The notes under the pieces were generated by a model that ran no database searches, was not told the origin of the DNA, and saw nothing but the letters and a program-made list of their open reading frames with translations. The translations under genes and the position numbers were made by a program. From a virus, in the IMG/VR virus record IMGVR_UViG_3300046787_000211, positions 1 through 42,952 of that record: a stretch of DNA of 42,952 bases, one strand, 5' to 3'. Of the stretch, positions 1 through 42,952 are shown in pieces. Each line of letters opens with the position of its first letter. The first letter of the stretch is position 1.

Positions 1-127
1 ATTCCATTGATAAGTTCCTCGACGTGGTTAGGGATGCGGTTGATGATGGCACGCGACGCTTCTAGTTCGTGGGTCGCGCTTGCAAGCTGCTCAGATAGAG
101 CCGCTGGGTCGACCCAGCCAACAACAC
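1..127. repeat. Terminal direct repeat, left copy (assembly overlap)
   Basis: Bases 1-127 are identical to 42826-42952. An exact overlap of 127 bases equals a commonly used maximum assembler k-mer, so it most likely marks circular closure of the contig and not a biological terminal repeat. The unit length is then 42,825 bp. Reading frames cross the join without interruption, which supports this. Confidence 0.93.
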
Positions 128-275
128 TGGCTAGGTCCTTCATGCACTTGGTGCAGAGCAGGGCTGCTCCGTCAAAGACGTTGACGCCCAGGTCGTAGAG
201 GTCGCGGTAGTCGCCGCACTTCATGCAGGTGCTTGGCGATGGTGCGCCAGTTGGGAAAAAGTTTAGGTGAAGCAT
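1..275 (-). CDS. Zn-ribbon protein, first 91 codons (gene continues across the contig join)
   Basis: This is the 5' part of a 145-residue gene that the contig break cuts in two. It starts with ATG at 275 and shares one base with the terminase stop codon (TAATG), so translation is probably coupled. Two CxxC pairs at residues 17-20 (CMKC) and 41-44 (CTKC) suggest a small zinc ribbon. A helical segment follows at about 60-90. Across the circular join the frame stays open for another 54 codons and stops at 42663. Small Cys-pair proteins between terminase and portal are common in phages, but their function is not established. The reading frame is certain; the role is unknown. Confidence 0.8.
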   Translation of the reverse strand, partial: MLHLNFFPTGAPSPSTCMKCGDYRDLYDLGVNVFDGAALLCTKCMKDLASVVGWVDPAALSEQLASATHELEASRAIINRIPNHVEELING

Positions 276-1810
276 TAGCCCTCCAGTTCGCTGACGGAGC
301 TAACTCCACGCCAGTTGGTGCCCCAACTTGCTTGGTCGTCAATGTCGGTGAACTTGTGGGCGACGCCCCATGTCTCCTGCATTGCGCTGTGGAATCCGTC
401 TCGTTTTATTTGCACCGCTGAGGTCTCAGGGGTGAGGTCGCTCATAAACGTCATGGCGTACTTAAGAGCATCATAGCAGTGATTGTCCTTGTCGCGGATA
501 TCTTCCAGCTTGTTCTTCTGCTCGGCAACCTTTGGTGATGCGTGCTTCTTCCACTTCAGTTTTGGAAGTTCGGCAATCAGGTTTGGGCAGTCGTCCGTAA
601 TCATCAGGTAAGGCTTGCCAGTCTTCGGATTGATTTTGGTGTACTGCTGAAGTTTCTCGAGGCCTACGCGGCGGTCAGAAGGGATAGCGTCGACGGCGAT
701 GTAGATGCCGTGCTTGGCGTACTCCTGCAGAATCGAGGTGCCGGTGTGCTCCTTGGTCTGCTTGATAGCCGGGTCGCCTGTGGTGAGGAAGAGTTCTGCG
801 CCTGACTGCTGCAGGATTTCGCTCGTCCACTGGTTGACTACGTGGGCGTGCTCGGCGACGTTTAGTTTTGCTTTGTACCACTCTTTGAAGACGACAATAG
901 TTCCGTCTTCATCAACTGCCAGCCAGAGCCAGACGGTTGGATTGGTGTATCCCGAATCCATTGTTCGAATAATTCGATGTCTCGAATTGGGTCGGAACTG
1001 TCCTTTAGGTATGCAGTGTGTAAGGGGCGAAAATTCTGGAAAGACTGAACCACCAAGATGGATGTACTGTCCGTTTTTACGGATGAGCCGCTCTTCTTCA
1101 GAAAGCGACTCCATGTAGCGTTCAATGGCTGCTTTAGAAAGCGATGGGTTGTCCTCCATGCTCGCTTCAACAATGCCAATGTCCTTTGTTCCTTCTTTGG
1201 CGGGGATGTAAACATCCTCGAAAATCCATTCCATACCCTCAACAGGCGTTTGCGACATCCACCAGTCGCCGTCCGTGTCCACCAAACGCGCTAGACACTC
1301 TTGCCAAATTGTCTTTGGGCACTCCTCGTCGAAGTGGACGAAGTGTCGGGACGAACCAGCGAACTTATCTAGGTCCTGGTCTTGCGACATGAACTCCACG
1401 AACGAGCCGTTGTTCAACGTCAGCAGGTGTCGCTCGCGGCTGTACGAGTCTTCCCATGAGCCATTGATTAGATACCGCTTTGGCAGCCACTGCTTCCACA
1501 GCGGCAGGATAATCTTGTCGACACCGTTTAGGAAGTCAACTGCAACCACGCGGCCTCGGATTGGGCCATCTGGTAGCTTGCGGAAGGGGTGAGTCTTGGT
1601 GACCCACCAGATGCCTTCGATGGTGGAGCCTAGCGACTTTCCGGAACGGTTACCGCCGATATACAAGCGAGCCTTGTTCTGCATCTTGTGGAACGCTTCT
1701 TGCTTGTCTGACGGCTTGTAGTCGTACAGGTTCGGCGAATAAGATGCGGCCTGAATACCCTCGCCCAGTTGGAGCAGGATATCCGAGAGTTCAAACTTGT
1801 CTTTAGCCAT
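275..1810 (-). CDS. terL: Terminase large subunit (packaging ATPase and nuclease)
   Basis: This 511-residue protein is the DNA-packaging motor that pumps and cuts the genome at the portal. The ATPase domain has a Walker A at residues 52-59 (GGNRSGKS) and a Walker B at 157-163 (FVHFDEE). The C-terminal RNase H-like nuclease has acidic residues at D285 (TMDSG), D346 (TGDPA) and D447 (HCYDALKY). Length and motif order fit the family. It begins 8 nt inside the upstream nuclease gene and ends one base into the Zn-ribbon gene, so it sits in a tightly coupled late operon. The small subunit is about 20 kb away on the other strand. Confidence 0.96.
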   Translation of the reverse strand: MAKDKFELSDILLQLGEGIQAASYSPNLYDYKPSDKQEAFHKMQNKARLYIGGNRSGKSLGSTIEGIWWVTKTHPFRKLPDGPIRGRVVAVDFLNGVDKIILPLWKQWLPKRYLINGSWEDSYSRERHLLTLNNGSFVEFMSQDQDLDKFAGSSRHFVHFDEECPKTIWQECLARLVDTDGDWWMSQTPVEGMEWIFEDVYIPAKEGTKDIGIVEASMEDNPSLSKAAIERYMESLSEEERLIRKNGQYIHLGGSVFPEFSPLTHCIPKGQFRPNSRHRIIRTMDSGYTNPTVWLWLAVDEDGTIVVFKEWYKAKLNVAEHAHVVNQWTSEILQQSGAELFLTTGDPAIKQTKEHTGTSILQEYAKHGIYIAVDAIPSDRRVGLEKLQQYTKINPKTGKPYLMITDDCPNLIAELPKLKWKKHASPKVAEQKNKLEDIRDKDNHCYDALKYAMTFMSDLTPETSAVQIKRDGFHSAMQETWGVAHKFTDIDDQASWGTNWRGVSSVSELEG

Positions 1811-2237
1811 GAATTAGTTTGACTAGCTCCGCGAGGGTAATGCGTACCAGAGCAAAGTCGTTGACACGAATGTTAGTGCGCAAAAAGATAATATCAGCAA
1901 GGCTGACATAAGCCCACCACTCACCAGCGCGAGGATAGCCAACCCCAGCTCGCTGAGTAACGAGGAAGCCAAAAGCACCTTTGGCATTGTCACGTTCGAG
2001 CGTAGCCTCGTCAAACCATTTCTGAATTTGCCCATAAGAGGCCTCCTTTGCGGCCTTGCCGCCCTTTACCTCAAACACGATGAGGCCGCGGTTTTCTTCG
2101 CGAAGCCATACGTCGCCCTCATCATCCGAGCCCTTTAGGACATTGCGGTGTGCGGCGAGTTCGCTGTAGCCCGCGGTTAGCAGGTAGTTGCGTACTGCTG
2201 TTTCGGCGCGGGTGCCGATATTTTTACTCTTGCTCAA
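1803..2237 (-). CDS. PD-(D/E)XK nuclease, Holliday-junction-resolvase-like
   Basis: A 144-residue protein with the spacing of a small PD-(D/E)XK nuclease: E12 in the first helix (GTRAETAV), D42 (GDVW), then E56-x-K58 (FEVKGGK). This resembles archaeal Hjc-type resolvases and restriction-endonuclease-like folds. The start is TTG at 2237, with a GGAAGAG ribosome site about 8 nt upstream. It is the first gene of the late leftward operon, directly ahead of terL, so resolving branched replication products before packaging is a plausible job. Resolvase activity is inferred; another nuclease role is possible. Confidence 0.8.
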   Translation of the reverse strand: MSKSKNIGTRAETAVRNYLLTAGYSELAAHRNVLKGSDDEGDVWLREENRGLIVFEVKGGKAAKEASYGQIQKWFDEATLERDNAKGAFGFLVTQRAGVGYPRAGEWWAYVSLADIIFLRTNIRVNDFALVRITLAELVKLIHG

Positions 2238-2261
2238 GGTCGTCTCTTCCTATCTATGCGA

Positions 2262-2274
2262 TACAATACTAGCA
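2262..2274 (+). promoter_or_regulatory. Putative leaderless promoter of the rightward fibre operon
   Basis: A TACAAT -10 hexamer lies at 2262-2267, exactly 6 nt before the ATG at 2274, so transcription would start at or next to the start codon. No Shine-Dalgarno sequence precedes this ATG. The regulator gene at 22191 has the same geometry. Leaderless mRNAs are common in Actinobacteria. No good -35 box is visible. Confidence 0.6.
2266..2274 (-). promoter_or_regulatory. Putative extended -10 promoter of the late leftward operon
   Basis: On the minus strand the sequence reads TGCTAGTAT, an extended -10 (TGn plus TAGTAT). Transcription would start near 2259, about 20 nt before the TTG start of the nuclease gene and upstream of its ribosome site. 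The box overlaps both the -10 and the start codon of the rightward gene, so the two promoters should compete. Confidence 0.55.
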
Positions 2275-2528
2275 TGGCGCTAATCCCTACTCCTGAAGAA
2301 GTGAATACCTTTCACCTCAACAGCGACAAGGACGCGAGCGCACAAGCATTGCACCACACTCTTGGCCTAGGAGCAAATCAGGCCAGCCCAGGCAATCACA
2401 ACCACGATGGTAAGAACTCGGCGAAAATCAAGTTCAGCGACATCGATGGTGGGTGGATGAACGTAGACGGCGGCGAGCCAGGGACTACCTACACACCTAT
2501 CCCTCACCTTGATGGAGGCGGAATCTAA
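2274..2528 (+). CDS. Fibre-associated structural protein with HNHDG motif
   Basis: An 84-residue protein, the first of the fibre operon. It carries a GNHNHDG motif around residues 40-47 after an Ala/Gly-rich segment. The ASPGNHxHDG pattern is common at the start of phage tail-fibre and baseplate-associated proteins. I chose the ATG at 2274 over the in-frame ATG at 2256 because the -10 box lies between them. Its stop overlaps the next start (TAATG), which suggests equal, coupled production with the collagen-like fibre. Probably an adaptor or fibre subunit. Confidence 0.7.
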
Positions 2529-4573
2529 TGGCGGTTATCATCCAACTTCGCCGCGGAACTGCGGCTGCTTGGACGTCTGCTAATCCTGTCCTGGCTCAGG
2601 GTGAAGCGGGTTTCGAAACCGACACCCTCAAAGTAAAACTTGGCGACGGCACTTCTAATTGGGTGTCACTTCCGTATTTCACGCAAGGAACCGCTGGTTT
2701 ATCTGCATATCAGATAGCCGTCGCCAATGGTTTTGTGGGTACAGTCAGCCAGTGGCTTGCGTCACTGGTGGGCGCAACTGGTGCAACTGGTCCAGCGAAC
2801 ACGCTGAGCATTGGCACCGTCTCAAGCGGCGCTACGGCTGCTGTAAGCGTCACTGGAACCGCGCCTAACCAGACTCTAAACTTCGTGCTCCCTAAGGGCG
2901 ACACAGGCGCTACTGGTCCTGCTGGTGCTACTGGTCCTGCTGGCCCTACTGGAGCCGCTGGTCCTACTGGCGCGACTGGTCCTACTGGCCCAGCAAATAC
3001 GCTTACTGTTGGCTCAGTATTTACTGGAGCTGCAGGCTCAAGCGCATCTGCGGATATTACCGGCACTGCGCCTGACCAAACTCTCAACCTAACCATCCCT
3101 CGCGGCGACACTGGCGCAACTGGTGCAACCGGCCCTCAGGGTGCGCAGGGTATTCAGGGCGTCAAGGGCGACACTGGCGACACTGGCCCACAGGGTATTC
3201 AAGGCATCCAAGGCATCCAAGGTCCAAAGGGCGATACTGGCGACACTGGCCCTCAGGGCCCACAGGGTATTCAAGGCGCAACTGGTCTCACTGGTGCAAC
3301 TGGTGCAACTGGTCCTCAGGGCCCACAGGGCATCAAGGGTGACACTGGCGACACTGGCCCACAGGGTCCGCAGGGTGTCAGCATCACCATCAAGGGCAGC
3401 GTAGCAACCACTTCGCTTCTGCCGTCGACTGGCAATGCAGTGAACGATGCCTACATCGTCGACGCAGATGGTGACCTCTACGTGTGGAACGGCACTGCTT
3501 GGTTCGATGCTGGTCAGATTGTTGGTCCACAAGGCCCTCAGGGCATCCAAGGCCCTCAAGGCATCCAAGGTCCTCAGGGTGACACTGGCGCAACTGGTGC
3601 AACTGGTGCAACTGGCCCACAAGGTCCACAAGGCATCCAAGGTATTCAGGGTGACACTGGTCCACAAGGTCCACAAGGCATCCAAGGTATTCAGGGCGAC
3701 ACTGGCCCTCAGGGCGACATCGGCCCAACTGGCCCACAGGGTCCACAAGGTATCCAAGGTATTCAGGGCGACACTGGTCCTCAGGGTCCGCAGGGTATTC
3801 AGGGCGAGGCTGGTGCAACTGGTCCATCGGGCGTAATCGCTGTCACGGCTCCGATTACCAACTCGGGAACTAGCACCTCGGCAAACATCGGCGTGAACCA
3901 GGATGGCTTTGACCACATTGGCACGCTGAACTACGTCAGCTTCGACACGACTCCGACTGGCGTACCTGCTGCACTGGGTACGTTGTCATGGAACGCAACC
4001 GACAACACGCTGGACCTGCAGAGCGACGGCATCACTTACCAGCTTGGTCAGGAACTTGCTCAGAACGTAAAGCGTTTTGACAACTCAGGCCTGACTAATG
4101 GCAAGGTTGTCTACGTCACTGGCTCGGATGGGGCAAACATCCTTGTCGACTACGCAATCGCAACTAGCGACGCAACTAGCGGCAATACCTTTGCCGTGAT
4201 GACTGCATCCGCTTCTGGCGGAGCTAAGGCCCCGGCAACCACGTTTGGTCTGGTTCGCCAACTTGACACCTCGGCGATGACTGAGGGCGCAACTGTTTGG
4301 CTGTCTGGAACTGTTGCTGGTGGCATGACTACAACTAAGCCATCTGCGCCAACCCACACCGTCCAAATCGGTATCTGTGTTCGCAGCCACGCCACTGAGG
4401 GCGTTATCTTCGTGCAGATTCAGAACGGCTATGAACTTGAGGAGCTGCACAACGTTGCAATTTCCTCAGCCGCAGAGGGTCAGGTGTTGACGTACGAAGC
4501 ATCTACTGGCCTCTGGAAGAACAAAACGCCAGCAGACACTGGCTTCAGTCCATTCCTATTGATGGGAGCATAA
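2528..4573 (+). CDS. Collagen-like tail fibre protein
   Basis: A 681-residue fibre. Residues 1-55 ([10 protein letters not shown], then LGDGTSNW) match the small N-terminal attachment module of Mtd-type fibres. Two similar units of about 60 residues follow, each with TLxxGxVxxG, TGTAPxQTLN and xxGDTGATG. Long collagen-like Gly-X-Y runs ([20 protein letters not shown]) are interrupted near 285-335 by a small domain containing [11 protein letters not shown]-terminal domain of about 240 residues without Gly-X-Y repeats is the likely receptor-binding trimer tip. Collagen-like runs form trimeric rods in phage fibres. A good ribosome site (GGAGG) precedes the ATG. Confidence 0.88.
2890..3825 (+). 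repeat. Collagen-coding repeat tract inside the fibre gene
   Basis: Repeats of 9 and 18 bases encode Gly-Pro-Gln, Gly-Ile-Gln and Gly-Asp-Thr triplets, with many near-identical stretches such as ggcatccaaggtattcaggg. Such tracts can change length by recombination or slippage, and short reads may collapse them. The long antisense open frame here (3089-3916) is a by-product of this composition. Confidence 0.85.
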
Positions 4574-4574
4574 A

Positions 4575-4913
4575 TTGGCAACAACCTACAAAATCTTGGG
4601 TCAGAATCGGTATGCCGCTGGTGCAAACACTTTTGAAACCGTCTACACCGTGCCAGCGGCCACTTCGGCAGTTGTGTCTACCCTGTCAGTAACGAACACC
4701 ACCCCGAGTGCTTACACGATGCGAATCTGTATTGTGAAAAGCGGCGAGAGCCCATCGGCTAACAATGCGCTAATTTATGACGCCTCCTTCGCGGCTAACT
4801 CGGTGACCCCATTTACAATTGGCATCACGCTCGGCACTGGTGACTCTATCCGCGTTGCCTCCAGCATGAGTGGCTGGTCGGTTGTTCATGTCTTTGGAAG
4901 CGAGATTGCATAA
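4575..4913 (+). CDS. Beta-rich tail/fibre-associated protein
   Basis: A 112-residue protein rich in Thr, Ser, Val and Ala with alternating beta-type pattern (VVSTLSVTNTTPSAYTMRIC). It starts with TTG at 4575, one base after the fibre stop, and ends in a TAATG overlap with the next gene. Position and composition suggest a small jelly-roll or immunoglobulin-like virion decoration or a fibre-tip subunit. No catalytic motif is visible and the exact function is not recognised. Confidence 0.65.
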   Translation: MATTYKILGQNRYAAGANTFETVYTVPAATSAVVSTLSVTNTTPSAYTMRICIVKSGESPSANNALIYDASFAANSVTPFTIGITLGTGDSIRVASSMSGWSVVHVFGSEIA

Positions 4914-5602
4914 TGGCGATTAGCGTTTTTCCTGCGCCTAGCAGTGGCGGTAAGTATGAACGCATTGTGTCAATTACAAGCACACAGTCGTGGACTGCCC
5001 CTACTGGTGTTACTTCGGTTGAGCTGCTTCTGTGTGGCGGTGGCGGTGGTGGTGCTGCTGGCGGTGCTGCTGCTGGCGGTGGCGGTTCAGTCTATTGGGG
5101 CGTCTATTCAGTTACCCCAGGAACAAGTTACACAGTGACCATTGGCGGCGGCGGAACGGGTGGTGCCTACGGCACAAACAACGCTGGAAACAACGGAACA
5201 AATAGTAGTTTTGGAGCCGTCTTGACCGCAACTGGTGGTGGCGGTGGAGCGCAGTCTGGAGCCCGCCAAGGTGGTTTACCGTCTGGCTTCGCTGGTTCTG
5301 GCGGTAACGGCTCAGACCTAGCGACTAACACATCCGTAGTGGCTGGACAGATTGGTGGAGTTGGGTTTCAGGGGTTTGGTGCTGGAGGCGGCGCTGGGTA
5401 TGCGAACTCTTCAGACAAGCAATTCTCTGGCGGAACTGGGCAAAGTGGCTCAGGAAGCAGTCGTGGAAATTTCGGAAATGCGATTAGTGCAAACGCCAAC
5501 ACTGGAGCAGGCGGTGGCGGCGCTGGCTGGCACCCCACTTATGGATACTTTCAGGGCGGCAATGGCGGTTCTGGTATCTGCGTAATTAAGTACTGGGCAT
5601 AG
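4913..5602 (+). CDS. Glycine-rich fibre-tip-like protein
   Basis: A 229-residue protein. Residues 15-45 hold a short beta segment (WTAPTGVTSVELLLCGGGGGG), and the rest is dominated by poly-Gly runs with aromatic and Asn residues and a closing GGSGICVIKYWA. This layout is typical of glycine-rich phage fibre domains. In some T-even phages a glycine-rich adhesin caps the fibre and sets host range. It follows the collagen-like fibre and the beta-rich protein in the same operon, so a tip or adhesin role is likely but inferred. Confidence 0.75.
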   Translation: MAISVFPAPSSGGKYERIVSITSTQSWTAPTGVTSVELLLCGGGGGGAAGGAAAGGGGSVYWGVYSVTPGTSYTVTIGGGGTGGAYGTNNAGNNGTNSSFGAVLTATGGGGGAQSGARQGGLPSGFAGSGGNGSDLATNTSVVAGQIGGVGFQGFGAGGGAGYANSSDKQFSGGTGQSGSGSSRGNFGNAISANANTGAGGGGAGWHPTYGYFQGGNGGSGICVIKYWA

Positions 5603-5610
5603 GAGACAAC

Positions 5611-5883
5611 GTGGCACACTTTGCAAAAATCGAAGACGGTATCGTCACTCAGGTTGTCGTGGTTGACAACGAGCACGAGGCCGACGGCGAGGCGTACCTG
5701 AATGGACTTGGGCTTGAGGGGCGCTGGATTCAGACCTCTTATAATGGCAATTTCCGTGGGGTATATGCGGGCATTGGCGATACCTACGACGAAGAGCTTG
5801 ATATCTTTGTGGCTCCAGTATCAGATGAAATTCCTGTAACTGAGCCGCCAGTAGTTGTGGAAAACTCTGAACCTACGGTATAG
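5611..5883 (+). CDS. Conserved phage protein of the MAHFAKI / TSYNGNFR type
   Basis: A 90-residue protein starting with GTG at 5611 behind a strong AGGAGA ribosome site. The N-terminal MAHFAKIEDGIVTQVVVVDN and the central WIQTSYNGNFRGVYAGIG are a recurrent pattern in many aquatic phage genomes, usually near structural genes. The family has no settled function. The C-terminus is Pro/Glu/Val-rich and probably flexible. Confidence 0.75.
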   Translation: MAHFAKIEDGIVTQVVVVDNEHEADGEAYLNGLGLEGRWIQTSYNGNFRGVYAGIGDTYDEELDIFVAPVSDEIPVTEPPVVVENSEPTV

Positions 5884-5915
5884 ACTCTCCAATAGCATGA
5901 CTATAAGGAGACTAA

Positions 5916-6137
5916 ATGCTACAGGGACTAACGCCGCCATCTGACGAGCCCATCTGCGCAATGATGAAGCGCGCAGCCGAGCTTGACAAGGCAGACCTTG
6001 AAATCCTACTGGGGGCAATTGCTGACAGCCGCTGGAGCGCACAGGCTCTGGCCCAGGAACTAACCCGCCGCGGATTCAAGGTGCACAAGGATTCAATCCT
6101 GCAACACCGAGGCAAGAAGTGCCGCTGTGCTGAGTGA
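5916..6137 (+). CDS. Small HTH-like protein
   Basis: A 73-residue protein with an AAGGAGAC ribosome site 5-12 nt upstream. Residues 20-58 look like a winged or simple HTH (LLGAIADSRWSAQALAQELTRRG, then SILQHR), followed by a basic Cys end (GKKCRC). Similar short proteins with an HRxGxCRC tail occur in actinobacteriophages and are usually called DNA-binding. Its 3' end overlaps the phosphoesterase gene by 11 nt. A regulatory role is likely; its target is unknown. Confidence 0.6.
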   Translation: MLQGLTPPSDEPICAMMKRAAELDKADLEILLGAIADSRWSAQALAQELTRRGFKVHKDSILQHRGKKCRCAE

Positions 6138-7107
6138 CCTCAAGACACCATCCCCGATGTGGGATACGGTTGGTCAGTCAACGCCGGTAAAGATTGTCAA
6201 CCCGAAGAAGCCTAAGGCTCTCGAAACTAATCACCGCGTCAATGTCATCCTGCCAGACCCGCAGATTGGCGGTCGCTGGTTCCGCGATGACAACTGGGAT
6301 AACTTCCACGACGAAGGCGCAATGAACATCGCGCTGCAGATTACCAACTGGCTCTACCACAACGACCGCGTAGACGCAGTAATCAACCTGGGGGACTTCC
6401 TAGACCTGCCTGCTCAGGGTAAGTACGAGCAGGAGCCAGCCTTCGCTGGCACTACGCAATACGCAATCGACCGTGGGCACAAGTTCTTGCAGGAGCAACG
6501 CGCTGCCGCTGGCCCACAGGCTCACATCGTCCTCATCGAGGGCAACCACGACCGCCGCATGGAGAAGTTCATCCAAATCAATGCGGCGAGCGCATGGGGC
6601 CTCAAGCGTGCGAACGCCGAAGAGATGCCAGTGATGAGCCTTCCCTACTTGCTCCGCCTAGACGAGATTGGCGTTGAATACATTGAAGCGTACCCAGCCG
6701 GTGCTTACTGGATTACTCCGCAGCTTCGAGCTATACATGGTTACAAAGTCAGGTCGGGTGGCTCAACCGCAGCCGCCTACACCAATGACACCCCTCACAT
6801 CTCCACTGTCTTTGGGCACATCCATCGCCAAGAGGTTCAGTCCAAGACCGTCTACAACGGTAAGGGTGCCATTAGAAGCCAGGCAATCAGCCCAGGATGC
6901 TTATGTCGAGTTGACGGTGCAGTACCATCAGTAAACGGCAGCACAAAGATAAACGGCAAGCCCGCGCAGCTCTTTGAGAACTGGCAGCAGGGCATTGCCG
7001 TTATCACTGTCGATGAGGATGAAAACTTCTTCACCGAGCTTGTTCAGATTGTGGATGGGGTCGCTTGGTTCCGTGGCAATAAGTTTATTGCTCAGCCAGA
7101 CGCTTAG
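6127..7107 (+). CDS. Calcineurin-like metallophosphoesterase
   Basis: A 326-residue protein with the ordered metal-binding motifs of the family: D44-P-Q (DPQIGG), G89-D90 (LGDFLD), G139-NHD142 (GNHDRR), H204-G (IHGYK) and G230-H-I-H233. It starts with GTG at 6127 inside the preceding gene. Members act as phosphodiesterases, nucleases or phosphatases, and phage versions are often assigned to DNA metabolism. Here it lies at the end of a fibre operon, so the substrate cannot be inferred from position. Its last 23 nt are antisense to the end of the HNH gene. Confidence 0.88.
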   Translation: MLSDLKTPSPMWDTVGQSTPVKIVNPKKPKALETNHRVNVILPDPQIGGRWFRDDNWDNFHDEGAMNIALQITNWLYHNDRVDAVINLGDFLDLPAQGKYEQEPAFAGTTQYAIDRGHKFLQEQRAAAGPQAHIVLIEGNHDRRMEKFIQINAASAWGLKRANAEEMPVMSLPYLLRLDEIGVEYIEAYPAGAYWITPQLRAIHGYKVRSGGSTAAAYTNDTPHISTVFGHIHRQEVQSKTVYNGKGAIRSQAISPGCLCRVDGAVPSVNGSTKINGKPAQLFENWQQGIAVITVDEDENFFTELVQIVDGVAWFRGNKFIAQPDA

Positions 7108-7726
7108 CCTCAGCCGCTAGGATTTGCTCCATAGTGGCCTTAGTGGTCGCATCATGGTCAAACCACGCATCGCCCTTTATTCCAGTCGGGATGAAGGGCT
7201 TTGTGTGTTCTGGGCGAGGTCCGTAGTGCGGGTCGTTTGCAGAGTGCCAGGTGTTGTGACAGAAGTCGCAGATGCGGTGCAGGTTACCTGGCGCATTGTT
7301 CATCGTGTTCTTGTCTGGGCCGTGGTGTCGGTCTGAAGCAGGCCTTCCAACACAGCCCACAATCGGGACGACTCCTCCGCCTGCGCGCGCGAGGCCAGCC
7401 CATTCGCAGACCATACCGGGCTGAATTGGGTACATTTCTGCTGCGCGTTTTCTTCCAGTGCTAACAGGGTCTTTGTAATCAGCAAGCGATTTGGATGACT
7501 CGTAACCATCGTCAATGTATCCATTATCAATCTCCTTATCGGGCGTGGTGGTCTCGTCCACGCCGGTAGCTTTCACGTTTCCATAAGCGTCGAACTTGAC
7601 TTCGCCGCCGCACTGGCAGTCGTCGATTGACTCGACGCGCCACCAGAGAATGTCGCAATCATCGTGGAAACCGAGCCTGCAAGGCAGGCACGGCTCCTCG
7701 GGTGTGCAGACTACCGCTTCCACCAT
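7085..7726 (-). CDS. HNH endonuclease with N-terminal Cys-rich region
   Basis: A 213-residue protein. The ATG at 7726 lies 16 nt inside the primase gene; longer frames starting upstream are not supported. The N-terminal 40 residues hold Cys at 7, 13, 16, 24, 37 and 39 (possible zinc knuckle). The HNH core is residues 105-161: C107 and C125, SDRHHG (H134, H135), NLH (N148), then CDFCHNTWH (C153, C156, H161). It could be a packaging-associated or free-standing homing-type nuclease. It is last in the replication operon and convergent with the phosphoesterase. Confidence 0.85.
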   Translation of the reverse strand: MVEAVVCTPEEPCLPCRLGFHDDCDILWWRVESIDDCQCGGEVKFDAYGNVKATGVDETTTPDKEIDNGYIDDGYESSKSLADYKDPVSTGRKRAAEMYPIQPGMVCEWAGLARAGGGVVPIVGCVGRPASDRHHGPDKNTMNNAPGNLHRICDFCHNTWHSANDPHYGPRPEHTKPFIPTGIKGDAWFDHDATTKATMEQILAAEAKRLAEQ

Positions 7727-10212
7727 TCTGATTCCTCTTCTTCGCCAAGGATGTCCTTGACGCTTGACATGTTGTTGCCAGCACCAATCTGCAGCAGGTC
7801 GATACCTACCAGCATCTTGAAGCCTGCCGACTCGCTCTCGCGGATAGGCATGCGGGTCTTCATCTCGCGGACGAGAGAGTTCTGGGTGATTGGCTTCTCG
7901 CCGTTGTCGATGCACCAGTCGCGGTATGCGTTGAACAGCGATACCTTGGTGACGCTCGATACGTCAGAGAGGATGGTGCGCTCGTCCAAGAACTTTGCGA
8001 TGTGGTCCTCTTCGTGGCGGTAGTTCTGGGTTGCCATCTTGACCGACTCAGGCTCGTTGAACCCTTGGTGCGTGACACGGACAGCGCCGTCAATCATCCA
8101 CTGCAGGATACCTGGGCCCTCCTCCTGAATGAGAAGCTGCGCGAAGTTCTCTTTGCGCTTCTCGGCAGGGATGGTTTTGCGGAAGTCAATCTTGCGCAGA
8201 CGACGCCAGAAGCCTTCGCCACCAGACTTTACCTCAGGAAGGTGGTTGACAGCCATGAACAGAGTATGCGTAGGCTTGAAGTCAAAGAAGTTCTGACCCA
8301 TGAAGCGGGCCGAGAGGGTGTCGCCACCTGTGAGCATCTTGACGCGGGACTCGTTGAACTTACCGTCTGGTCGCGTCTCTGAAGCAACAGCAAGTCGTAC
8401 ACCACGGAGGCGTGCGATATCCGTAGGGTGAGCATTTCCGGTTGTGTCAAGCAGGAAGTTCTCAGGCATTGTTGCTGAGTAATCGCCGAGGATACCCGAG
8501 ATGACATCAAGGATTGTTGACTTACCATTTGCACCGGTTCCTACGAAGACCGGGAGGACGTGGAATCGCGAGTCGCCGAAGAGAGCTGCACCAAACAGTT
8601 CTTGCAGGTACAGAATACGGTCTTCGTCCTCGATGATGTCCTTGAGGAATGTATCCCAAAGCGGAGTATTACCAGCTCGCGGAGCAACGGTGGTCTGCCG
8701 AGTATTGTAGTCAATGCCCTTACGGCTTGGACGAAGTTCGCCTGTGCGTAGGTTGACAATCCCATCAGGAGTACATAGGTCGTTAGCCTCAGCATCAAGT
8801 TGAATTGCGGAGACAAGGACTTCAGTATCAGTGCCAGCAATCGTAATCGCATTTTGCAACCTATCCTTGTTCGCTGAAGCCTGCGCCCACTTGAGCTGCT
8901 CAGGGTTCAGGTCGGTGTTCTCGCAGAACGCCACTGCTTCAATGGCGGTCTGGATGATTGACTTCTCCTTGTCGAGGACGTAGCGAGTGCCGTCCCACTT
9001 GTGCCAGCCCACGTCGGTTACATGCTTGTAGTCGTTCTGCATGAAGTGGATGAGGCGGTACGAGTTGGCTGCATCAGTGCGGCCAAATGCAGCGTACGAG
9101 TCCTGATAAATCTGAGCCAGGTCGCCATCGCTGTACTTGTCCTGTACGGCAGGGTTGCCCAGTGCAGCCTCTGGGTCACCTGCGAATAAATCCTTGTGCT
9201 CGTGGCCCTTGAGTTCTTCACGCAACTTGAGGTCGGTGAACGACTCGACACGTGAGATGGCCCAGCGGTTTGCTCCACCAATCTCACCTGGGTTCATTTC
9301 GCGCGCAGGAGCCTGCTTGAGGAACTCTTGGAAGCGTTCCGACAGTTGGCCCACAAGCACCTCTGCGGACTCCTTGGTGAGGCATCCATTGCGGTGTGCG
9401 GCGTTCAAACGGATGAGCTGCTGGAGCAACCAGCCGTGACGCGACTTAGGGGCGGTGACAGTCGGGCGAACCGAGTTGTAAAGGTTAGTGACCCAGTGGC
9501 AGTCGTGAGCCGCGTACTCCCAGTCAGCGGCCTGCGAGATAGCCTCGTAGGTTTCGCTGCTGGTCGTGACAGTTGCGAAGCCGTGGGTGATGAGGACGTC
9601 ATCAATCTCTTCGATTGATAGTGGTCGCCAGTTGGTAGGGAAATCTACTTCAACCGGTACAGGGGCACTAGCGTCCTTGAAGTTGATTGAACCCGGAGCG
9701 CGAAATATTCGCGGTAGGTCGAAAACGGAATCGAGATGTCCGCCCTGAGAGGCTGCAATCCAACGGACAAAGGCACCCCATCTAAGCAGGAGACTAGTAC
9801 CAACCTCCGTAGTGAAATCTTCTTCAGGGTCGATGCACCAGTAGGGTTGTAGACCATGACCAGAGTGGACCACCACGGAAGGTGCGACTCCCAGTAGGTC
9901 TGCAATGAGTTCGACGAGTTGACTGGCGTTCTCCTTGGATTGGATGCCATTTTCTTTATAGTCGATGTCCACCCAAAGGGCAGCCAGCCTATTGATATCT
10001 TCGGCTCGAGCTCGGCTGCTAGTAGCAGAGGGGTTGATTTCATACCAAACATTCGCTTTCAAATCCGTAAGAGTCTCGACAACGGCATCTGCCAGTTGGA
10101 GTTTCGTGGCCTTCACCTTGAAGCCCTGAGCTGCGCTTTGGTAGCAAATCTTTACGGTGTCGTCGTCGGTGTAGCCGAGACGCTCTAGCAGTTCGATAAA
10201 TGGCTTGGTCAT
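7711..10212 (-). CDS. Primase-helicase (archaeo-eukaryotic primase fused to D5-type SF3 helicase)
   Basis: An 833-residue replication enzyme. The N-terminal primase-type domain has WVDID (D82, D84), SGHGLQPYW (117-125) and DLPRIFRAPGSIN (165-177), the ordered motifs of archaeo-eukaryotic primases. The C-terminal SF3/D5 helicase has a Walker A at 558-566 (GTGANGKST), a B region near 606-613 (RLAVASET), motif C with N656 (FMAVNHLP) and an arginine pair at 670-671. I chose the ATG at 10212, behind AAAGGA, over 10272. It probably unwinds and primes the phage genome. No DNA polymerase gene was recognised beside it. Confidence 0.92.
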   Translation of the reverse strand: MTKPFIELLERLGYTDDDTVKICYQSAAQGFKVKATKLQLADAVVETLTDLKANVWYEINPSATSSRARAEDINRLAALWVDIDYKENGIQSKENASQLVELIADLLGVAPSVVVHSGHGLQPYWCIDPEEDFTTEVGTSLLLRWGAFVRWIAASQGGHLDSVFDLPRIFRAPGSINFKDASAPVPVEVDFPTNWRPLSIEEIDDVLITHGFATVTTSSETYEAISQAADWEYAAHDCHWVTNLYNSVRPTVTAPKSRHGWLLQQLIRLNAAHRNGCLTKESAEVLVGQLSERFQEFLKQAPAREMNPGEIGGANRWAISRVESFTDLKLREELKGHEHKDLFAGDPEAALGNPAVQDKYSDGDLAQIYQDSYAAFGRTDAANSYRLIHFMQNDYKHVTDVGWHKWDGTRYVLDKEKSIIQTAIEAVAFCENTDLNPEQLKWAQASANKDRLQNAITIAGTDTEVLVSAIQLDAEANDLCTPDGIVNLRTGELRPSRKGIDYNTRQTTVAPRAGNTPLWDTFLKDIIEDEDRILYLQELFGAALFGDSRFHVLPVFVGTGANGKSTILDVISGILGDYSATMPENFLLDTTGNAHPTDIARLRGVRLAVASETRPDGKFNESRVKMLTGGDTLSARFMGQNFFDFKPTHTLFMAVNHLPEVKSGGEGFWRRLRKIDFRKTIPAEKRKENFAQLLIQEEGPGILQWMIDGAVRVTHQGFNEPESVKMATQNYRHEEDHIAKFLDERTILSDVSSVTKVSLFNAYRDWCIDNGEKPITQNSLVREMKTRMPIRESESAGFKMLVGIDLLQIGAGNNMSSVKDILGEEEESEWWKR

Positions 10213-10232
10213 TGCCGGTCCTTTCTGAAGAA

Positions 10233-10271
10233 TGATGGGGGCAGGCAGAAGGGGGATGCCTGCCCCCATCA
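10233..10271 (-). promoter_or_regulatory. 15-bp stem-loop between SSB-like and primase genes
   Basis: A perfect 15-bp inverted repeat (10233-10247 with 10257-10271) flanks a 9-nt loop. On the minus strand it falls 20-60 nt ahead of the primase start and just after the SSB-like stop. It lacks a strong U-tract, so it looks more like an attenuator or mRNA-stability structure than a full terminator. An alternative, shorter hairpin uses the C-run at 10274-10279. Confidence 0.6.
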
Positions 10272-10285
10272 AAGGGGGGATGAGA

Positions 10286-10903
10286 CTAGAAGGTCTCGCT
10301 CAGTGCTGCCTCGACGGCGTACTTGTTGACGCCCAGAGCGCCTGCGATTTCAGCAGTGTCAAAGCCAGCTGCTTCCATCTTACGCGCCTTAGCGGCCTGC
10401 TCAGCGTTCAACTTGCCCTCGCCGTCAATCTCCTTGGCACCAGTGGCCAGGAGAGCGTCAACAGCAGGATTGCTGGTGCCCTTCTCGATGGCGATGCTGT
10501 AGAGCTTGACGTCGTTGAAGCCCTTGGTCTTCGCAGGCTTGGTGCCCGAGAAGGTGATGGTGAACTTCGAGCCGAGCTCGAACTTCTGGAGGCCCGAGTC
10601 CTTGAGAGCCTGCTTTGCAGCAGTCAACTTCTGACCGAAGAGGTAGACGCGGCGCTCGCCGTTGTCGTCCTCAAGCGATGGGTCGCGCAGGTCGGTGTCG
10701 AGAGTGACCTGAATCTGGAGCTGCGGCTTGCCGTCGTCCCAGAACTTTGGCTCGCCAGTTGCGAAGTCGCGAACCTGAACGGTCTGGAGGTCGGTGATGG
10801 TGCCGGTGTAGCTGGTTCCAACCTTGACGTCCTTGAACGACAGGCTAGGGACAGTGACGCTGCTAAGCAGGTCGTTTGGGTCAGGTAGGTTTACGTCAAC
10901 CAT
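10286..10903 (-). CDS. Single-stranded-DNA-binding-like protein with C-terminal HTH
   Basis: A 205-residue protein. Residues 20-140 are beta-rich (SYTGTITDLQTVQV, QLQIQVTLDTDL, KFTITFSGTKP), compatible with an OB-fold. The C-terminal segment (AGFDTAEIAGALGVNKYAVEAAL, about 179-201) is a helix-turn-helix. Proteins of this shape sit between Cas4-type exonuclease and primase genes in many actinobacteriophages and are usually called ssDNA-binding. The ribosome site is TAAGGA. The function is inferred from neighbours and fold type. Confidence 0.65.
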   Translation of the reverse strand: MVDVNLPDPNDLLSSVTVPSLSFKDVKVGTSYTGTITDLQTVQVRDFATGEPKFWDDGKPQLQIQVTLDTDLRDPSLEDDNGERRVYLFGQKLTAAKQALKDSGLQKFELGSKFTITFSGTKPAKTKGFNDVKLYSIAIEKGTSNPAVDALLATGAKEIDGEGKLNAEQAAKARKMEAAGFDTAEIAGALGVNKYAVEAALSETF

Positions 10904-10936
10904 GATTTTTCCTTACTGTTTCTACTGTTTTTATTG

Positions 10937-11683
10937 TTAGATGAGCGACGATACATCGCCCACTTCGCTCTGCTCGTACTTTTTACAGTCCCAGCAGAAT
11001 GAAGCCTTTGGTTGCTTCTCGATGACGGCATCCCAGCCGACAACCTCAGCAACATCAATCATATTAGCGGCTGCTTCCAACGCGTCAAGTGCAACCTGAC
11101 GGTCATAGCGCAACATTACAACCTGGGCCTCGGCGAGGTCAAGGTCACGAGGCAAGAACGAGATAGCAACGTGGCTAACCTGCTTGCCGAGCTGCTCCCA
11201 GCCGTAGCCGTAGAGCATTGCCTGAACGCGGTACTGGTCAGAGACCTTGCCCTTGGCGGCCTCCTTGATTTTCTTCTCGCCAACAATCTTCCAATCGTTG
11301 ACGACGAAGTGCTCGCCATCGACGCTGTACGCGCCCATGTCGCATGAGCCTGCGAGCTTCAATGACTTGTACTCGAAAACCTGTAGTCGCTGCTCTAGGT
11401 GGTAGTCCTGGGGCCAGCGAGCAAAGCCCTCCTCTAGCGAGGCGTGTACGGCGGTACCGACGAACGGAAACCATGAGCCTTCGGGCTTCTTTGGTCGCCC
11501 CGCCAACTTGCGTGCGACGCACTTGCGGCAGTCGCTGCCAATCTCAGAGATGCCGATGGCTTGCTGTAGTGACCGCTCAGTAATAAAGAGGTCTCGTATG
11601 CGAGCGAGCCAACGCTCCGCAGTCTCCACTGCTGCTTTGTCGACTTCATTATGTTCATCGACCTTGACGATTTGGATTGGCAT
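10937..11683 (-). CDS. Cas4-family RecB-like exonuclease
   Basis: A 248-residue protein with a PD-(D/E)XK core: H80 (GTAVHASLE), D115 (GSCDMGAY), D130-x-K132 (VVNDWKI) and the QYRVQAMLYGYG helix at 150-161. Cys52 and Cys55 near the N-terminus pair with Cys230 and Cys233 at the end, the usual ligands for the Fe-S cluster of Cas4 proteins. Such enzymes resect DNA ends for phage recombination. No CRISPR array or cas1/cas2 is present, so this is a phage recombination enzyme, not an adaptation module. It overlaps the WhiB gene by 29 nt. Confidence 0.88.
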   Translation of the reverse strand: MPIQIVKVDEHNEVDKAAVETAERWLARIRDLFITERSLQQAIGISEIGSDCRKCVARKLAGRPKKPEGSWFPFVGTAVHASLEEGFARWPQDYHLEQRLQVFEYKSLKLAGSCDMGAYSVDGEHFVVNDWKIVGEKKIKEAAKGKVSDQYRVQAMLYGYGWEQLGKQVSHVAISFLPRDLDLAEAQVVMLRYDRQVALDALEAAANMIDVAEVVGWDAVIEKQPKASFCWDCKKYEQSEVGDVSSLI

Positions 11684-11993
11684 TTATACTCCTTAGGTAT
11701 TCTCGGCGCATCTTCCGGCGGTCAAAGGGACTGAGCCCTCCCCACACGCCGTATGGTTCATCAAACTTTAGCGCATACTCCCGACATTGAAAAATAATTT
11801 CGCAGCCGAGGCAAGCTTTCTTAGCGGCAGAGTAATCTGCTTGAGTAAGGACGGGGTCTCTACCATCCGGGTGATGGTCGGCGACATCGAACCAGAGGTC
11901 CGGTGCGTTAGAGCAGGGTGGTTGACCGCCAGCCTCCTCGAGGGCCGCTTGCGCGAGGTCGAGTGCTGCTTTGAATCTGGCTTTGTCATTCAT
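11655..11993 (-). CDS. WhiB-family Fe-S transcription factor
   Basis: A 112-residue protein with the WhiB signature: C27, C61, C64 and C70 (CLGCEIIFQC) as Fe-S ligands, then YGVWGGLSP at 81-89 and a basic tail (DRRKMRREYL). WhiB proteins bind the primary sigma factor and are essentially confined to Actinobacteria and their phages; phage WhiBs can alter host transcription or superinfection. This is the strongest host clue in the window. It lies between the SNF2 helicase (8-nt overlap) and the Cas4 gene, so it is expressed with the replication genes. Confidence 0.93.
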   Translation of the reverse strand: MNDKARFKAALDLAQAALEEAGGQPPCSNAPDLWFDVADHHPDGRDPVLTQADYSAAKKACLGCEIIFQCREYALKFDEPYGVWGGLSPFDRRKMRREYLRSINANPNRQGR

Positions 11994-13488
11994 TCGTTCC
12001 CTTGTCTAGCATCTTTCGTGCAAAGTCTACGCCTCGTGAGCCATCAAGCAGTTTGCGGGTTAGGCGGAAACGCTTGTTTACCTTCTCGGCAATCGCGTGG
12101 TCAATGGTATTGAGCGCGATTAGGTTCCAAATCGTTACTGAGTGGTTGCTCGACGCGCGGTGTACGCGGTCCTCAATCTGCTCAATGCGGTCTGGGTCAT
12201 ACGGCGAGTCCAGCATGATGAGGTCATCTGCTTTGTCGAGGTTGATACCTACGCCCATGTTGCCAGATAGCAACACGATACGCAAATCGCCATTTTGGAA
12301 TTGTGCCTGCGCCCAGTCACGCTTGGCTGAGTTGGTATCGCCAGAGATGACCTCACTAGTAACGCCACGCGCTACTAATTCTTCCTGAAGCCAGTAGAGC
12401 ACCCTGGTGAACTGGCTAACGATGACGACCTTAGCTTGGTTATCTGCCATCGCGTCGTACTCGAGGAAACCGCGCTCGCCGAGCCATTCAAGCAACCATT
12501 CAAGCTTTGCCGATGGCTCGCCCACGATTGGCTTGTACTCGTCATCCCATGCGCAGATAGCCTGCTGGCGTGAGCGGAGCGCAAAAATCATCGCATCGGC
12601 CGTCTGGGCATCTTCTTCCTTGCTCAGCAGAGCGGTCTCGTACTTGAGCTGCTCGGTGAAGTATCGGGTGCGCTGGTCTGCGCCAAGTTCAATCTCGACA
12701 TCCACATAGCGCTTTGGTGGCAGCTGCGGGAGCACTTCTGCTTTGGTGCGGCGTATCATCCACAGGCGGTCCTTTTCTAGCCAGAGGCGCTGGTTCTTGA
12801 TGCCAGCGGTTGCCTTGATGCTACGAGTGCGTGATACCTGTTGCTCGGTAATCCAGAAGTTCTCTTCGAGCCATGCCCAGCGTGAGCCGGTCTGACCGTA
12901 GCCCTCAAGGAAACGCCAGGTGCCGTAGCGGTTCTCCAACTTGCCTCGGTCGGGCGTACCAGATACGGCTACCTTGATGGCGTTGGGGTTGAAGTCCAGC
13001 ACCTGAAGCCCGCGCCAGAAGTTAGTCATCTTGCGGTCGTTCTGGATAGGCAGGACTAGGTGGCTCTCGTCCACGATGACGGCATCGTATGGAGTGAACG
13101 CTAGTTCGTGAACACGGATACCGTTCTTGGTCATGTCAATGGCGTTGTGGTTCGCCAGCACGATGACAGGCACGTCCTCGAATACTTGCTCGAACTGCTT
13201 GCTCTTCTGCTTAGCCGTGCCCTTGCTGACATCAATCACGCCCACGTTGTAGCGAGGCTTGATGAAACGCTCGATGGTGTCAATCCAAGTGGTCTGCGCG
13301 TTGATGATAGGGGTCAGGATAAGAATGTTGCTCGGGCGGTCGAACAAGCCGTCGAGTTCAAGTGCGCCTAGCACCTCGAGGGTCTTGCCCAAGCCCGGCT
13401 GGTCAGCCAGCAGGACTCGGCGTGACTCAGCGATACGCTGGGCCGCCTCGACCTGATAGTCGAAGAGGACTTCGTTTACTAGCGTCAT
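11986..13488 (-). CDS. SNF2-family DEAD/DEAH helicase
   Basis: A 500-residue superfamily-2 ATPase. Motif I is at 29-36 (DQPGLGKT), motif Ia near 57-60 (LTPI), motif II is DESH at 140-143, motif III is VSGTPDRG near 190, and the C-terminal RecA-like lobe has GVGINLDKAD and RIEQIEDRVHR (motifs V and VI). Phage SNF2-type enzymes remodel replication or recombination intermediates. It overlaps the upstream Cys-rich gene by 4 nt (ATGA). Confidence 0.93.
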   Translation of the reverse strand: MTLVNEVLFDYQVEAAQRIAESRRVLLADQPGLGKTLEVLGALELDGLFDRPSNILILTPIINAQTTWIDTIERFIKPRYNVGVIDVSKGTAKQKSKQFEQVFEDVPVIVLANHNAIDMTKNGIRVHELAFTPYDAVIVDESHLVLPIQNDRKMTNFWRGLQVLDFNPNAIKVAVSGTPDRGKLENRYGTWRFLEGYGQTGSRWAWLEENFWITEQQVSRTRSIKATAGIKNQRLWLEKDRLWMIRRTKAEVLPQLPPKRYVDVEIELGADQRTRYFTEQLKYETALLSKEEDAQTADAMIFALRSRQQAICAWDDEYKPIVGEPSAKLEWLLEWLGERGFLEYDAMADNQAKVVIVSQFTRVLYWLQEELVARGVTSEVISGDTNSAKRDWAQAQFQNGDLRIVLLSGNMGVGINLDKADDLIMLDSPYDPDRIEQIEDRVHRASSNHSVTIWNLIALNTIDHAIAEKVNKRFRLTRKLLDGSRGVDFARKMLDKGTNE

Positions 13489-14018
13489 TTGATGCCTAGT
13501 TCTTCTTTCACAAATGCCCAGAACTCGTCGGGGCTAGGGTTTAGTCGAGCGAACAGGTTGAGTTCTGCTCGTGCTCGGGTGGTGTTGTTGTTCAGTAGCG
13601 ATGCGGCGGCGTATGCCTCTTTGCGCTTAGCGTCACGCTCCGCCTTGATTTCGGCTTGGATTGCTCGGCTAGGGCGCTTTGCTCTGCGCTGGGCGTTGTA
13701 TGTGGTGACCTTTTGGTCGTAGTGGCTCTGGCACAGGCCGTGAGCCACCATTGGTTCACCGCATGAGCCTCGCATACATACTCCAGGCTCTTTGCCAATG
13801 CGGGCTGGGTCATTGCGCCTAGCCGCCTCGTAGTGCCTTGGGCATAGTCCACGAGCCTTTGCTAGGTCGCCGCAACCCTGCTCTTCACAAGGCTGGTTGC
13901 GTGGACGATACTGCTTGGCTCCGCGTTCACGGCGTTGCTGTCGGACGTAGCACGAGTGGCACATACCTTGCGCGTGAATGGTGGTGCGCTGGCACTTCGA
14001 GCAACTAGCGGTCGTCAT
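13485..14018 (-). CDS. Multi-zinc-finger protein, possibly nucleic-acid binding
   Basis: A protein of 177 residues if started at 14018 (180 from ATG at 14027). The first 100 residues hold three similar units: CSKC...GMCHSC, CEEQGC...GLCPRHY and CMRGSC...GLCQSHY, each a likely zinc site with basic flanks. The rest is helical and basic, ending in an acidic helix. Neither ATG has a clear ribosome site, so coupling to the overlapping upstream gene is likely. Such fingers occur in phage DNA-binding proteins; no nuclease core is visible. Confidence 0.7.
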   Translation of the reverse strand: MTTASCSKCQRTTIHAQGMCHSCYVRQQRRERGAKQYRPRNQPCEEQGCGDLAKARGLCPRHYEAARRNDPARIGKEPGVCMRGSCGEPMVAHGLCQSHYDQKVTTYNAQRRAKRPSRAIQAEIKAERDAKRKEAYAAASLLNNNTTRARAELNLFARLNPSPDEFWAFVKEELGIK

Positions 14019-14145
14019 GGCTGGCATCGCATTGGCAGTTGCGGTAGTCGCACGAGGAGCAAGGCTGAGGCTCGTCGAAGTCGTCCTCGAGGTTGTCGTC
14101 GCCTTGGTCGTAGTACCAGTCGGGGTTAGTCGGCCAGTTTCCCAT
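14005..14145 (-). CDS. Small acidic Cys-rich protein (46 residues)
   Basis: A short gene hidden between two others. It begins with ATG at 14145 behind an AAAGGAGA ribosome site and encodes an Asp-rich N-terminal part (NPDWYYDQGDD, then EDDFDEP) followed by CSSCDYRNCQC, a tight four-Cys cluster. Its start overlaps the end of the upstream small zinc-ribbon gene and its stop overlaps the next gene, so all three look translationally coupled. Function unknown; metal binding is likely. Confidence 0.65.
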   Translation of the reverse strand: MGNWPTNPDWYYDQGDDNLEDDFDEPQPCSSCDYRNCQCDASHDDR

Positions 14146-14335
14146 CTTCGTTCTCCTTTGGGTCGGTTTGTTTCATGGTTGGTGGAATGTAAGGGGTCAG
14201 TTCGTAAGCGTTCTGCCAGCAGTCAGCTGCTCGGCACTTGCTCACGGACTTGCCGCAGGTGTTACAGGACTGGAGATACTGGTCGTCCACAAAGCGGCGA
14301 GCGCCGGTGGTCGAGTCAAGCCATACGTAAGCCAT
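14126..14335 (-). CDS. Small zinc-ribbon-like protein
   Basis: A 69-residue protein with an AGGA ribosome site close to its ATG. Cys residues at CNTCGKSVSKC and ADCWQN suggest one metal site. The C-terminal third is charged and probably disordered. It overlaps the 46-residue gene downstream. Not recognised as a named family. Confidence 0.6.
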   Translation of the reverse strand: MAYVWLDSTTGARRFVDDQYLQSCNTCGKSVSKCRAADCWQNAYELTPYIPPTMKQTDPKENEDGKLAD

Positions 14336-14340
14336 TGTTC

Positions 14341-14721
14341 CTACTTCTTGTAGTTGAGGCGCGACTTGGTTTCGCGCGAGTACATCTCAGCGTAGTCGGC
14401 AACAGGGAAGTTCTCCAAAATGAAGTCCTTGTTGAGCGAGGTCTCGCGCCAGCGGGAAACGAACGCAACAACTGCGCCGTGAACGGTCAGTTCGTCCTTG
14501 TCGCCGATTGCGTCCTTGATGATTGCGTCAATGGCGTTCTTCTGCTTGGTCAGTTCCTTGATTGCCTCGGCAATCTCGGCGCGCTGGGCGAGCAGTTCGT
14601 TGGCGATGATTGGGTCGTTCGCCTCAATGGTCTTGGTGGTGACCTTGGTTGCCTTTGGCTTGGTCACGAGCGCCTCGGTAGCGCGCTCAATCAGGCTGGG
14701 CTGGGTGGTTTCGGTGTTCAC
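14341..14721 (-). CDS. Coiled-coil protein of unknown function
   Basis: A 126-residue protein. Residues 38-75 form a strongly predicted helix (AQRAEIAEAIKELTKQKNA), followed by a beta-type segment (VHGAVVAFVSRWRETSLNKDF) and a C-terminal helix ending in RLNYKK. Proteins of this layout often accompany nucleases in actinobacteriophage early regions, but no catalytic residues are visible. It shares a 4-nt ATGA overlap with the gene upstream. Confidence 0.6.
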   Translation of the reverse strand: MNTETTQPSLIERATEALVTKPKATKVTTKTIEANDPIIANELLAQRAEIAEAIKELTKQKNAIDAIIKDAIGDKDELTVHGAVVAFVSRWRETSLNKDFILENFPVADYAEMYSRETKSRLNYKK

Positions 14722-14945
14722 TTGGTTCTCCTAATTGGTTTGGCGGTTCTGATGATTTCGTGTATCTCATCACTTGAGACCATGCTAACCCAATGGTGTG
14801 ACATTTTTTTCATCTCGACCGCGAAGTCTCCGTTAGGTAGCGGGTTGATGTGTAGAGTCACGCCGTCTCGCTGGTGCGAGTGGTCTGGCATGGTTTCCCA
14901 GTTGTTGAGTTGTAGAACTAATGCTATGTTGCTTGGAAGTTTCAA
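14718..14945 (-). CDS. Small hypothetical protein
   Basis: A 75-residue frame beginning with TTG at 14945, without a convincing ribosome site; an internal ATG (at MPDHSHQRDG) is an alternative. It ends in an ATGA overlap with the coiled-coil gene. It would be the first gene after the terminator at 15049-15080. A minus-strand TAACAT at 14964-14969 could be its -10 and would leave a very short leader. Confidence 0.5.
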   Translation of the reverse strand: MKLPSNIALVLQLNNWETMPDHSHQRDGVTLHINPLPNGDFAVEMKKMSHHWVSMVSSDEIHEIIRTAKPIRRTK

Positions 14946-14991
14946 TCGTGTCCCAGTTGCGTAATGTTATCTAAATGTGATTTACTTACTT

Positions 14992-15006
14992 TATTGGGCG
15001 TGGTTT
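14992..15006 (+). repeat. Intergenic 15-bp repeat, copy 1
   Basis: The sequence TATTGGGCGTGGTTT occurs here and again, perfectly, at 16844-16858. Both copies lie in short non-coding gaps of the leftward early block, upstream of a gene group. This suggests a regulatory site, not coding similarity. Confidence 0.6.
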
Positions 15007-15048
15007 CTCAATAATGACGGGCTTTACTCCTTTCTCCGTCAGGTGGTT

Positions 15049-15086
15049 GAAACAGGCTGGCTTTCGGGTCAGCCTGTTTCTTTTTA
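15049..15086 (+). terminator. Intrinsic terminator-like hairpin with T-tract on the plus strand
   Basis: A perfect 11-bp stem (15049-15059 with 15070-15080) and 10-nt loop are followed on the plus strand by CTTTTTAT. On the minus strand the hairpin directly follows the stop codon of the 15084 gene, where it probably also ends transcription although the U-run there is weak. No rightward gene is present here, so the strong plus-strand T-tract may block antisense transcription. Confidence 0.7.
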
Positions 15087-15428
15087 TGTGGGGTTGCCGT
15101 CCTCGTCCACCTCGGTCACGCCGTCCTCGTCAATGAGATAACGCTTTAGCTCGACCTCAGTGCTCTCGTTGGCATCGCGGAACTTGTCCATAAAGCCCTC
15201 AAAGTCCTTTTCGCACTCCTGCGTGATTTTGATTGCGAGCGCCTGGCGGGTCTGTGCTGGGGCATCTTCAAGCCGTTTCCAGTCAGCATCGCTCCACAGC
15301 CTCGTGTCCACCACAAGCCCTCCCGAGTTGAAGTCACCTTCGGTGCTGATGAATAGGCGGTGCTCGGGTAGGAACTCAAATGGGCTAGGCAATGGGGACT
15401 CCAGTTCGGTCGTAGTTGATGCCGTCAT
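15084..15428 (-). CDS. Small acidic hypothetical protein
   Basis: A 114-residue acidic protein, last of a chain of small early genes. The N-terminal 20 residues are Ser/Thr/Pro-rich, the middle is helical (KITQECEKDFEGFMDKF), and the C-terminus is Asp/Glu-rich. It overlaps the upstream gene by 44 nt. The stop codon lies in the T-tract of the hairpin that follows. Not recognised. Confidence 0.6.
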   Translation of the reverse strand: MTASTTTELESPLPSPFEFLPEHRLFISTEGDFNSGGLVVDTRLWSDADWKRLEDAPAQTRQALAIKITQECEKDFEGFMDKFRDANESTEVELKRYLIDEDGVTEVDEDGNPT

Positions 15429-15723
15429 AAGTGTAGTTGCCGGTATCTGCGTCTACATACACGCTCGGGTTGTCGAGCCAGTCCTTGTCGTATGAGCCAA
15501 CATCAATGCCGTAGCCGAGGTTGCCGTCATAGTGCCCGAGTTCGTTAGCGAACTTGTGGAACAACTGCGCGGTGAGGTAGGCAGGGTCGCCGATTCGGGC
15601 ATCGCTGGCTGATAGGCAGGACTGAACTGCGGTGAGGTTGTCTGTGCCCGCCCAATGTCCGTAGATGCTGATTGGCTGGCTAAGGTTCTCGCTGGTGATT
15701 TCAATGACACTGCGGTTTCCCAT
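15385..15723 (-). CDS. Conserved small phage protein of the MGNR...IYGHW type
   Basis: A 112-residue protein. The N-terminus (MGNRSVIEI, then ISIYGHWAGTDN) resembles a widespread actinobacteriophage and mobile-element protein that starts MGNRAVITF and has IYLHWNG. The C-terminal half is rich in Tyr, Asp and Gly. The start codon overlaps the stop of the 46-residue gene upstream (TAATG). Biochemical function is unknown. Confidence 0.65.
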   Translation of the reverse strand: MGNRSVIEITSENLSQPISIYGHWAGTDNLTAVQSCLSASDARIGDPAYLTAQLFHKFANELGHYDGNLGYGIDVGSYDKDWLDNPSVYVDADTGNYTYDGINYDRTGVPIA

Positions 15724-15863
15724 TAGTTGTTCTCCTTTAGGACTAGGTTGTAAATCTCTTGCAAGGCGATTAGGTCGTTCAGTGGGACGCTTGGGTCTGC
15801 GAGCAGCTCGCCCAAGTATCCGATTAGGGTGTCGGCCTGCAGGCCGTCGATTGCGATTTCCAT
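15723..15863 (-). CDS. Small acidic protein (46 residues)
   Basis: A short gene from ATG at 15863 to a stop that overlaps the next ATG (TAATG). It has a good ribosome site (AGAGGAGAAC) inside the preceding gene, and its own 3' end (AAGGAGAAC) supplies the site for the next gene. The product is a single amphipathic helical protein (TLIGYLGELLADPSVPLNDL). Not recognised. Confidence 0.65.
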   Translation of the reverse strand: MEIAIDGLQADTLIGYLGELLADPSVPLNDLIALQEIYNLVLKENN

Positions 15864-16003
15864 TAGTTGTTCTCCTCTGAAATGGCTACATCGTCATAGC
15901 CAGCGCGGGTGTAAGCCCAAGCAGCGAGACTAGCCTCGGCTGCGGTGAGGTAGCGGTCGTTGATTTCAACGCCACCAACCCATACTGAATACTTCTTAGA
16001 CAT
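15863..16003 (-). CDS. Small hypothetical protein (46 residues)
   Basis: A short gene from ATG at 16003, overlapping the upstream gene by 8 nt and the downstream start by one base. The product begins MSKKYSVWVGGVEINDRYLT and ends EENN; the same EENN-type end is forced by the ribosome site for the next gene. It may be a small beta-alpha protein. Function unknown. Confidence 0.65.
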   Translation of the reverse strand: MSKKYSVWVGGVEINDRYLTAAEASLAAWAYTRAGYDDVAISEENN

Positions 16004-16199
16004 TTGCGAACTCCTCTGGGTCTAGCCAGCCGTCATACGGCTCGATTTCGTCACAACGGAATAGGTCTGCGGTCTCGCCGAGGTAGTCCACCAAGATGCG
16101 GTATGACTGGTCTTCTGCGTCCTGCGCGTTGGTTGCCTCGTCAATGGTGATAGTCATTACGGCGTAGTCGGCAACCCATTGGGTGTTGAACTTGGGCAT
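15996..16199 (-). CDS. Small acidic hypothetical protein
   Basis: A 67-residue acidic protein with an AGGAAG ribosome site. Its pattern (VMTITIDEATNAQDAEDQ) resembles small actinobacteriophage proteins with a short beta strand and amphipathic helix, and it ends in an Asp/Glu-rich segment. It overlaps the following gene by 8 nt. Not recognised. Confidence 0.6.
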   Translation of the reverse strand: MPKFNTQWVADYAVMTITIDEATNAQDAEDQSYRILVDYLGETADLFRCDEIEPYDGWLDPEEFANV

Positions 16200-16201
16200 T
16201 A

Positions 16202-16444
16202 CTAAACTTCCTGTTCGATAGTGCTGTTGATTTGGGTAAGGATTGCGCTGTAAATGGCTTCGTCCTCGTAGTCAAAGCCACCGGAAATGTCTTCCAGCGT
16301 TGCTCGCCACGCCTCGTCTGGGTCTTGCGACTCGGCGAGGTCGTTCTCGAATGGGTCGCGCGTCCACCAGCCGATGAGGATTGGCTCGTTCTGGTCGAGG
16401 CGCGAGAGGGCTGCGATTGCTTGGCGCGGGGTTAGTGCCTTCAT
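16202..16444 (-). CDS. Small acidic hypothetical protein
   Basis: An 80-residue protein. The true start is ATG at 16444, which overlaps the stop of the upstream gene (TAATG); the longer frame upstream has an Arg/Pro-rich composition typical of a shadow frame. It starts with a helix (TPRQAIAALSRL), then ILIGWWTRD, and is acidic in the C-terminal half. The GWW motif after a short helix recalls other small phage early proteins. Function unknown. Confidence 0.6.
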   Translation of the reverse strand: MKALTPRQAIAALSRLDQNEPILIGWWTRDPFENDLAESQDPDEAWRATLEDISGGFDYEDEAIYSAILTQINSTIEQEV

Positions 16445-16782
16445 TAGTTTCCAGCCTCCGCGTCCTGTTCGCTGGCGATTGACTCCAACTGGTTGCGCTT
16501 GAACTCGGACTCGATGTGGTGGGCGATTGCCTGACGGATACCCTCGTGGAGGTAGTCCAACTCCTTGTCGAGGATACGGGACTGGGTGAACGATAGCCAG
16601 AGGTCTTCGGCGTTGTCGCTTGCCCACTCCATTAGGGCTGGGTTGTCGCCGTCAATGTCCTCGTTCTGGACTGCGAGTTCAATGTCTTCCTTGCTGAAGA
16701 AAGTCATTACGATTTGCTCTTCGGGGTCGAGCCAGTCGTTCAACTGGTCTACCGCCGACTTAGCCGACTGGGATAGTGGCAT
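16444..16782 (-). CDS. Acidic helical hypothetical protein
   Basis: A 112-residue acidic, helix-rich protein with a strong ribosome site (AAGGAGTATCAA before ATG). It is first in a run of overlapping genes that extends to 15084. No motif or membrane segment is visible. High acidity and small size fit early phage effectors or DNA mimics, but this is only a possibility. Confidence 0.6.
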   Translation of the reverse strand: MPLSQSAKSAVDQLNDWLDPEEQIVMTFFSKEDIELAVQNEDIDGDNPALMEWASDNAEDLWLSFTQSRILDKELDYLHEGIRQAIAHHIESEFKRNQLESIASEQDAEAGN

Positions 16783-16843
16783 TTGATACTCCTTAGGTTG
16801 GTGGTTGGTGGTGCTAAGTAAATGCTAGGTGGTTTTGTGGTGG

Positions 16844-16876
16844 TATTGGGCGTGGTTTGATAACGAGTGGATAACG
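16844..16876 (+). promoter_or_regulatory. Intergenic site: 15-bp repeat copy 2 plus a TAACG pair
   Basis: The 95-bp gap holds the second perfect copy of TATTGGGCGTGGTTT (16844-16858). Directly beside it is TAACG at 16861-16865 and again at 16872-16876, an 11-bp period identical to the pairs in the 19.8-20.2 kb control region. The complementary strand also reads TTATCCACT, one base off a DnaA box. Confidence 0.55.
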
Positions 16877-16877
16877 C

Positions 16878-17495
16878 TTACTTGCCCTCCTTGATTGGTG
16901 GAACATCGCCGACAGGGAGCGCAACGATTTCGGCATCGGTAATCTCCCAGCCCTGCGTGTCAGCCCACAAACGGCGGGTGGCGAGGGTTGAGCCAACGTA
17001 ATACTGCTCGAGGTTCTTGGTCATCTGACCGCGGGTGACGTGCTCGAGGGCTTGGGCATCTTCGACACTAATGCCCTTCCACATTCCGTAGAGTCGGCGC
17101 GAGTGCTCCCTGATGCCGTGACCATACTTCTCCTGAAGAATGTCGCCAAGGGTCGAGCCCCAACGGAAGAACTGGTTGGCGGTGGTGATTGACGCGAGTT
17201 GCGATAGGCGCTTGCGCTTTTCGGTGTCCTGCTCGAGCGAGTCGTCTACAGGGATTTCTGCGTCTAAGCCGAGTGGCACGTATCGGCGGTTCGTGCCTCC
17301 GTTGCGTTCCAGCCACAGGTCAATCGTGGCTTTGCGGTAGTAGGGGGCTGCGCCGATTTGAACAAAGCCGAATGGGGCTTTGTCGTGACGGGCTGGGAGT
17401 CGCCAGTTTCGCAACTGGTTGAGGGTCATTCCTGTGAGTTCGGATACCTCTCGCGATGAGAGGAGTTCGCCGAACGCGGGGTCGAATAGGGGCAT
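16878..17495 (-). CDS. MerR/excisionase-like HTH DNA-binding protein
   Basis: A 205-residue protein. Residues 10-60 form a winged HTH (LLSSREVSELTGMTLNQLRNWR) with a basic wing ending in the YYRKATIDLWL helix, as in excisionase and MerR-type domains. The rest is helical with conserved-looking Trp and Tyr positions (FFRWGSTLGDIL). The ribosome site is AGAAAGAG, 6 nt before ATG. It lies next to the DnaA boxes and behind a good promoter, so it may be an origin or early regulator. No integrase accompanies it. Confidence 0.7.
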   Translation of the reverse strand: MPLFDPAFGELLSSREVSELTGMTLNQLRNWRLPARHDKAPFGFVQIGAAPYYRKATIDLWLERNGGTNRRYVPLGLDAEIPVDDSLEQDTEKRKRLSQLASITTANQFFRWGSTLGDILQEKYGHGIREHSRRLYGMWKGISVEDAQALEHVTRGQMTKNLEQYYVGSTLATRRLWADTQGWEITDAEIVALPVGDVPPIKEGK

Positions 17496-17511
17496 TTGTA
17501 TCTCTTTCTGC

Positions 17512-17524
17512 TAGATGAGTAAGT
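17512..17524 (+). repeat. TAGATGAGTAAGT element, copy 1
   Basis: This 13-bp sequence in the leader of the HTH gene recurs at 19841-19853 between the -35 and -10 of the early promoter. A related GAGT-N4-GAGT site is at 17687-17701. The positions fit an operator. Confidence 0.5.
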
Positions 17525-17553
17525 CCAAGGGTTCGGGGCTACTCAATGACTAC

Positions 17554-17582
17554 ATTTTAGGGGTTTTGGTTGAAATGGGCAA
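17554..17582 (-). promoter_or_regulatory. Promoter of the HTH gene
   Basis: On the minus strand TTGCCC (17577-17582) and TAAAAT (17554-17559) are separated by exactly 17 bp, a good sigma-70-type arrangement. Transcription would start near 17547 and give a leader of about 50 nt with the ribosome site at its end. Confidence 0.65.
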
Positions 17583-17686
17583 GGGGTTAGGGGAAAAAAG
17601 GGTTGATTTCTAGGGTTTTTCTCTATTTCTAAGTCGGTTCTTAAGAAAAATTAGCGTTCATTACTAATCAACTCTTTTTAGGGAAA

Positions 17687-17701
17687 ATGAGTAAATGAGT
17701 T
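17687..17701 (+). repeat. Operator-like GAGT-N4-GAGT site
   Basis: ATGAGTAAATGAGTT here differs by one base from ATGAGTAAGTGAGTT at 19844-19858, which overlaps the early promoter. Both lie in non-coding control regions of the leftward early block. Confidence 0.5.
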
Positions 17702-17750
17702 AGCAACGCAGTTTTGATTTGGCAAGCGACTTGGGATTTACTCGTGGAAG

Positions 17751-17771
17751 TTATCCACAGAGTTATCCACA
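17751..17771 (+). other. Candidate replication origin: two perfect DnaA boxes
   Basis: TTATCCACA, the strict DnaA-box consensus, occurs at 17751-17759 and 17763-17771, a 12-bp period. It lies in the 278-bp non-coding gap 17496-17773, next to an AT-rich stretch (about 17600-17690, including TTAAGAAAAATTAGCG). Two perfect 9-mers this close are very unlikely by chance. With no phage initiator or polymerase recognised, host DnaA could load here. It could instead be a DnaA-responsive promoter. Confidence 0.65.
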
Positions 17772-17773
17772 GG

Positions 17774-17926
17774 CTATGCCTCCTCCGTTTCTGCGTTGGT
17801 GACACAGGCGCAAGGGGTCACGACAAGGTTGCCGTTGATGCGTTCGATGGTGGCGAGGCAGTCGCATACATCGCACAGGGTGACGTATGGGTGCTTGGCG
17901 GTGATTTTGATTTCGCGGGCGTTCAT
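17774..17926 (-). CDS. Small zinc-binding-like protein (50 residues)
   Basis: A short gene from ATG at 17926, overlapping the upstream stop by one base. The product has CDVCDC near residues 18-23 and CAC near 39-41, a compact metal-binding pattern, between short beta segments (EIKITAKHPYVTL). Its stop is 3 nt from the second DnaA box. Function unknown. Confidence 0.65.
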   Translation of the reverse strand: MNAREIKITAKHPYVTLCDVCDCLATIERINGNLVVTPCACVTNAETEEA

Positions 17927-18114
17927 TAGAGTGCCTCCTCGGTCACGTCTTCAAGCCACCAGTCGGCTGGTGCTTTGACGACACTTGCGAGGTAGTCGTT
18001 GGCGATTGCGTCAGCAACAGCCTCGCCGTTGTCGGTGCGGATAGCGATAGTCATTGATAGCCCGCCAAGCGGGTGGTTGAACTCGTAGACGCGGAGCATC
18101 ATCGGTGCGGACAT
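17926..18114 (-). CDS. Small hypothetical protein
   Basis: A 62-residue acidic protein between two TAATG overlaps. It has a short beta region (MTIAIRTDNGEAV) and an amphipathic helix ending WWLEDVTEEAL. An internal ATG (LSMTIAI) is a possible second start. Not recognised. Confidence 0.55.
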   Translation of the reverse strand: MSAPMMLRVYEFNHPLGGLSMTIAIRTDNGEAVADAIANDYLASVVKAPADWWLEDVTEEAL

Positions 18115-18407
18115 TAGTTTGCCTCCTTTAGGCAGTTGTGGTATTCGGCGTGGAAATAAGGCATAGCCTCATGGCAGGTGGAGCAGTAGTCAATCTGGCT
18201 ATCCTCGTAGACGGCAGACGCGGTGGAGTCGGCGATTACTAGCGCCTCGATTGCGGTTAGCAGGTCGCGATTGGCAGGGGTATCCTCCATTTCGAGGGCA
18301 AGGCGGATACCAGCCCGCAGCTCGGGCACAGGTGGCGTTCCAGCCGCCACCGCCTGCCGTTGCCACGATGAAACGATGTGGTCGAATGTCGGGTGTAGCG
18401 CGGTCAT
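18114..18407 (-). CDS. Small protein with C-terminal Cys/His site
   Basis: A 97-residue helical protein. The C-terminal part carries CSTCHEAM, then HAEYHNC, a likely single zinc site. Start and stop both take part in TAATG overlaps, so expression is tied to its neighbours. Not recognised. Confidence 0.6.
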   Translation of the reverse strand: MTALHPTFDHIVSSWQRQAVAAGTPPVPELRAGIRLALEMEDTPANRDLLTAIEALVIADSTASAVYEDSQIDYCSTCHEAMPYFHAEYHNCLKEAN

Positions 18408-19012
18408 TACGCCACCTCCAAGACATCGGCAACCTCGCGCACGCGGGCAGGCTTATCGTCATAGCGAACCTCGCGGATAATCGCGCCCTTGCCGTTGCGG
18501 GCGATGATTTCCCAAGTGTGGCGGGCGCGGTATGGGTGAACACGAACGCCAACAACAAAGTTCGCGCGGTTGCCCTCCCGAATAGCCTCGTTGCGCGCCT
18601 CGTAGTATGCGCGGTCAATCTCATCGCAGGCGGTCTGCCACTCGCGGTATGCCTCGCGATACGCCTCGATTTCGGCGCGGTGCGCCTCGGAGTGCGCCAA
18701 CAACTCGCGGGCGGAGAGAATACGCGCCTCAATGAGGGCGATACTGGCGCGGGCGGATACCTCAAAGGCAGCGAGGCGCTCCGCGTTGGTTGCCGTGTAT
18801 TCGGCGCGCCCCTCTCGCCAGTTCCAAACCTCCGCTTGGTCACGGCATAGCAGTTCGGGGCTAGGGGTTGCCTCGCCGGAGTTGCCACGCTCCGCGATAG
18901 GGGCGAGGTTCTGAAAATTGCGGGCGTATTCGTGGAGCAACTCGTAATAGCGAGTCACGACAGGCGGAGACTCGGGGCGGGCGGGCTTTTCGGCGCGGGT
19001 AATCTCGGTCAT
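18407..19012 (-). CDS. Coiled-coil protein rich in Ala, Glu and Arg
   Basis: A 201-residue protein. I chose ATG at 19012 behind AAAAGGAAAA over 19084. Residues 60-170 form a long charged helix (EIEAYREAYREWQTACDEID), then a beta-type C-terminal domain (NFVVGVRVHPYRARHTWEII). Codon choice is unusually rich in GCG and CGC. It may be a structural or nucleic-acid-associated protein; not recognised. Confidence 0.55.
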   Translation of the reverse strand: MTEITRAEKPARPESPPVVTRYYELLHEYARNFQNLAPIAERGNSGEATPSPELLCRDQAEVWNWREGRAEYTATNAERLAAFEVSARASIALIEARILSARELLAHSEAHRAEIEAYREAYREWQTACDEIDRAYYEARNEAIREGNRANFVVGVRVHPYRARHTWEIIARNGKGAIIREVRYDDKPARVREVADVLEVA

Positions 19013-19040
19013 AGCAGGTTTTCCTTTTGGTTGGTTGGTG

Positions 19041-19358
19041 CTAGTTGGTTTCGGTTGGGCAGTCGTGTTCAAGTTCGACCTCACGCCAAGCGTGCTCGAA
19101 CTGGTCGCGATAGTAAAGGTAAAGGTCGATTGCCATTAGGCGGTCGATTGTGTCACCTGAAGCAATGCCGAGTTCTTGCCAGCGGTCAGAAAATTCGCTA
19201 GGTAGTTCTATCCATTCACGGATAATCTCGTTCGTGTATGCCGGAATTTCAGAATCTGCCAGTTCGCCAAGGTAATCCTCGACATAGCGCGCCTCTGAAA
19301 TTTCCTCGCGGTTATCGCGAACAGTGCTCAAAATCTTGTCGTAGGTTGTTAGTGCCAT
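19041..19358 (-). CDS. Acidic helical hypothetical protein
   Basis: A 105-residue acidic protein with a perfect ribosome site (AAAAGGAGTAACCGAA before ATG). It is all-helical in pattern with several Trp and Tyr residues and ends DCPTETN. The same AAAAGGAGTAACC leader precedes the next upstream gene, so both use one translation signal. Not recognised. Confidence 0.6.
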   Translation of the reverse strand: MALTTYDKILSTVRDNREEISEARYVEDYLGELADSEIPAYTNEIIREWIELPSEFSDRWQELGIASGDTIDRLMAIDLYLYYRDQFEHAWREVELEHDCPTETN

Positions 19359-19385
19359 TTCGGTTACTCCTTTTGGTTGTTGGTG

Positions 19386-19781
19386 CTACTTCTGGGCGCG
19401 CTCGTTGGCGCTAGGGTATGCGGTGGTTAGGTTCGTGTCGCCGTTGTCGTAAATGATGACATCGCGGAAAGGGACAAACTCGCCAGACTTGACGACAACA
19501 GGGGTAAAGTCCTTGATTCGGACAGAGATAGGCAAATTTGGGAGGTTGTCACGCAACACGGCGCGGAGGCGGGCGAGGGTTGTTTGAGTTGCCCAGCCAG
19601 CGGTTGAGAGGTAAACGCCACCCTGCCAAACTTCAGCGATTAGGTTGCCGTGGTAGCGAATCTCTACATACCCCTCATAAGCGGTAGCAGTCGTGTTATG
19701 GGCGATTGTCTTAGCGTAACGGTTGCCAACTAGGCGGGTTAGGTTGCCGTATGACATCACGGGCAGTTTGAGGTTTGACAT
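19386..19781 (-). CDS. Conserved phage protein with IRYHGNLIAEV motif
   Basis: A 131-residue protein, first in the early sub-operon. I chose ATG at 19781 behind AAAAGGAGTAACC. The middle (YVEIRYHGNLIAEVWQGGVYL, then GWATQTTLARLRAVL) has the same layout as the 20730 gene (YVVRSYGVLIAEAY..., then YSVTTSKHANIVKRAWG) and as many phage proteins of unknown function. It is probably a small beta-sheet protein acting early after infection. The role is unknown. Confidence 0.6.
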   Translation of the reverse strand: MSNLKLPVMSYGNLTRLVGNRYAKTIAHNTTATAYEGYVEIRYHGNLIAEVWQGGVYLSTAGWATQTTLARLRAVLRDNLPNLPISVRIKDFTPVVVKSGEFVPFRDVIIYDNGDTNLTTAYPSANERAQK

Positions 19782-19833
19782 TTTGGTTACTCCTTTTGGT
19801 TGGTTCACAGGCGGTTTGTTCCTGCTAATGAAT

Positions 19834-19863
19834 AACTTAGTAGATGAGTAAGTGAGTTGTCAA
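19834..19863 (-). promoter_or_regulatory. Early promoter P1 (TTGACA-N18-TAAGTT)
   Basis: A perfect -35 box TTGACA (19858-19863, minus strand) is followed after 18 bp by TAAGTT (19834-19839). The start would be near 19827, with a leader of about 45 nt to the first early gene. The spacer contains the GAGT repeat found at 17687, and a TAACG triplet ends about 20 bp upstream, so regulation by a phage protein is likely. Confidence 0.6.
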
Positions 19864-19884
19864 GTCGAACCAAGCATTTTTTTA

Positions 19885-19910
19885 TAACGAATTGGTAACG
19901 AAAAATAACG
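19885..19910 (+). repeat. TAACG triplet upstream of P1
   Basis: TAACG occurs at 19885, 19896 and 19906, with periods of 11 and 10 bp, so the sites lie on one face of the helix. This fits cooperative binding of a dimer or activator upstream of the TTGACA box. Confidence 0.6.
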
Positions 19911-19961
19911 CCTCGTGTAATAAAAGGAGCGCGCGCGCGCGAGTATCGCAATCAGGCTGGC

Positions 19962-19995
19962 TTGTCAAGCAACCAAAGATAACGATTCGGTAACG
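19962..19995 (+). repeat. 34-bp control repeat, copy 1
   Basis: It reads TTGTCAAGCAACCAAAGA followed by TAACG-N6-TAACG. A second copy 72 bp to the right differs at two positions. On the minus strand this places CGTTA-N6-CGTTA, then a 10-bp gap, then TTGACA. A weak TACTCG lies 17 bp beyond. Confidence 0.7.
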
Positions 19996-20033
19996 CTTTG
20001 TCGCTTATGCGCGCATAGCCAAATTGGCGCAGA

Positions 20034-20067
20034 TTGTCAAGCAACCAAAGATAACAATTTGGTAACG
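20034..20067 (+). repeat. 34-bp control repeat, copy 2
   Basis: This is the second copy of the unit at 19962. On the minus strand TTGACA at 20035-20040 is followed after 17 bp by TATGCG (20012-20017), inside the 12-bp palindrome TATGCGCGCATA. It could be a weak promoter that needs an activator bound at the TAACG pair. Confidence 0.7.
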
Positions 20068-20165
20068 GCGGATTCTGCGGGATTCGCTAGCCAAACCGCC
20101 CGACAGCCGCGCAAATTTTGTGATTATCGCACAGCCCTGCCTGTCTAGCAGACAAAACAGCAAAA

Positions 20166-20181
20166 CGTTACCAAATCGTTA
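20166..20181 (-). repeat. Inverted TAACG pair
   Basis: CGTTA at 20166 and 20177 keep the same 11-bp period but face the opposite way from the other pairs. On the minus strand TGCGATAAT lies further left (about 20121-20129), which could be an extended -10. Confidence 0.5.
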
Positions 20182-20223
20182 TAAATGGGGCAGCCAGCGC
20201 GGTCGCATAGCACCCAGCGCAGA

Positions 20224-20249
20224 CGCAGCGCACATTCCACTCGTCCCCT
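20224..20249 (-). repeat. 26-bp intergenic repeat, copy 1
   Basis: It is identical over 26 bp to 21070-21095, and its 13-bp core (minus strand GGGACGAGTGGAA) recurs at 22092-22104. Copies 1 and 2 each lie about 20-30 nt downstream of a terminator and upstream of the next leftward gene group. Confidence 0.75.
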
Positions 20250-20267
20250 AGGGGCCCCACAGGGCGC

Positions 20268-20309
20268 GAAAAACCCCGCCAGCAAGGGTTTTACCTTGCC
20301 AGCGGGGTT
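20268..20309 (-). terminator. Intrinsic terminator for the 20329 gene
   Basis: A 16-position stem with two internal mismatches (20272-20287 with 20294-20309) and a 6-nt loop is followed on the minus strand by TTTTT. It lies 20 nt after the stop of the leftward gene. Confidence 0.8.
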
Positions 20310-20328
20310 CAGGGGCTCTAGCGGGCTG

Positions 20329-20730
20329 CTAGCGGGTTTTCTTGGTGACAGCCACCTCCTCCGCAAACTCTCCAAACTCTGAGTTTCGAATCATTTCCCA
20401 TTCACGCTTGGCATCGGCGAGCGCCTCGTCAATCATCCAGGAGTGTTCGGTCAATACCTCGCGAGCGATGTCATCATCCCAAGCGCTCCAGTTTTCGAAT
20501 GAGCCGTATTCGACCCCGCTAAGCCACGCCTCGCCTAGGTCTGTCCCGAATAGGCGAGCAGACACCTTAAGGCTCAAGAATGACACGCTCCCGTCACGCC
20601 ACGCCTCCAAATACTCCTCGCTAGTGCCGTCCCATTCGCGAGGGTCACAGTGTTCGTCATAAAACGCCTCGAGGACGACATAGAAACTGCCAGCCTTACC
20701 AAGTTTCGCCTCAAATACCCGCGCGCGCAT
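20329..20730 (-). CDS. ArdA-like acidic hypothetical protein
   Basis: A 133-residue acidic protein from ATG at 20730, coupled by TAATG to the gene upstream. It begins with a beta segment (MRARVFEAKLGKAGSFYVVL), and most of the rest is acidic helix (EWDGTSEEYLEAW; WSAWDDDIAREVL). High negative charge and size recall DNA-mimic anti-restriction proteins, but no specific motif proves this. The terminator follows directly. Confidence 0.5.
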   Translation of the reverse strand: MRARVFEAKLGKAGSFYVVLEAFYDEHCDPREWDGTSEEYLEAWRDGSVSFLSLKVSARLFGTDLGEAWLSGVEYGSFENWSAWDDDIAREVLTEHSWMIDEALADAKREWEMIRNSEFGEFAEEVAVTKKTR

Positions 20731-21002
20731 TAGGCGATGCCCCAAGCGCGCTTGACGATGTTCGCGTGCTTGCTGGTGGTGACGCTGTATTGGTAAGCAT
20801 CGGTCGCAAGACCAGCGAAATTCTTGTAAGCCTCCGCAATCAGGACACCGTAAGACCTCACAACATAGCCCTGAGTGCCGTCCTTGTCGTATTGCTCCCA
20901 AGCACCGCTAAGCGTGCCTGTGTGAAACGGTTCGCGGTTCGCGATGTGGCGCTCCGCCTCCTTGAGGGTTGCGCCGTAGTTGTTCGTGTTCTGGGTTGGC
21001 AT
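20730..21002 (-). CDS. Conserved phage protein with YSVTTSKH motif
   Basis: A 90-residue protein from ATG at 21002 behind a GGAGAG site. A GTG-initiated extension to 21086 is possible but would start inside the 26-bp repeat. SYGVLIAEAYKNFAGL followed by YSVTTSKHANIVKRAWG is a pattern seen in many phage proteins of unknown function. It resembles the 19386 gene in layout, so the two may be distant paralogues. Confidence 0.65.
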   Translation of the reverse strand: MPTQNTNNYGATLKEAERHIANREPFHTGTLSGAWEQYDKDGTQGYVVRSYGVLIAEAYKNFAGLATDAYQYSVTTSKHANIVKRAWGIA

Positions 21003-21069
21003 TACTGCTCTCCTTGGTTGATGGATGCCGCCTAACTGGCAACACAACAAGCAAAACACACCTAGACGG

Positions 21070-21095
21070 CGCAGCGCACATTCCACTCGTCCCCT
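21070..21095 (-). repeat. 26-bp intergenic repeat, copy 2
   Basis: A perfect copy of 20224-20249. It sits between the terminator at 21116-21148 and the start of the gene at 21002, about 70 nt before that ATG. Confidence 0.75.
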
Positions 21096-21115
21096 GCGCT
21101 CCCGCTTCCGGGTAT

Positions 21116-21148
21116 GAGAAAACCCCCCAGCCTTTCAGCTGAGGGGTT
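21116..21148 (-). terminator. Intrinsic terminator for the 21169 gene
   Basis: An 11-position stem with one mismatch (21121-21131 with 21138-21148) and a 6-nt loop is followed on the minus strand by TTCTC after the AACC arm. It lies 20 nt after the stop of the membrane-protein gene. Confidence 0.75.
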
Positions 21149-21168
21149 CTTTCCTCGGAGCAAGAGGT

Positions 21169-21414
21169 CTAGTTCTCCCGGCTCATCGCGATGAGGGTGA
21201 GGGTGATGGTGACGATGCTCGCTCCTAGAAGCACGCCACCGAGGCCGATGAGAGAGATGCTTGCCCAGAGTTGCTCGATTGAGCCTCCGAGCACGCCCTG
21301 CTCTGGGATTGCGAGCAACTGCTCGCCGATGCTGTAAACCTGTGCCTGTGCCGTCTGTAATCCAGCCGAACCGGCGATGAATGAGGCGATGAGGATGGTG
21401 ACGAACTTGCGCAT
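21169..21414 (-). CDS. Small membrane protein with signal-like N-terminus
   Basis: An 81-residue protein; ATG at 21414 behind AAAGG is preferred to the longer frame. Residues 1-24 form a signal peptide or first membrane segment (FVTILIASFIAGSAG, with a TAQA cleavage-like site). Residues 51-76 form a second strongly hydrophobic segment (LIGLGGVLLGASIVTITLTL), followed by a short SREN tail. It could be an early membrane effector or holin-like protein, but it is not near the endolysin. Confidence 0.6.
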   Translation of the reverse strand: MRKFVTILIASFIAGSAGLQTAQAQVYSIGEQLLAIPEQGVLGGSIEQLWASISLIGLGGVLLGASIVTITLTLIAMSREN

Positions 21415-21475
21415 TTGATGCCTTTCGTGAGTTTGAGGGGGTGAGCAGTTTAGGCACTTGCTCAGGTGCTGGGGG

Positions 21476-21988
21476 CTAGTACTGGTGAATCTCTGCGACA
21501 TCGACATCGAGGATTTCGATGTCATCGGTGTCGCTCTCGAGGGCAATGCTCAGGTCTGAGAGCGAGACGGTGGTGCCCCGCTTAACCTTTGCGCTCACCT
21601 CGAGGCCAACGGTGAAGGTGACCTCCTCGGTGAACTCGAAGCCGATTGCCTCGGCCAGCACCTTGTGGTCGTGGATGAAGTCATCGGGGTAAAGTGCGCC
21701 CTCAACGCCCTCCTCGAGGAAGGTCTCAATAGTGCTCTCGAGGAACTCGGCGCGCTTGCGGTTGCTCATGATGTCGGTTGCCATGCCTGCCGAGAGGGCG
21801 AAGAACGCGCCGAGGGTCATTGCGTGGAAGTCCTCGCGAGCGCCCATCGCAGTGTGGGCTGACGAGCGGTCGCTGAAGAACGCGACACCTGGCTCGCCCG
21901 GGAGGTTCAGGTCGTTCAGGGTGGCGCACTGGTTCTTGTAGTGCCCCTCCGTGTAGACGAGGACAAACAGGCTGTTTGGGTTAGTCAT
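21476..21988 (-). CDS. Acidic hypothetical protein, first gene of the leftward early block
   Basis: A 170-residue acidic protein. ATG at 21988 follows AAGGAGCAAGAA, an excellent ribosome site. The N-terminal 35 residues look beta-type (NSLFVLVYTEGHYKN), the middle is helical with an Ala/Met-rich stretch, and the C-terminus is strongly acidic (ESDTDDIEILDVDVAEI). It is the first gene left of the divergent control region, so it is probably expressed immediately after entry. Not recognised. Confidence 0.6.
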   Translation of the reverse strand: MTNPNSLFVLVYTEGHYKNQCATLNDLNLPGEPGVAFFSDRSSAHTAMGAREDFHAMTLGAFFALSAGMATDIMSNRKRAEFLESTIETFLEEGVEGALYPDDFIHDHKVLAEAIGFEFTEEVTFTVGLEVSAKVKRGTTVSLSDLSIALESDTDDIEILDVDVAEIHQY

Positions 21989-22091
21989 TTCTTGCTCCTT
22001 GTTTTTGCCCAGGCTCAACCTGGGTGGCTTTGCCAGAGGGGGTTCCCTGCTGACAAATCAACTCAATCACGGCTGGCGATGTTGTGAACAT

Positions 22092-22104
22092 TTCCACTCG
22101 TCCC
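22092..22104 (-). repeat. Third copy of the 13-bp core
   Basis: On the minus strand GGGACGAGTGGAA follows TATAA, about 105 nt upstream of the first early gene. The surrounding bases differ from the 26-bp copies, which shows that the 13-bp core is the conserved part. Confidence 0.65.
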
Positions 22105-22175
22105 TTATATGTCTAGCGACCCCCCTCCAAAAATTGCACCAGCGATACCTGTCTACTATCAATGCAAGCAGCACC

Positions 22176-22190
22176 TGCTATGCTTGACTC
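22176..22190 (+). promoter_or_regulatory. Leaderless extended -10 promoter of the regulator operon
   Basis: TGC plus TATGCT (22176-22184) is an extended -10 whose last base lies 6 nt before the ATG at 22191. There is no ribosome site. The geometry is the same as at 2262-2274, so the mRNA is probably leaderless. Confidence 0.6.
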
Positions 22191-22700
22191 ATGGCTCGTA
22201 TCGCAGACCACCCACTTCGCTTGGCCCGCATCAAAGCAGGCCTCTCCCAGCAGGTCCTCGCTGACAAGGCTGGCGTCCAGCGCAGCGCCGTTTCCGCAAT
22301 CGAAGACGGCAGAACCAAGCGCCCCACTGACAAGCTCCTAGCCGTCCTGGGCCCAGCCCTTGACGTCGATGGCGAAACCCTCAGAGAGGAAATCGAGGCA
22401 TGGCTCCAAAAGCCGACTATCCCCGCACTACGACCTTCCGCCAAAAACCTGTTAGCGATTCCTCCGTACGTGCTGAGCCAGTACTACCGCACGTTCGAGC
22501 AGTGGAGGAAGGAAATCGCCCCAACTCAGACAGCCTTCGCAAGCATGCTCCGAGTGAACCCAGCGATTATTCGCAAGTACGAGAACGGAAGCCTGAGCCG
22601 CCTGCCGGATGGCATTTCTTCCCAGATGCTGAGAATGTTCGAGCCTTTCGGCTTCTCGGCTGAGTACCTGCTTGCCCTTGAGGAGTTGGAGCGTTCGTGA
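22191..22700 (+). CDS. Tandem HTH transcription regulator (Cro/CI type)
   Basis: A 169-residue protein with two HTH units. The first (residues 8-60, with GLSQQVLADKAGVQRSAVSA) is a typical Cro/CI fold. The second (about 95-135, TQTAFASMLRVNPAIIRKYE) has the same layout but less typical positions. It heads the rightward operon and lies across a 200-bp divergent region from the early genes, the position expected of a switch regulator. No integrase is present, so timing of early/late expression is more likely than lysogeny. Confidence 0.82.
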   Translation: MARIADHPLRLARIKAGLSQQVLADKAGVQRSAVSAIEDGRTKRPTDKLLAVLGPALDVDGETLREEIEAWLQKPTIPALRPSAKNLLAIPPYVLSQYYRTFEQWRKEIAPTQTAFASMLRVNPAIIRKYENGSLSRLPDGISSQMLRMFEPFGFSAEYLLALEELERS

Positions 22701-22915
22701 GCACCATCATCGAGCCCTGCTGCAATGACTGCTTCTGGGACACCAAAATCAACTACACCGACTACAGCCAGGGCTTTATGGCTGGCGTGAAGTATGCGCA
22801 GGAGAAGGTTGCGTTACTGATGTGGGAGAGAACCCTAGCTGATTCAGCCCATTCGCAGATTTACGCCGCTGTCGCGGCGGACGTAGTGAGGATGTTGCGC
22901 AGTGAACCTAACTGA
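22697..22915 (+). CDS. Small Cys-containing hypothetical protein
   Basis: A 72-residue protein starting with GTG at 22697 in a 4-nt overlap (GTGA). It begins with CCNDCFWD and continues with a helix (FMAGVKYAQEKVALLMWE). It precedes the small terminase with a 14-nt overlap. Not recognised. Confidence 0.6.
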   Translation: MSTIIEPCCNDCFWDTKINYTDYSQGFMAGVKYAQEKVALLMWERTLADSAHSQIYAAVAADVVRMLRSEPN

Positions 22916-23633
22916 TTTCGACGCTGACAAGCTCAACCTGCCTGCTAAGCAACGCCCAAGCAAGGAGCAGAAGTTATACGAGGCGGTCCTTGCTGCTGCT
23001 ATTGCCGCTGACCGACAGGGCTTGTTCCTTGAGGTGCAGACTATCCTCGACCAGGACCCTAGCCTGACCGCCGAGGATGTCAATCTCATCTTCCCTAGCG
23101 ACCGCTTTCAGAACGCAATGGAGAAGCGTGGTATCAAGACCACGAAGAACCCTAGCCTGACGCTGCGTCAGGAGTCGTTTCTGCAGGCGTACCTGAACCC
23201 GCTGAACCTGCTCACCCCACAGGTGCTGGCTAAGCGCATGAAGATATCGTCTACCGAACTAGACGGCTGGATGCGCCAGAAGGAGTTTGCCGGTGCGTTT
23301 TCGGCTAAGGCTGAGGATAACCTGCGCAAGTACATTCCTATCGCCGACCAGGCTCTCGGGCAGCTTGTACAGTCGGGCGATATGAAGGCCATCACCTTCT
23401 TGAACCAGTTGACTGGGCGATTTGACCCGAACGCGCGCAGTGGCAACATTGACATCCCAGCGATGCTGATGCAGGTGCAGGACATTATCATGCGCCACGT
23501 GCTTGACCCTGCCGTAAAGCGCAACATTGCCCGCGAATTGATTGCGCTGGCTAGTGGACAATCTCATCTCGCGGCCCTGCCAGAGCCAACTCCGACCACA
23601 GATAGTGATACTATTGAGGCGGAGACGGAATAA
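22902..23633 (+). CDS. terS: Terminase small subunit-like protein
   Basis: A 243-residue protein starting with GTG at 22902. The core at 86-175 (LTLRQESFLQAYLNP, then LTPQVLAKRMKISSTELDGW with an HTH around 105-124, then GDMKAITFLNQLTGRFDP) has the pattern of small terminase subunits that recognise packaging DNA. Pro- and acid-rich ends flank it. It should act with the large subunit encoded about 21 kb away on the other strand. A regulatory DNA-binding protein is the main alternative. Confidence 0.72.
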   Translation: MNLTDFDADKLNLPAKQRPSKEQKLYEAVLAAAIAADRQGLFLEVQTILDQDPSLTAEDVNLIFPSDRFQNAMEKRGIKTTKNPSLTLRQESFLQAYLNPLNLLTPQVLAKRMKISSTELDGWMRQKEFAGAFSAKAEDNLRKYIPIADQALGQLVQSGDMKAITFLNQLTGRFDPNARSGNIDIPAMLMQVQDIIMRHVLDPAVKRNIARELIALASGQSHLAALPEPTPTTDSDTIEAETE

Positions 23634-23654
23634 CTTTTACCTTGAGGGAAATTT

Positions 23655-24044
23655 ATGTCGTACTCAACTACCACCCGCCTTACCCTAAAAAAGGCCGTTT
23701 CTGGCACTAATCAGCCGTTCGAGACCGCTGTTTTCAACGAAAACTGGGACAAAATCGACGCTGAGGCGGTCGCTGCAGATGGTCGTTTGGACACTCTCGA
23801 GGCCGCAAACACCACTAACACCAGCGCAATTAGCAGCCTTACCACTCGCGTCACCGCAGTCGAGGGCGTAGACACCACTCAAAACAGCCGCCTAACGGCC
23901 GTAGAGGGCACCGCAACGACTCTGACCACCCAAGTTACCTCTGGCAGCGTAAACAACGCTAACAAGGTCGGTGGACGCACTATCTATGCACAGTCGGGCA
24001 CTCCTTCAAGCCCGGTTACTGGAGATATCTGGATTCAGGTGTAA
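23655..24044 (+). CDS. Coiled-coil tail/baseplate fibre protein
   Basis: A 129-residue protein. The N-terminus (GTNQPFETAVFNENWDKIDA) is a common start of phage fibre-like proteins. Residues 40-95 are heptad-type coiled coil with Thr/Ala repeats (LTTRVTAVEG, NSRLTAVEG), suggesting a trimer, and the end GDIWIQV is beta. It pairs with the next gene, so together they may form a second fibre type. Confidence 0.7.
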   Translation: MSYSTTTRLTLKKAVSGTNQPFETAVFNENWDKIDAEAVAADGRLDTLEAANTTNTSAISSLTTRVTAVEGVDTTQNSRLTAVEGTATTLTTQVTSGSVNNANKVGGRTIYAQSGTPSSPVTGDIWIQV

Positions 24045-24047
24045 TCC

Positions 24048-24461
24048 GTGGTCTACAACCTTTACGTAAACACCAGCGCAACTGGGCAGACTACTGGCAC
24101 CGTAACCTTCGGTGGCTTCAACGAGTCGGTCACTACGCGCACTATGACGCTGAGCGGCCCTGGCTCAATCAGCGGCTCAACCAGCATCCCGCTTCCTGCC
24201 AACTCCAGCGCATCGAACACGGTCAGCGTTTCTGGCCTTTCTGCTGGCACTTCCTACACCTACACGGTCAGCTGCAACGGCGAGACCGCTACTGGCGTCC
24301 TGACCACCCAGTCGGCTCCTCCAGTGGACACTGGCGGCAAGATGGGCGTATGGAATGGCTCGTCATGGGTCAAGGTAAAGCCAAAGGTGTGGAACGGCTC
24401 AGCGTGGGTCGAGGGCACTACCTACGTCTACAACGGAAGCAGCTGGGTAAAGAGTGTCTAA
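24048..24461 (+). CDS. Fibre/minor tail protein with WNGSSW repeats
   Basis: A 137-residue protein starting with GTG at 24048. Residues 5-90 resemble a fibronectin type III-like beta sandwich (SVSGLSAGTSYTYTVSCNG). The C-terminal 45 residues hold three units: VWNGSSWVKVK, VWNGSAWVEG and VYNGSSWVKSV. This repeat is frequent in minor tail proteins of actinobacteriophages and probably binds carbohydrate or receptor. Its end overlaps the next gene by 8 nt. Confidence 0.75.
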   Translation: MVYNLYVNTSATGQTTGTVTFGGFNESVTTRTMTLSGPGSISGSTSIPLPANSSASNTVSVSGLSAGTSYTYTVSCNGETATGVLTTQSAPPVDTGGKMGVWNGSSWVKVKPKVWNGSAWVEGTTYVYNGSSWVKSV

Positions 24462-24708
24462 CGAAGAGGCAAATCCGCATGTCAAGGTTACGCTCCAAAC
24501 TATCTACGATAAGCAACTCGATAATGAGCGTCTTCTGGTTCGTACTCTTGAGCGGCTTGACGGTCTTGCTGATGTTCCCGACCGTCTTCGTGCTGTTGAG
24601 CTTGCGCAGGCACGTTCGCAATGGGTCGAGCGAATCGCATACACCGCGCTAACTGGTGCTATACTTGGCATCGGGACGGCATTTTTTACACTTCTAACTA
24701 AAGGATAG
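24454..24708 (+). CDS. Membrane protein, holin-like (XhlA type)
   Basis: An 84-residue protein starting with GTG at 24454. Residues 12-55 are a charged helix (TIYDKQLDNERLLVRTLERL), and residues 62-82 form one membrane segment (ALTGAILGIGTAFFTLL). This layout, coiled helix then one hydrophobic segment directly before the endolysin, matches XhlA-type holin-associated proteins. A pore role is inferred from position. Confidence 0.7.
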   Translation: MSNEEANPHVKVTLQTIYDKQLDNERLLVRTLERLDGLADVPDRLRAVELAQARSQWVERIAYTALTGAILGIGTAFFTLLTKG

Positions 24709-24710
24709 TT

Positions 24711-25220
24711 ATGGCTGAGTGGGTCCTCCCTTTCCCTGAAACCGACATCACCTGCCGTCACGGCGTGGTCGACGAGCTGCACCCTAACGGTCACCGCGGC
24801 ACCGACTTCGGCAAGGGCACCGCTAAGGCAAACGCACCTGTGAAGGCAATCTCGCACGGTCGAGTTGCAATGTCGGAGTTCCACCACAACCTCGGCAACG
24901 TAGTCGTCGTCAAGCACGCTACTGGCAAGTTCTCGTACTACTGCCACCTCGCTGCCCCAGGTGCCCCTCTAGGCGCTGCTGTAGGCGCTGGTGAGGTTAT
25001 CGGCAAGCTCGGCAACACCGGCCAGTACTCGTTCGGTGCACACCTCCACTGCGGCGTTTCGGACGCTCGTGACGGTGTTTACTTCGGCAAGGTTTACGAC
25101 ATCGTGAAGTACGTCAAGGAGCAGCAGGCCGCCAACAAGAAGGCTGCTGCACCTAAGGCTGAAAGTGTTGCACCTGAGGCCCCAAAGAAGACTGCCACCC
25201 CTAAGGCAAAGGCTGAGTAA
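24711..25220 (+). CDS. M23-family peptidase endolysin
   Basis: A 169-residue protein with the M23 (lysostaphin-type) zinc motif: H28xxxD32 (HRGTDFG), H79 (YYCHL) and H111-L-H113 (GAHLHCG). Such enzymes cut peptide cross-bridges in peptidoglycan. The last 45 residues are an Ala/Lys/Pro-rich tail that may bind the wall. It lacks a signal peptide, so a holin must release it; two candidate membrane proteins flank it. Confidence 0.9.
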   Translation: MAEWVLPFPETDITCRHGVVDELHPNGHRGTDFGKGTAKANAPVKAISHGRVAMSEFHHNLGNVVVVKHATGKFSYYCHLAAPGAPLGAAVGAGEVIGKLGNTGQYSFGAHLHCGVSDARDGVYFGKVYDIVKYVKEQQAANKKAAAPKAESVAPEAPKKTATPKAKAE

Positions 25221-25465
25221 TGCCAAAGCAGACGCCTAAGCAGATTGCAGACGCTGCAGCCGAAGAGGCTCGCCAGCGCGCTGCTGGTCGCCAAAAGGGC
25301 ATCAAGAGCAAGCTCGGCGACTCGGCAGAGCGTGCCATAAACGGCAACACCAAGGCCTACCGCGAGGCAACCAACGCTAACTGGAGCCGCGCAGCCCAGG
25401 AGTCGCGCATGACTGGCGCAGCTCGCATGTACGCGCTACAGCAACTAGCAAAGAAGAAGAAGTAA
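25220..25465 (+). CDS. Small basic protein
   Basis: An 81-residue Ala/Lys/Arg-rich helical protein (TPKQIADAAAEEARQRAAGR) ending KKKK. It overlaps both neighbours by one base. It is one of three basic proteins in the lysis region and could bind nucleic acid or polyanionic wall polymers. Not recognised. Confidence 0.6.
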   Translation: MPKQTPKQIADAAAEEARQRAAGRQKGIKSKLGDSAERAINGNTKAYREATNANWSRAAQESRMTGAARMYALQQLAKKKK

Positions 25466-25737
25466 TGAAGAACCCGCTCAGCCGTAAGACCCAGAAGCGC
25501 ATCCTGCGTGTTCTGGCGTTTGGTGTTGCCGCGGGTATCATTGCTCCTGGTGCCGGTAACTGGATTGGCCTAGACGCAATCACCAGCGCAGTTTTTGGTT
25601 CGGTCATGGTTCTATTGAGCCTGGTCGCCGCAATTCTCCTTACCTACGCAGGTAAGGGTGAAGTCAGCGACGCTGACTTCGACTCACACATCAACGAACA
25701 AATCGAGTCGTTGAAGTCAAAAGGTAAGGAAAAGTAA
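25465..25737 (+). CDS. Two-segment membrane protein, holin candidate
   Basis: A 90-residue protein. Basic N-terminus (NPLSRKTQKRILR), membrane segments at about 15-35 and 41-62 (VFGSVMVLLSLVAAILLTYA), then an acidic/charged C-terminal tail. This is the profile of a class II holin. It lies two genes after the endolysin. Which of this and the 24454 product forms the pore is not decidable from sequence. Confidence 0.7.
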   Translation: MKNPLSRKTQKRILRVLAFGVAAGIIAPGAGNWIGLDAITSAVFGSVMVLLSLVAAILLTYAGKGEVSDADFDSHINEQIESLKSKGKEK

Positions 25738-25976
25738 TGCCTCTCCCAAAGAAGCCACTGCCGACTCCTGGCAAGGTTGCTGCTGACACTATGCGCGCTA
25801 AGGCTCGCATGAAGGCCCTCCTTGAGGCGTCAAAGAAGGCTGGTAAGCCAAAGAAGGCTAAGCCTCCAGTAATGACTGAGGGCACTGGTAACCCATCAGA
25901 CCCTAAGGACTGGACTAACGCCCCTGGCAACAAGACCTTCGCTGACCAGCTCAAGAAGGTAAACGGCGGACGCTAA
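25737..25976 (+). CDS. Small Lys/Pro-rich basic protein
   Basis: A 79-residue basic protein, with Lys/Pro runs at the N-terminus (LPKKPLPTPGK) and middle (KKAGKPKKAKPP) and a Gly/Asn-rich end. Probably unstructured. It overlaps both neighbours. It may bind DNA in the virion or wall polymers; not recognised. Confidence 0.6.
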   Translation: MPLPKKPLPTPGKVAADTMRAKARMKALLEASKKAGKPKKAKPPVMTEGTGNPSDPKDWTNAPGNKTFADQLKKVNGGR

Positions 25977-26311
25977 TGCCAACCCCGGATAAGCCGATTA
26001 TTGACGCTGAGGAAGTCGCTCGCGAGCGCGCCAAGAAGCGCACTATGCCGTCGAGCAAGTCGACCGTATACGGCAAGAGCACTATGCCATCCACCAAGGG
26101 CACTACATACGGCAAGAAGACTATGCCAATGCCTAAGACGCCGGGTGCGGTTGAGAAAAAGGGCTACCCAATGCCGAAGAAGGTTGAGCCTACTCCTAAG
26201 CAAGCTAAGCCAGTTCCAAAGCAGGTTTCACCAGTGCCAAAGCTGACTCCAAAGCCAACGCCAAAGGTGACCCCAGAGCGACACGGTGGCGGCCCAGGAA
26301 GGACCTACTAA
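25976..26311 (+). CDS. Lys/Pro repeat protein
   Basis: A 111-residue low-complexity basic protein. Residues 22-50 hold three TMP-K-T-YGK-type repeats (STVYGKSTMPS, GTTYGKKTMP), and residues 60-100 hold about eight P-x-P-K units (PVPKQVSPVPKLTPKPTPK). Such tails resemble linker or nucleoid-type proteins. Overlaps with neighbours show that it is expressed with the lysis genes. Function unknown. Confidence 0.6.
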   Translation: MPTPDKPIIDAEEVARERAKKRTMPSSKSTVYGKSTMPSTKGTTYGKKTMPMPKTPGAVEKKGYPMPKKVEPTPKQAKPVPKQVSPVPKLTPKPTPKVTPERHGGGPGRTY

Positions 26312-26526
26312 TGGCATCCGTAGAGATTGAGGTCGAGCAGGAGTGCTGCAACTGCTGCGCTGACTGCAAGTACGCTGAGAAGCCTGAGCCGGCAGAGTCG
26401 AAGGATGCGCTGCTCGCTCAGCTCAAGATTCTACTCAACAACAACAGCGCAAACGGCATGGCTGACCGCATGTTGAAGATTGACGAGCTGATGTCGCAGA
26501 TTAGCGACCTCGGCGAAAAAGACTAA
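26311..26526 (+). CDS. Small Cys-cluster protein
   Basis: A 71-residue protein with ECCNCCADCKY near residues 10-20, five cysteines in 9 residues, and an acidic helical rest. It is last in the rightward operon before the shared terminator. A metal-binding role is likely; not recognised. Confidence 0.6.
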   Translation: MASVEIEVEQECCNCCADCKYAEKPEPAESKDALLAQLKILLNNNSANGMADRMLKIDELMSQISDLGEKD

Positions 26527-26540
26527 ATAGTCAAAAGGGA

Positions 26541-26567
26541 AAACCCCAGCCTATTCGGCTGGGGTTT
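26541..26567. terminator. Bidirectional terminator between convergent blocks
   Basis: A perfect 11-bp stem (26541-26551 with 26557-26567) and 5-nt loop, with CTTCTTCTTC on one side and TTCCC on the other in the two directions. It ends the rightward regulator/lysis operon. Its right half also encodes the last residues of the leftward gene at 26551, so the leftward transcript ends within its own coding tail. Confidence 0.8.
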
Positions 26568-26838
26568 CTTCTTCTTCAGGCAACTCTGCCGGAATCAGGT
26601 ACTGCGTCAAGATGCCTACAGTCGGGCATGGGTAGACTACGCCGCGCTCCTCGCCAGCAATCTCTGAGCAGTGAGCGCAGATGTCCTGCTCCTCGCCATC
26701 CTCAGCAGCCAGGGTGACCATCTCGTGCAGCGAGTAAACGCTGTTTAGGGTGTTGTACAAAATCGCAGCGCCTGACTTGAGGTTGTTGTAGCTCTCAGCC
26801 ATCGCCTTGATGTCGGTTTCAAAATTCGTCTCGCTCAT
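26551..26838 (-). CDS. Small Cys-pair protein, last gene of the late operon
   Basis: A 95-residue acidic protein directly after the giant virion gene. CAHC (about 55-58) and YPCPTVG form a likely zinc site with a GEERGVVYPC spacing common in small phage proteins. The C-terminal ETPAE is encoded by the terminator stem. Function unknown. Confidence 0.65.
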   Translation of the reverse strand: MSETNFETDIKAMAESYNNLKSGAAILYNTLNSVYSLHEMVTLAAEDGEEQDICAHCSEIAGEERGVVYPCPTVGILTQYLIPAELPEEEETPAE

Positions 26839-29800
26839 TTACTTTCCTTGGTTCATCTGTTCTGCGATTGCTTCCGCAATGCGCTTCCGCTTGGCGGCTT
26901 CTTCCATCCTAGCGTTCTTTATGTCAGAAGGCTTCTGAGTGTCTGCGAAACGCTGACCGAATACATAGTTTAGGCCAGACAAATCACGGTCACGCTGGGT
27001 GAGTGGATTGGTCGTGTTGTCAATCTTATTGTATGGGGTGTAAATACCCAAGCCCTTTAGTGCTTGAGTGAAGCCCAGCAGCTGAACGTACTTGTCCGCA
27101 AACTGCTGAGTGTTCTGAATTGGCTCAGGCTTGCCAGTGGAGATGTTCGTTCCAGTAGCGAGTTGGAGCATCGGCTGAGCGACCATGTTCATGTTGCTGC
27201 CCAGTGTGCGACCTGCGCTGGTTACGTTAGCCCATAGGTTCTGGTCCGCGGTCATGGTTGGGTCGTTGGCAAATTTCCAAGTGTCCAAGACGTCGAGCTG
27301 CAGGATTGACGGCTTCCAGAGCATCGGTCCGCGAGGTCCGTCCATGGTTGGGCCGTAGGTGCTGTAGTCAAGGTAGCCAGGAGTCTTGCTCTTGTCGCCC
27401 CACATGTTGCCGAGGCTGTACGAACCTTCCATCTCGTTTTCGCGACCGAGGTTAGTAAGCGCCTTGCTTGGCAGAAGCATTGCCGCTGTGTGGTTCATGG
27501 TCATCTGGAACATTGCGATGTGCGCAGTCTTCAGCCAGGTGTAGTAGCTAAAGAACAAGCGCGGCCCCTTGCGCTCGGTAGCGGTCAGCGAGTCCATTGT
27601 TGGGTGGTACAGGCGAACCTCGTCTGCTGCGGCGTTCATGGCGTCCTGAAGGCTGTTGAAGCGGCCTTCGCGCATGACGCGCAGAGCGGTGACCAGGCGA
27701 GGAATGTTGCTAGTGTAAGCAACTACGTCACCAGGGGCCTTCACGATGCGCTGGTGCAGCAGCATGGCCTTGTTGCGGGCGTTGCCATTCTTGATGGTCT
27801 CAAGGATTACATCATTACCCTCAGTGTCGACCGAGCGACCACCGGCGCGTGCTGCAATCTCTAGGTCGAGCATTGCGGCTTCGTTGACCTGCATGTTTCC
27901 AGTTAGAACGCCGTTGTCGGTAAAGAAGTTTACAAGGTCCTCATCCGAAACATTCTTGCGTGAGGTGCCAAGCAGCATTGAGTACTTCGACTCAGCCGCT
28001 TCGGTCATTTCGCGACCGCCCACGCCGCCGACAGATGCGACCATGCGGTTGATTGAGTCCTGCATCGTTCCCAGCGAAGCGTAGTCAGCCTTGATGTTGC
28101 GAACGGCAGCGGCCTTCGAGATGCGGATTGCAGTTGCCCAGTCGCGCAGGTTGAAGTCATTTACCATGAACGCAAGGCTGTAGTCACCAACGATTGTGGT
28201 TGCAAGGTGACCGGGGCGCAGAACCGTCTGAGTCGACTTCAGCATCTGGGTAACTTCAATAGTTCCCTGAATCCACTTTGGCAAGCGAGCGCCGTTGAAG
28301 GTGCGGTTGTACTCGCGGTTCACGAACGCCAGCGAGCGGGCTACGTCAGGGTGGAACAGGTTGCCCTCAGCCGCAGTGGTAGGCATTAGGTCGGTAAGCG
28401 CGAAGCCGTTTCCAGTGCCCTTTAGCGTGACGTAGCCGCGAGCACGAGCCTGCTCAAGGGTCAAGCCCTCGGCCTTGTAGTTGAATCGAGCGACCGCCTC
28501 AAGCGCAAGCGACTGCTGCATCACGGTGAACTGGATTGCAGCCATCACCTTCGAGAGCGAGGTGAAGGCACCATCTGCGTCACCATTCTCGTAACGCTTC
28601 ATGTAGTCAGCGTTGCGCTGCTCCCACTTGATAGCGGCTTCCTTGCCAGCTTCGGTGGTCAGGTCGAACTCTGGCTTTTCCATGAACGGCATGTTGTCGA
28701 ACAGGTCCCACAGGTCGCCGACATCCTCTAGCTCATTTACGCGCTGGAAGCCATTGCGCTCAGTGATGCCCTGCTTTGCCAGCATGCGCTGGAGCATACC
28801 AGCGTCAATGCTAAACGCCTTCATCTTGGCTGTGACCGAATCCATCGTCTGATACAAGGCCTTGATGGCGTCGCCCATTGGGCCCTCAGGGATGTCAACT
28901 ACGTCGCCGTGTGCCATCTTGCGGGCAGCGGTATACGCCTTCTGGAAGTCCGCTTCGGTCAGGCCGGCCTTGTTGAAGCCGTGCCACGCGAGGCGAAGGG
29001 TGTCGGTTACGTCAGACACTGACCGCAGCACCGCGTCTTCCTGAGCGCGATACATGCCCATGCTCAGGCCCTTTTCGCCAAAGATGCTTACCTTGTCGCC
29101 CATGCGCTGAATGAAGCTGAGCGACTCTTTGCTGTAGTTGCCCTTCTTGACCGGGAGGCGGGTGTTCTTATAGAACGCCTTGAACTCTTGGTAGGTAACT
29201 GCGTAGGTGAGGATATTGTCGCCGAGGTCAGCCTGAATTGCCGCATCGCGAGCAACCGAGGTCATCTCTTCCTCGATTAGGCGAACTGCCTGTGCGTTAG
29301 TGTCGTTAGGGTGCATCTGCTTTACCTGCTCGGCAGCATCAGACAGGTCGTCCGCAGTCTGCTGAATCTGGGTTTCGACAGTTTCCATGTTGACCTTGGT
29401 GGCACGAGCCTTGCGCTTTACGCCCTCAGCCTTGCTGGCGGCCTTCTTTGGAGCAGGCTTAGCGACGTCGAGAGTGACGGTCTTGCCAAGGTTCTTGACG
29501 AACGCTTCCTCTTTCTTGAGGTTGAACGTGGCGCTGTCAACCCAGCCAAGGCCGTCCTCGCTTAGGGCCGCCTTGACTGCTGACCAGTGCTTAGTTGGAA
29601 TAAACGAAGCAATTGCCTTCTTGCGGACATTCTCCAGCTTGCGGGTGACGGAAGCCATCTCCTTCTTCCAAGCAGAAAGAGCGGCAGCGTCCTCGAAGCC
29701 CAGCGCGCCACGCTTAGCCACCTCTTCAAATGCGCTCATGTGCTTGGTGAGGTTGGTCTCGATGTCGCGCAGAGTTCCCGATGGAGTCGCGCTCATGATT

Positions 29801-32800
29801 TCAGCGGTCTTGTCGCGCGAAACACGAGCAGTGTTCATGCCCACAACTAGGTCGCGGTACTCCTTGGTCAACTCCTTGTTTGTGCGAGTGAGGGTCGCCG
29901 CCTTCAGGTAACGTGCGTGGATGCTGGCGTCGTTGCCGGTCTTGCCTGCTGCGCGAACAATGTCGTCCACGCCGCTGAGCTTGATGAACATGAGAGCGTT
30001 TGCGCGCATTACCGCAGCAGCGGCTGGACCGTTCTCGATAGCAAAAGCCTCAGTCGCAATCGAAAACTTGTTCCAAGCGGTAGCGGCCATCTCGACGCGC
30101 TTGGAGTCACTCATGGTGCCCTTTGCGGCAGCAATGCGGGCTGCTTCGAGCAACTGGTTGAAGATGTCGGCACTCATAATCATCGCTGAGCGAGTTGAGT
30201 CCTGAATCTCCGCCATTAGGCGAGCCTTGTGGATGTTAGCAAAGTTCTCACCGTTAGCGATGATGAAGTCAGCGATGTCCTCAGCAAAGCCAGGCACGGC
30301 GTCCTTGAACGGCTTAGCCCATAGGCTCTCACGGCCCTGTGGCATGAACTGGATGTCTTGCACCATCTGCTCGCGAGTGTAGGTAACCCCTGCGTCGAGC
30401 GACTCAAGGTGGTTCACAATAGCGCGCTCGATGCTCTGAGGCGACAGGGTGTTCTTTGCGCGGTCAGTTACGCCCTTCATGCCCATGTCGACAGGGAAGA
30501 ACGCGCGGCGTGCCGCCATGGCACCAGGAACGTTGCCGGCCTCGGCTACGAGCTTTGCAAAGTCGCCCATGTCGACGTAGGCGTAGTACTCGTTCTCGAC
30601 CTTGCGACCGGCGTCCTTGACGCTGCGGACGTAGACTGGGCGAACGCCGAATGAGCCAAGAACCAGGTCACGCATGACCGTGTACTTCTTGGCAATGTCT
30701 TCCATGCGGTCCTTGGCTACATAGATTTCGTGCTTCTTCTTTGCGGCGCTCTTAGCCCACTTTTCAGCGGTGGTACCCTTTGATGCAAAGCTACCCCAAA
30801 TCTTCGTGCCAATGTACTGCGAGAACACTCCAGGCAAGAAGGCCTTTTCGACCTTGCCATCCTTGCCAACGAGGCGCACGGCAGCGACGCCGAAGATGTT
30901 GTCGCTGGTCTCAGCGCCGTCGTTGATGACGTCGATGATGTTCTTGTACTGAGTGCCTAGGCCACGAGAGATGCTGTCGATGACGCTAGTCGCCAGTTCG
31001 CGGACCTTGGCCTCTGGGCTGGTAATCCAACCAGTAGCCTCGCGTGCAGCTTGGTCGCGGCTTGCGCGCTTCACGGCTTCGAGTTCGGTCTTCTCGCCCA
31101 TTGCGGCGCGGTCAATCTCAAACGAGATTGCATCGCCAAAAGCAACCTTCTTGCTACTGAGTAGCGTCTGCGATGTCTGCTGCTCAATGCGGCGCTGGAC
31201 GGCGGCGATAGTTGTGCGGCCTTCCTTGCCGAGGAGGATGGTAACGGCCTTCACGCTGTCATCAGACAACGCTGCTTCCTCAGCCTGCTTTACGAGCTTG
31301 TGCTCAGGGTCGAGTGCCTTTAGTAGGTTCACAATGGCCTCAGGAGCAATGGCGTCACCATTGATGATGCCCATGACCATCTCGTCAGCGTTTGCATACT
31401 TCTTGCCAGCAGCGCCCTGAACGTTCTTGAGGATTGCGCTAACTGCGCCAAGAGTCTCGTCGTCAACCTTGCCGCCAAGTGCGCCAGTTGCTTTCAGCTC
31501 ACTAGCCATCTTCTCGCCGACGAGTTCCGACACGCGGGCAGCTATCATCTTCGATAGACTCGCTGGCTTCGACATTACGTCAACAAATGAGGTCAGCGCC
31601 TTGCTGACGGCAGCAAAATCAGCCTTGCTGAGGTTCTTGAGGCCCTCTTTCAGTGCGTCTTCAACCTTGCGAGTTTCGCCGGATGCCGTTTGCCACTCAC
31701 GCTTAAGCAGTTCGGCGCGAGCTTTTTGCCCGTCCTTAGTCTTGCTGTAGTACATTGCATCAAACACCGACTGTAGGTCTGCCGGGTCCTTGACTGAAAC
31801 AAGTCGCTGGATGTCAGCGGTGAATATACGGCGAGCATTGCTTGCGGTCTGGATGGCGCCAATAACCTTTTTGCTAATTCCCTCAGCATCACGAGCGGCA
31901 ACCTCAGCGCCCTGGGCAACCTTGTCAGCAGCCTTCAGGCGCTTCTGTGCGTCCTTGATTGAGGCTCCGGTCTTGTTGACCATGATGGACATTTCAGCGG
32001 GCGTAAACGGCTTGTCTAGGACTGCTGCAATGGTGTTGTCGGCAGCAGGCGCAGCCTCTTCAACAACCTTCTCAGCGACCTTCGGGAGCGTCTCTACGGC
32101 TGGAGCGGCGACCTTGGCAGTTGCCTCTACTGCTGGAGCGACAGCCTTCTCTGCCTGCTTTGCTAGGCTCTCCTCGACGAAGCCAGATAGCGCGCCAAGG
32201 CTGGTTGGGATAGTCTTCAGCTCGTTTGGGGTCGGGTTCTTCTTGCTTGCGCGAGCCATGTCCTTAGCGATGCCGCGAAGAACCTCGGTGGTTACACCTT
32301 GCTTCCAACCAAGCTTTGCGCCCTTCCAAGCGCCAATAGCGGCAGCGTGGGCGACGTCAGTGAGCGCCTGAGCAGTTCCGCGAGCGCCGACACGCTCAGC
32401 AGTGATGCCTTCCTTGACAAAGCCTGGGCGAGCCTCAGCCAGCACCTTACCGCCAGCGTTTGCCGACACCTCGGTAAAGCCGCTTCTCAGGAAGGTTTTT
32501 GGCTGGTTTAGCTTTACGGCGGCAGCGCCTTCAACTGCGCGTCCAGCAGCTCGGCTACCTACGGCAAAGCCCTTTGACGCTACGTTTGCTGCGCGTGCAG
32601 CAGTGACACCTGCTTTTGCAACTGCCTTTAGGGGAACAGATACAACTGCGCCTGGCGTGTAGGTGAGTGGGTCAAGGGCGATGTCCGCAACAAGGCCAGG
32701 CCAGAAGCCAGCGTCCTTCCAACCAGCGGTCTCAAGAACGTCGGAGCCCATGATGGTCTTCTTGCCCTCAAAGGCGTTCTTTACGTTCTCGACACCCTTC

Positions 32801-33120
32801 GAGGATGCGCCGCCAGTAAAGAGGCCAGCAACGGCGATTGGAGTGATTGTGCTAGTTAGTGCTTTTAGAAAGTCACCCTTTTGGACATCCTTGATACTTT
32901 GGTTGACCGCACCCTCGACAAAGTACATCGGAGTACCGAGGACGTTGAGTAGCTGCTGCCCAAATGATAGCGGCGTCGATGACTGCTTAGCGGCGGAGGA
33001 GGCACCAGTCTTTACTGGAGCGGCCTTCTTTAGGAATGGATTTCCAGAAGCGCCAGTCGAGCCACTTCCCCCAGAATTACCCTTGAGAAATGGGTTCGGT
33101 GCTGGGGTTGGAGTAGTCAT
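26839..33120 (-). CDS. Giant internal virion / DNA-ejection protein (2093 residues)
   Basis: The longest gene, about 15% of the genome. The first 60 residues are disordered with a repeated NPFLK motif. Residues 70-330 are hydrophobic and Ala-rich, and long helical stretches fill the middle. The last 500 residues (FFSYYTWLKTAHIAMFQ, then MEGSYSLGNMWGDKSKTPGY) resemble the C-terminus of very large podovirus virion proteins. By size and by its place after the tail-nozzle genes it should be packaged inside the capsid and ejected with DNA. No polymerase or lysozyme motif was found. A tape-measure role is unlikely without tail-tube genes. Confidence 0.75.
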   Translation of the reverse strand: MTTPTPAPNPFLKGNSGGSGSTGASGNPFLKKAAPVKTGASSAAKQSSTPLSFGQQLLNVLGTPMYFVEGAVNQSIKDVQKGDFLKALTSTITPIAVAGLFTGGASSKGVENVKNAFEGKKTIMGSDVLETAGWKDAGFWPGLVADIALDPLTYTPGAVVSVPLKAVAKAGVTAARAANVASKGFAVGSRAAGRAVEGAAAVKLNQPKTFLRSGFTEVSANAGGKVLAEARPGFVKEGITAERVGARGTAQALTDVAHAAAIGAWKGAKLGWKQGVTTEVLRGIAKDMARASKKNPTPNELKTIPTSLGALSGFVEESLAKQAEKAVAPAVEATAKVAAPAVETLPKVAEKVVEEAAPAADNTIAAVLDKPFTPAEMSIMVNKTGASIKDAQKRLKAADKVAQGAEVAARDAEGISKKVIGAIQTASNARRIFTADIQRLVSVKDPADLQSVFDAMYYSKTKDGQKARAELLKREWQTASGETRKVEDALKEGLKNLSKADFAAVSKALTSFVDVMSKPASLSKMIAARVSELVGEKMASELKATGALGGKVDDETLGAVSAILKNVQGAAGKKYANADEMVMGIINGDAIAPEAIVNLLKALDPEHKLVKQAEEAALSDDSVKAVTILLGKEGRTTIAAVQRRIEQQTSQTLLSSKKVAFGDAISFEIDRAAMGEKTELEAVKRASRDQAAREATGWITSPEAKVRELATSVIDSISRGLGTQYKNIIDVINDGAETSDNIFGVAAVRLVGKDGKVEKAFLPGVFSQYIGTKIWGSFASKGTTAEKWAKSAAKKKHEIYVAKDRMEDIAKKYTVMRDLVLGSFGVRPVYVRSVKDAGRKVENEYYAYVDMGDFAKLVAEAGNVPGAMAARRAFFPVDMGMKGVTDRAKNTLSPQSIERAIVNHLESLDAGVTYTREQMVQDIQFMPQGRESLWAKPFKDAVPGFAEDIADFIIANGENFANIHKARLMAEIQDSTRSAMIMSADIFNQLLEAARIAAAKGTMSDSKRVEMAATAWNKFSIATEAFAIENGPAAAAVMRANALMFIKLSGVDDIVRAAGKTGNDASIHARYLKAATLTRTNKELTKEYRDLVVGMNTARVSRDKTAEIMSATPSGTLRDIETNLTKHMSAFEEVAKRGALGFEDAAALSAWKKEMASVTRKLENVRKKAIASFIPTKHWSAVKAALSEDGLGWVDSATFNLKKEEAFVKNLGKTVTLDVAKPAPKKAASKAEGVKRKARATKVNMETVETQIQQTADDLSDAAEQVKQMHPNDTNAQAVRLIEEEMTSVARDAAIQADLGDNILTYAVTYQEFKAFYKNTRLPVKKGNYSKESLSFIQRMGDKVSIFGEKGLSMGMYRAQEDAVLRSVSDVTDTLRLAWHGFNKAGLTEADFQKAYTAARKMAHGDVVDIPEGPMGDAIKALYQTMDSVTAKMKAFSIDAGMLQRMLAKQGITERNGFQRVNELEDVGDLWDLFDNMPFMEKPEFDLTTEAGKEAAIKWEQRNADYMKRYENGDADGAFTSLSKVMAAIQFTVMQQSLALEAVARFNYKAEGLTLEQARARGYVTLKGTGNGFALTDLMPTTAAEGNLFHPDVARSLAFVNREYNRTFNGARLPKWIQGTIEVTQMLKSTQTVLRPGHLATTIVGDYSLAFMVNDFNLRDWATAIRISKAAAVRNIKADYASLGTMQDSINRMVASVGGVGGREMTEAAESKYSMLLGTSRKNVSDEDLVNFFTDNGVLTGNMQVNEAAMLDLEIAARAGGRSVDTEGNDVILETIKNGNARNKAMLLHQRIVKAPGDVVAYTSNIPRLVTALRVMREGRFNSLQDAMNAAADEVRLYHPTMDSLTATERKGPRLFFSYYTWLKTAHIAMFQMTMNHTAAMLLPSKALTNLGRENEMEGSYSLGNMWGDKSKTPGYLDYSTYGPTMDGPRGPMLWKPSILQLDVLDTWKFANDPTMTADQNLWANVTSAGRTLGSNMNMVAQPMLQLATGTNISTGKPEPIQNTQQFADKYVQLLGFTQALKGLGIYTPYNKIDNTTNPLTQRDRDLSGLNYVFGQRFADTQKPSDIKNARMEEAAKRKRIAEAIAEQMNQGK

Positions 33121-33129
33121 GTTCCGCCT

Positions 33130-33147
33130 TAGTCTTGGATAAGACTA
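33130..33147 (-). promoter_or_regulatory. Small hairpin upstream of the giant virion gene
   Basis: A 7-bp perfect stem with a 4-nt loop (33130-33136 with 33141-33147) lies in the 39-nt gap just ahead of the ribosome site. A minus-strand TAGAAT (33147-33152) may be a weak -10. It could tune translation of the giant gene. Confidence 0.4.
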
Positions 33148-33159
33148 TTCTACAGCAAC

Positions 33160-34608
33160 CTAGTAGTTATTGATGGCCTGCTGAGCGTATGGCAGCAACT
33201 CCGGCATGCCGCTTACGGAGTTCCATGCTGACAAAATCTCCGACTTGCTAGGAGCCTTTACATTGGTCTGTCCAGCAGCCTTGGCAGCGGCAGTCTTGCG
33301 CTTAGTTGCAAGCTGCTTAGCGGCCTCGATGGTGCCCATCAGGTTAGTGTAGCCATCCGCTCCAAATGCGTCGTTTACGCGCTGCTGGAAGCCAAAAATG
33401 TCCTTGCTGTACTTCGGGGTAGTGTCTGCTGAGCCACCGCTTGAGCCGCGAGCAGCAGCGCGAGTCTGAGCCACGTCCAAAGCGCCCTGGTTCTTGAGCT
33501 GCTGAAGAGCCCAGTCGCTCTGTGCGCCCGCCTGAGCAGCCTGAGCGCCAGACATTGCCTGAGCAATCTGGTCCTGAAGTGAAAGCTGCTGACCCTCAAG
33601 GCCGAGCATCGACTCCTCGTAGCCACGGCGGAGTGCGTCAAGAGCGCCCGCCTGCTGGAGGTTGTAGCCCTGAACGGCGGTGTCAACGTTGCCCTGCTGC
33701 TGGAGGCCCATGCCCTGCATCAAACGGTCCCAAGTGCCCTGGTTGGCGTTCTGGTCCGCGATGCCCTGAGCAACAGCCTGCGAGGTGAGCGAGTCGGTAG
33801 GCATCTGAGCTGGGCCGCCACCGAGTTCTGCGCCTGCAGTTGCCGCGCCCTGCTGACCAAGCTGCAGCTGCTGTTGAGCCTGAGCGGTCATTGCATCAGC
33901 GCGGTCCTGTGCAGCCTGAATCGAGTTAGCAAACTGCTGAGCAATCTTAGTCTTGTCTGCCGCACGGATGGTCGACAGGGTGCCAAAGATGTTCTTGATG
34001 TCGGCTTTGTTCTTGCCGTAACGGTCCTGAGCGGCGGCAATCTGGTTAGCAATCGACTGCGAAGCGCCAGAGTAATTGCCCTCAATCTGGTTGCGCAACT
34101 GCTGCTGGTCATACGCGGCCTGTGCAGTTCCAGCAGCCTGACCCGGAATGTACTCCATGCCAAGACGTTCTGCCATGGCCTGTTCGCGAGCACGAGCGCC
34201 AAGAGGAGCGATACTTACATTGCCAGGGTTTGCTGCGCCGGGGGCAGGTGCGCCACCCTGTGCGCCGCCCTGCTGTGAGGCTCCGACGCGTCGCGCTGCA
34301 AGCTCCTGAATCGAAAGGGGTGCGCCTGCTGCTGGGGCTTGAGTTGGTGCGTAGACAGGATTTGCAAATGGAACCAGACCGAGGTTCTGTTGAACCTGCA
34401 GGCGCTCTTTTGCTAAGGCTAGGTCACCAGCGCCCTGCCCAGAAGCGGCTTGGTCCTTGCCGCCAAAGTAGTTGCCAAGAGTCTCGGCAAAGTTCATGGC
34501 GTTACGACCAATTCCGCTGAATAGGTCGTAAGCTCCTAGCGACAGGTCAGCGCGAGTCTTCTCCCAGCCTTTAGGCGTTGGCGTTGGCTTTGGGTCTTTA
34601 GGTGCCAT
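33160..34608 (-). CDS. Gln/Ala-rich internal virion protein
   Basis: A 482-residue protein rich in Gln, Ala and Gly, with long helices (AQAGAQSDWALQQLKNQGALD) and low-complexity linkers. It overlaps the upstream gene by one base. Podovirus internal core or ejection proteins have this composition and place between the nozzle gene and the largest internal protein. A scaffold-like role is possible; no catalytic motif is seen. Confidence 0.7.
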   Translation of the reverse strand: MAPKDPKPTPTPKGWEKTRADLSLGAYDLFSGIGRNAMNFAETLGNYFGGKDQAASGQGAGDLALAKERLQVQQNLGLVPFANPVYAPTQAPAAGAPLSIQELAARRVGASQQGGAQGGAPAPGAANPGNVSIAPLGARAREQAMAERLGMEYIPGQAAGTAQAAYDQQQLRNQIEGNYSGASQSIANQIAAAQDRYGKNKADIKNIFGTLSTIRAADKTKIAQQFANSIQAAQDRADAMTAQAQQQLQLGQQGAATAGAELGGGPAQMPTDSLTSQAVAQGIADQNANQGTWDRLMQGMGLQQQGNVDTAVQGYNLQQAGALDALRRGYEESMLGLEGQQLSLQDQIAQAMSGAQAAQAGAQSDWALQQLKNQGALDVAQTRAAARGSSGGSADTTPKYSKDIFGFQQRVNDAFGADGYTNLMGTIEAAKQLATKRKTAAAKAAGQTNVKAPSKSEILSAWNSVSGMPELLPYAQQAINNY

Positions 34609-35195
34609 TACATTGCTCCGTATCGTGCTAGAACTGCAGCCATTGCCTGCTGAATTGCGTCGCTCTTATATTGCTGACCAGACATAGTTGCAGTCCAGTC
34701 AAAGTTCTTGTCGTCCACGTTGCCGTAGTTCTGTAGGAACGAGTTGTTCAACTGAGCCAACTGGTCCTTTACGTCGGTCTGAGCAGCGATGTCCGCTGCG
34801 TTTGCGGTGTCCTGTGCGCGGTAGTAAGCGCCGCGAGCGCCGCCCTGCATGCCGCGCGAAGCAAAGTCGCCAGCAAGGTTGCGGCGGTTAGTGGCACCCT
34901 GCTGCTTCATGTTGCTCAACTGGCGGTTCGACGCAGTGGTTTGGTTCTGCAGGCTGGCAAGTGCGTTCATGCGAGCCATGTTGAACGCCGACTGGCCGCC
35001 AGCCATAGCCTGCTGGTAGATTGGGTCGTTTTCTAGCTTCCACTGCTCTGCGTAGTTAGCGGTTGCCTCAGTCGGAGTGCCAGTAGGAACTGGGCCACCA
35101 GCGCGCGGGATAACAGCGCCGCCACCAATCTGGTTGACGTCGCGAGCGCCGATAATGCCTTCATCAGTTGGCATCTGGTTGCTGTAGCCTGCCAT
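34608..35195 (-). CDS. Internal virion protein, Ala/Gln/Asn-rich
   Basis: A 195-residue helical protein (ARMNALASLQNQTTASNRQL; NSFLQNYGNVDDKNFDW) with a Gly/Pro-rich N-terminus. It is linked by one-base overlaps to genes on both sides. Size and order resemble the small ejection proteins of P22-like phages (gp7/gp20/gp16 set). The assignment is by position and composition. Confidence 0.65.
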   Translation of the reverse strand: MAGYSNQMPTDEGIIGARDVNQIGGGAVIPRAGGPVPTGTPTEATANYAEQWKLENDPIYQQAMAGGQSAFNMARMNALASLQNQTTASNRQLSNMKQQGATNRRNLAGDFASRGMQGGARGAYYRAQDTANAADIAAQTDVKDQLAQLNNSFLQNYGNVDDKNFDWTATMSGQQYKSDAIQQAMAAVLARYGAM

Positions 35196-35428
35196 TACTT
35201 GCCCATCCTAAGTACGTCTGGAGATGCGTATGCGCCCACTGCCTGCTTCTTCATTGACTGGAGCAGAGCCTGCTTGCGGGCCTTCTTCTTCATGTCGCGC
35301 TCAGCGTAGCCGGTCTTGTCGACTGGACCCATGTTTGGCGAAGAGGAGACGGCATTGTAGGTCTTAGCGCCCGCAGCGTAAGGGTTGAACGCATAAGTTC
35401 CGAGAATGGAACTCTGCTGAACTGCCAT
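35195..35428 (-). CDS. Small virion-associated protein
   Basis: A 77-residue basic protein (KKKARKQALLQSMKKQ) with an aromatic N-terminal half (TYAFNPYAAGAKTYN). It overlaps the nozzle gene upstream. It may be a small internal or tail-plug subunit. Not recognised. Confidence 0.6.
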   Translation of the reverse strand: MAVQQSSILGTYAFNPYAAGAKTYNAVSSSPNMGPVDKTGYAERDMKKKARKQALLQSMKKQAVGAYASPDVLRMGK

Positions 35429-37065
35429 TAGTTCGCTCCCTTGGCAACCTTAGCCTTGACGCCAACCATAGGAGTCATGCTGAAAATCTGAACAGGTGAA
35501 GTGAGCGCCGTACCGTCACAGTCTAAGTATAACTCAAAGTAGATGCGGCGGAACCTCAGCGACTGGTTTAGCTTTGCCTCAATTCGCTGCACCGAGGTCT
35601 GCGGGAAGTCGCTCACGATGGTCTCTACGCCGCCCGAGGTCGAGATAATCGCATCCCAAGTTCCGTAGATAGTGTCGTCAAGTGCGTCCTTTGAGAGGCG
35701 GTCCCATGTGTAGAACGCGGTCTCGGCGTCGTAATCCTTCGACAACTCATCCCATGACGGTACACGCGGCGTCTCAGGCAAGGCGACCGGGTAGGTGATT
35801 GCCTTGACTGGCTTTGCTGAGGCGATGTCGGCTGACCAGTAGTAGAGTCGTTTCCATTCGACAGGCGTGTTGAAGTCGTAAATCTTTGTACGTACAGAGC
35901 ACTGCATGCTCTCACTGCCGCCGTCGGTGACCGCCTTGTTCTCGACGCGGAGCATGACGTGCTGAGCTGCGATGTTTGGGTTCACGTCGCCAGACACTCC
36001 GTAGTAGAGTTCCTCAGCGGCAGACTCATCCATACGTGGCACAGTCACGAAGTAGGCTGCACGCGTTGCACTCTCCCACTCGCTCCAAGTGTCAAGGTCG
36101 AAGTTGTAGGCGAACATTGAGCCGTTGTGCCAGACGAGGCAGCGGCGACCAACGATACTGACTGCGTGCTGGAATCGCTGGGTGAAGTGGGTGTAGCTCT
36201 CGAACTTGACTCGCTGCGCGTTCAGCGGGTAGTACAGCCAGTTCTGGTAGCGGTACAGGATACCGCCAGATAGAACGAAGTGTGCGTTCTCAAAGCGCAC
36301 GACCGAACGCTTGCTCTCGGCTCCGATGCCCTGCTGCATCGCCTGCATCTGGCCGCCTGCTGGGTCAGCGCCGAACGAGTAGCGGTAGGTCGAGCGGTTG
36401 CGGAAGATAACCAGGTCGTTGTAACCCTGCTCCATCGCGGTAATCCATTGACCGTCACCAGCGCCGATGTCTACGTAGTAGAAGTTGCCGGTGTCGTCAG
36501 TCCAGTCCCAGACCGAGGTGATTTCGCCTGATGGGCCGAAGGTGGTGATGTCTGACCAGAATACGGTGTTAGCCGTCGAGGTGCCCTCTACGCCATAGCC
36601 AAAGAAGCGGTTCTGAATAGTTTCAATGCCGCCCAGGTATGGCATGTTGGTGGTGGTGAAAGTGCTGCCGTCCCAGTATCCGCCGTTTGCAGTCAGCGAG
36701 CACAGGACAACCTTGTCCATGTACTGAGTGCAGTCGCTGGCCTTGTTGGCCCAGATTTCAGCCCAAGCCTTAGTGCCTACGTTGTAGAGCCAGGTCTTTG
36801 ACGTGGTGGTGGCAACTAGGTAGCGAGTGCCGTCCTGCTTGATGTAGGTTCCGATGATGTCGAAAGCCTGGCCCGAAACAGGCGAAGATACGCCAGCCTC
36901 TTGGAAGATAGCAGGGCGTGACATGAGCGCACCGTTGCTGGTGAACTCAAGGTTGATAATGCTCGCCAGTTCCGCGTCATCGATTGACGACTGGTCCCAG
37001 TAGTTGTTTAGACCCTTGGTGAATCGCTGGAGAGAAGTTGACCGTTCGCGAACTTCAGTCGACAT
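35428..37065 (-). CDS. Tail nozzle / DNA stabilisation protein (P22 gp10- or T7 gp12-like)
   Basis: A 545-residue beta-rich protein. It begins FTKGLNNYWDQSSIDDAELASI, a typical start for podovirus nozzle proteins, and has repeated beta-propeller-type strands with Trp/Tyr (TVFWSDITTF, VLSGGILYRYQNWLYYPL, AYNFDLDTWSEWES). Such proteins form the hexameric tube end that holds packaged DNA. It follows directly after the adaptor gene, as in P22 and T7. Confidence 0.82.
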   Translation of the reverse strand: MSTEVRERSTSLQRFTKGLNNYWDQSSIDDAELASIINLEFTSNGALMSRPAIFQEAGVSSPVSGQAFDIIGTYIKQDGTRYLVATTTSKTWLYNVGTKAWAEIWANKASDCTQYMDKVVLCSLTANGGYWDGSTFTTTNMPYLGGIETIQNRFFGYGVEGTSTANTVFWSDITTFGPSGEITSVWDWTDDTGNFYYVDIGAGDGQWITAMEQGYNDLVIFRNRSTYRYSFGADPAGGQMQAMQQGIGAESKRSVVRFENAHFVLSGGILYRYQNWLYYPLNAQRVKFESYTHFTQRFQHAVSIVGRRCLVWHNGSMFAYNFDLDTWSEWESATRAAYFVTVPRMDESAAEELYYGVSGDVNPNIAAQHVMLRVENKAVTDGGSESMQCSVRTKIYDFNTPVEWKRLYYWSADIASAKPVKAITYPVALPETPRVPSWDELSKDYDAETAFYTWDRLSKDALDDTIYGTWDAIISTSGGVETIVSDFPQTSVQRIEAKLNQSLRFRRIYFELYLDCDGTALTSPVQIFSMTPMVGVKAKVAKGAN

Positions 37066-37724
37066 TAGTAGTCCTCAGGGTCTGGAGTGATGGTGAAGTA
37101 GAGGTCCGTCTGGTTCATGTTGTCCTTGTAGGCGAGGCGGCTTAGGCCATCGCGGAACTGAGACAACTTGTAGGTAGCCGCGGCGAAGTTCTCGTCCATC
37201 TCCATTGCCTGAGCAATGACGTAGTTCACAAGCTCGTTGAAGTAGCGGTCAGGCACCGACAGGTAGTCAGTCATCTGAGTCAGCGGGACTGGGTTTTTTA
37301 GGTACTCAATCTTGAGGCCGTTGGTGATGTTTTTGGCTGGCTTTGGGTAGATGGTGATTACGCCAGCACGCTCATACCAAACCGCTGGCGTGTCGGAAGT
37401 GCGAGCAAAGGCTGGGTCGCGGGTGATTGCGAACTCGCGAGCCTGCTGAATCGACACGGACTCGATAGGCATGCCGTCGATGTAGATAGCCTCGATAGCC
37501 AGGACCAGGTTGTCTGGGTATGGGTAGTCGTGCTGACCTGCAACAATGTTTGCGTACTTAGTGTCGCGGAGCAGGAAGTTCGAGTTTACGATTTCACGCT
37601 GAGCGTCGTTTATCCAGCGAAGGATTGCGTCGTCGGAAACCTGCGCGCCCGAAAGGTCGCCAAACTGGCTCTTTACGCGGATTGAGACATCTACACCCTT
37701 GAGGGTAAAGGTTTCCAGAGACAT
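37065..37724 (-). CDS. Head-to-tail adaptor / tail tubular protein A-like
   Basis: A 219-residue protein. The N-terminal helix (DDAILRWINDAQREIVNSNF), the beta part (QHDYPYPDNLVLAIEAIYIDG) and the late helix (ELVNYVIAQAMEMDENF) fit the P22 gp4 / T7 gp11 adaptor family that joins portal and nozzle. It overlaps the nozzle gene by one base. The assignment rests on these features plus gene order. Confidence 0.8.
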   Translation of the reverse strand: MSLETFTLKGVDVSIRVKSQFGDLSGAQVSDDAILRWINDAQREIVNSNFLLRDTKYANIVAGQHDYPYPDNLVLAIEAIYIDGMPIESVSIQQAREFAITRDPAFARTSDTPAVWYERAGVITIYPKPAKNITNGLKIEYLKNPVPLTQMTDYLSVPDRYFNELVNYVIAQAMEMDENFAAATYKLSQFRDGLSRLAYKDNMNQTDLYFTITPDPEDY

Positions 37725-37726
37725 TG

Positions 37727-38152
37727 CTACTTCCTGAGGGTTTTGCCGCCGTGGCGGTACTCGTGCTTACCGGACTTCAACATGCTTCGCATCATGTCCT
37801 TGCGTTCCTCTTCCCAGTCAAGCTCGGATTTGGCTCGCATCAGCGCCTCTGACATCTCTAACAATTCTAGCCTATTCGCCTTGGAATTACTGTTGGCTAG
37901 GTCATTGTCCATGAGCCAGGCGAGCAATCTGTGGTCAATCTCTGACTCAGCCAGTGTACGGATGATGTACGGCGGGAGAATGTCTGGCTGGTCTTCCAGT
38001 GCAAACGGCTTCTCTGGCGTAAAACTTGGGTGAAGCGGGTCGAGCAGCTTCAGTGCAATGGTTGGGTACACGTCACGGATAACCTCGGCTACACGACGCT
38101 GGTGGTCAGTGCGGAGTCCGTTTAGTCGGTCAAATCTTAGGTAGTTACTCAT
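37727..38152 (-). CDS. Small structural/hypothetical protein
   Basis: A 141-residue helical protein with a basic C-terminus (KSGKHEYRHGGKTLRK). It lies between the capsid terminator and the adaptor, 2 nt from the latter. It could be a portal- or adaptor-associated factor. Not recognised. Confidence 0.6.
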   Translation of the reverse strand: MSNYLRFDRLNGLRTDHQRRVAEVIRDVYPTIALKLLDPLHPSFTPEKPFALEDQPDILPPYIIRTLAESEIDHRLLAWLMDNDLANSNSKANRLELLEMSEALMRAKSELDWEEERKDMMRSMLKSGKHEYRHGGKTLRK

Positions 38153-38171
38153 TTTTCATCTCTATGGTAAG

Positions 38172-38212
38172 CCAAAGGGGAGTGCAGCGAGACGGACCAC
38201 ACTCCCCTTTGG
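38172..38212 (-). terminator. Hairpin downstream of the capsid gene
   Basis: A 13-bp perfect stem (38172-38184 with 38200-38212) and 15-nt loop lie 15 nt after the capsid stop on the minus strand. There is no strong U-tract, so it is probably a partial terminator or mRNA-protecting structure that lets some transcription pass to the tail genes. Confidence 0.7.
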
Positions 38213-38226
38213 GGTTTACTTGCTTC

Positions 38227-39435
38227 TTACAGCTCGTTGATACCAGTCATCTTCGCGTGTGCGTTACGACGGTAGGTACCAATCTCCGAGTACTGGAAGA
38301 TGCGGGCTTCGTAGGCGTCAGTGTCAGCAACACGTGACCACATCGAACCATCGCGGTCCATCCATGCCCAGTCGCGCTTGCGGTTGATGACAAGCTCCTT
38401 GCTCGAGAGAGCGAAGAGAGTGCCCTTAGGCGCAGCGTAGTCCGAAACGAACTTGATTGGCTTGCCAACACCCTCGAAGGTGAAGGCACGCTGGCCACCA
38501 GTGAGCTCTGCACCGTTGGTGAAGCGACGGAGCGAGGTCAGGAGCGACCAGTAGGCGTTGAATACACCAGGCGAAGCCAGGAATACGTCAACGTCGCCGC
38601 CCTTCTTGTCAACGCTCTGAACGAGGTTGACAAGACCGAGCTCGGTGATGTTGCCTACGCCCGAAACAACGGTCGACTTCCACGAACCAACCTCAGTTGG
38701 GTCAATGCCGTGGAGCGAGCCGGTGTCCGAAACGATTGACGACAGACCAGTGAGTTCCTTGCCGAACGAGTTGGTGCCGTTCGATGCGCGAACGATAACG
38801 TCGCCGACTGCACCAGCAATCGAAGCCGAGAAGGTTACTGCGCCAGTTGCCTCGTTTACCGAAACAACGGTCAGGTGACCGCCCGAGTTCTTTACGGTTG
38901 GAACGCCATCTACAAGGTCAGTGCCGTCGAGCAGGTCAACAACCATACCCTCTTCGACGAAGTGTACGTCGTCGAAAACGATGGTGGTCGAAGTTGCTGC
39001 GGTCTTTACCTTAGCGATGGTGCCCGAAGCGTCGCCGTAAATCTGACGGTTGAGGTCAGTTGCCAGGTCGCGCTTGAGGCCCTTGATTTCGTTGTCAACT
39101 ACGTTGATGAAGGCGTTGTAGTTGTCTGCAGCCTGCTCGAAGAGCTGACCGTCAACCTCGATAGCACCGTAAAGGTTCTTGAGGTATAGGTGAGCCTGCT
39201 TGTACTTCTGAGCGCCAGCAACAGGCAGCTTCTCGCGTACGCCGCGAGCGCCGATACCGTGGTTGCGTCCGATGTGGGTGTCGAAAATGACCTCGCGGCC
39301 ATTCTGGGTGATGTGCTGCGACGAGGCCTCAATGAAGTCCAGCGCCGGAGTCTTGTCTCGGAGCTGCTCGTGAAGGTCACCGTAGACCAACTTGAGAGCT
39401 TCCGAGGCGAAAGTCAGAATTCCCTGACCAGCCAT
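38227..39435 (-). CDS. Major capsid protein (HK97 fold)
   Basis: A 402-residue protein. Residues 1-100 (ALKLVYGDLHEQLRDKTPALDF, then LPVAGAQKYKQAHLYLKNLYG) and the spine-like helix (NAFINVVDNEIKGLKRDLATD), a P-domain-like middle with insertions, and the C-terminal VFLASPGVFNAYWSLLT, RKRDWAWMDRDGSMW are consistent with HK97-fold capsid subunits of podovirus type. A strong ribosome site (TTAGGAGAAT) precedes ATG. A promoter 90 nt upstream and a hairpin downstream make it a boosted unit. Confidence 0.85.
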   Translation of the reverse strand: MAGQGILTFASEALKLVYGDLHEQLRDKTPALDFIEASSQHITQNGREVIFDTHIGRNHGIGARGVREKLPVAGAQKYKQAHLYLKNLYGAIEVDGQLFEQAADNYNAFINVVDNEIKGLKRDLATDLNRQIYGDASGTIAKVKTAATSTTIVFDDVHFVEEGMVVDLLDGTDLVDGVPTVKNSGGHLTVVSVNEATGAVTFSASIAGAVGDVIVRASNGTNSFGKELTGLSSIVSDTGSLHGIDPTEVGSWKSTVVSGVGNITELGLVNLVQSVDKKGGDVDVFLASPGVFNAYWSLLTSLRRFTNGAELTGGQRAFTFEGVGKPIKFVSDYAAPKGTLFALSSKELVINRKRDWAWMDRDGSMWSRVADTDAYEARIFQYSEIGTYRRNAHAKMTGINEL

Positions 39436-39524
39436 AATTATTCTCCTAAGAATAAAAAAGGAAGTGTTTAGTTTGCCCTACGACCCTGACCGCATCATTA
39501 CGGCTGTATCCCAGACTAATGCTT

Positions 39525-39533
39525 ATAGTAGCA
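39525..39533 (-). promoter_or_regulatory. Putative capsid-gene promoter (extended -10)
   Basis: On the minus strand TGCTACTAT is an extended -10 box in the 103-bp gap between scaffold and capsid. It matches the late-operon box TGCTAGTAT at 2266-2274 except for one base. A start near 39518 would give a leader of about 80 nt. Confidence 0.55.
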
Positions 39534-39538
39534 CAGAT

Positions 39539-40360
39539 TTAGGCGTTATTTGCCTTCTGGTACTCAGCAAACAACTGAGCCAGCATCTCGCGCTTGCCCT
39601 TGTCGTCCTTAGGAAGACTTGCCTGCTGGGTTGGGATACCCGCACCACCGACTGAGCTGATGACGGTTGGAGCAGCAGCCTGGGTTGCCTGTGCGCCAAC
39701 TGGCTGGAATCCGCCAACCATCTGGGCCAACTGCTGAGCCGCGTCTGTGACCGAAATCGAGCGTCCAGCGTTCTCTGCTGCCATCATCAGGTTGTAGATG
39801 GTCTGCTCGTGAGCATCGCTGATGTTGTACTTGCCCTTGAGGTCTTCCATCTCGCTAGTGATTGACTCCAGCTCACGGCTGGTCTCAGCCTCGAAAATCT
39901 GCTGGTTCTGGAAGTTCGAGAGTTCCTCAGTCTGAGCGCGAAGCTGCTCCATCTCCTTGCGGAGTGCCGATGGAATCTCGTCGTCTTCATACTCTTCGTC
40001 GACGTACTCAGCAGCGGCCTGCTCGGCCTCTGCCTCAAGCATGCCCTGCGAGGTGAGGTATTCCTTCATGGCGTTGAAGACGTAGACTGGGTTCTCGTCC
40101 ATCTGGCGAGCCATCGTCAATCCAGCGTCGATGAGCGATGGGTCAATGCCCTGCTCTGCGTACTGCTTGAATGGGGTGTACTTCTCAAGCTGCTGCTGGA
40201 AGTACTTGTCCTGCTCCTGAAGGTAAGGGGTCACCTTTGAGTGCCAAGCCTCAGGCAACTCCTGAAGAAGCTTGTCGTATGCTGGGTGAACCTTCTCAGG
40301 CTCTGCTGGCGTGTTGTCAACTTCAGGGATTTCTAGTCCCTGCGTCTCGTTAGTCTCCAA
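39539..40360 (-). CDS. Scaffolding protein
   Basis: A 273-residue acidic, Glu/Gln-rich, mostly helical protein between portal and capsid genes. It starts with an acidic disordered segment and has a central EEYEDDEIPSALRKEMEQLR helix with coiled-coil character and a Gly/Gln-rich end. It should guide procapsid assembly and leave before maturation. No protease gene was recognised in the cluster. Confidence 0.8.
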   Translation of the reverse strand: METNETQGLEIPEVDNTPAEPEKVHPAYDKLLQELPEAWHSKVTPYLQEQDKYFQQQLEKYTPFKQYAEQGIDPSLIDAGLTMARQMDENPVYVFNAMKEYLTSQGMLEAEAEQAAAEYVDEEYEDDEIPSALRKEMEQLRAQTEELSNFQNQQIFEAETSRELESITSEMEDLKGKYNISDAHEQTIYNLMMAAENAGRSISVTDAAQQLAQMVGGFQPVGAQATQAAAPTVISSVGGAGIPTQQASLPKDDKGKREMLAQLFAEYQKANNA

Positions 40361-40362
40361 GA

Positions 40363-42507
40363 TTATCCTTGCTGTAGTTGTTCGCTAGTTTGACCAGTCT
40401 GGTCTGGAGTGCCCTGAGGCGCTCCCTGTGCAAGCATACCTTGTTCTGGTCCTGCCTGCATAGCCATTTCTTCCATAGCCTGCTGCTGTAGCGCAGCCTT
40501 GTGCATGGAAATGTGCTTCTCGAATTCGGCCTTGATGGCGTCGTCGAGAAGCTCGAAAGCCTGCGACTTGCGGAAGCGGTTGTGGATTTCAATGTGAACC
40601 GCGTGGTTGTCGTAGTCGTGAACCTGAACAACAGGTGGAACTGCGAGCCCAACCGGCTGACCGTTTGCATCGACCTGCCCAGGAACAGTCTTGTCGAGGT
40701 CGCCGTTTGCGGCACCCATCTCCCACTGCTGCTGGAACTGCTGAATCTGGCCCATGTCGAGGCGCTTCATCATGAGGTTCTCGCGCTGAGCCTGGTTCTC
40801 GTCCAACTTGATGATGTTGTAGAACTTGTGGAGCATGCCCATGTCGAGGATTTCGAGGCCGTCCTTTGGCTGGATAAAGCCCATCTTCATCCAGTCCGTG
40901 ATGAGTGCCTGACGTGCAGACTTGCTGGTTGGCAGGGCCGAGCCAGACTCGATACGGATGTCAGTACCAGATGCGATGTCTGCGCCAGCGAGGACCATTG
41001 CGTCGAACGAGCCATCGTCGCCGACAGTCTTGACGAGGCGAGGCTGGTCTACGTACTGAACGAACAGCGAGAGGGCCTGACGTGCAGTCTTCTCGATTGC
41101 GGCTTCGATAGCCGAGAAGATAGTGGTGAGGTAGGCGTCGTCGCGCTCCTGCAGGTAGTTGATTGCAGTTGCTGCGGTGAGTCCGCCAGACTCGCCACGC
41201 GAGACCTGGTGCTGGCCTGAGATGTCCTCGAAGTCGCTCTGGAGCTGCTGGACTTCGTTGATGACGTAGTTAGGTAGCGGGGTCAGTGGAACTGGCTGAG
41301 GCATCGAGAAGCCAGGGCGAACTGGAATCCAAACGCCGGCGCGCGAGGTTACCTTGCGAGGGTCAACCGAACCCTCTTGGTACATCATCTGAGGCTTAGC
41401 CGCCATGTTCTTTGCGTGGATAATCTGCGAACGCAGGCGGTTGTACTCACGCTGAATTGGGATGAGGCTCTTGATTGAGCCACGGCGGTAGAACTTTCCA
41501 GTCGGGATGCTGTACAGGTGAGCAAACGGATACTGGTTGTGAGTGTAAGGGATGCCGTTCTCGGCGAGCTGCACAATCTCGTTGTCGATGATGGTGACGA
41601 GGCCGCCGTTAGGGAGCCACTTGCAGCCACCTGGCTTTGCCCACATCTCGATTACGAGAACCGAGTCAGGCTTCGAGGTGTCAGTGCCGCGCAGGTCCAT
41701 GAGAGCCGCGTCAAGGATTTCCGATGACGAGACACGCGCAGGGGTGAAGTTGTCAGGGAGAACGTTCTTGAAGGTCTGCTTGACCCAGTTCTCGCTCTTG
41801 GTGTAGACGTTGAAGATGTAAGGCTGAGCCTCGATGTCCTCTTCGCTCAGGTCAGGCACGAACAGGTGGAATGGCGAGACAACCTCGAACTCCACGTCGC
41901 CCTGAGCGGCAACGCGCTTGCCAACGGTGCGCTGACCAGTGAAAGGGTCCTGCTGAGCAACTGGCTCGATAATCTGCTTGCCGCTGTTCCAGAAAGTCTT
42001 GATGAAGGCGTTGCCGGTGGTTGCACGCCAGAACTCAGCTTTCTGCAGCACGCGAGTCTGGAAGTGCTCGCGGTTGTAGATTGCGTCCCATAGAGCCTCA
42101 GCAGCACGTGCAGCCATGAGGTCTTCCTCGTCGTTCGAGGCTGGCGATACCGATGCGCTTGGGTGACCAGAGGTAGTCTTCGCAATCTCGGTACGGATGA
42201 TTGGTTCAATGCGGTTGACGGTTACGCGAGGGAGTCCCTGAGGGTTCGGCTCTTCCGACAGAACCTGGTTCTTGCCGATGCTCTTCCATGAGTGGTACTG
42301 GTAGCCGTTGTAGAACGAAAGCTGCAGGTACCATTCCTGCTCTTCGCTCTTGCGGGCCTGCTTGCACTTCTCGTACTCCGAGCGAACCCACGAAACGAGG
42401 TTCTTAGCCTGCTCCTGCTGCTTGAACTTGTTGAGCAGGCTGTCGTCCTTCATCTCGCCCATAGGGGCGGCTGAAGTGCTGAGCGGCTGAATCTCGTTGT
42501 TAGCCAT
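40363..42507 (-). CDS. Portal protein (P22 gp1-like)
   Basis: A 714-residue protein close in length to P22 portal (725). It has the N-terminal SEEQEWYLQLSFYNGYQYHSW region, a crown/stem part with YNRLRSQIIHAKNMAAKPQM and QVSRGESGGLTAATAINYLQ, and a Gln/Met-rich C-terminal tail. It forms the dodecameric DNA channel for terminase and ejection. ATG at 42507 follows AGAGGAACTAGACA and overlaps the preceding membrane gene by 8 nt. Confidence 0.88.
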   Translation of the reverse strand: MANNEIQPLSTSAAPMGEMKDDSLLNKFKQQEQAKNLVSWVRSEYEKCKQARKSEEQEWYLQLSFYNGYQYHSWKSIGKNQVLSEEPNPQGLPRVTVNRIEPIIRTEIAKTTSGHPSASVSPASNDEEDLMAARAAEALWDAIYNREHFQTRVLQKAEFWRATTGNAFIKTFWNSGKQIIEPVAQQDPFTGQRTVGKRVAAQGDVEFEVVSPFHLFVPDLSEEDIEAQPYIFNVYTKSENWVKQTFKNVLPDNFTPARVSSSEILDAALMDLRGTDTSKPDSVLVIEMWAKPGGCKWLPNGGLVTIIDNEIVQLAENGIPYTHNQYPFAHLYSIPTGKFYRRGSIKSLIPIQREYNRLRSQIIHAKNMAAKPQMMYQEGSVDPRKVTSRAGVWIPVRPGFSMPQPVPLTPLPNYVINEVQQLQSDFEDISGQHQVSRGESGGLTAATAINYLQERDDAYLTTIFSAIEAAIEKTARQALSLFVQYVDQPRLVKTVGDDGSFDAMVLAGADIASGTDIRIESGSALPTSKSARQALITDWMKMGFIQPKDGLEILDMGMLHKFYNIIKLDENQAQRENLMMKRLDMGQIQQFQQQWEMGAANGDLDKTVPGQVDANGQPVGLAVPPVVQVHDYDNHAVHIEIHNRFRKSQAFELLDDAIKAEFEKHISMHKAALQQQAMEEMAMQAGPEQGMLAQGAPQGTPDQTGQTSEQLQQG

Positions 42508-42832
42508 TGTCTAGTTCCTCTGCGATTTGCTTCCAGAGAGTGTCCTGCGCAGCCTGCTCCTGCTCCAGCAACTCAATATCGTCACCTGATAGATACGGTC
42601 CATTGTACCGTACTTCAGGCTCAACAGTCACGGTTGTGAGCTGTTGAAACGCCATCGGGTCTTTAGCGGCTAGAAGATTTGCGAGGTGCTTTACCGTCGC
42701 CTGCTGCTGGTTTGATATCGTCTGCAGCGGCTTCAGGGCCGTCGACATCGCCTTGAACAGGTACACTGCGGCGGTCGTCACTGCTGCCAGAAATAGTAAG
42801 GACAAAATCAGCAACGCTATTACGAATTCCAT
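42500..42832 (-). CDS. Small membrane protein overlapping the Zn-ribbon gene
   Basis: A 110-residue protein from ATG at 42832. A GAGGA ribosome site lies 8-12 nt upstream, so this start is preferred to the longer frame. Residues 3-26 form one membrane segment (FVIALLILSLLFLAAVTTAA). A charged coiled-coil (LKPLQTISNQQQATVKHLAN) and an acidic tail follow. It overlaps the last 170 nt of the Zn-ribbon gene in another frame and the portal by 8 nt. It may be an early-assembly or spanin-like factor; not recognised. Confidence 0.7.
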   Translation of the reverse strand: MEFVIALLILSLLFLAAVTTAAVYLFKAMSTALKPLQTISNQQQATVKHLANLLAAKDPMAFQQLTTVTVEPEVRYNGPYLSGDDIELLEQEQAAQDTLWKQIAEELDNG

Positions 42833-42952
42833 TGATAAGTTCCTCGACGTGGTTAGGGATGCGGTTGATGATGGCACGCGACGCTTCTAGTTCGTGGGTC
42901 GCGCTTGCAAGCTGCTCAGATAGAGCCGCTGGGTCGACCCAGCCAACAACAC
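42663..42952 (-). CDS. Zn-ribbon protein, 3' part (continues from position 1)
   Basis: This is the 3' part of the gene whose 5' part is at 1-275; bases 42826-42952 duplicate 1-127. The frame continues without interruption through the join and ends at TAA (42663-42665). These last codons encode a flexible, charged tail (SGSSDDRRSVPVQGDVDG, ending KSSSR). The whole protein is 145 residues. Confidence 0.75.
   Translation of the reverse strand, partial: VVGWVDPAALSEQLASATHELEASRAIINRIPNHVEELINGIRNSVADFVLTISGSSDDRRSVPVQGDVDGPEAAADDIKPAAGDGKAPRKSSSR
42826..42952. repeat. Terminal direct repeat, right copy
   Basis: Exact copy of bases 1-127. It should be counted once when the map is closed. Confidence 0.93.

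Follow-up and report, generated by a model that had tools for sequence, protein, structure and literature searches.

An array of boxes phased to TTGACA in an uncultured phage, probably activator sites for a host response regulator and most likely for MtrA

Comparison across viral contigs indicates that an array of 11-bp direct repeats in an uncultured virus is part of a promoter architecture common to many unrelated phages, which are mostly actinobacterial where this can be judged. The array was found in IMG/VR virus record IMGVR_UViG_3300046787_000211, all 42,952 bases of which were analyzed and are called the window here. Its repeats are paired into boxes, and such boxes are found in many unrelated phages in helical phase with a -35 hexamer, TTGACA. 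We suggest that the array functions in the manner of activator sites for a response regulator, that it probably consists of such sites, and that MtrA is the likeliest regulator.

The array and its setting

The array lies in a non-coding stretch of 520 bp (19809-20328) that spans the interval from the first gene of a leftward operon to the next leftward gene. Read in promoter orientation, on the minus strand, it is CGTTACCnAATCGTTAtC, an 11-bp direct repeat, and both halves of the window boxes are GTTAC or GTTAT (GTAAC or ATAAC on the other strand). Our starting point was a sequence-only reading of the window that had listed TAACG pairs at 19885/19896 (plus a single copy at 19906) and 19980/19991, a TAACA/TAACG pair at 20052/20063, a CGTTA pair in inverted orientation at 20166/20177 and a distant pair at 16861/16872, and all of these coordinates proved correct. 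A minus-strand TTGACA is indeed present behind each of the three same-facing groups, as that reading had said, but the distances it gave (10, 10 and about 20 bp) were slightly short: measured from the last CGTTA or TGTTA, they are 11 bp for P2, 11 bp for P3 and 21 bp for P1 (Table 1). The -10 boxes that it had proposed 17-18 bp further on, TATGCG, TACTCG and TAAGTT, could be located but are poor, at 2/6 to 3/6. The -10 hexamers of the window are weak overall, with 2-4 of 6 matches, and a sigma-70 consensus scan found no full promoter in the array region. The predicted transcript start of P1 would fall near 19827. The two upstream copies of the array form a repeated unit of ~34 bp, TTGTCAAGCAACCAAAGATAACrATTyGGTAACG. 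The distant box 5 directly adjoins the end of the 16878 gene.

Table 1. Predicted elements of the array and neighboring features (window coordinates)
Feature	Position	Strand	Remarks
Box 1 (P1), CGTTACCAATTCGTTATA	19883..19900	-	11-bp direct repeat, 21 bp before TTGACA; counterpart before the orthologous L121 gene
Extra CGTTA half-site upstream of box 1	19906..19910	-	
-35 of P1, TTGACA	19858..19863	-	
Candidate -10 of P1, TAAGTT	19834..19839	-	18-bp spacer, 3/6; putative
Box 2 (P2), CGTTACCGAATCGTTATC	19978..19995	-	11 bp before TTGACA
-35 of P2, TTGACA	19963..19968	-	
Candidate -10 of P2	19940..19947	-	TACTCG (17 bp, 2/6) or GATACT (15 bp, 4/6); weak, putative
Box 3 (P3), CGTTACCAAATTGTTATC	20050..20067	-	11 bp before TTGACA; one of the closest fits to the C. 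glutamicum MtrA consensus
-35 of P3, TTGACA	20035..20040	-	
Candidate -10 of P3, TATGCG	20012..20017	-	17 bp, 3/6; weak, putative
Box 4, inverted, CGTTACCAAATCGTTATA	20166..20183	+	No TTGACA behind
Box 5, CGTTATCCACTCGTTATC	16859..16876	-	In gap before the leftward gene starting at 16782; L088 and L164 have boxes in a similar position
First gene of the leftward operon, behind P1	19386..19781	-	131 aa, Kyano_Gp96-like; start at 19781
Terminator-like hairpin with T run	20270..20309	-	Closes the gene upstream of the array

A chance origin of the array is ruled out by shuffles and by the scrambled-motif and spacing controls described below. The window holds five TAACG-N5-7-TAACG pairs where 0.07 are expected, and none of 100 shuffles reached five. 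Within 19809-20328 there are four pairs with at most one mismatch, whereas 2000 shuffles of the region gave a mean of 0.04 and a maximum of 2. Two further features were seen among the boxes: a perfect 13-bp palindrome, TGTCTAGCAGACA, at 20142-20154 between boxes 3 and 4, which is a possible second operator, and an alternating (GC)n run at 19929-19941, directly at the candidate -10 of P2.

The window virus very probably infects an actinobacterium, because its portal protein shares 37-40% identity with those of Arthrobacter phage Jasmine, Cellulosimicrobium phage DS1 and Microbacterium phage Shocker, and because the window encodes a WhiB protein. When the presumed early region (8000-20000) was compared with cultured phages by megablast, no match was returned. 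One gene of the leftward operon (19041-19358, minus strand) has a weak PHROG match to Ocr-like anti-restriction proteins (E 0.0037).

On comparison with three related contigs, the array is conserved in kin. The gene after the array has an ortholog of 61% identity in contig L121, and before the ATG of that ortholog there is a GTTA-N7-GTTA box, followed after 22 bp by TTGACA and after a further 16 bp by TAGGTT. A second box in L121 is located 20 bp before a good promoter, TTGACT-N17-TAGGCT. In contigs L088 and L164, the 16878 ortholog is followed after ~330 bp by a box, which stands 20 bp before TTGACC or TTGACA. Conservation of the paired motif in relatives had been anticipated in the sequence-only reading; it was borne out in these three contigs and in unrelated phages. 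No phased box before a promoter was found in the closest cultured relatives of the window or in three Corynebacterium phages.

Phasing of the box across viral contigs

Viral contigs were first scanned with the box alone, no TTGACA being required. Many unrelated phages were among the matches listed, several of them with TTGACA 11 or 21-22 bp further on, and these distances served as the prediction for a new scan of IMG/VR in which TTGACA had to follow at 5-35 bp (box-N(5-35)-TTGACA). This phasing scan returned 40 records with 41 sites. The most common spacings were 21 bp (13 sites) and 11 bp (10 sites), followed by 30-33 bp (6), 22 bp (4), 10 bp (3) and 9 bp (2), with single sites at 20, 24 and 28 bp. 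As a control we used a motif of equal length with the letters in scrambled order, which matched 20 records. The spacing was 10, 11, 21 or 22 bp in 30/41 sites, as against 1/20 with the scrambled motif (Fisher P=3e-7), with the qualification that 10 bp joined the predicted set only after the phasing scan. With DNA clusters as the unit (18, the window among them), 16/26 fell at these four spacings (P=9e-9 versus uniform), and for clusters not seen before the count was 7/14 (P=9e-4), although DNA clusters may still be related at the protein level. Moving the half-sites 5 bp further apart reduced the yield from 40 records to 3. A wrong-side control, with TTGACA placed before the box, gave 26 records, of which 17 were one phage family with one spacing. 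We consider it well supported by these comparisons that in many unrelated phages the box and TTGACA are in helical phase, the box coming first by 10-11, 21-22 or about 31 bp. The phased spacing also backs the earlier suggestion of a multi-promoter array with a regulator that would be bound on one helix face.

Most letters of the box were fixed in the scans, so the consensus is partly imposed. The quality of the -10 elements, taken over all phasing-scan matches, was above that of random downstream windows but not above that of the scrambled control set, and it was therefore left out as evidence. We also scanned with a version of the box that has T for C and A for G at its variable positions and is nearer to the C. 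glutamicum MtrA consensus. This T-version gave 45 records with a peak at 10-11 bp (18/47 sites; 8/22 per cluster, P=0.005). The exception, against the phasing rule, was one A+T-rich family at 15 bp. It comprises L308:133-169 and seven related loci (0.31-0.36 GC), all with the T-version box 15 bp from TTGACA, and WhiB is present in at least three of its records. A separate large family (L001-L120, e.g. L009:1616-1700) consists mostly of short contigs with a G+C near 0.42. Its members have a conserved TCCACAAAGTC...CACTAT 21 bp after the box, replacing TTGACA, and they seem to form a single promoter family whose -35 is a variant one.

WhiB has been described as a protein that only actinobacteria have and by which the phages of these bacteria can be recognized (PMC10202952). 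The boxes are concentrated in phages that carry it: WhiB was found in 19/42 box records and in 0/23 control records, which suggests that many of the box records are actinophages. Among records of at least 25 kb the counts were 13/21 and 0/9, and in the T-version set 11/44 records had WhiB. In cultured phages, phased boxes are rare. Among cultured phages whose hosts are known, exact boxes outside annotated genes were seen in M. abscessus prophages and in Arthrobacter phages Qui and Paella. In Gordonia phage Petito the last part of a small predicted gene overlaps the box; none of these cultured carriers has TTGACA at a phased distance. The exact box of M. abscessus prophage phiGD24-3 (L140:6001-6019) is flanked by the immunity repressor gene and the gene adjacent to it, and TTGACC follows after 31 bp.

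Candidate regulators

Tandem 8+3-bp repeats are typical for OmpR-type regulators. We lean towards the view that a host regulator of the OmpR/PhoB family, most probably MtrA, docks on the boxes and activates the leftward operon. The box occurs in unrelated phages that have no phage regulator in common, which points to a host protein, allowing for the many records that are fragments. The OmpR-type DNA-binding domain (PF00486) was found in 0/42 box records, many of which are, again, fragments.

The MtrA box of C. glutamicum, (A/G)TAACAATttn(A/G)TAACAAT, is located upstream of the -35 where MtrA activates (PMC3353115), and that of M. tuberculosis is cG[T/A]nA[C/T]c, present twice with a 4-bp spacer (PMC6265350). 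The P2 box and box 5 match the M. tuberculosis box completely, and the P3 box and the box at 20166 score best against the C. glutamicum consensus. Over nine sites, the geometric mean p was 0.0025 for C. glutamicum MtrA and 0.0048 for M. tuberculosis MtrA. The two boxes of L121 fit the C. glutamicum consensus only, their fit to that of M. tuberculosis being poor (p 0.2). Moreover, the base after the second CGTTA, which was left free in the scan, was T or C in 33/33 phased sites, and this is what the (A/G)TAAC of MtrA needs. MtrA itself exceeded the family threshold in 7/7 and 28/30 actinobacterial genomes checked.

Host chromosomes gave no corresponding signal. A looser box-TTGACA pattern showed no excess in 297 actinobacterial genomes (7 versus 6 control matches), and the exact box with TTGACA had 18 matches over all genomes, 7 of them actinobacterial, which is near chance. 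In small actinobacterial genomes, a search upstream of mtrA and of NlpC/P60 genes turned up no box. Therefore, given also the nearest cultured relatives, which have no phased boxes, MtrA is the best candidate and not a demonstrated binder. A box with TTGACA (19 bp) was seen in an Actinomyces naeslundii genome (L132:7645-7685), upstream of an OmpR-family response-regulator gene.

The same mechanism could be served by another OmpR-family regulator of the host, such as GlnR or AfsQ1, in which case infection would be tied to nitrogen state and not to MtrAB. We regard this as unlikely. GlnR is of the OmpR type, and its boxes are likewise 11-bp tandem repeats in a 5+6+5 arrangement, GTnAC-n6-GTnAC in S. 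venezuelae and (t/g)TAAC-n6-G(c/a)AAC in M. smegmatis; in Streptomyces they resemble, and share sites with, those of MtrA (PMC10704036). The window boxes nearly meet the looser S. venezuelae form. Their consensus fit is better for MtrA than for GlnR or PhoR, GlnR scoring only moderately lower; a PhoR-type box showed no fit (geometric mean p 0.55) and was rejected. However, the second half-site wanted by GlnR, GaAAC or GcAAC, is absent from the window boxes. The base preference after the second repeat is a misfit as well, since the (t/g)TAAC of M. smegmatis would permit A or C after the second CGTTA, a combination seen in 0/33 phased sites. The C. glutamicum-like MtrA version of the box, on the other hand, is also phased in phages.

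Somewhat less likely still, in our judgment, is a host regulator that does not belong to the OmpR family but likewise reads an 11-bp tandem repeat. Such a protein would be compatible with what is demonstrated, namely the spacing and the broad spread only, and with host genomes that gave MtrA no support, but the close match to measured MtrA sites, spacer included, argues against it.

We think it improbable that a phage-coded DNA-binding protein acts on the boxes as activator or repressor. The window does encode an XRE repressor (22191), an HTH protein (16878) and WhiB, and phage operators are frequently repeated near promoters; the products of 22191, 16878 and 5916 had in fact been named as candidates for a binding test in the sequence-only reading. 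That suggestion found no support. Relatives of 22191 and 16878 were found in just 3/42 box-bearing records, the window and its two close relatives L121 and L164, so neither is the shared binder, and the 5916 product has only a sub-threshold HTH match. WhiB, for its part, occurs in fewer than half of the box records (a count limited by fragments), and the same box is found in unrelated phages.

Finally, it is very improbable that, in place of promoter elements, we are dealing with iterons of a replication origin or with weak DnaA boxes. In favor of this reading, the direct repeats are short and the intergenic region that contains them is long, the TTATCCACt of box 5 differs from a DnaA box by one base, and two perfect DnaA boxes exist elsewhere in the window (17751, 17763), but helical phasing to TTGACA across unrelated phages would be unexpected for iterons, and the array precedes the operon in the window and L121 alike. 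The two perfect DnaA boxes are in tandem, 12 bp apart (TTATCCACA, 17749-17772, plus strand), in a long gap (17496-18113) between leftward genes, and this site is a candidate host-DnaA-dependent origin.

Proposed mechanism and precedents

If MtrA or a related host response regulator reads the boxes, we suggest that the array would be the control region of the phage's leftward, and probably early, operon. Each CGTTAYCnAATCGTTAYC box would be the docking site for a regulator dimer, bound head to tail on the 11-bp direct repeat. The box centers precede TTGACA by ~18 bp in P2 and P3 and by ~28 bp in P1. These distances differ by one helical turn, so a bound protein would turn the same face to RNA polymerase in both spacings. 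In class I activation, the activator acts from upstream of the -35. The bound regulator would thereby recruit RNA polymerase to promoters with a perfect -35 and a poor -10, a combination that suits activator-dependent promoters, and with three of these units in succession the leftward operon would be transcribed strongly and in dependence on the regulator. We infer that MtrA is the binder, that its binding activates and that the operon is early; the same sites may also be used for repression or silencing.

The boxes share with the MtrA boxes of C. glutamicum, M. tuberculosis and Streptomyces an 11-bp tandem repeat with the half-site cGTnA(C/T)c or (A/G)TAAC, spacer letters near the C. glutamicum consensus, and a position upstream of the -35 as at MtrA-activated genes. 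They differ in being predicted sites in phage, not host, promoters, in their strict spacing classes and in their more uniform letters. A host response regulator is known to act on phage early promoters in the case of Spo0A and Bacillus phage phi29, but there the effect is repression tied to sporulation, and the sites and hosts are unrelated to those of the array. The nearest precedent is the control of alphaproteobacterial phages by CtrA, the cell-cycle response regulator of their hosts, for whose sites there are EMSA and reporter data (PMC9437464). CtrA sites are clustered in intergenic promoter regions and have arisen in unrelated phages (PMC9437464). Our boxes are likewise concentrated in intergenic promoter regions of unrelated phages and would seem to need no phage-coded regulator, to judge from the 0/42 records, many of them fragments, with PF00486. 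The phylum, regulator and motif are different, CtrA being known from EMSA and reporters and the present boxes from sequence, and the link of the CtrA system to pili or flagella (PMC9437464) has no counterpart here.

The wider reading of these results falls just short of what we would call probable. It holds that there is a widespread, undescribed class of actinophage promoters, convergent in unrelated phages and switched on by MtrA 1-3 turns upstream of the -35, which ties the start of infection to the state of MtrAB (cell division, envelope). The literature searched, which covered few subscription journals, contained no report of MtrA sites in phages and no description of a phased promoter class common to unrelated phages.

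If this is true, many uncultured actinophages would read a conserved host two-component system at the transcription of their first genes, as an actinobacterial counterpart of CtrA control in alphaproteobacterial phages, and infection may read the host's own growth control. The motif could then be used on metagenomes to predict the promoters and hosts of actinophages, actinobacterial genetics would gain natural MtrA-responsive promoters, and whether phages time infection by the MtrAB state could be tested directly. Even with GlnR or another binder, a phased promoter class in unrelated phages would be a concrete regulatory rule.
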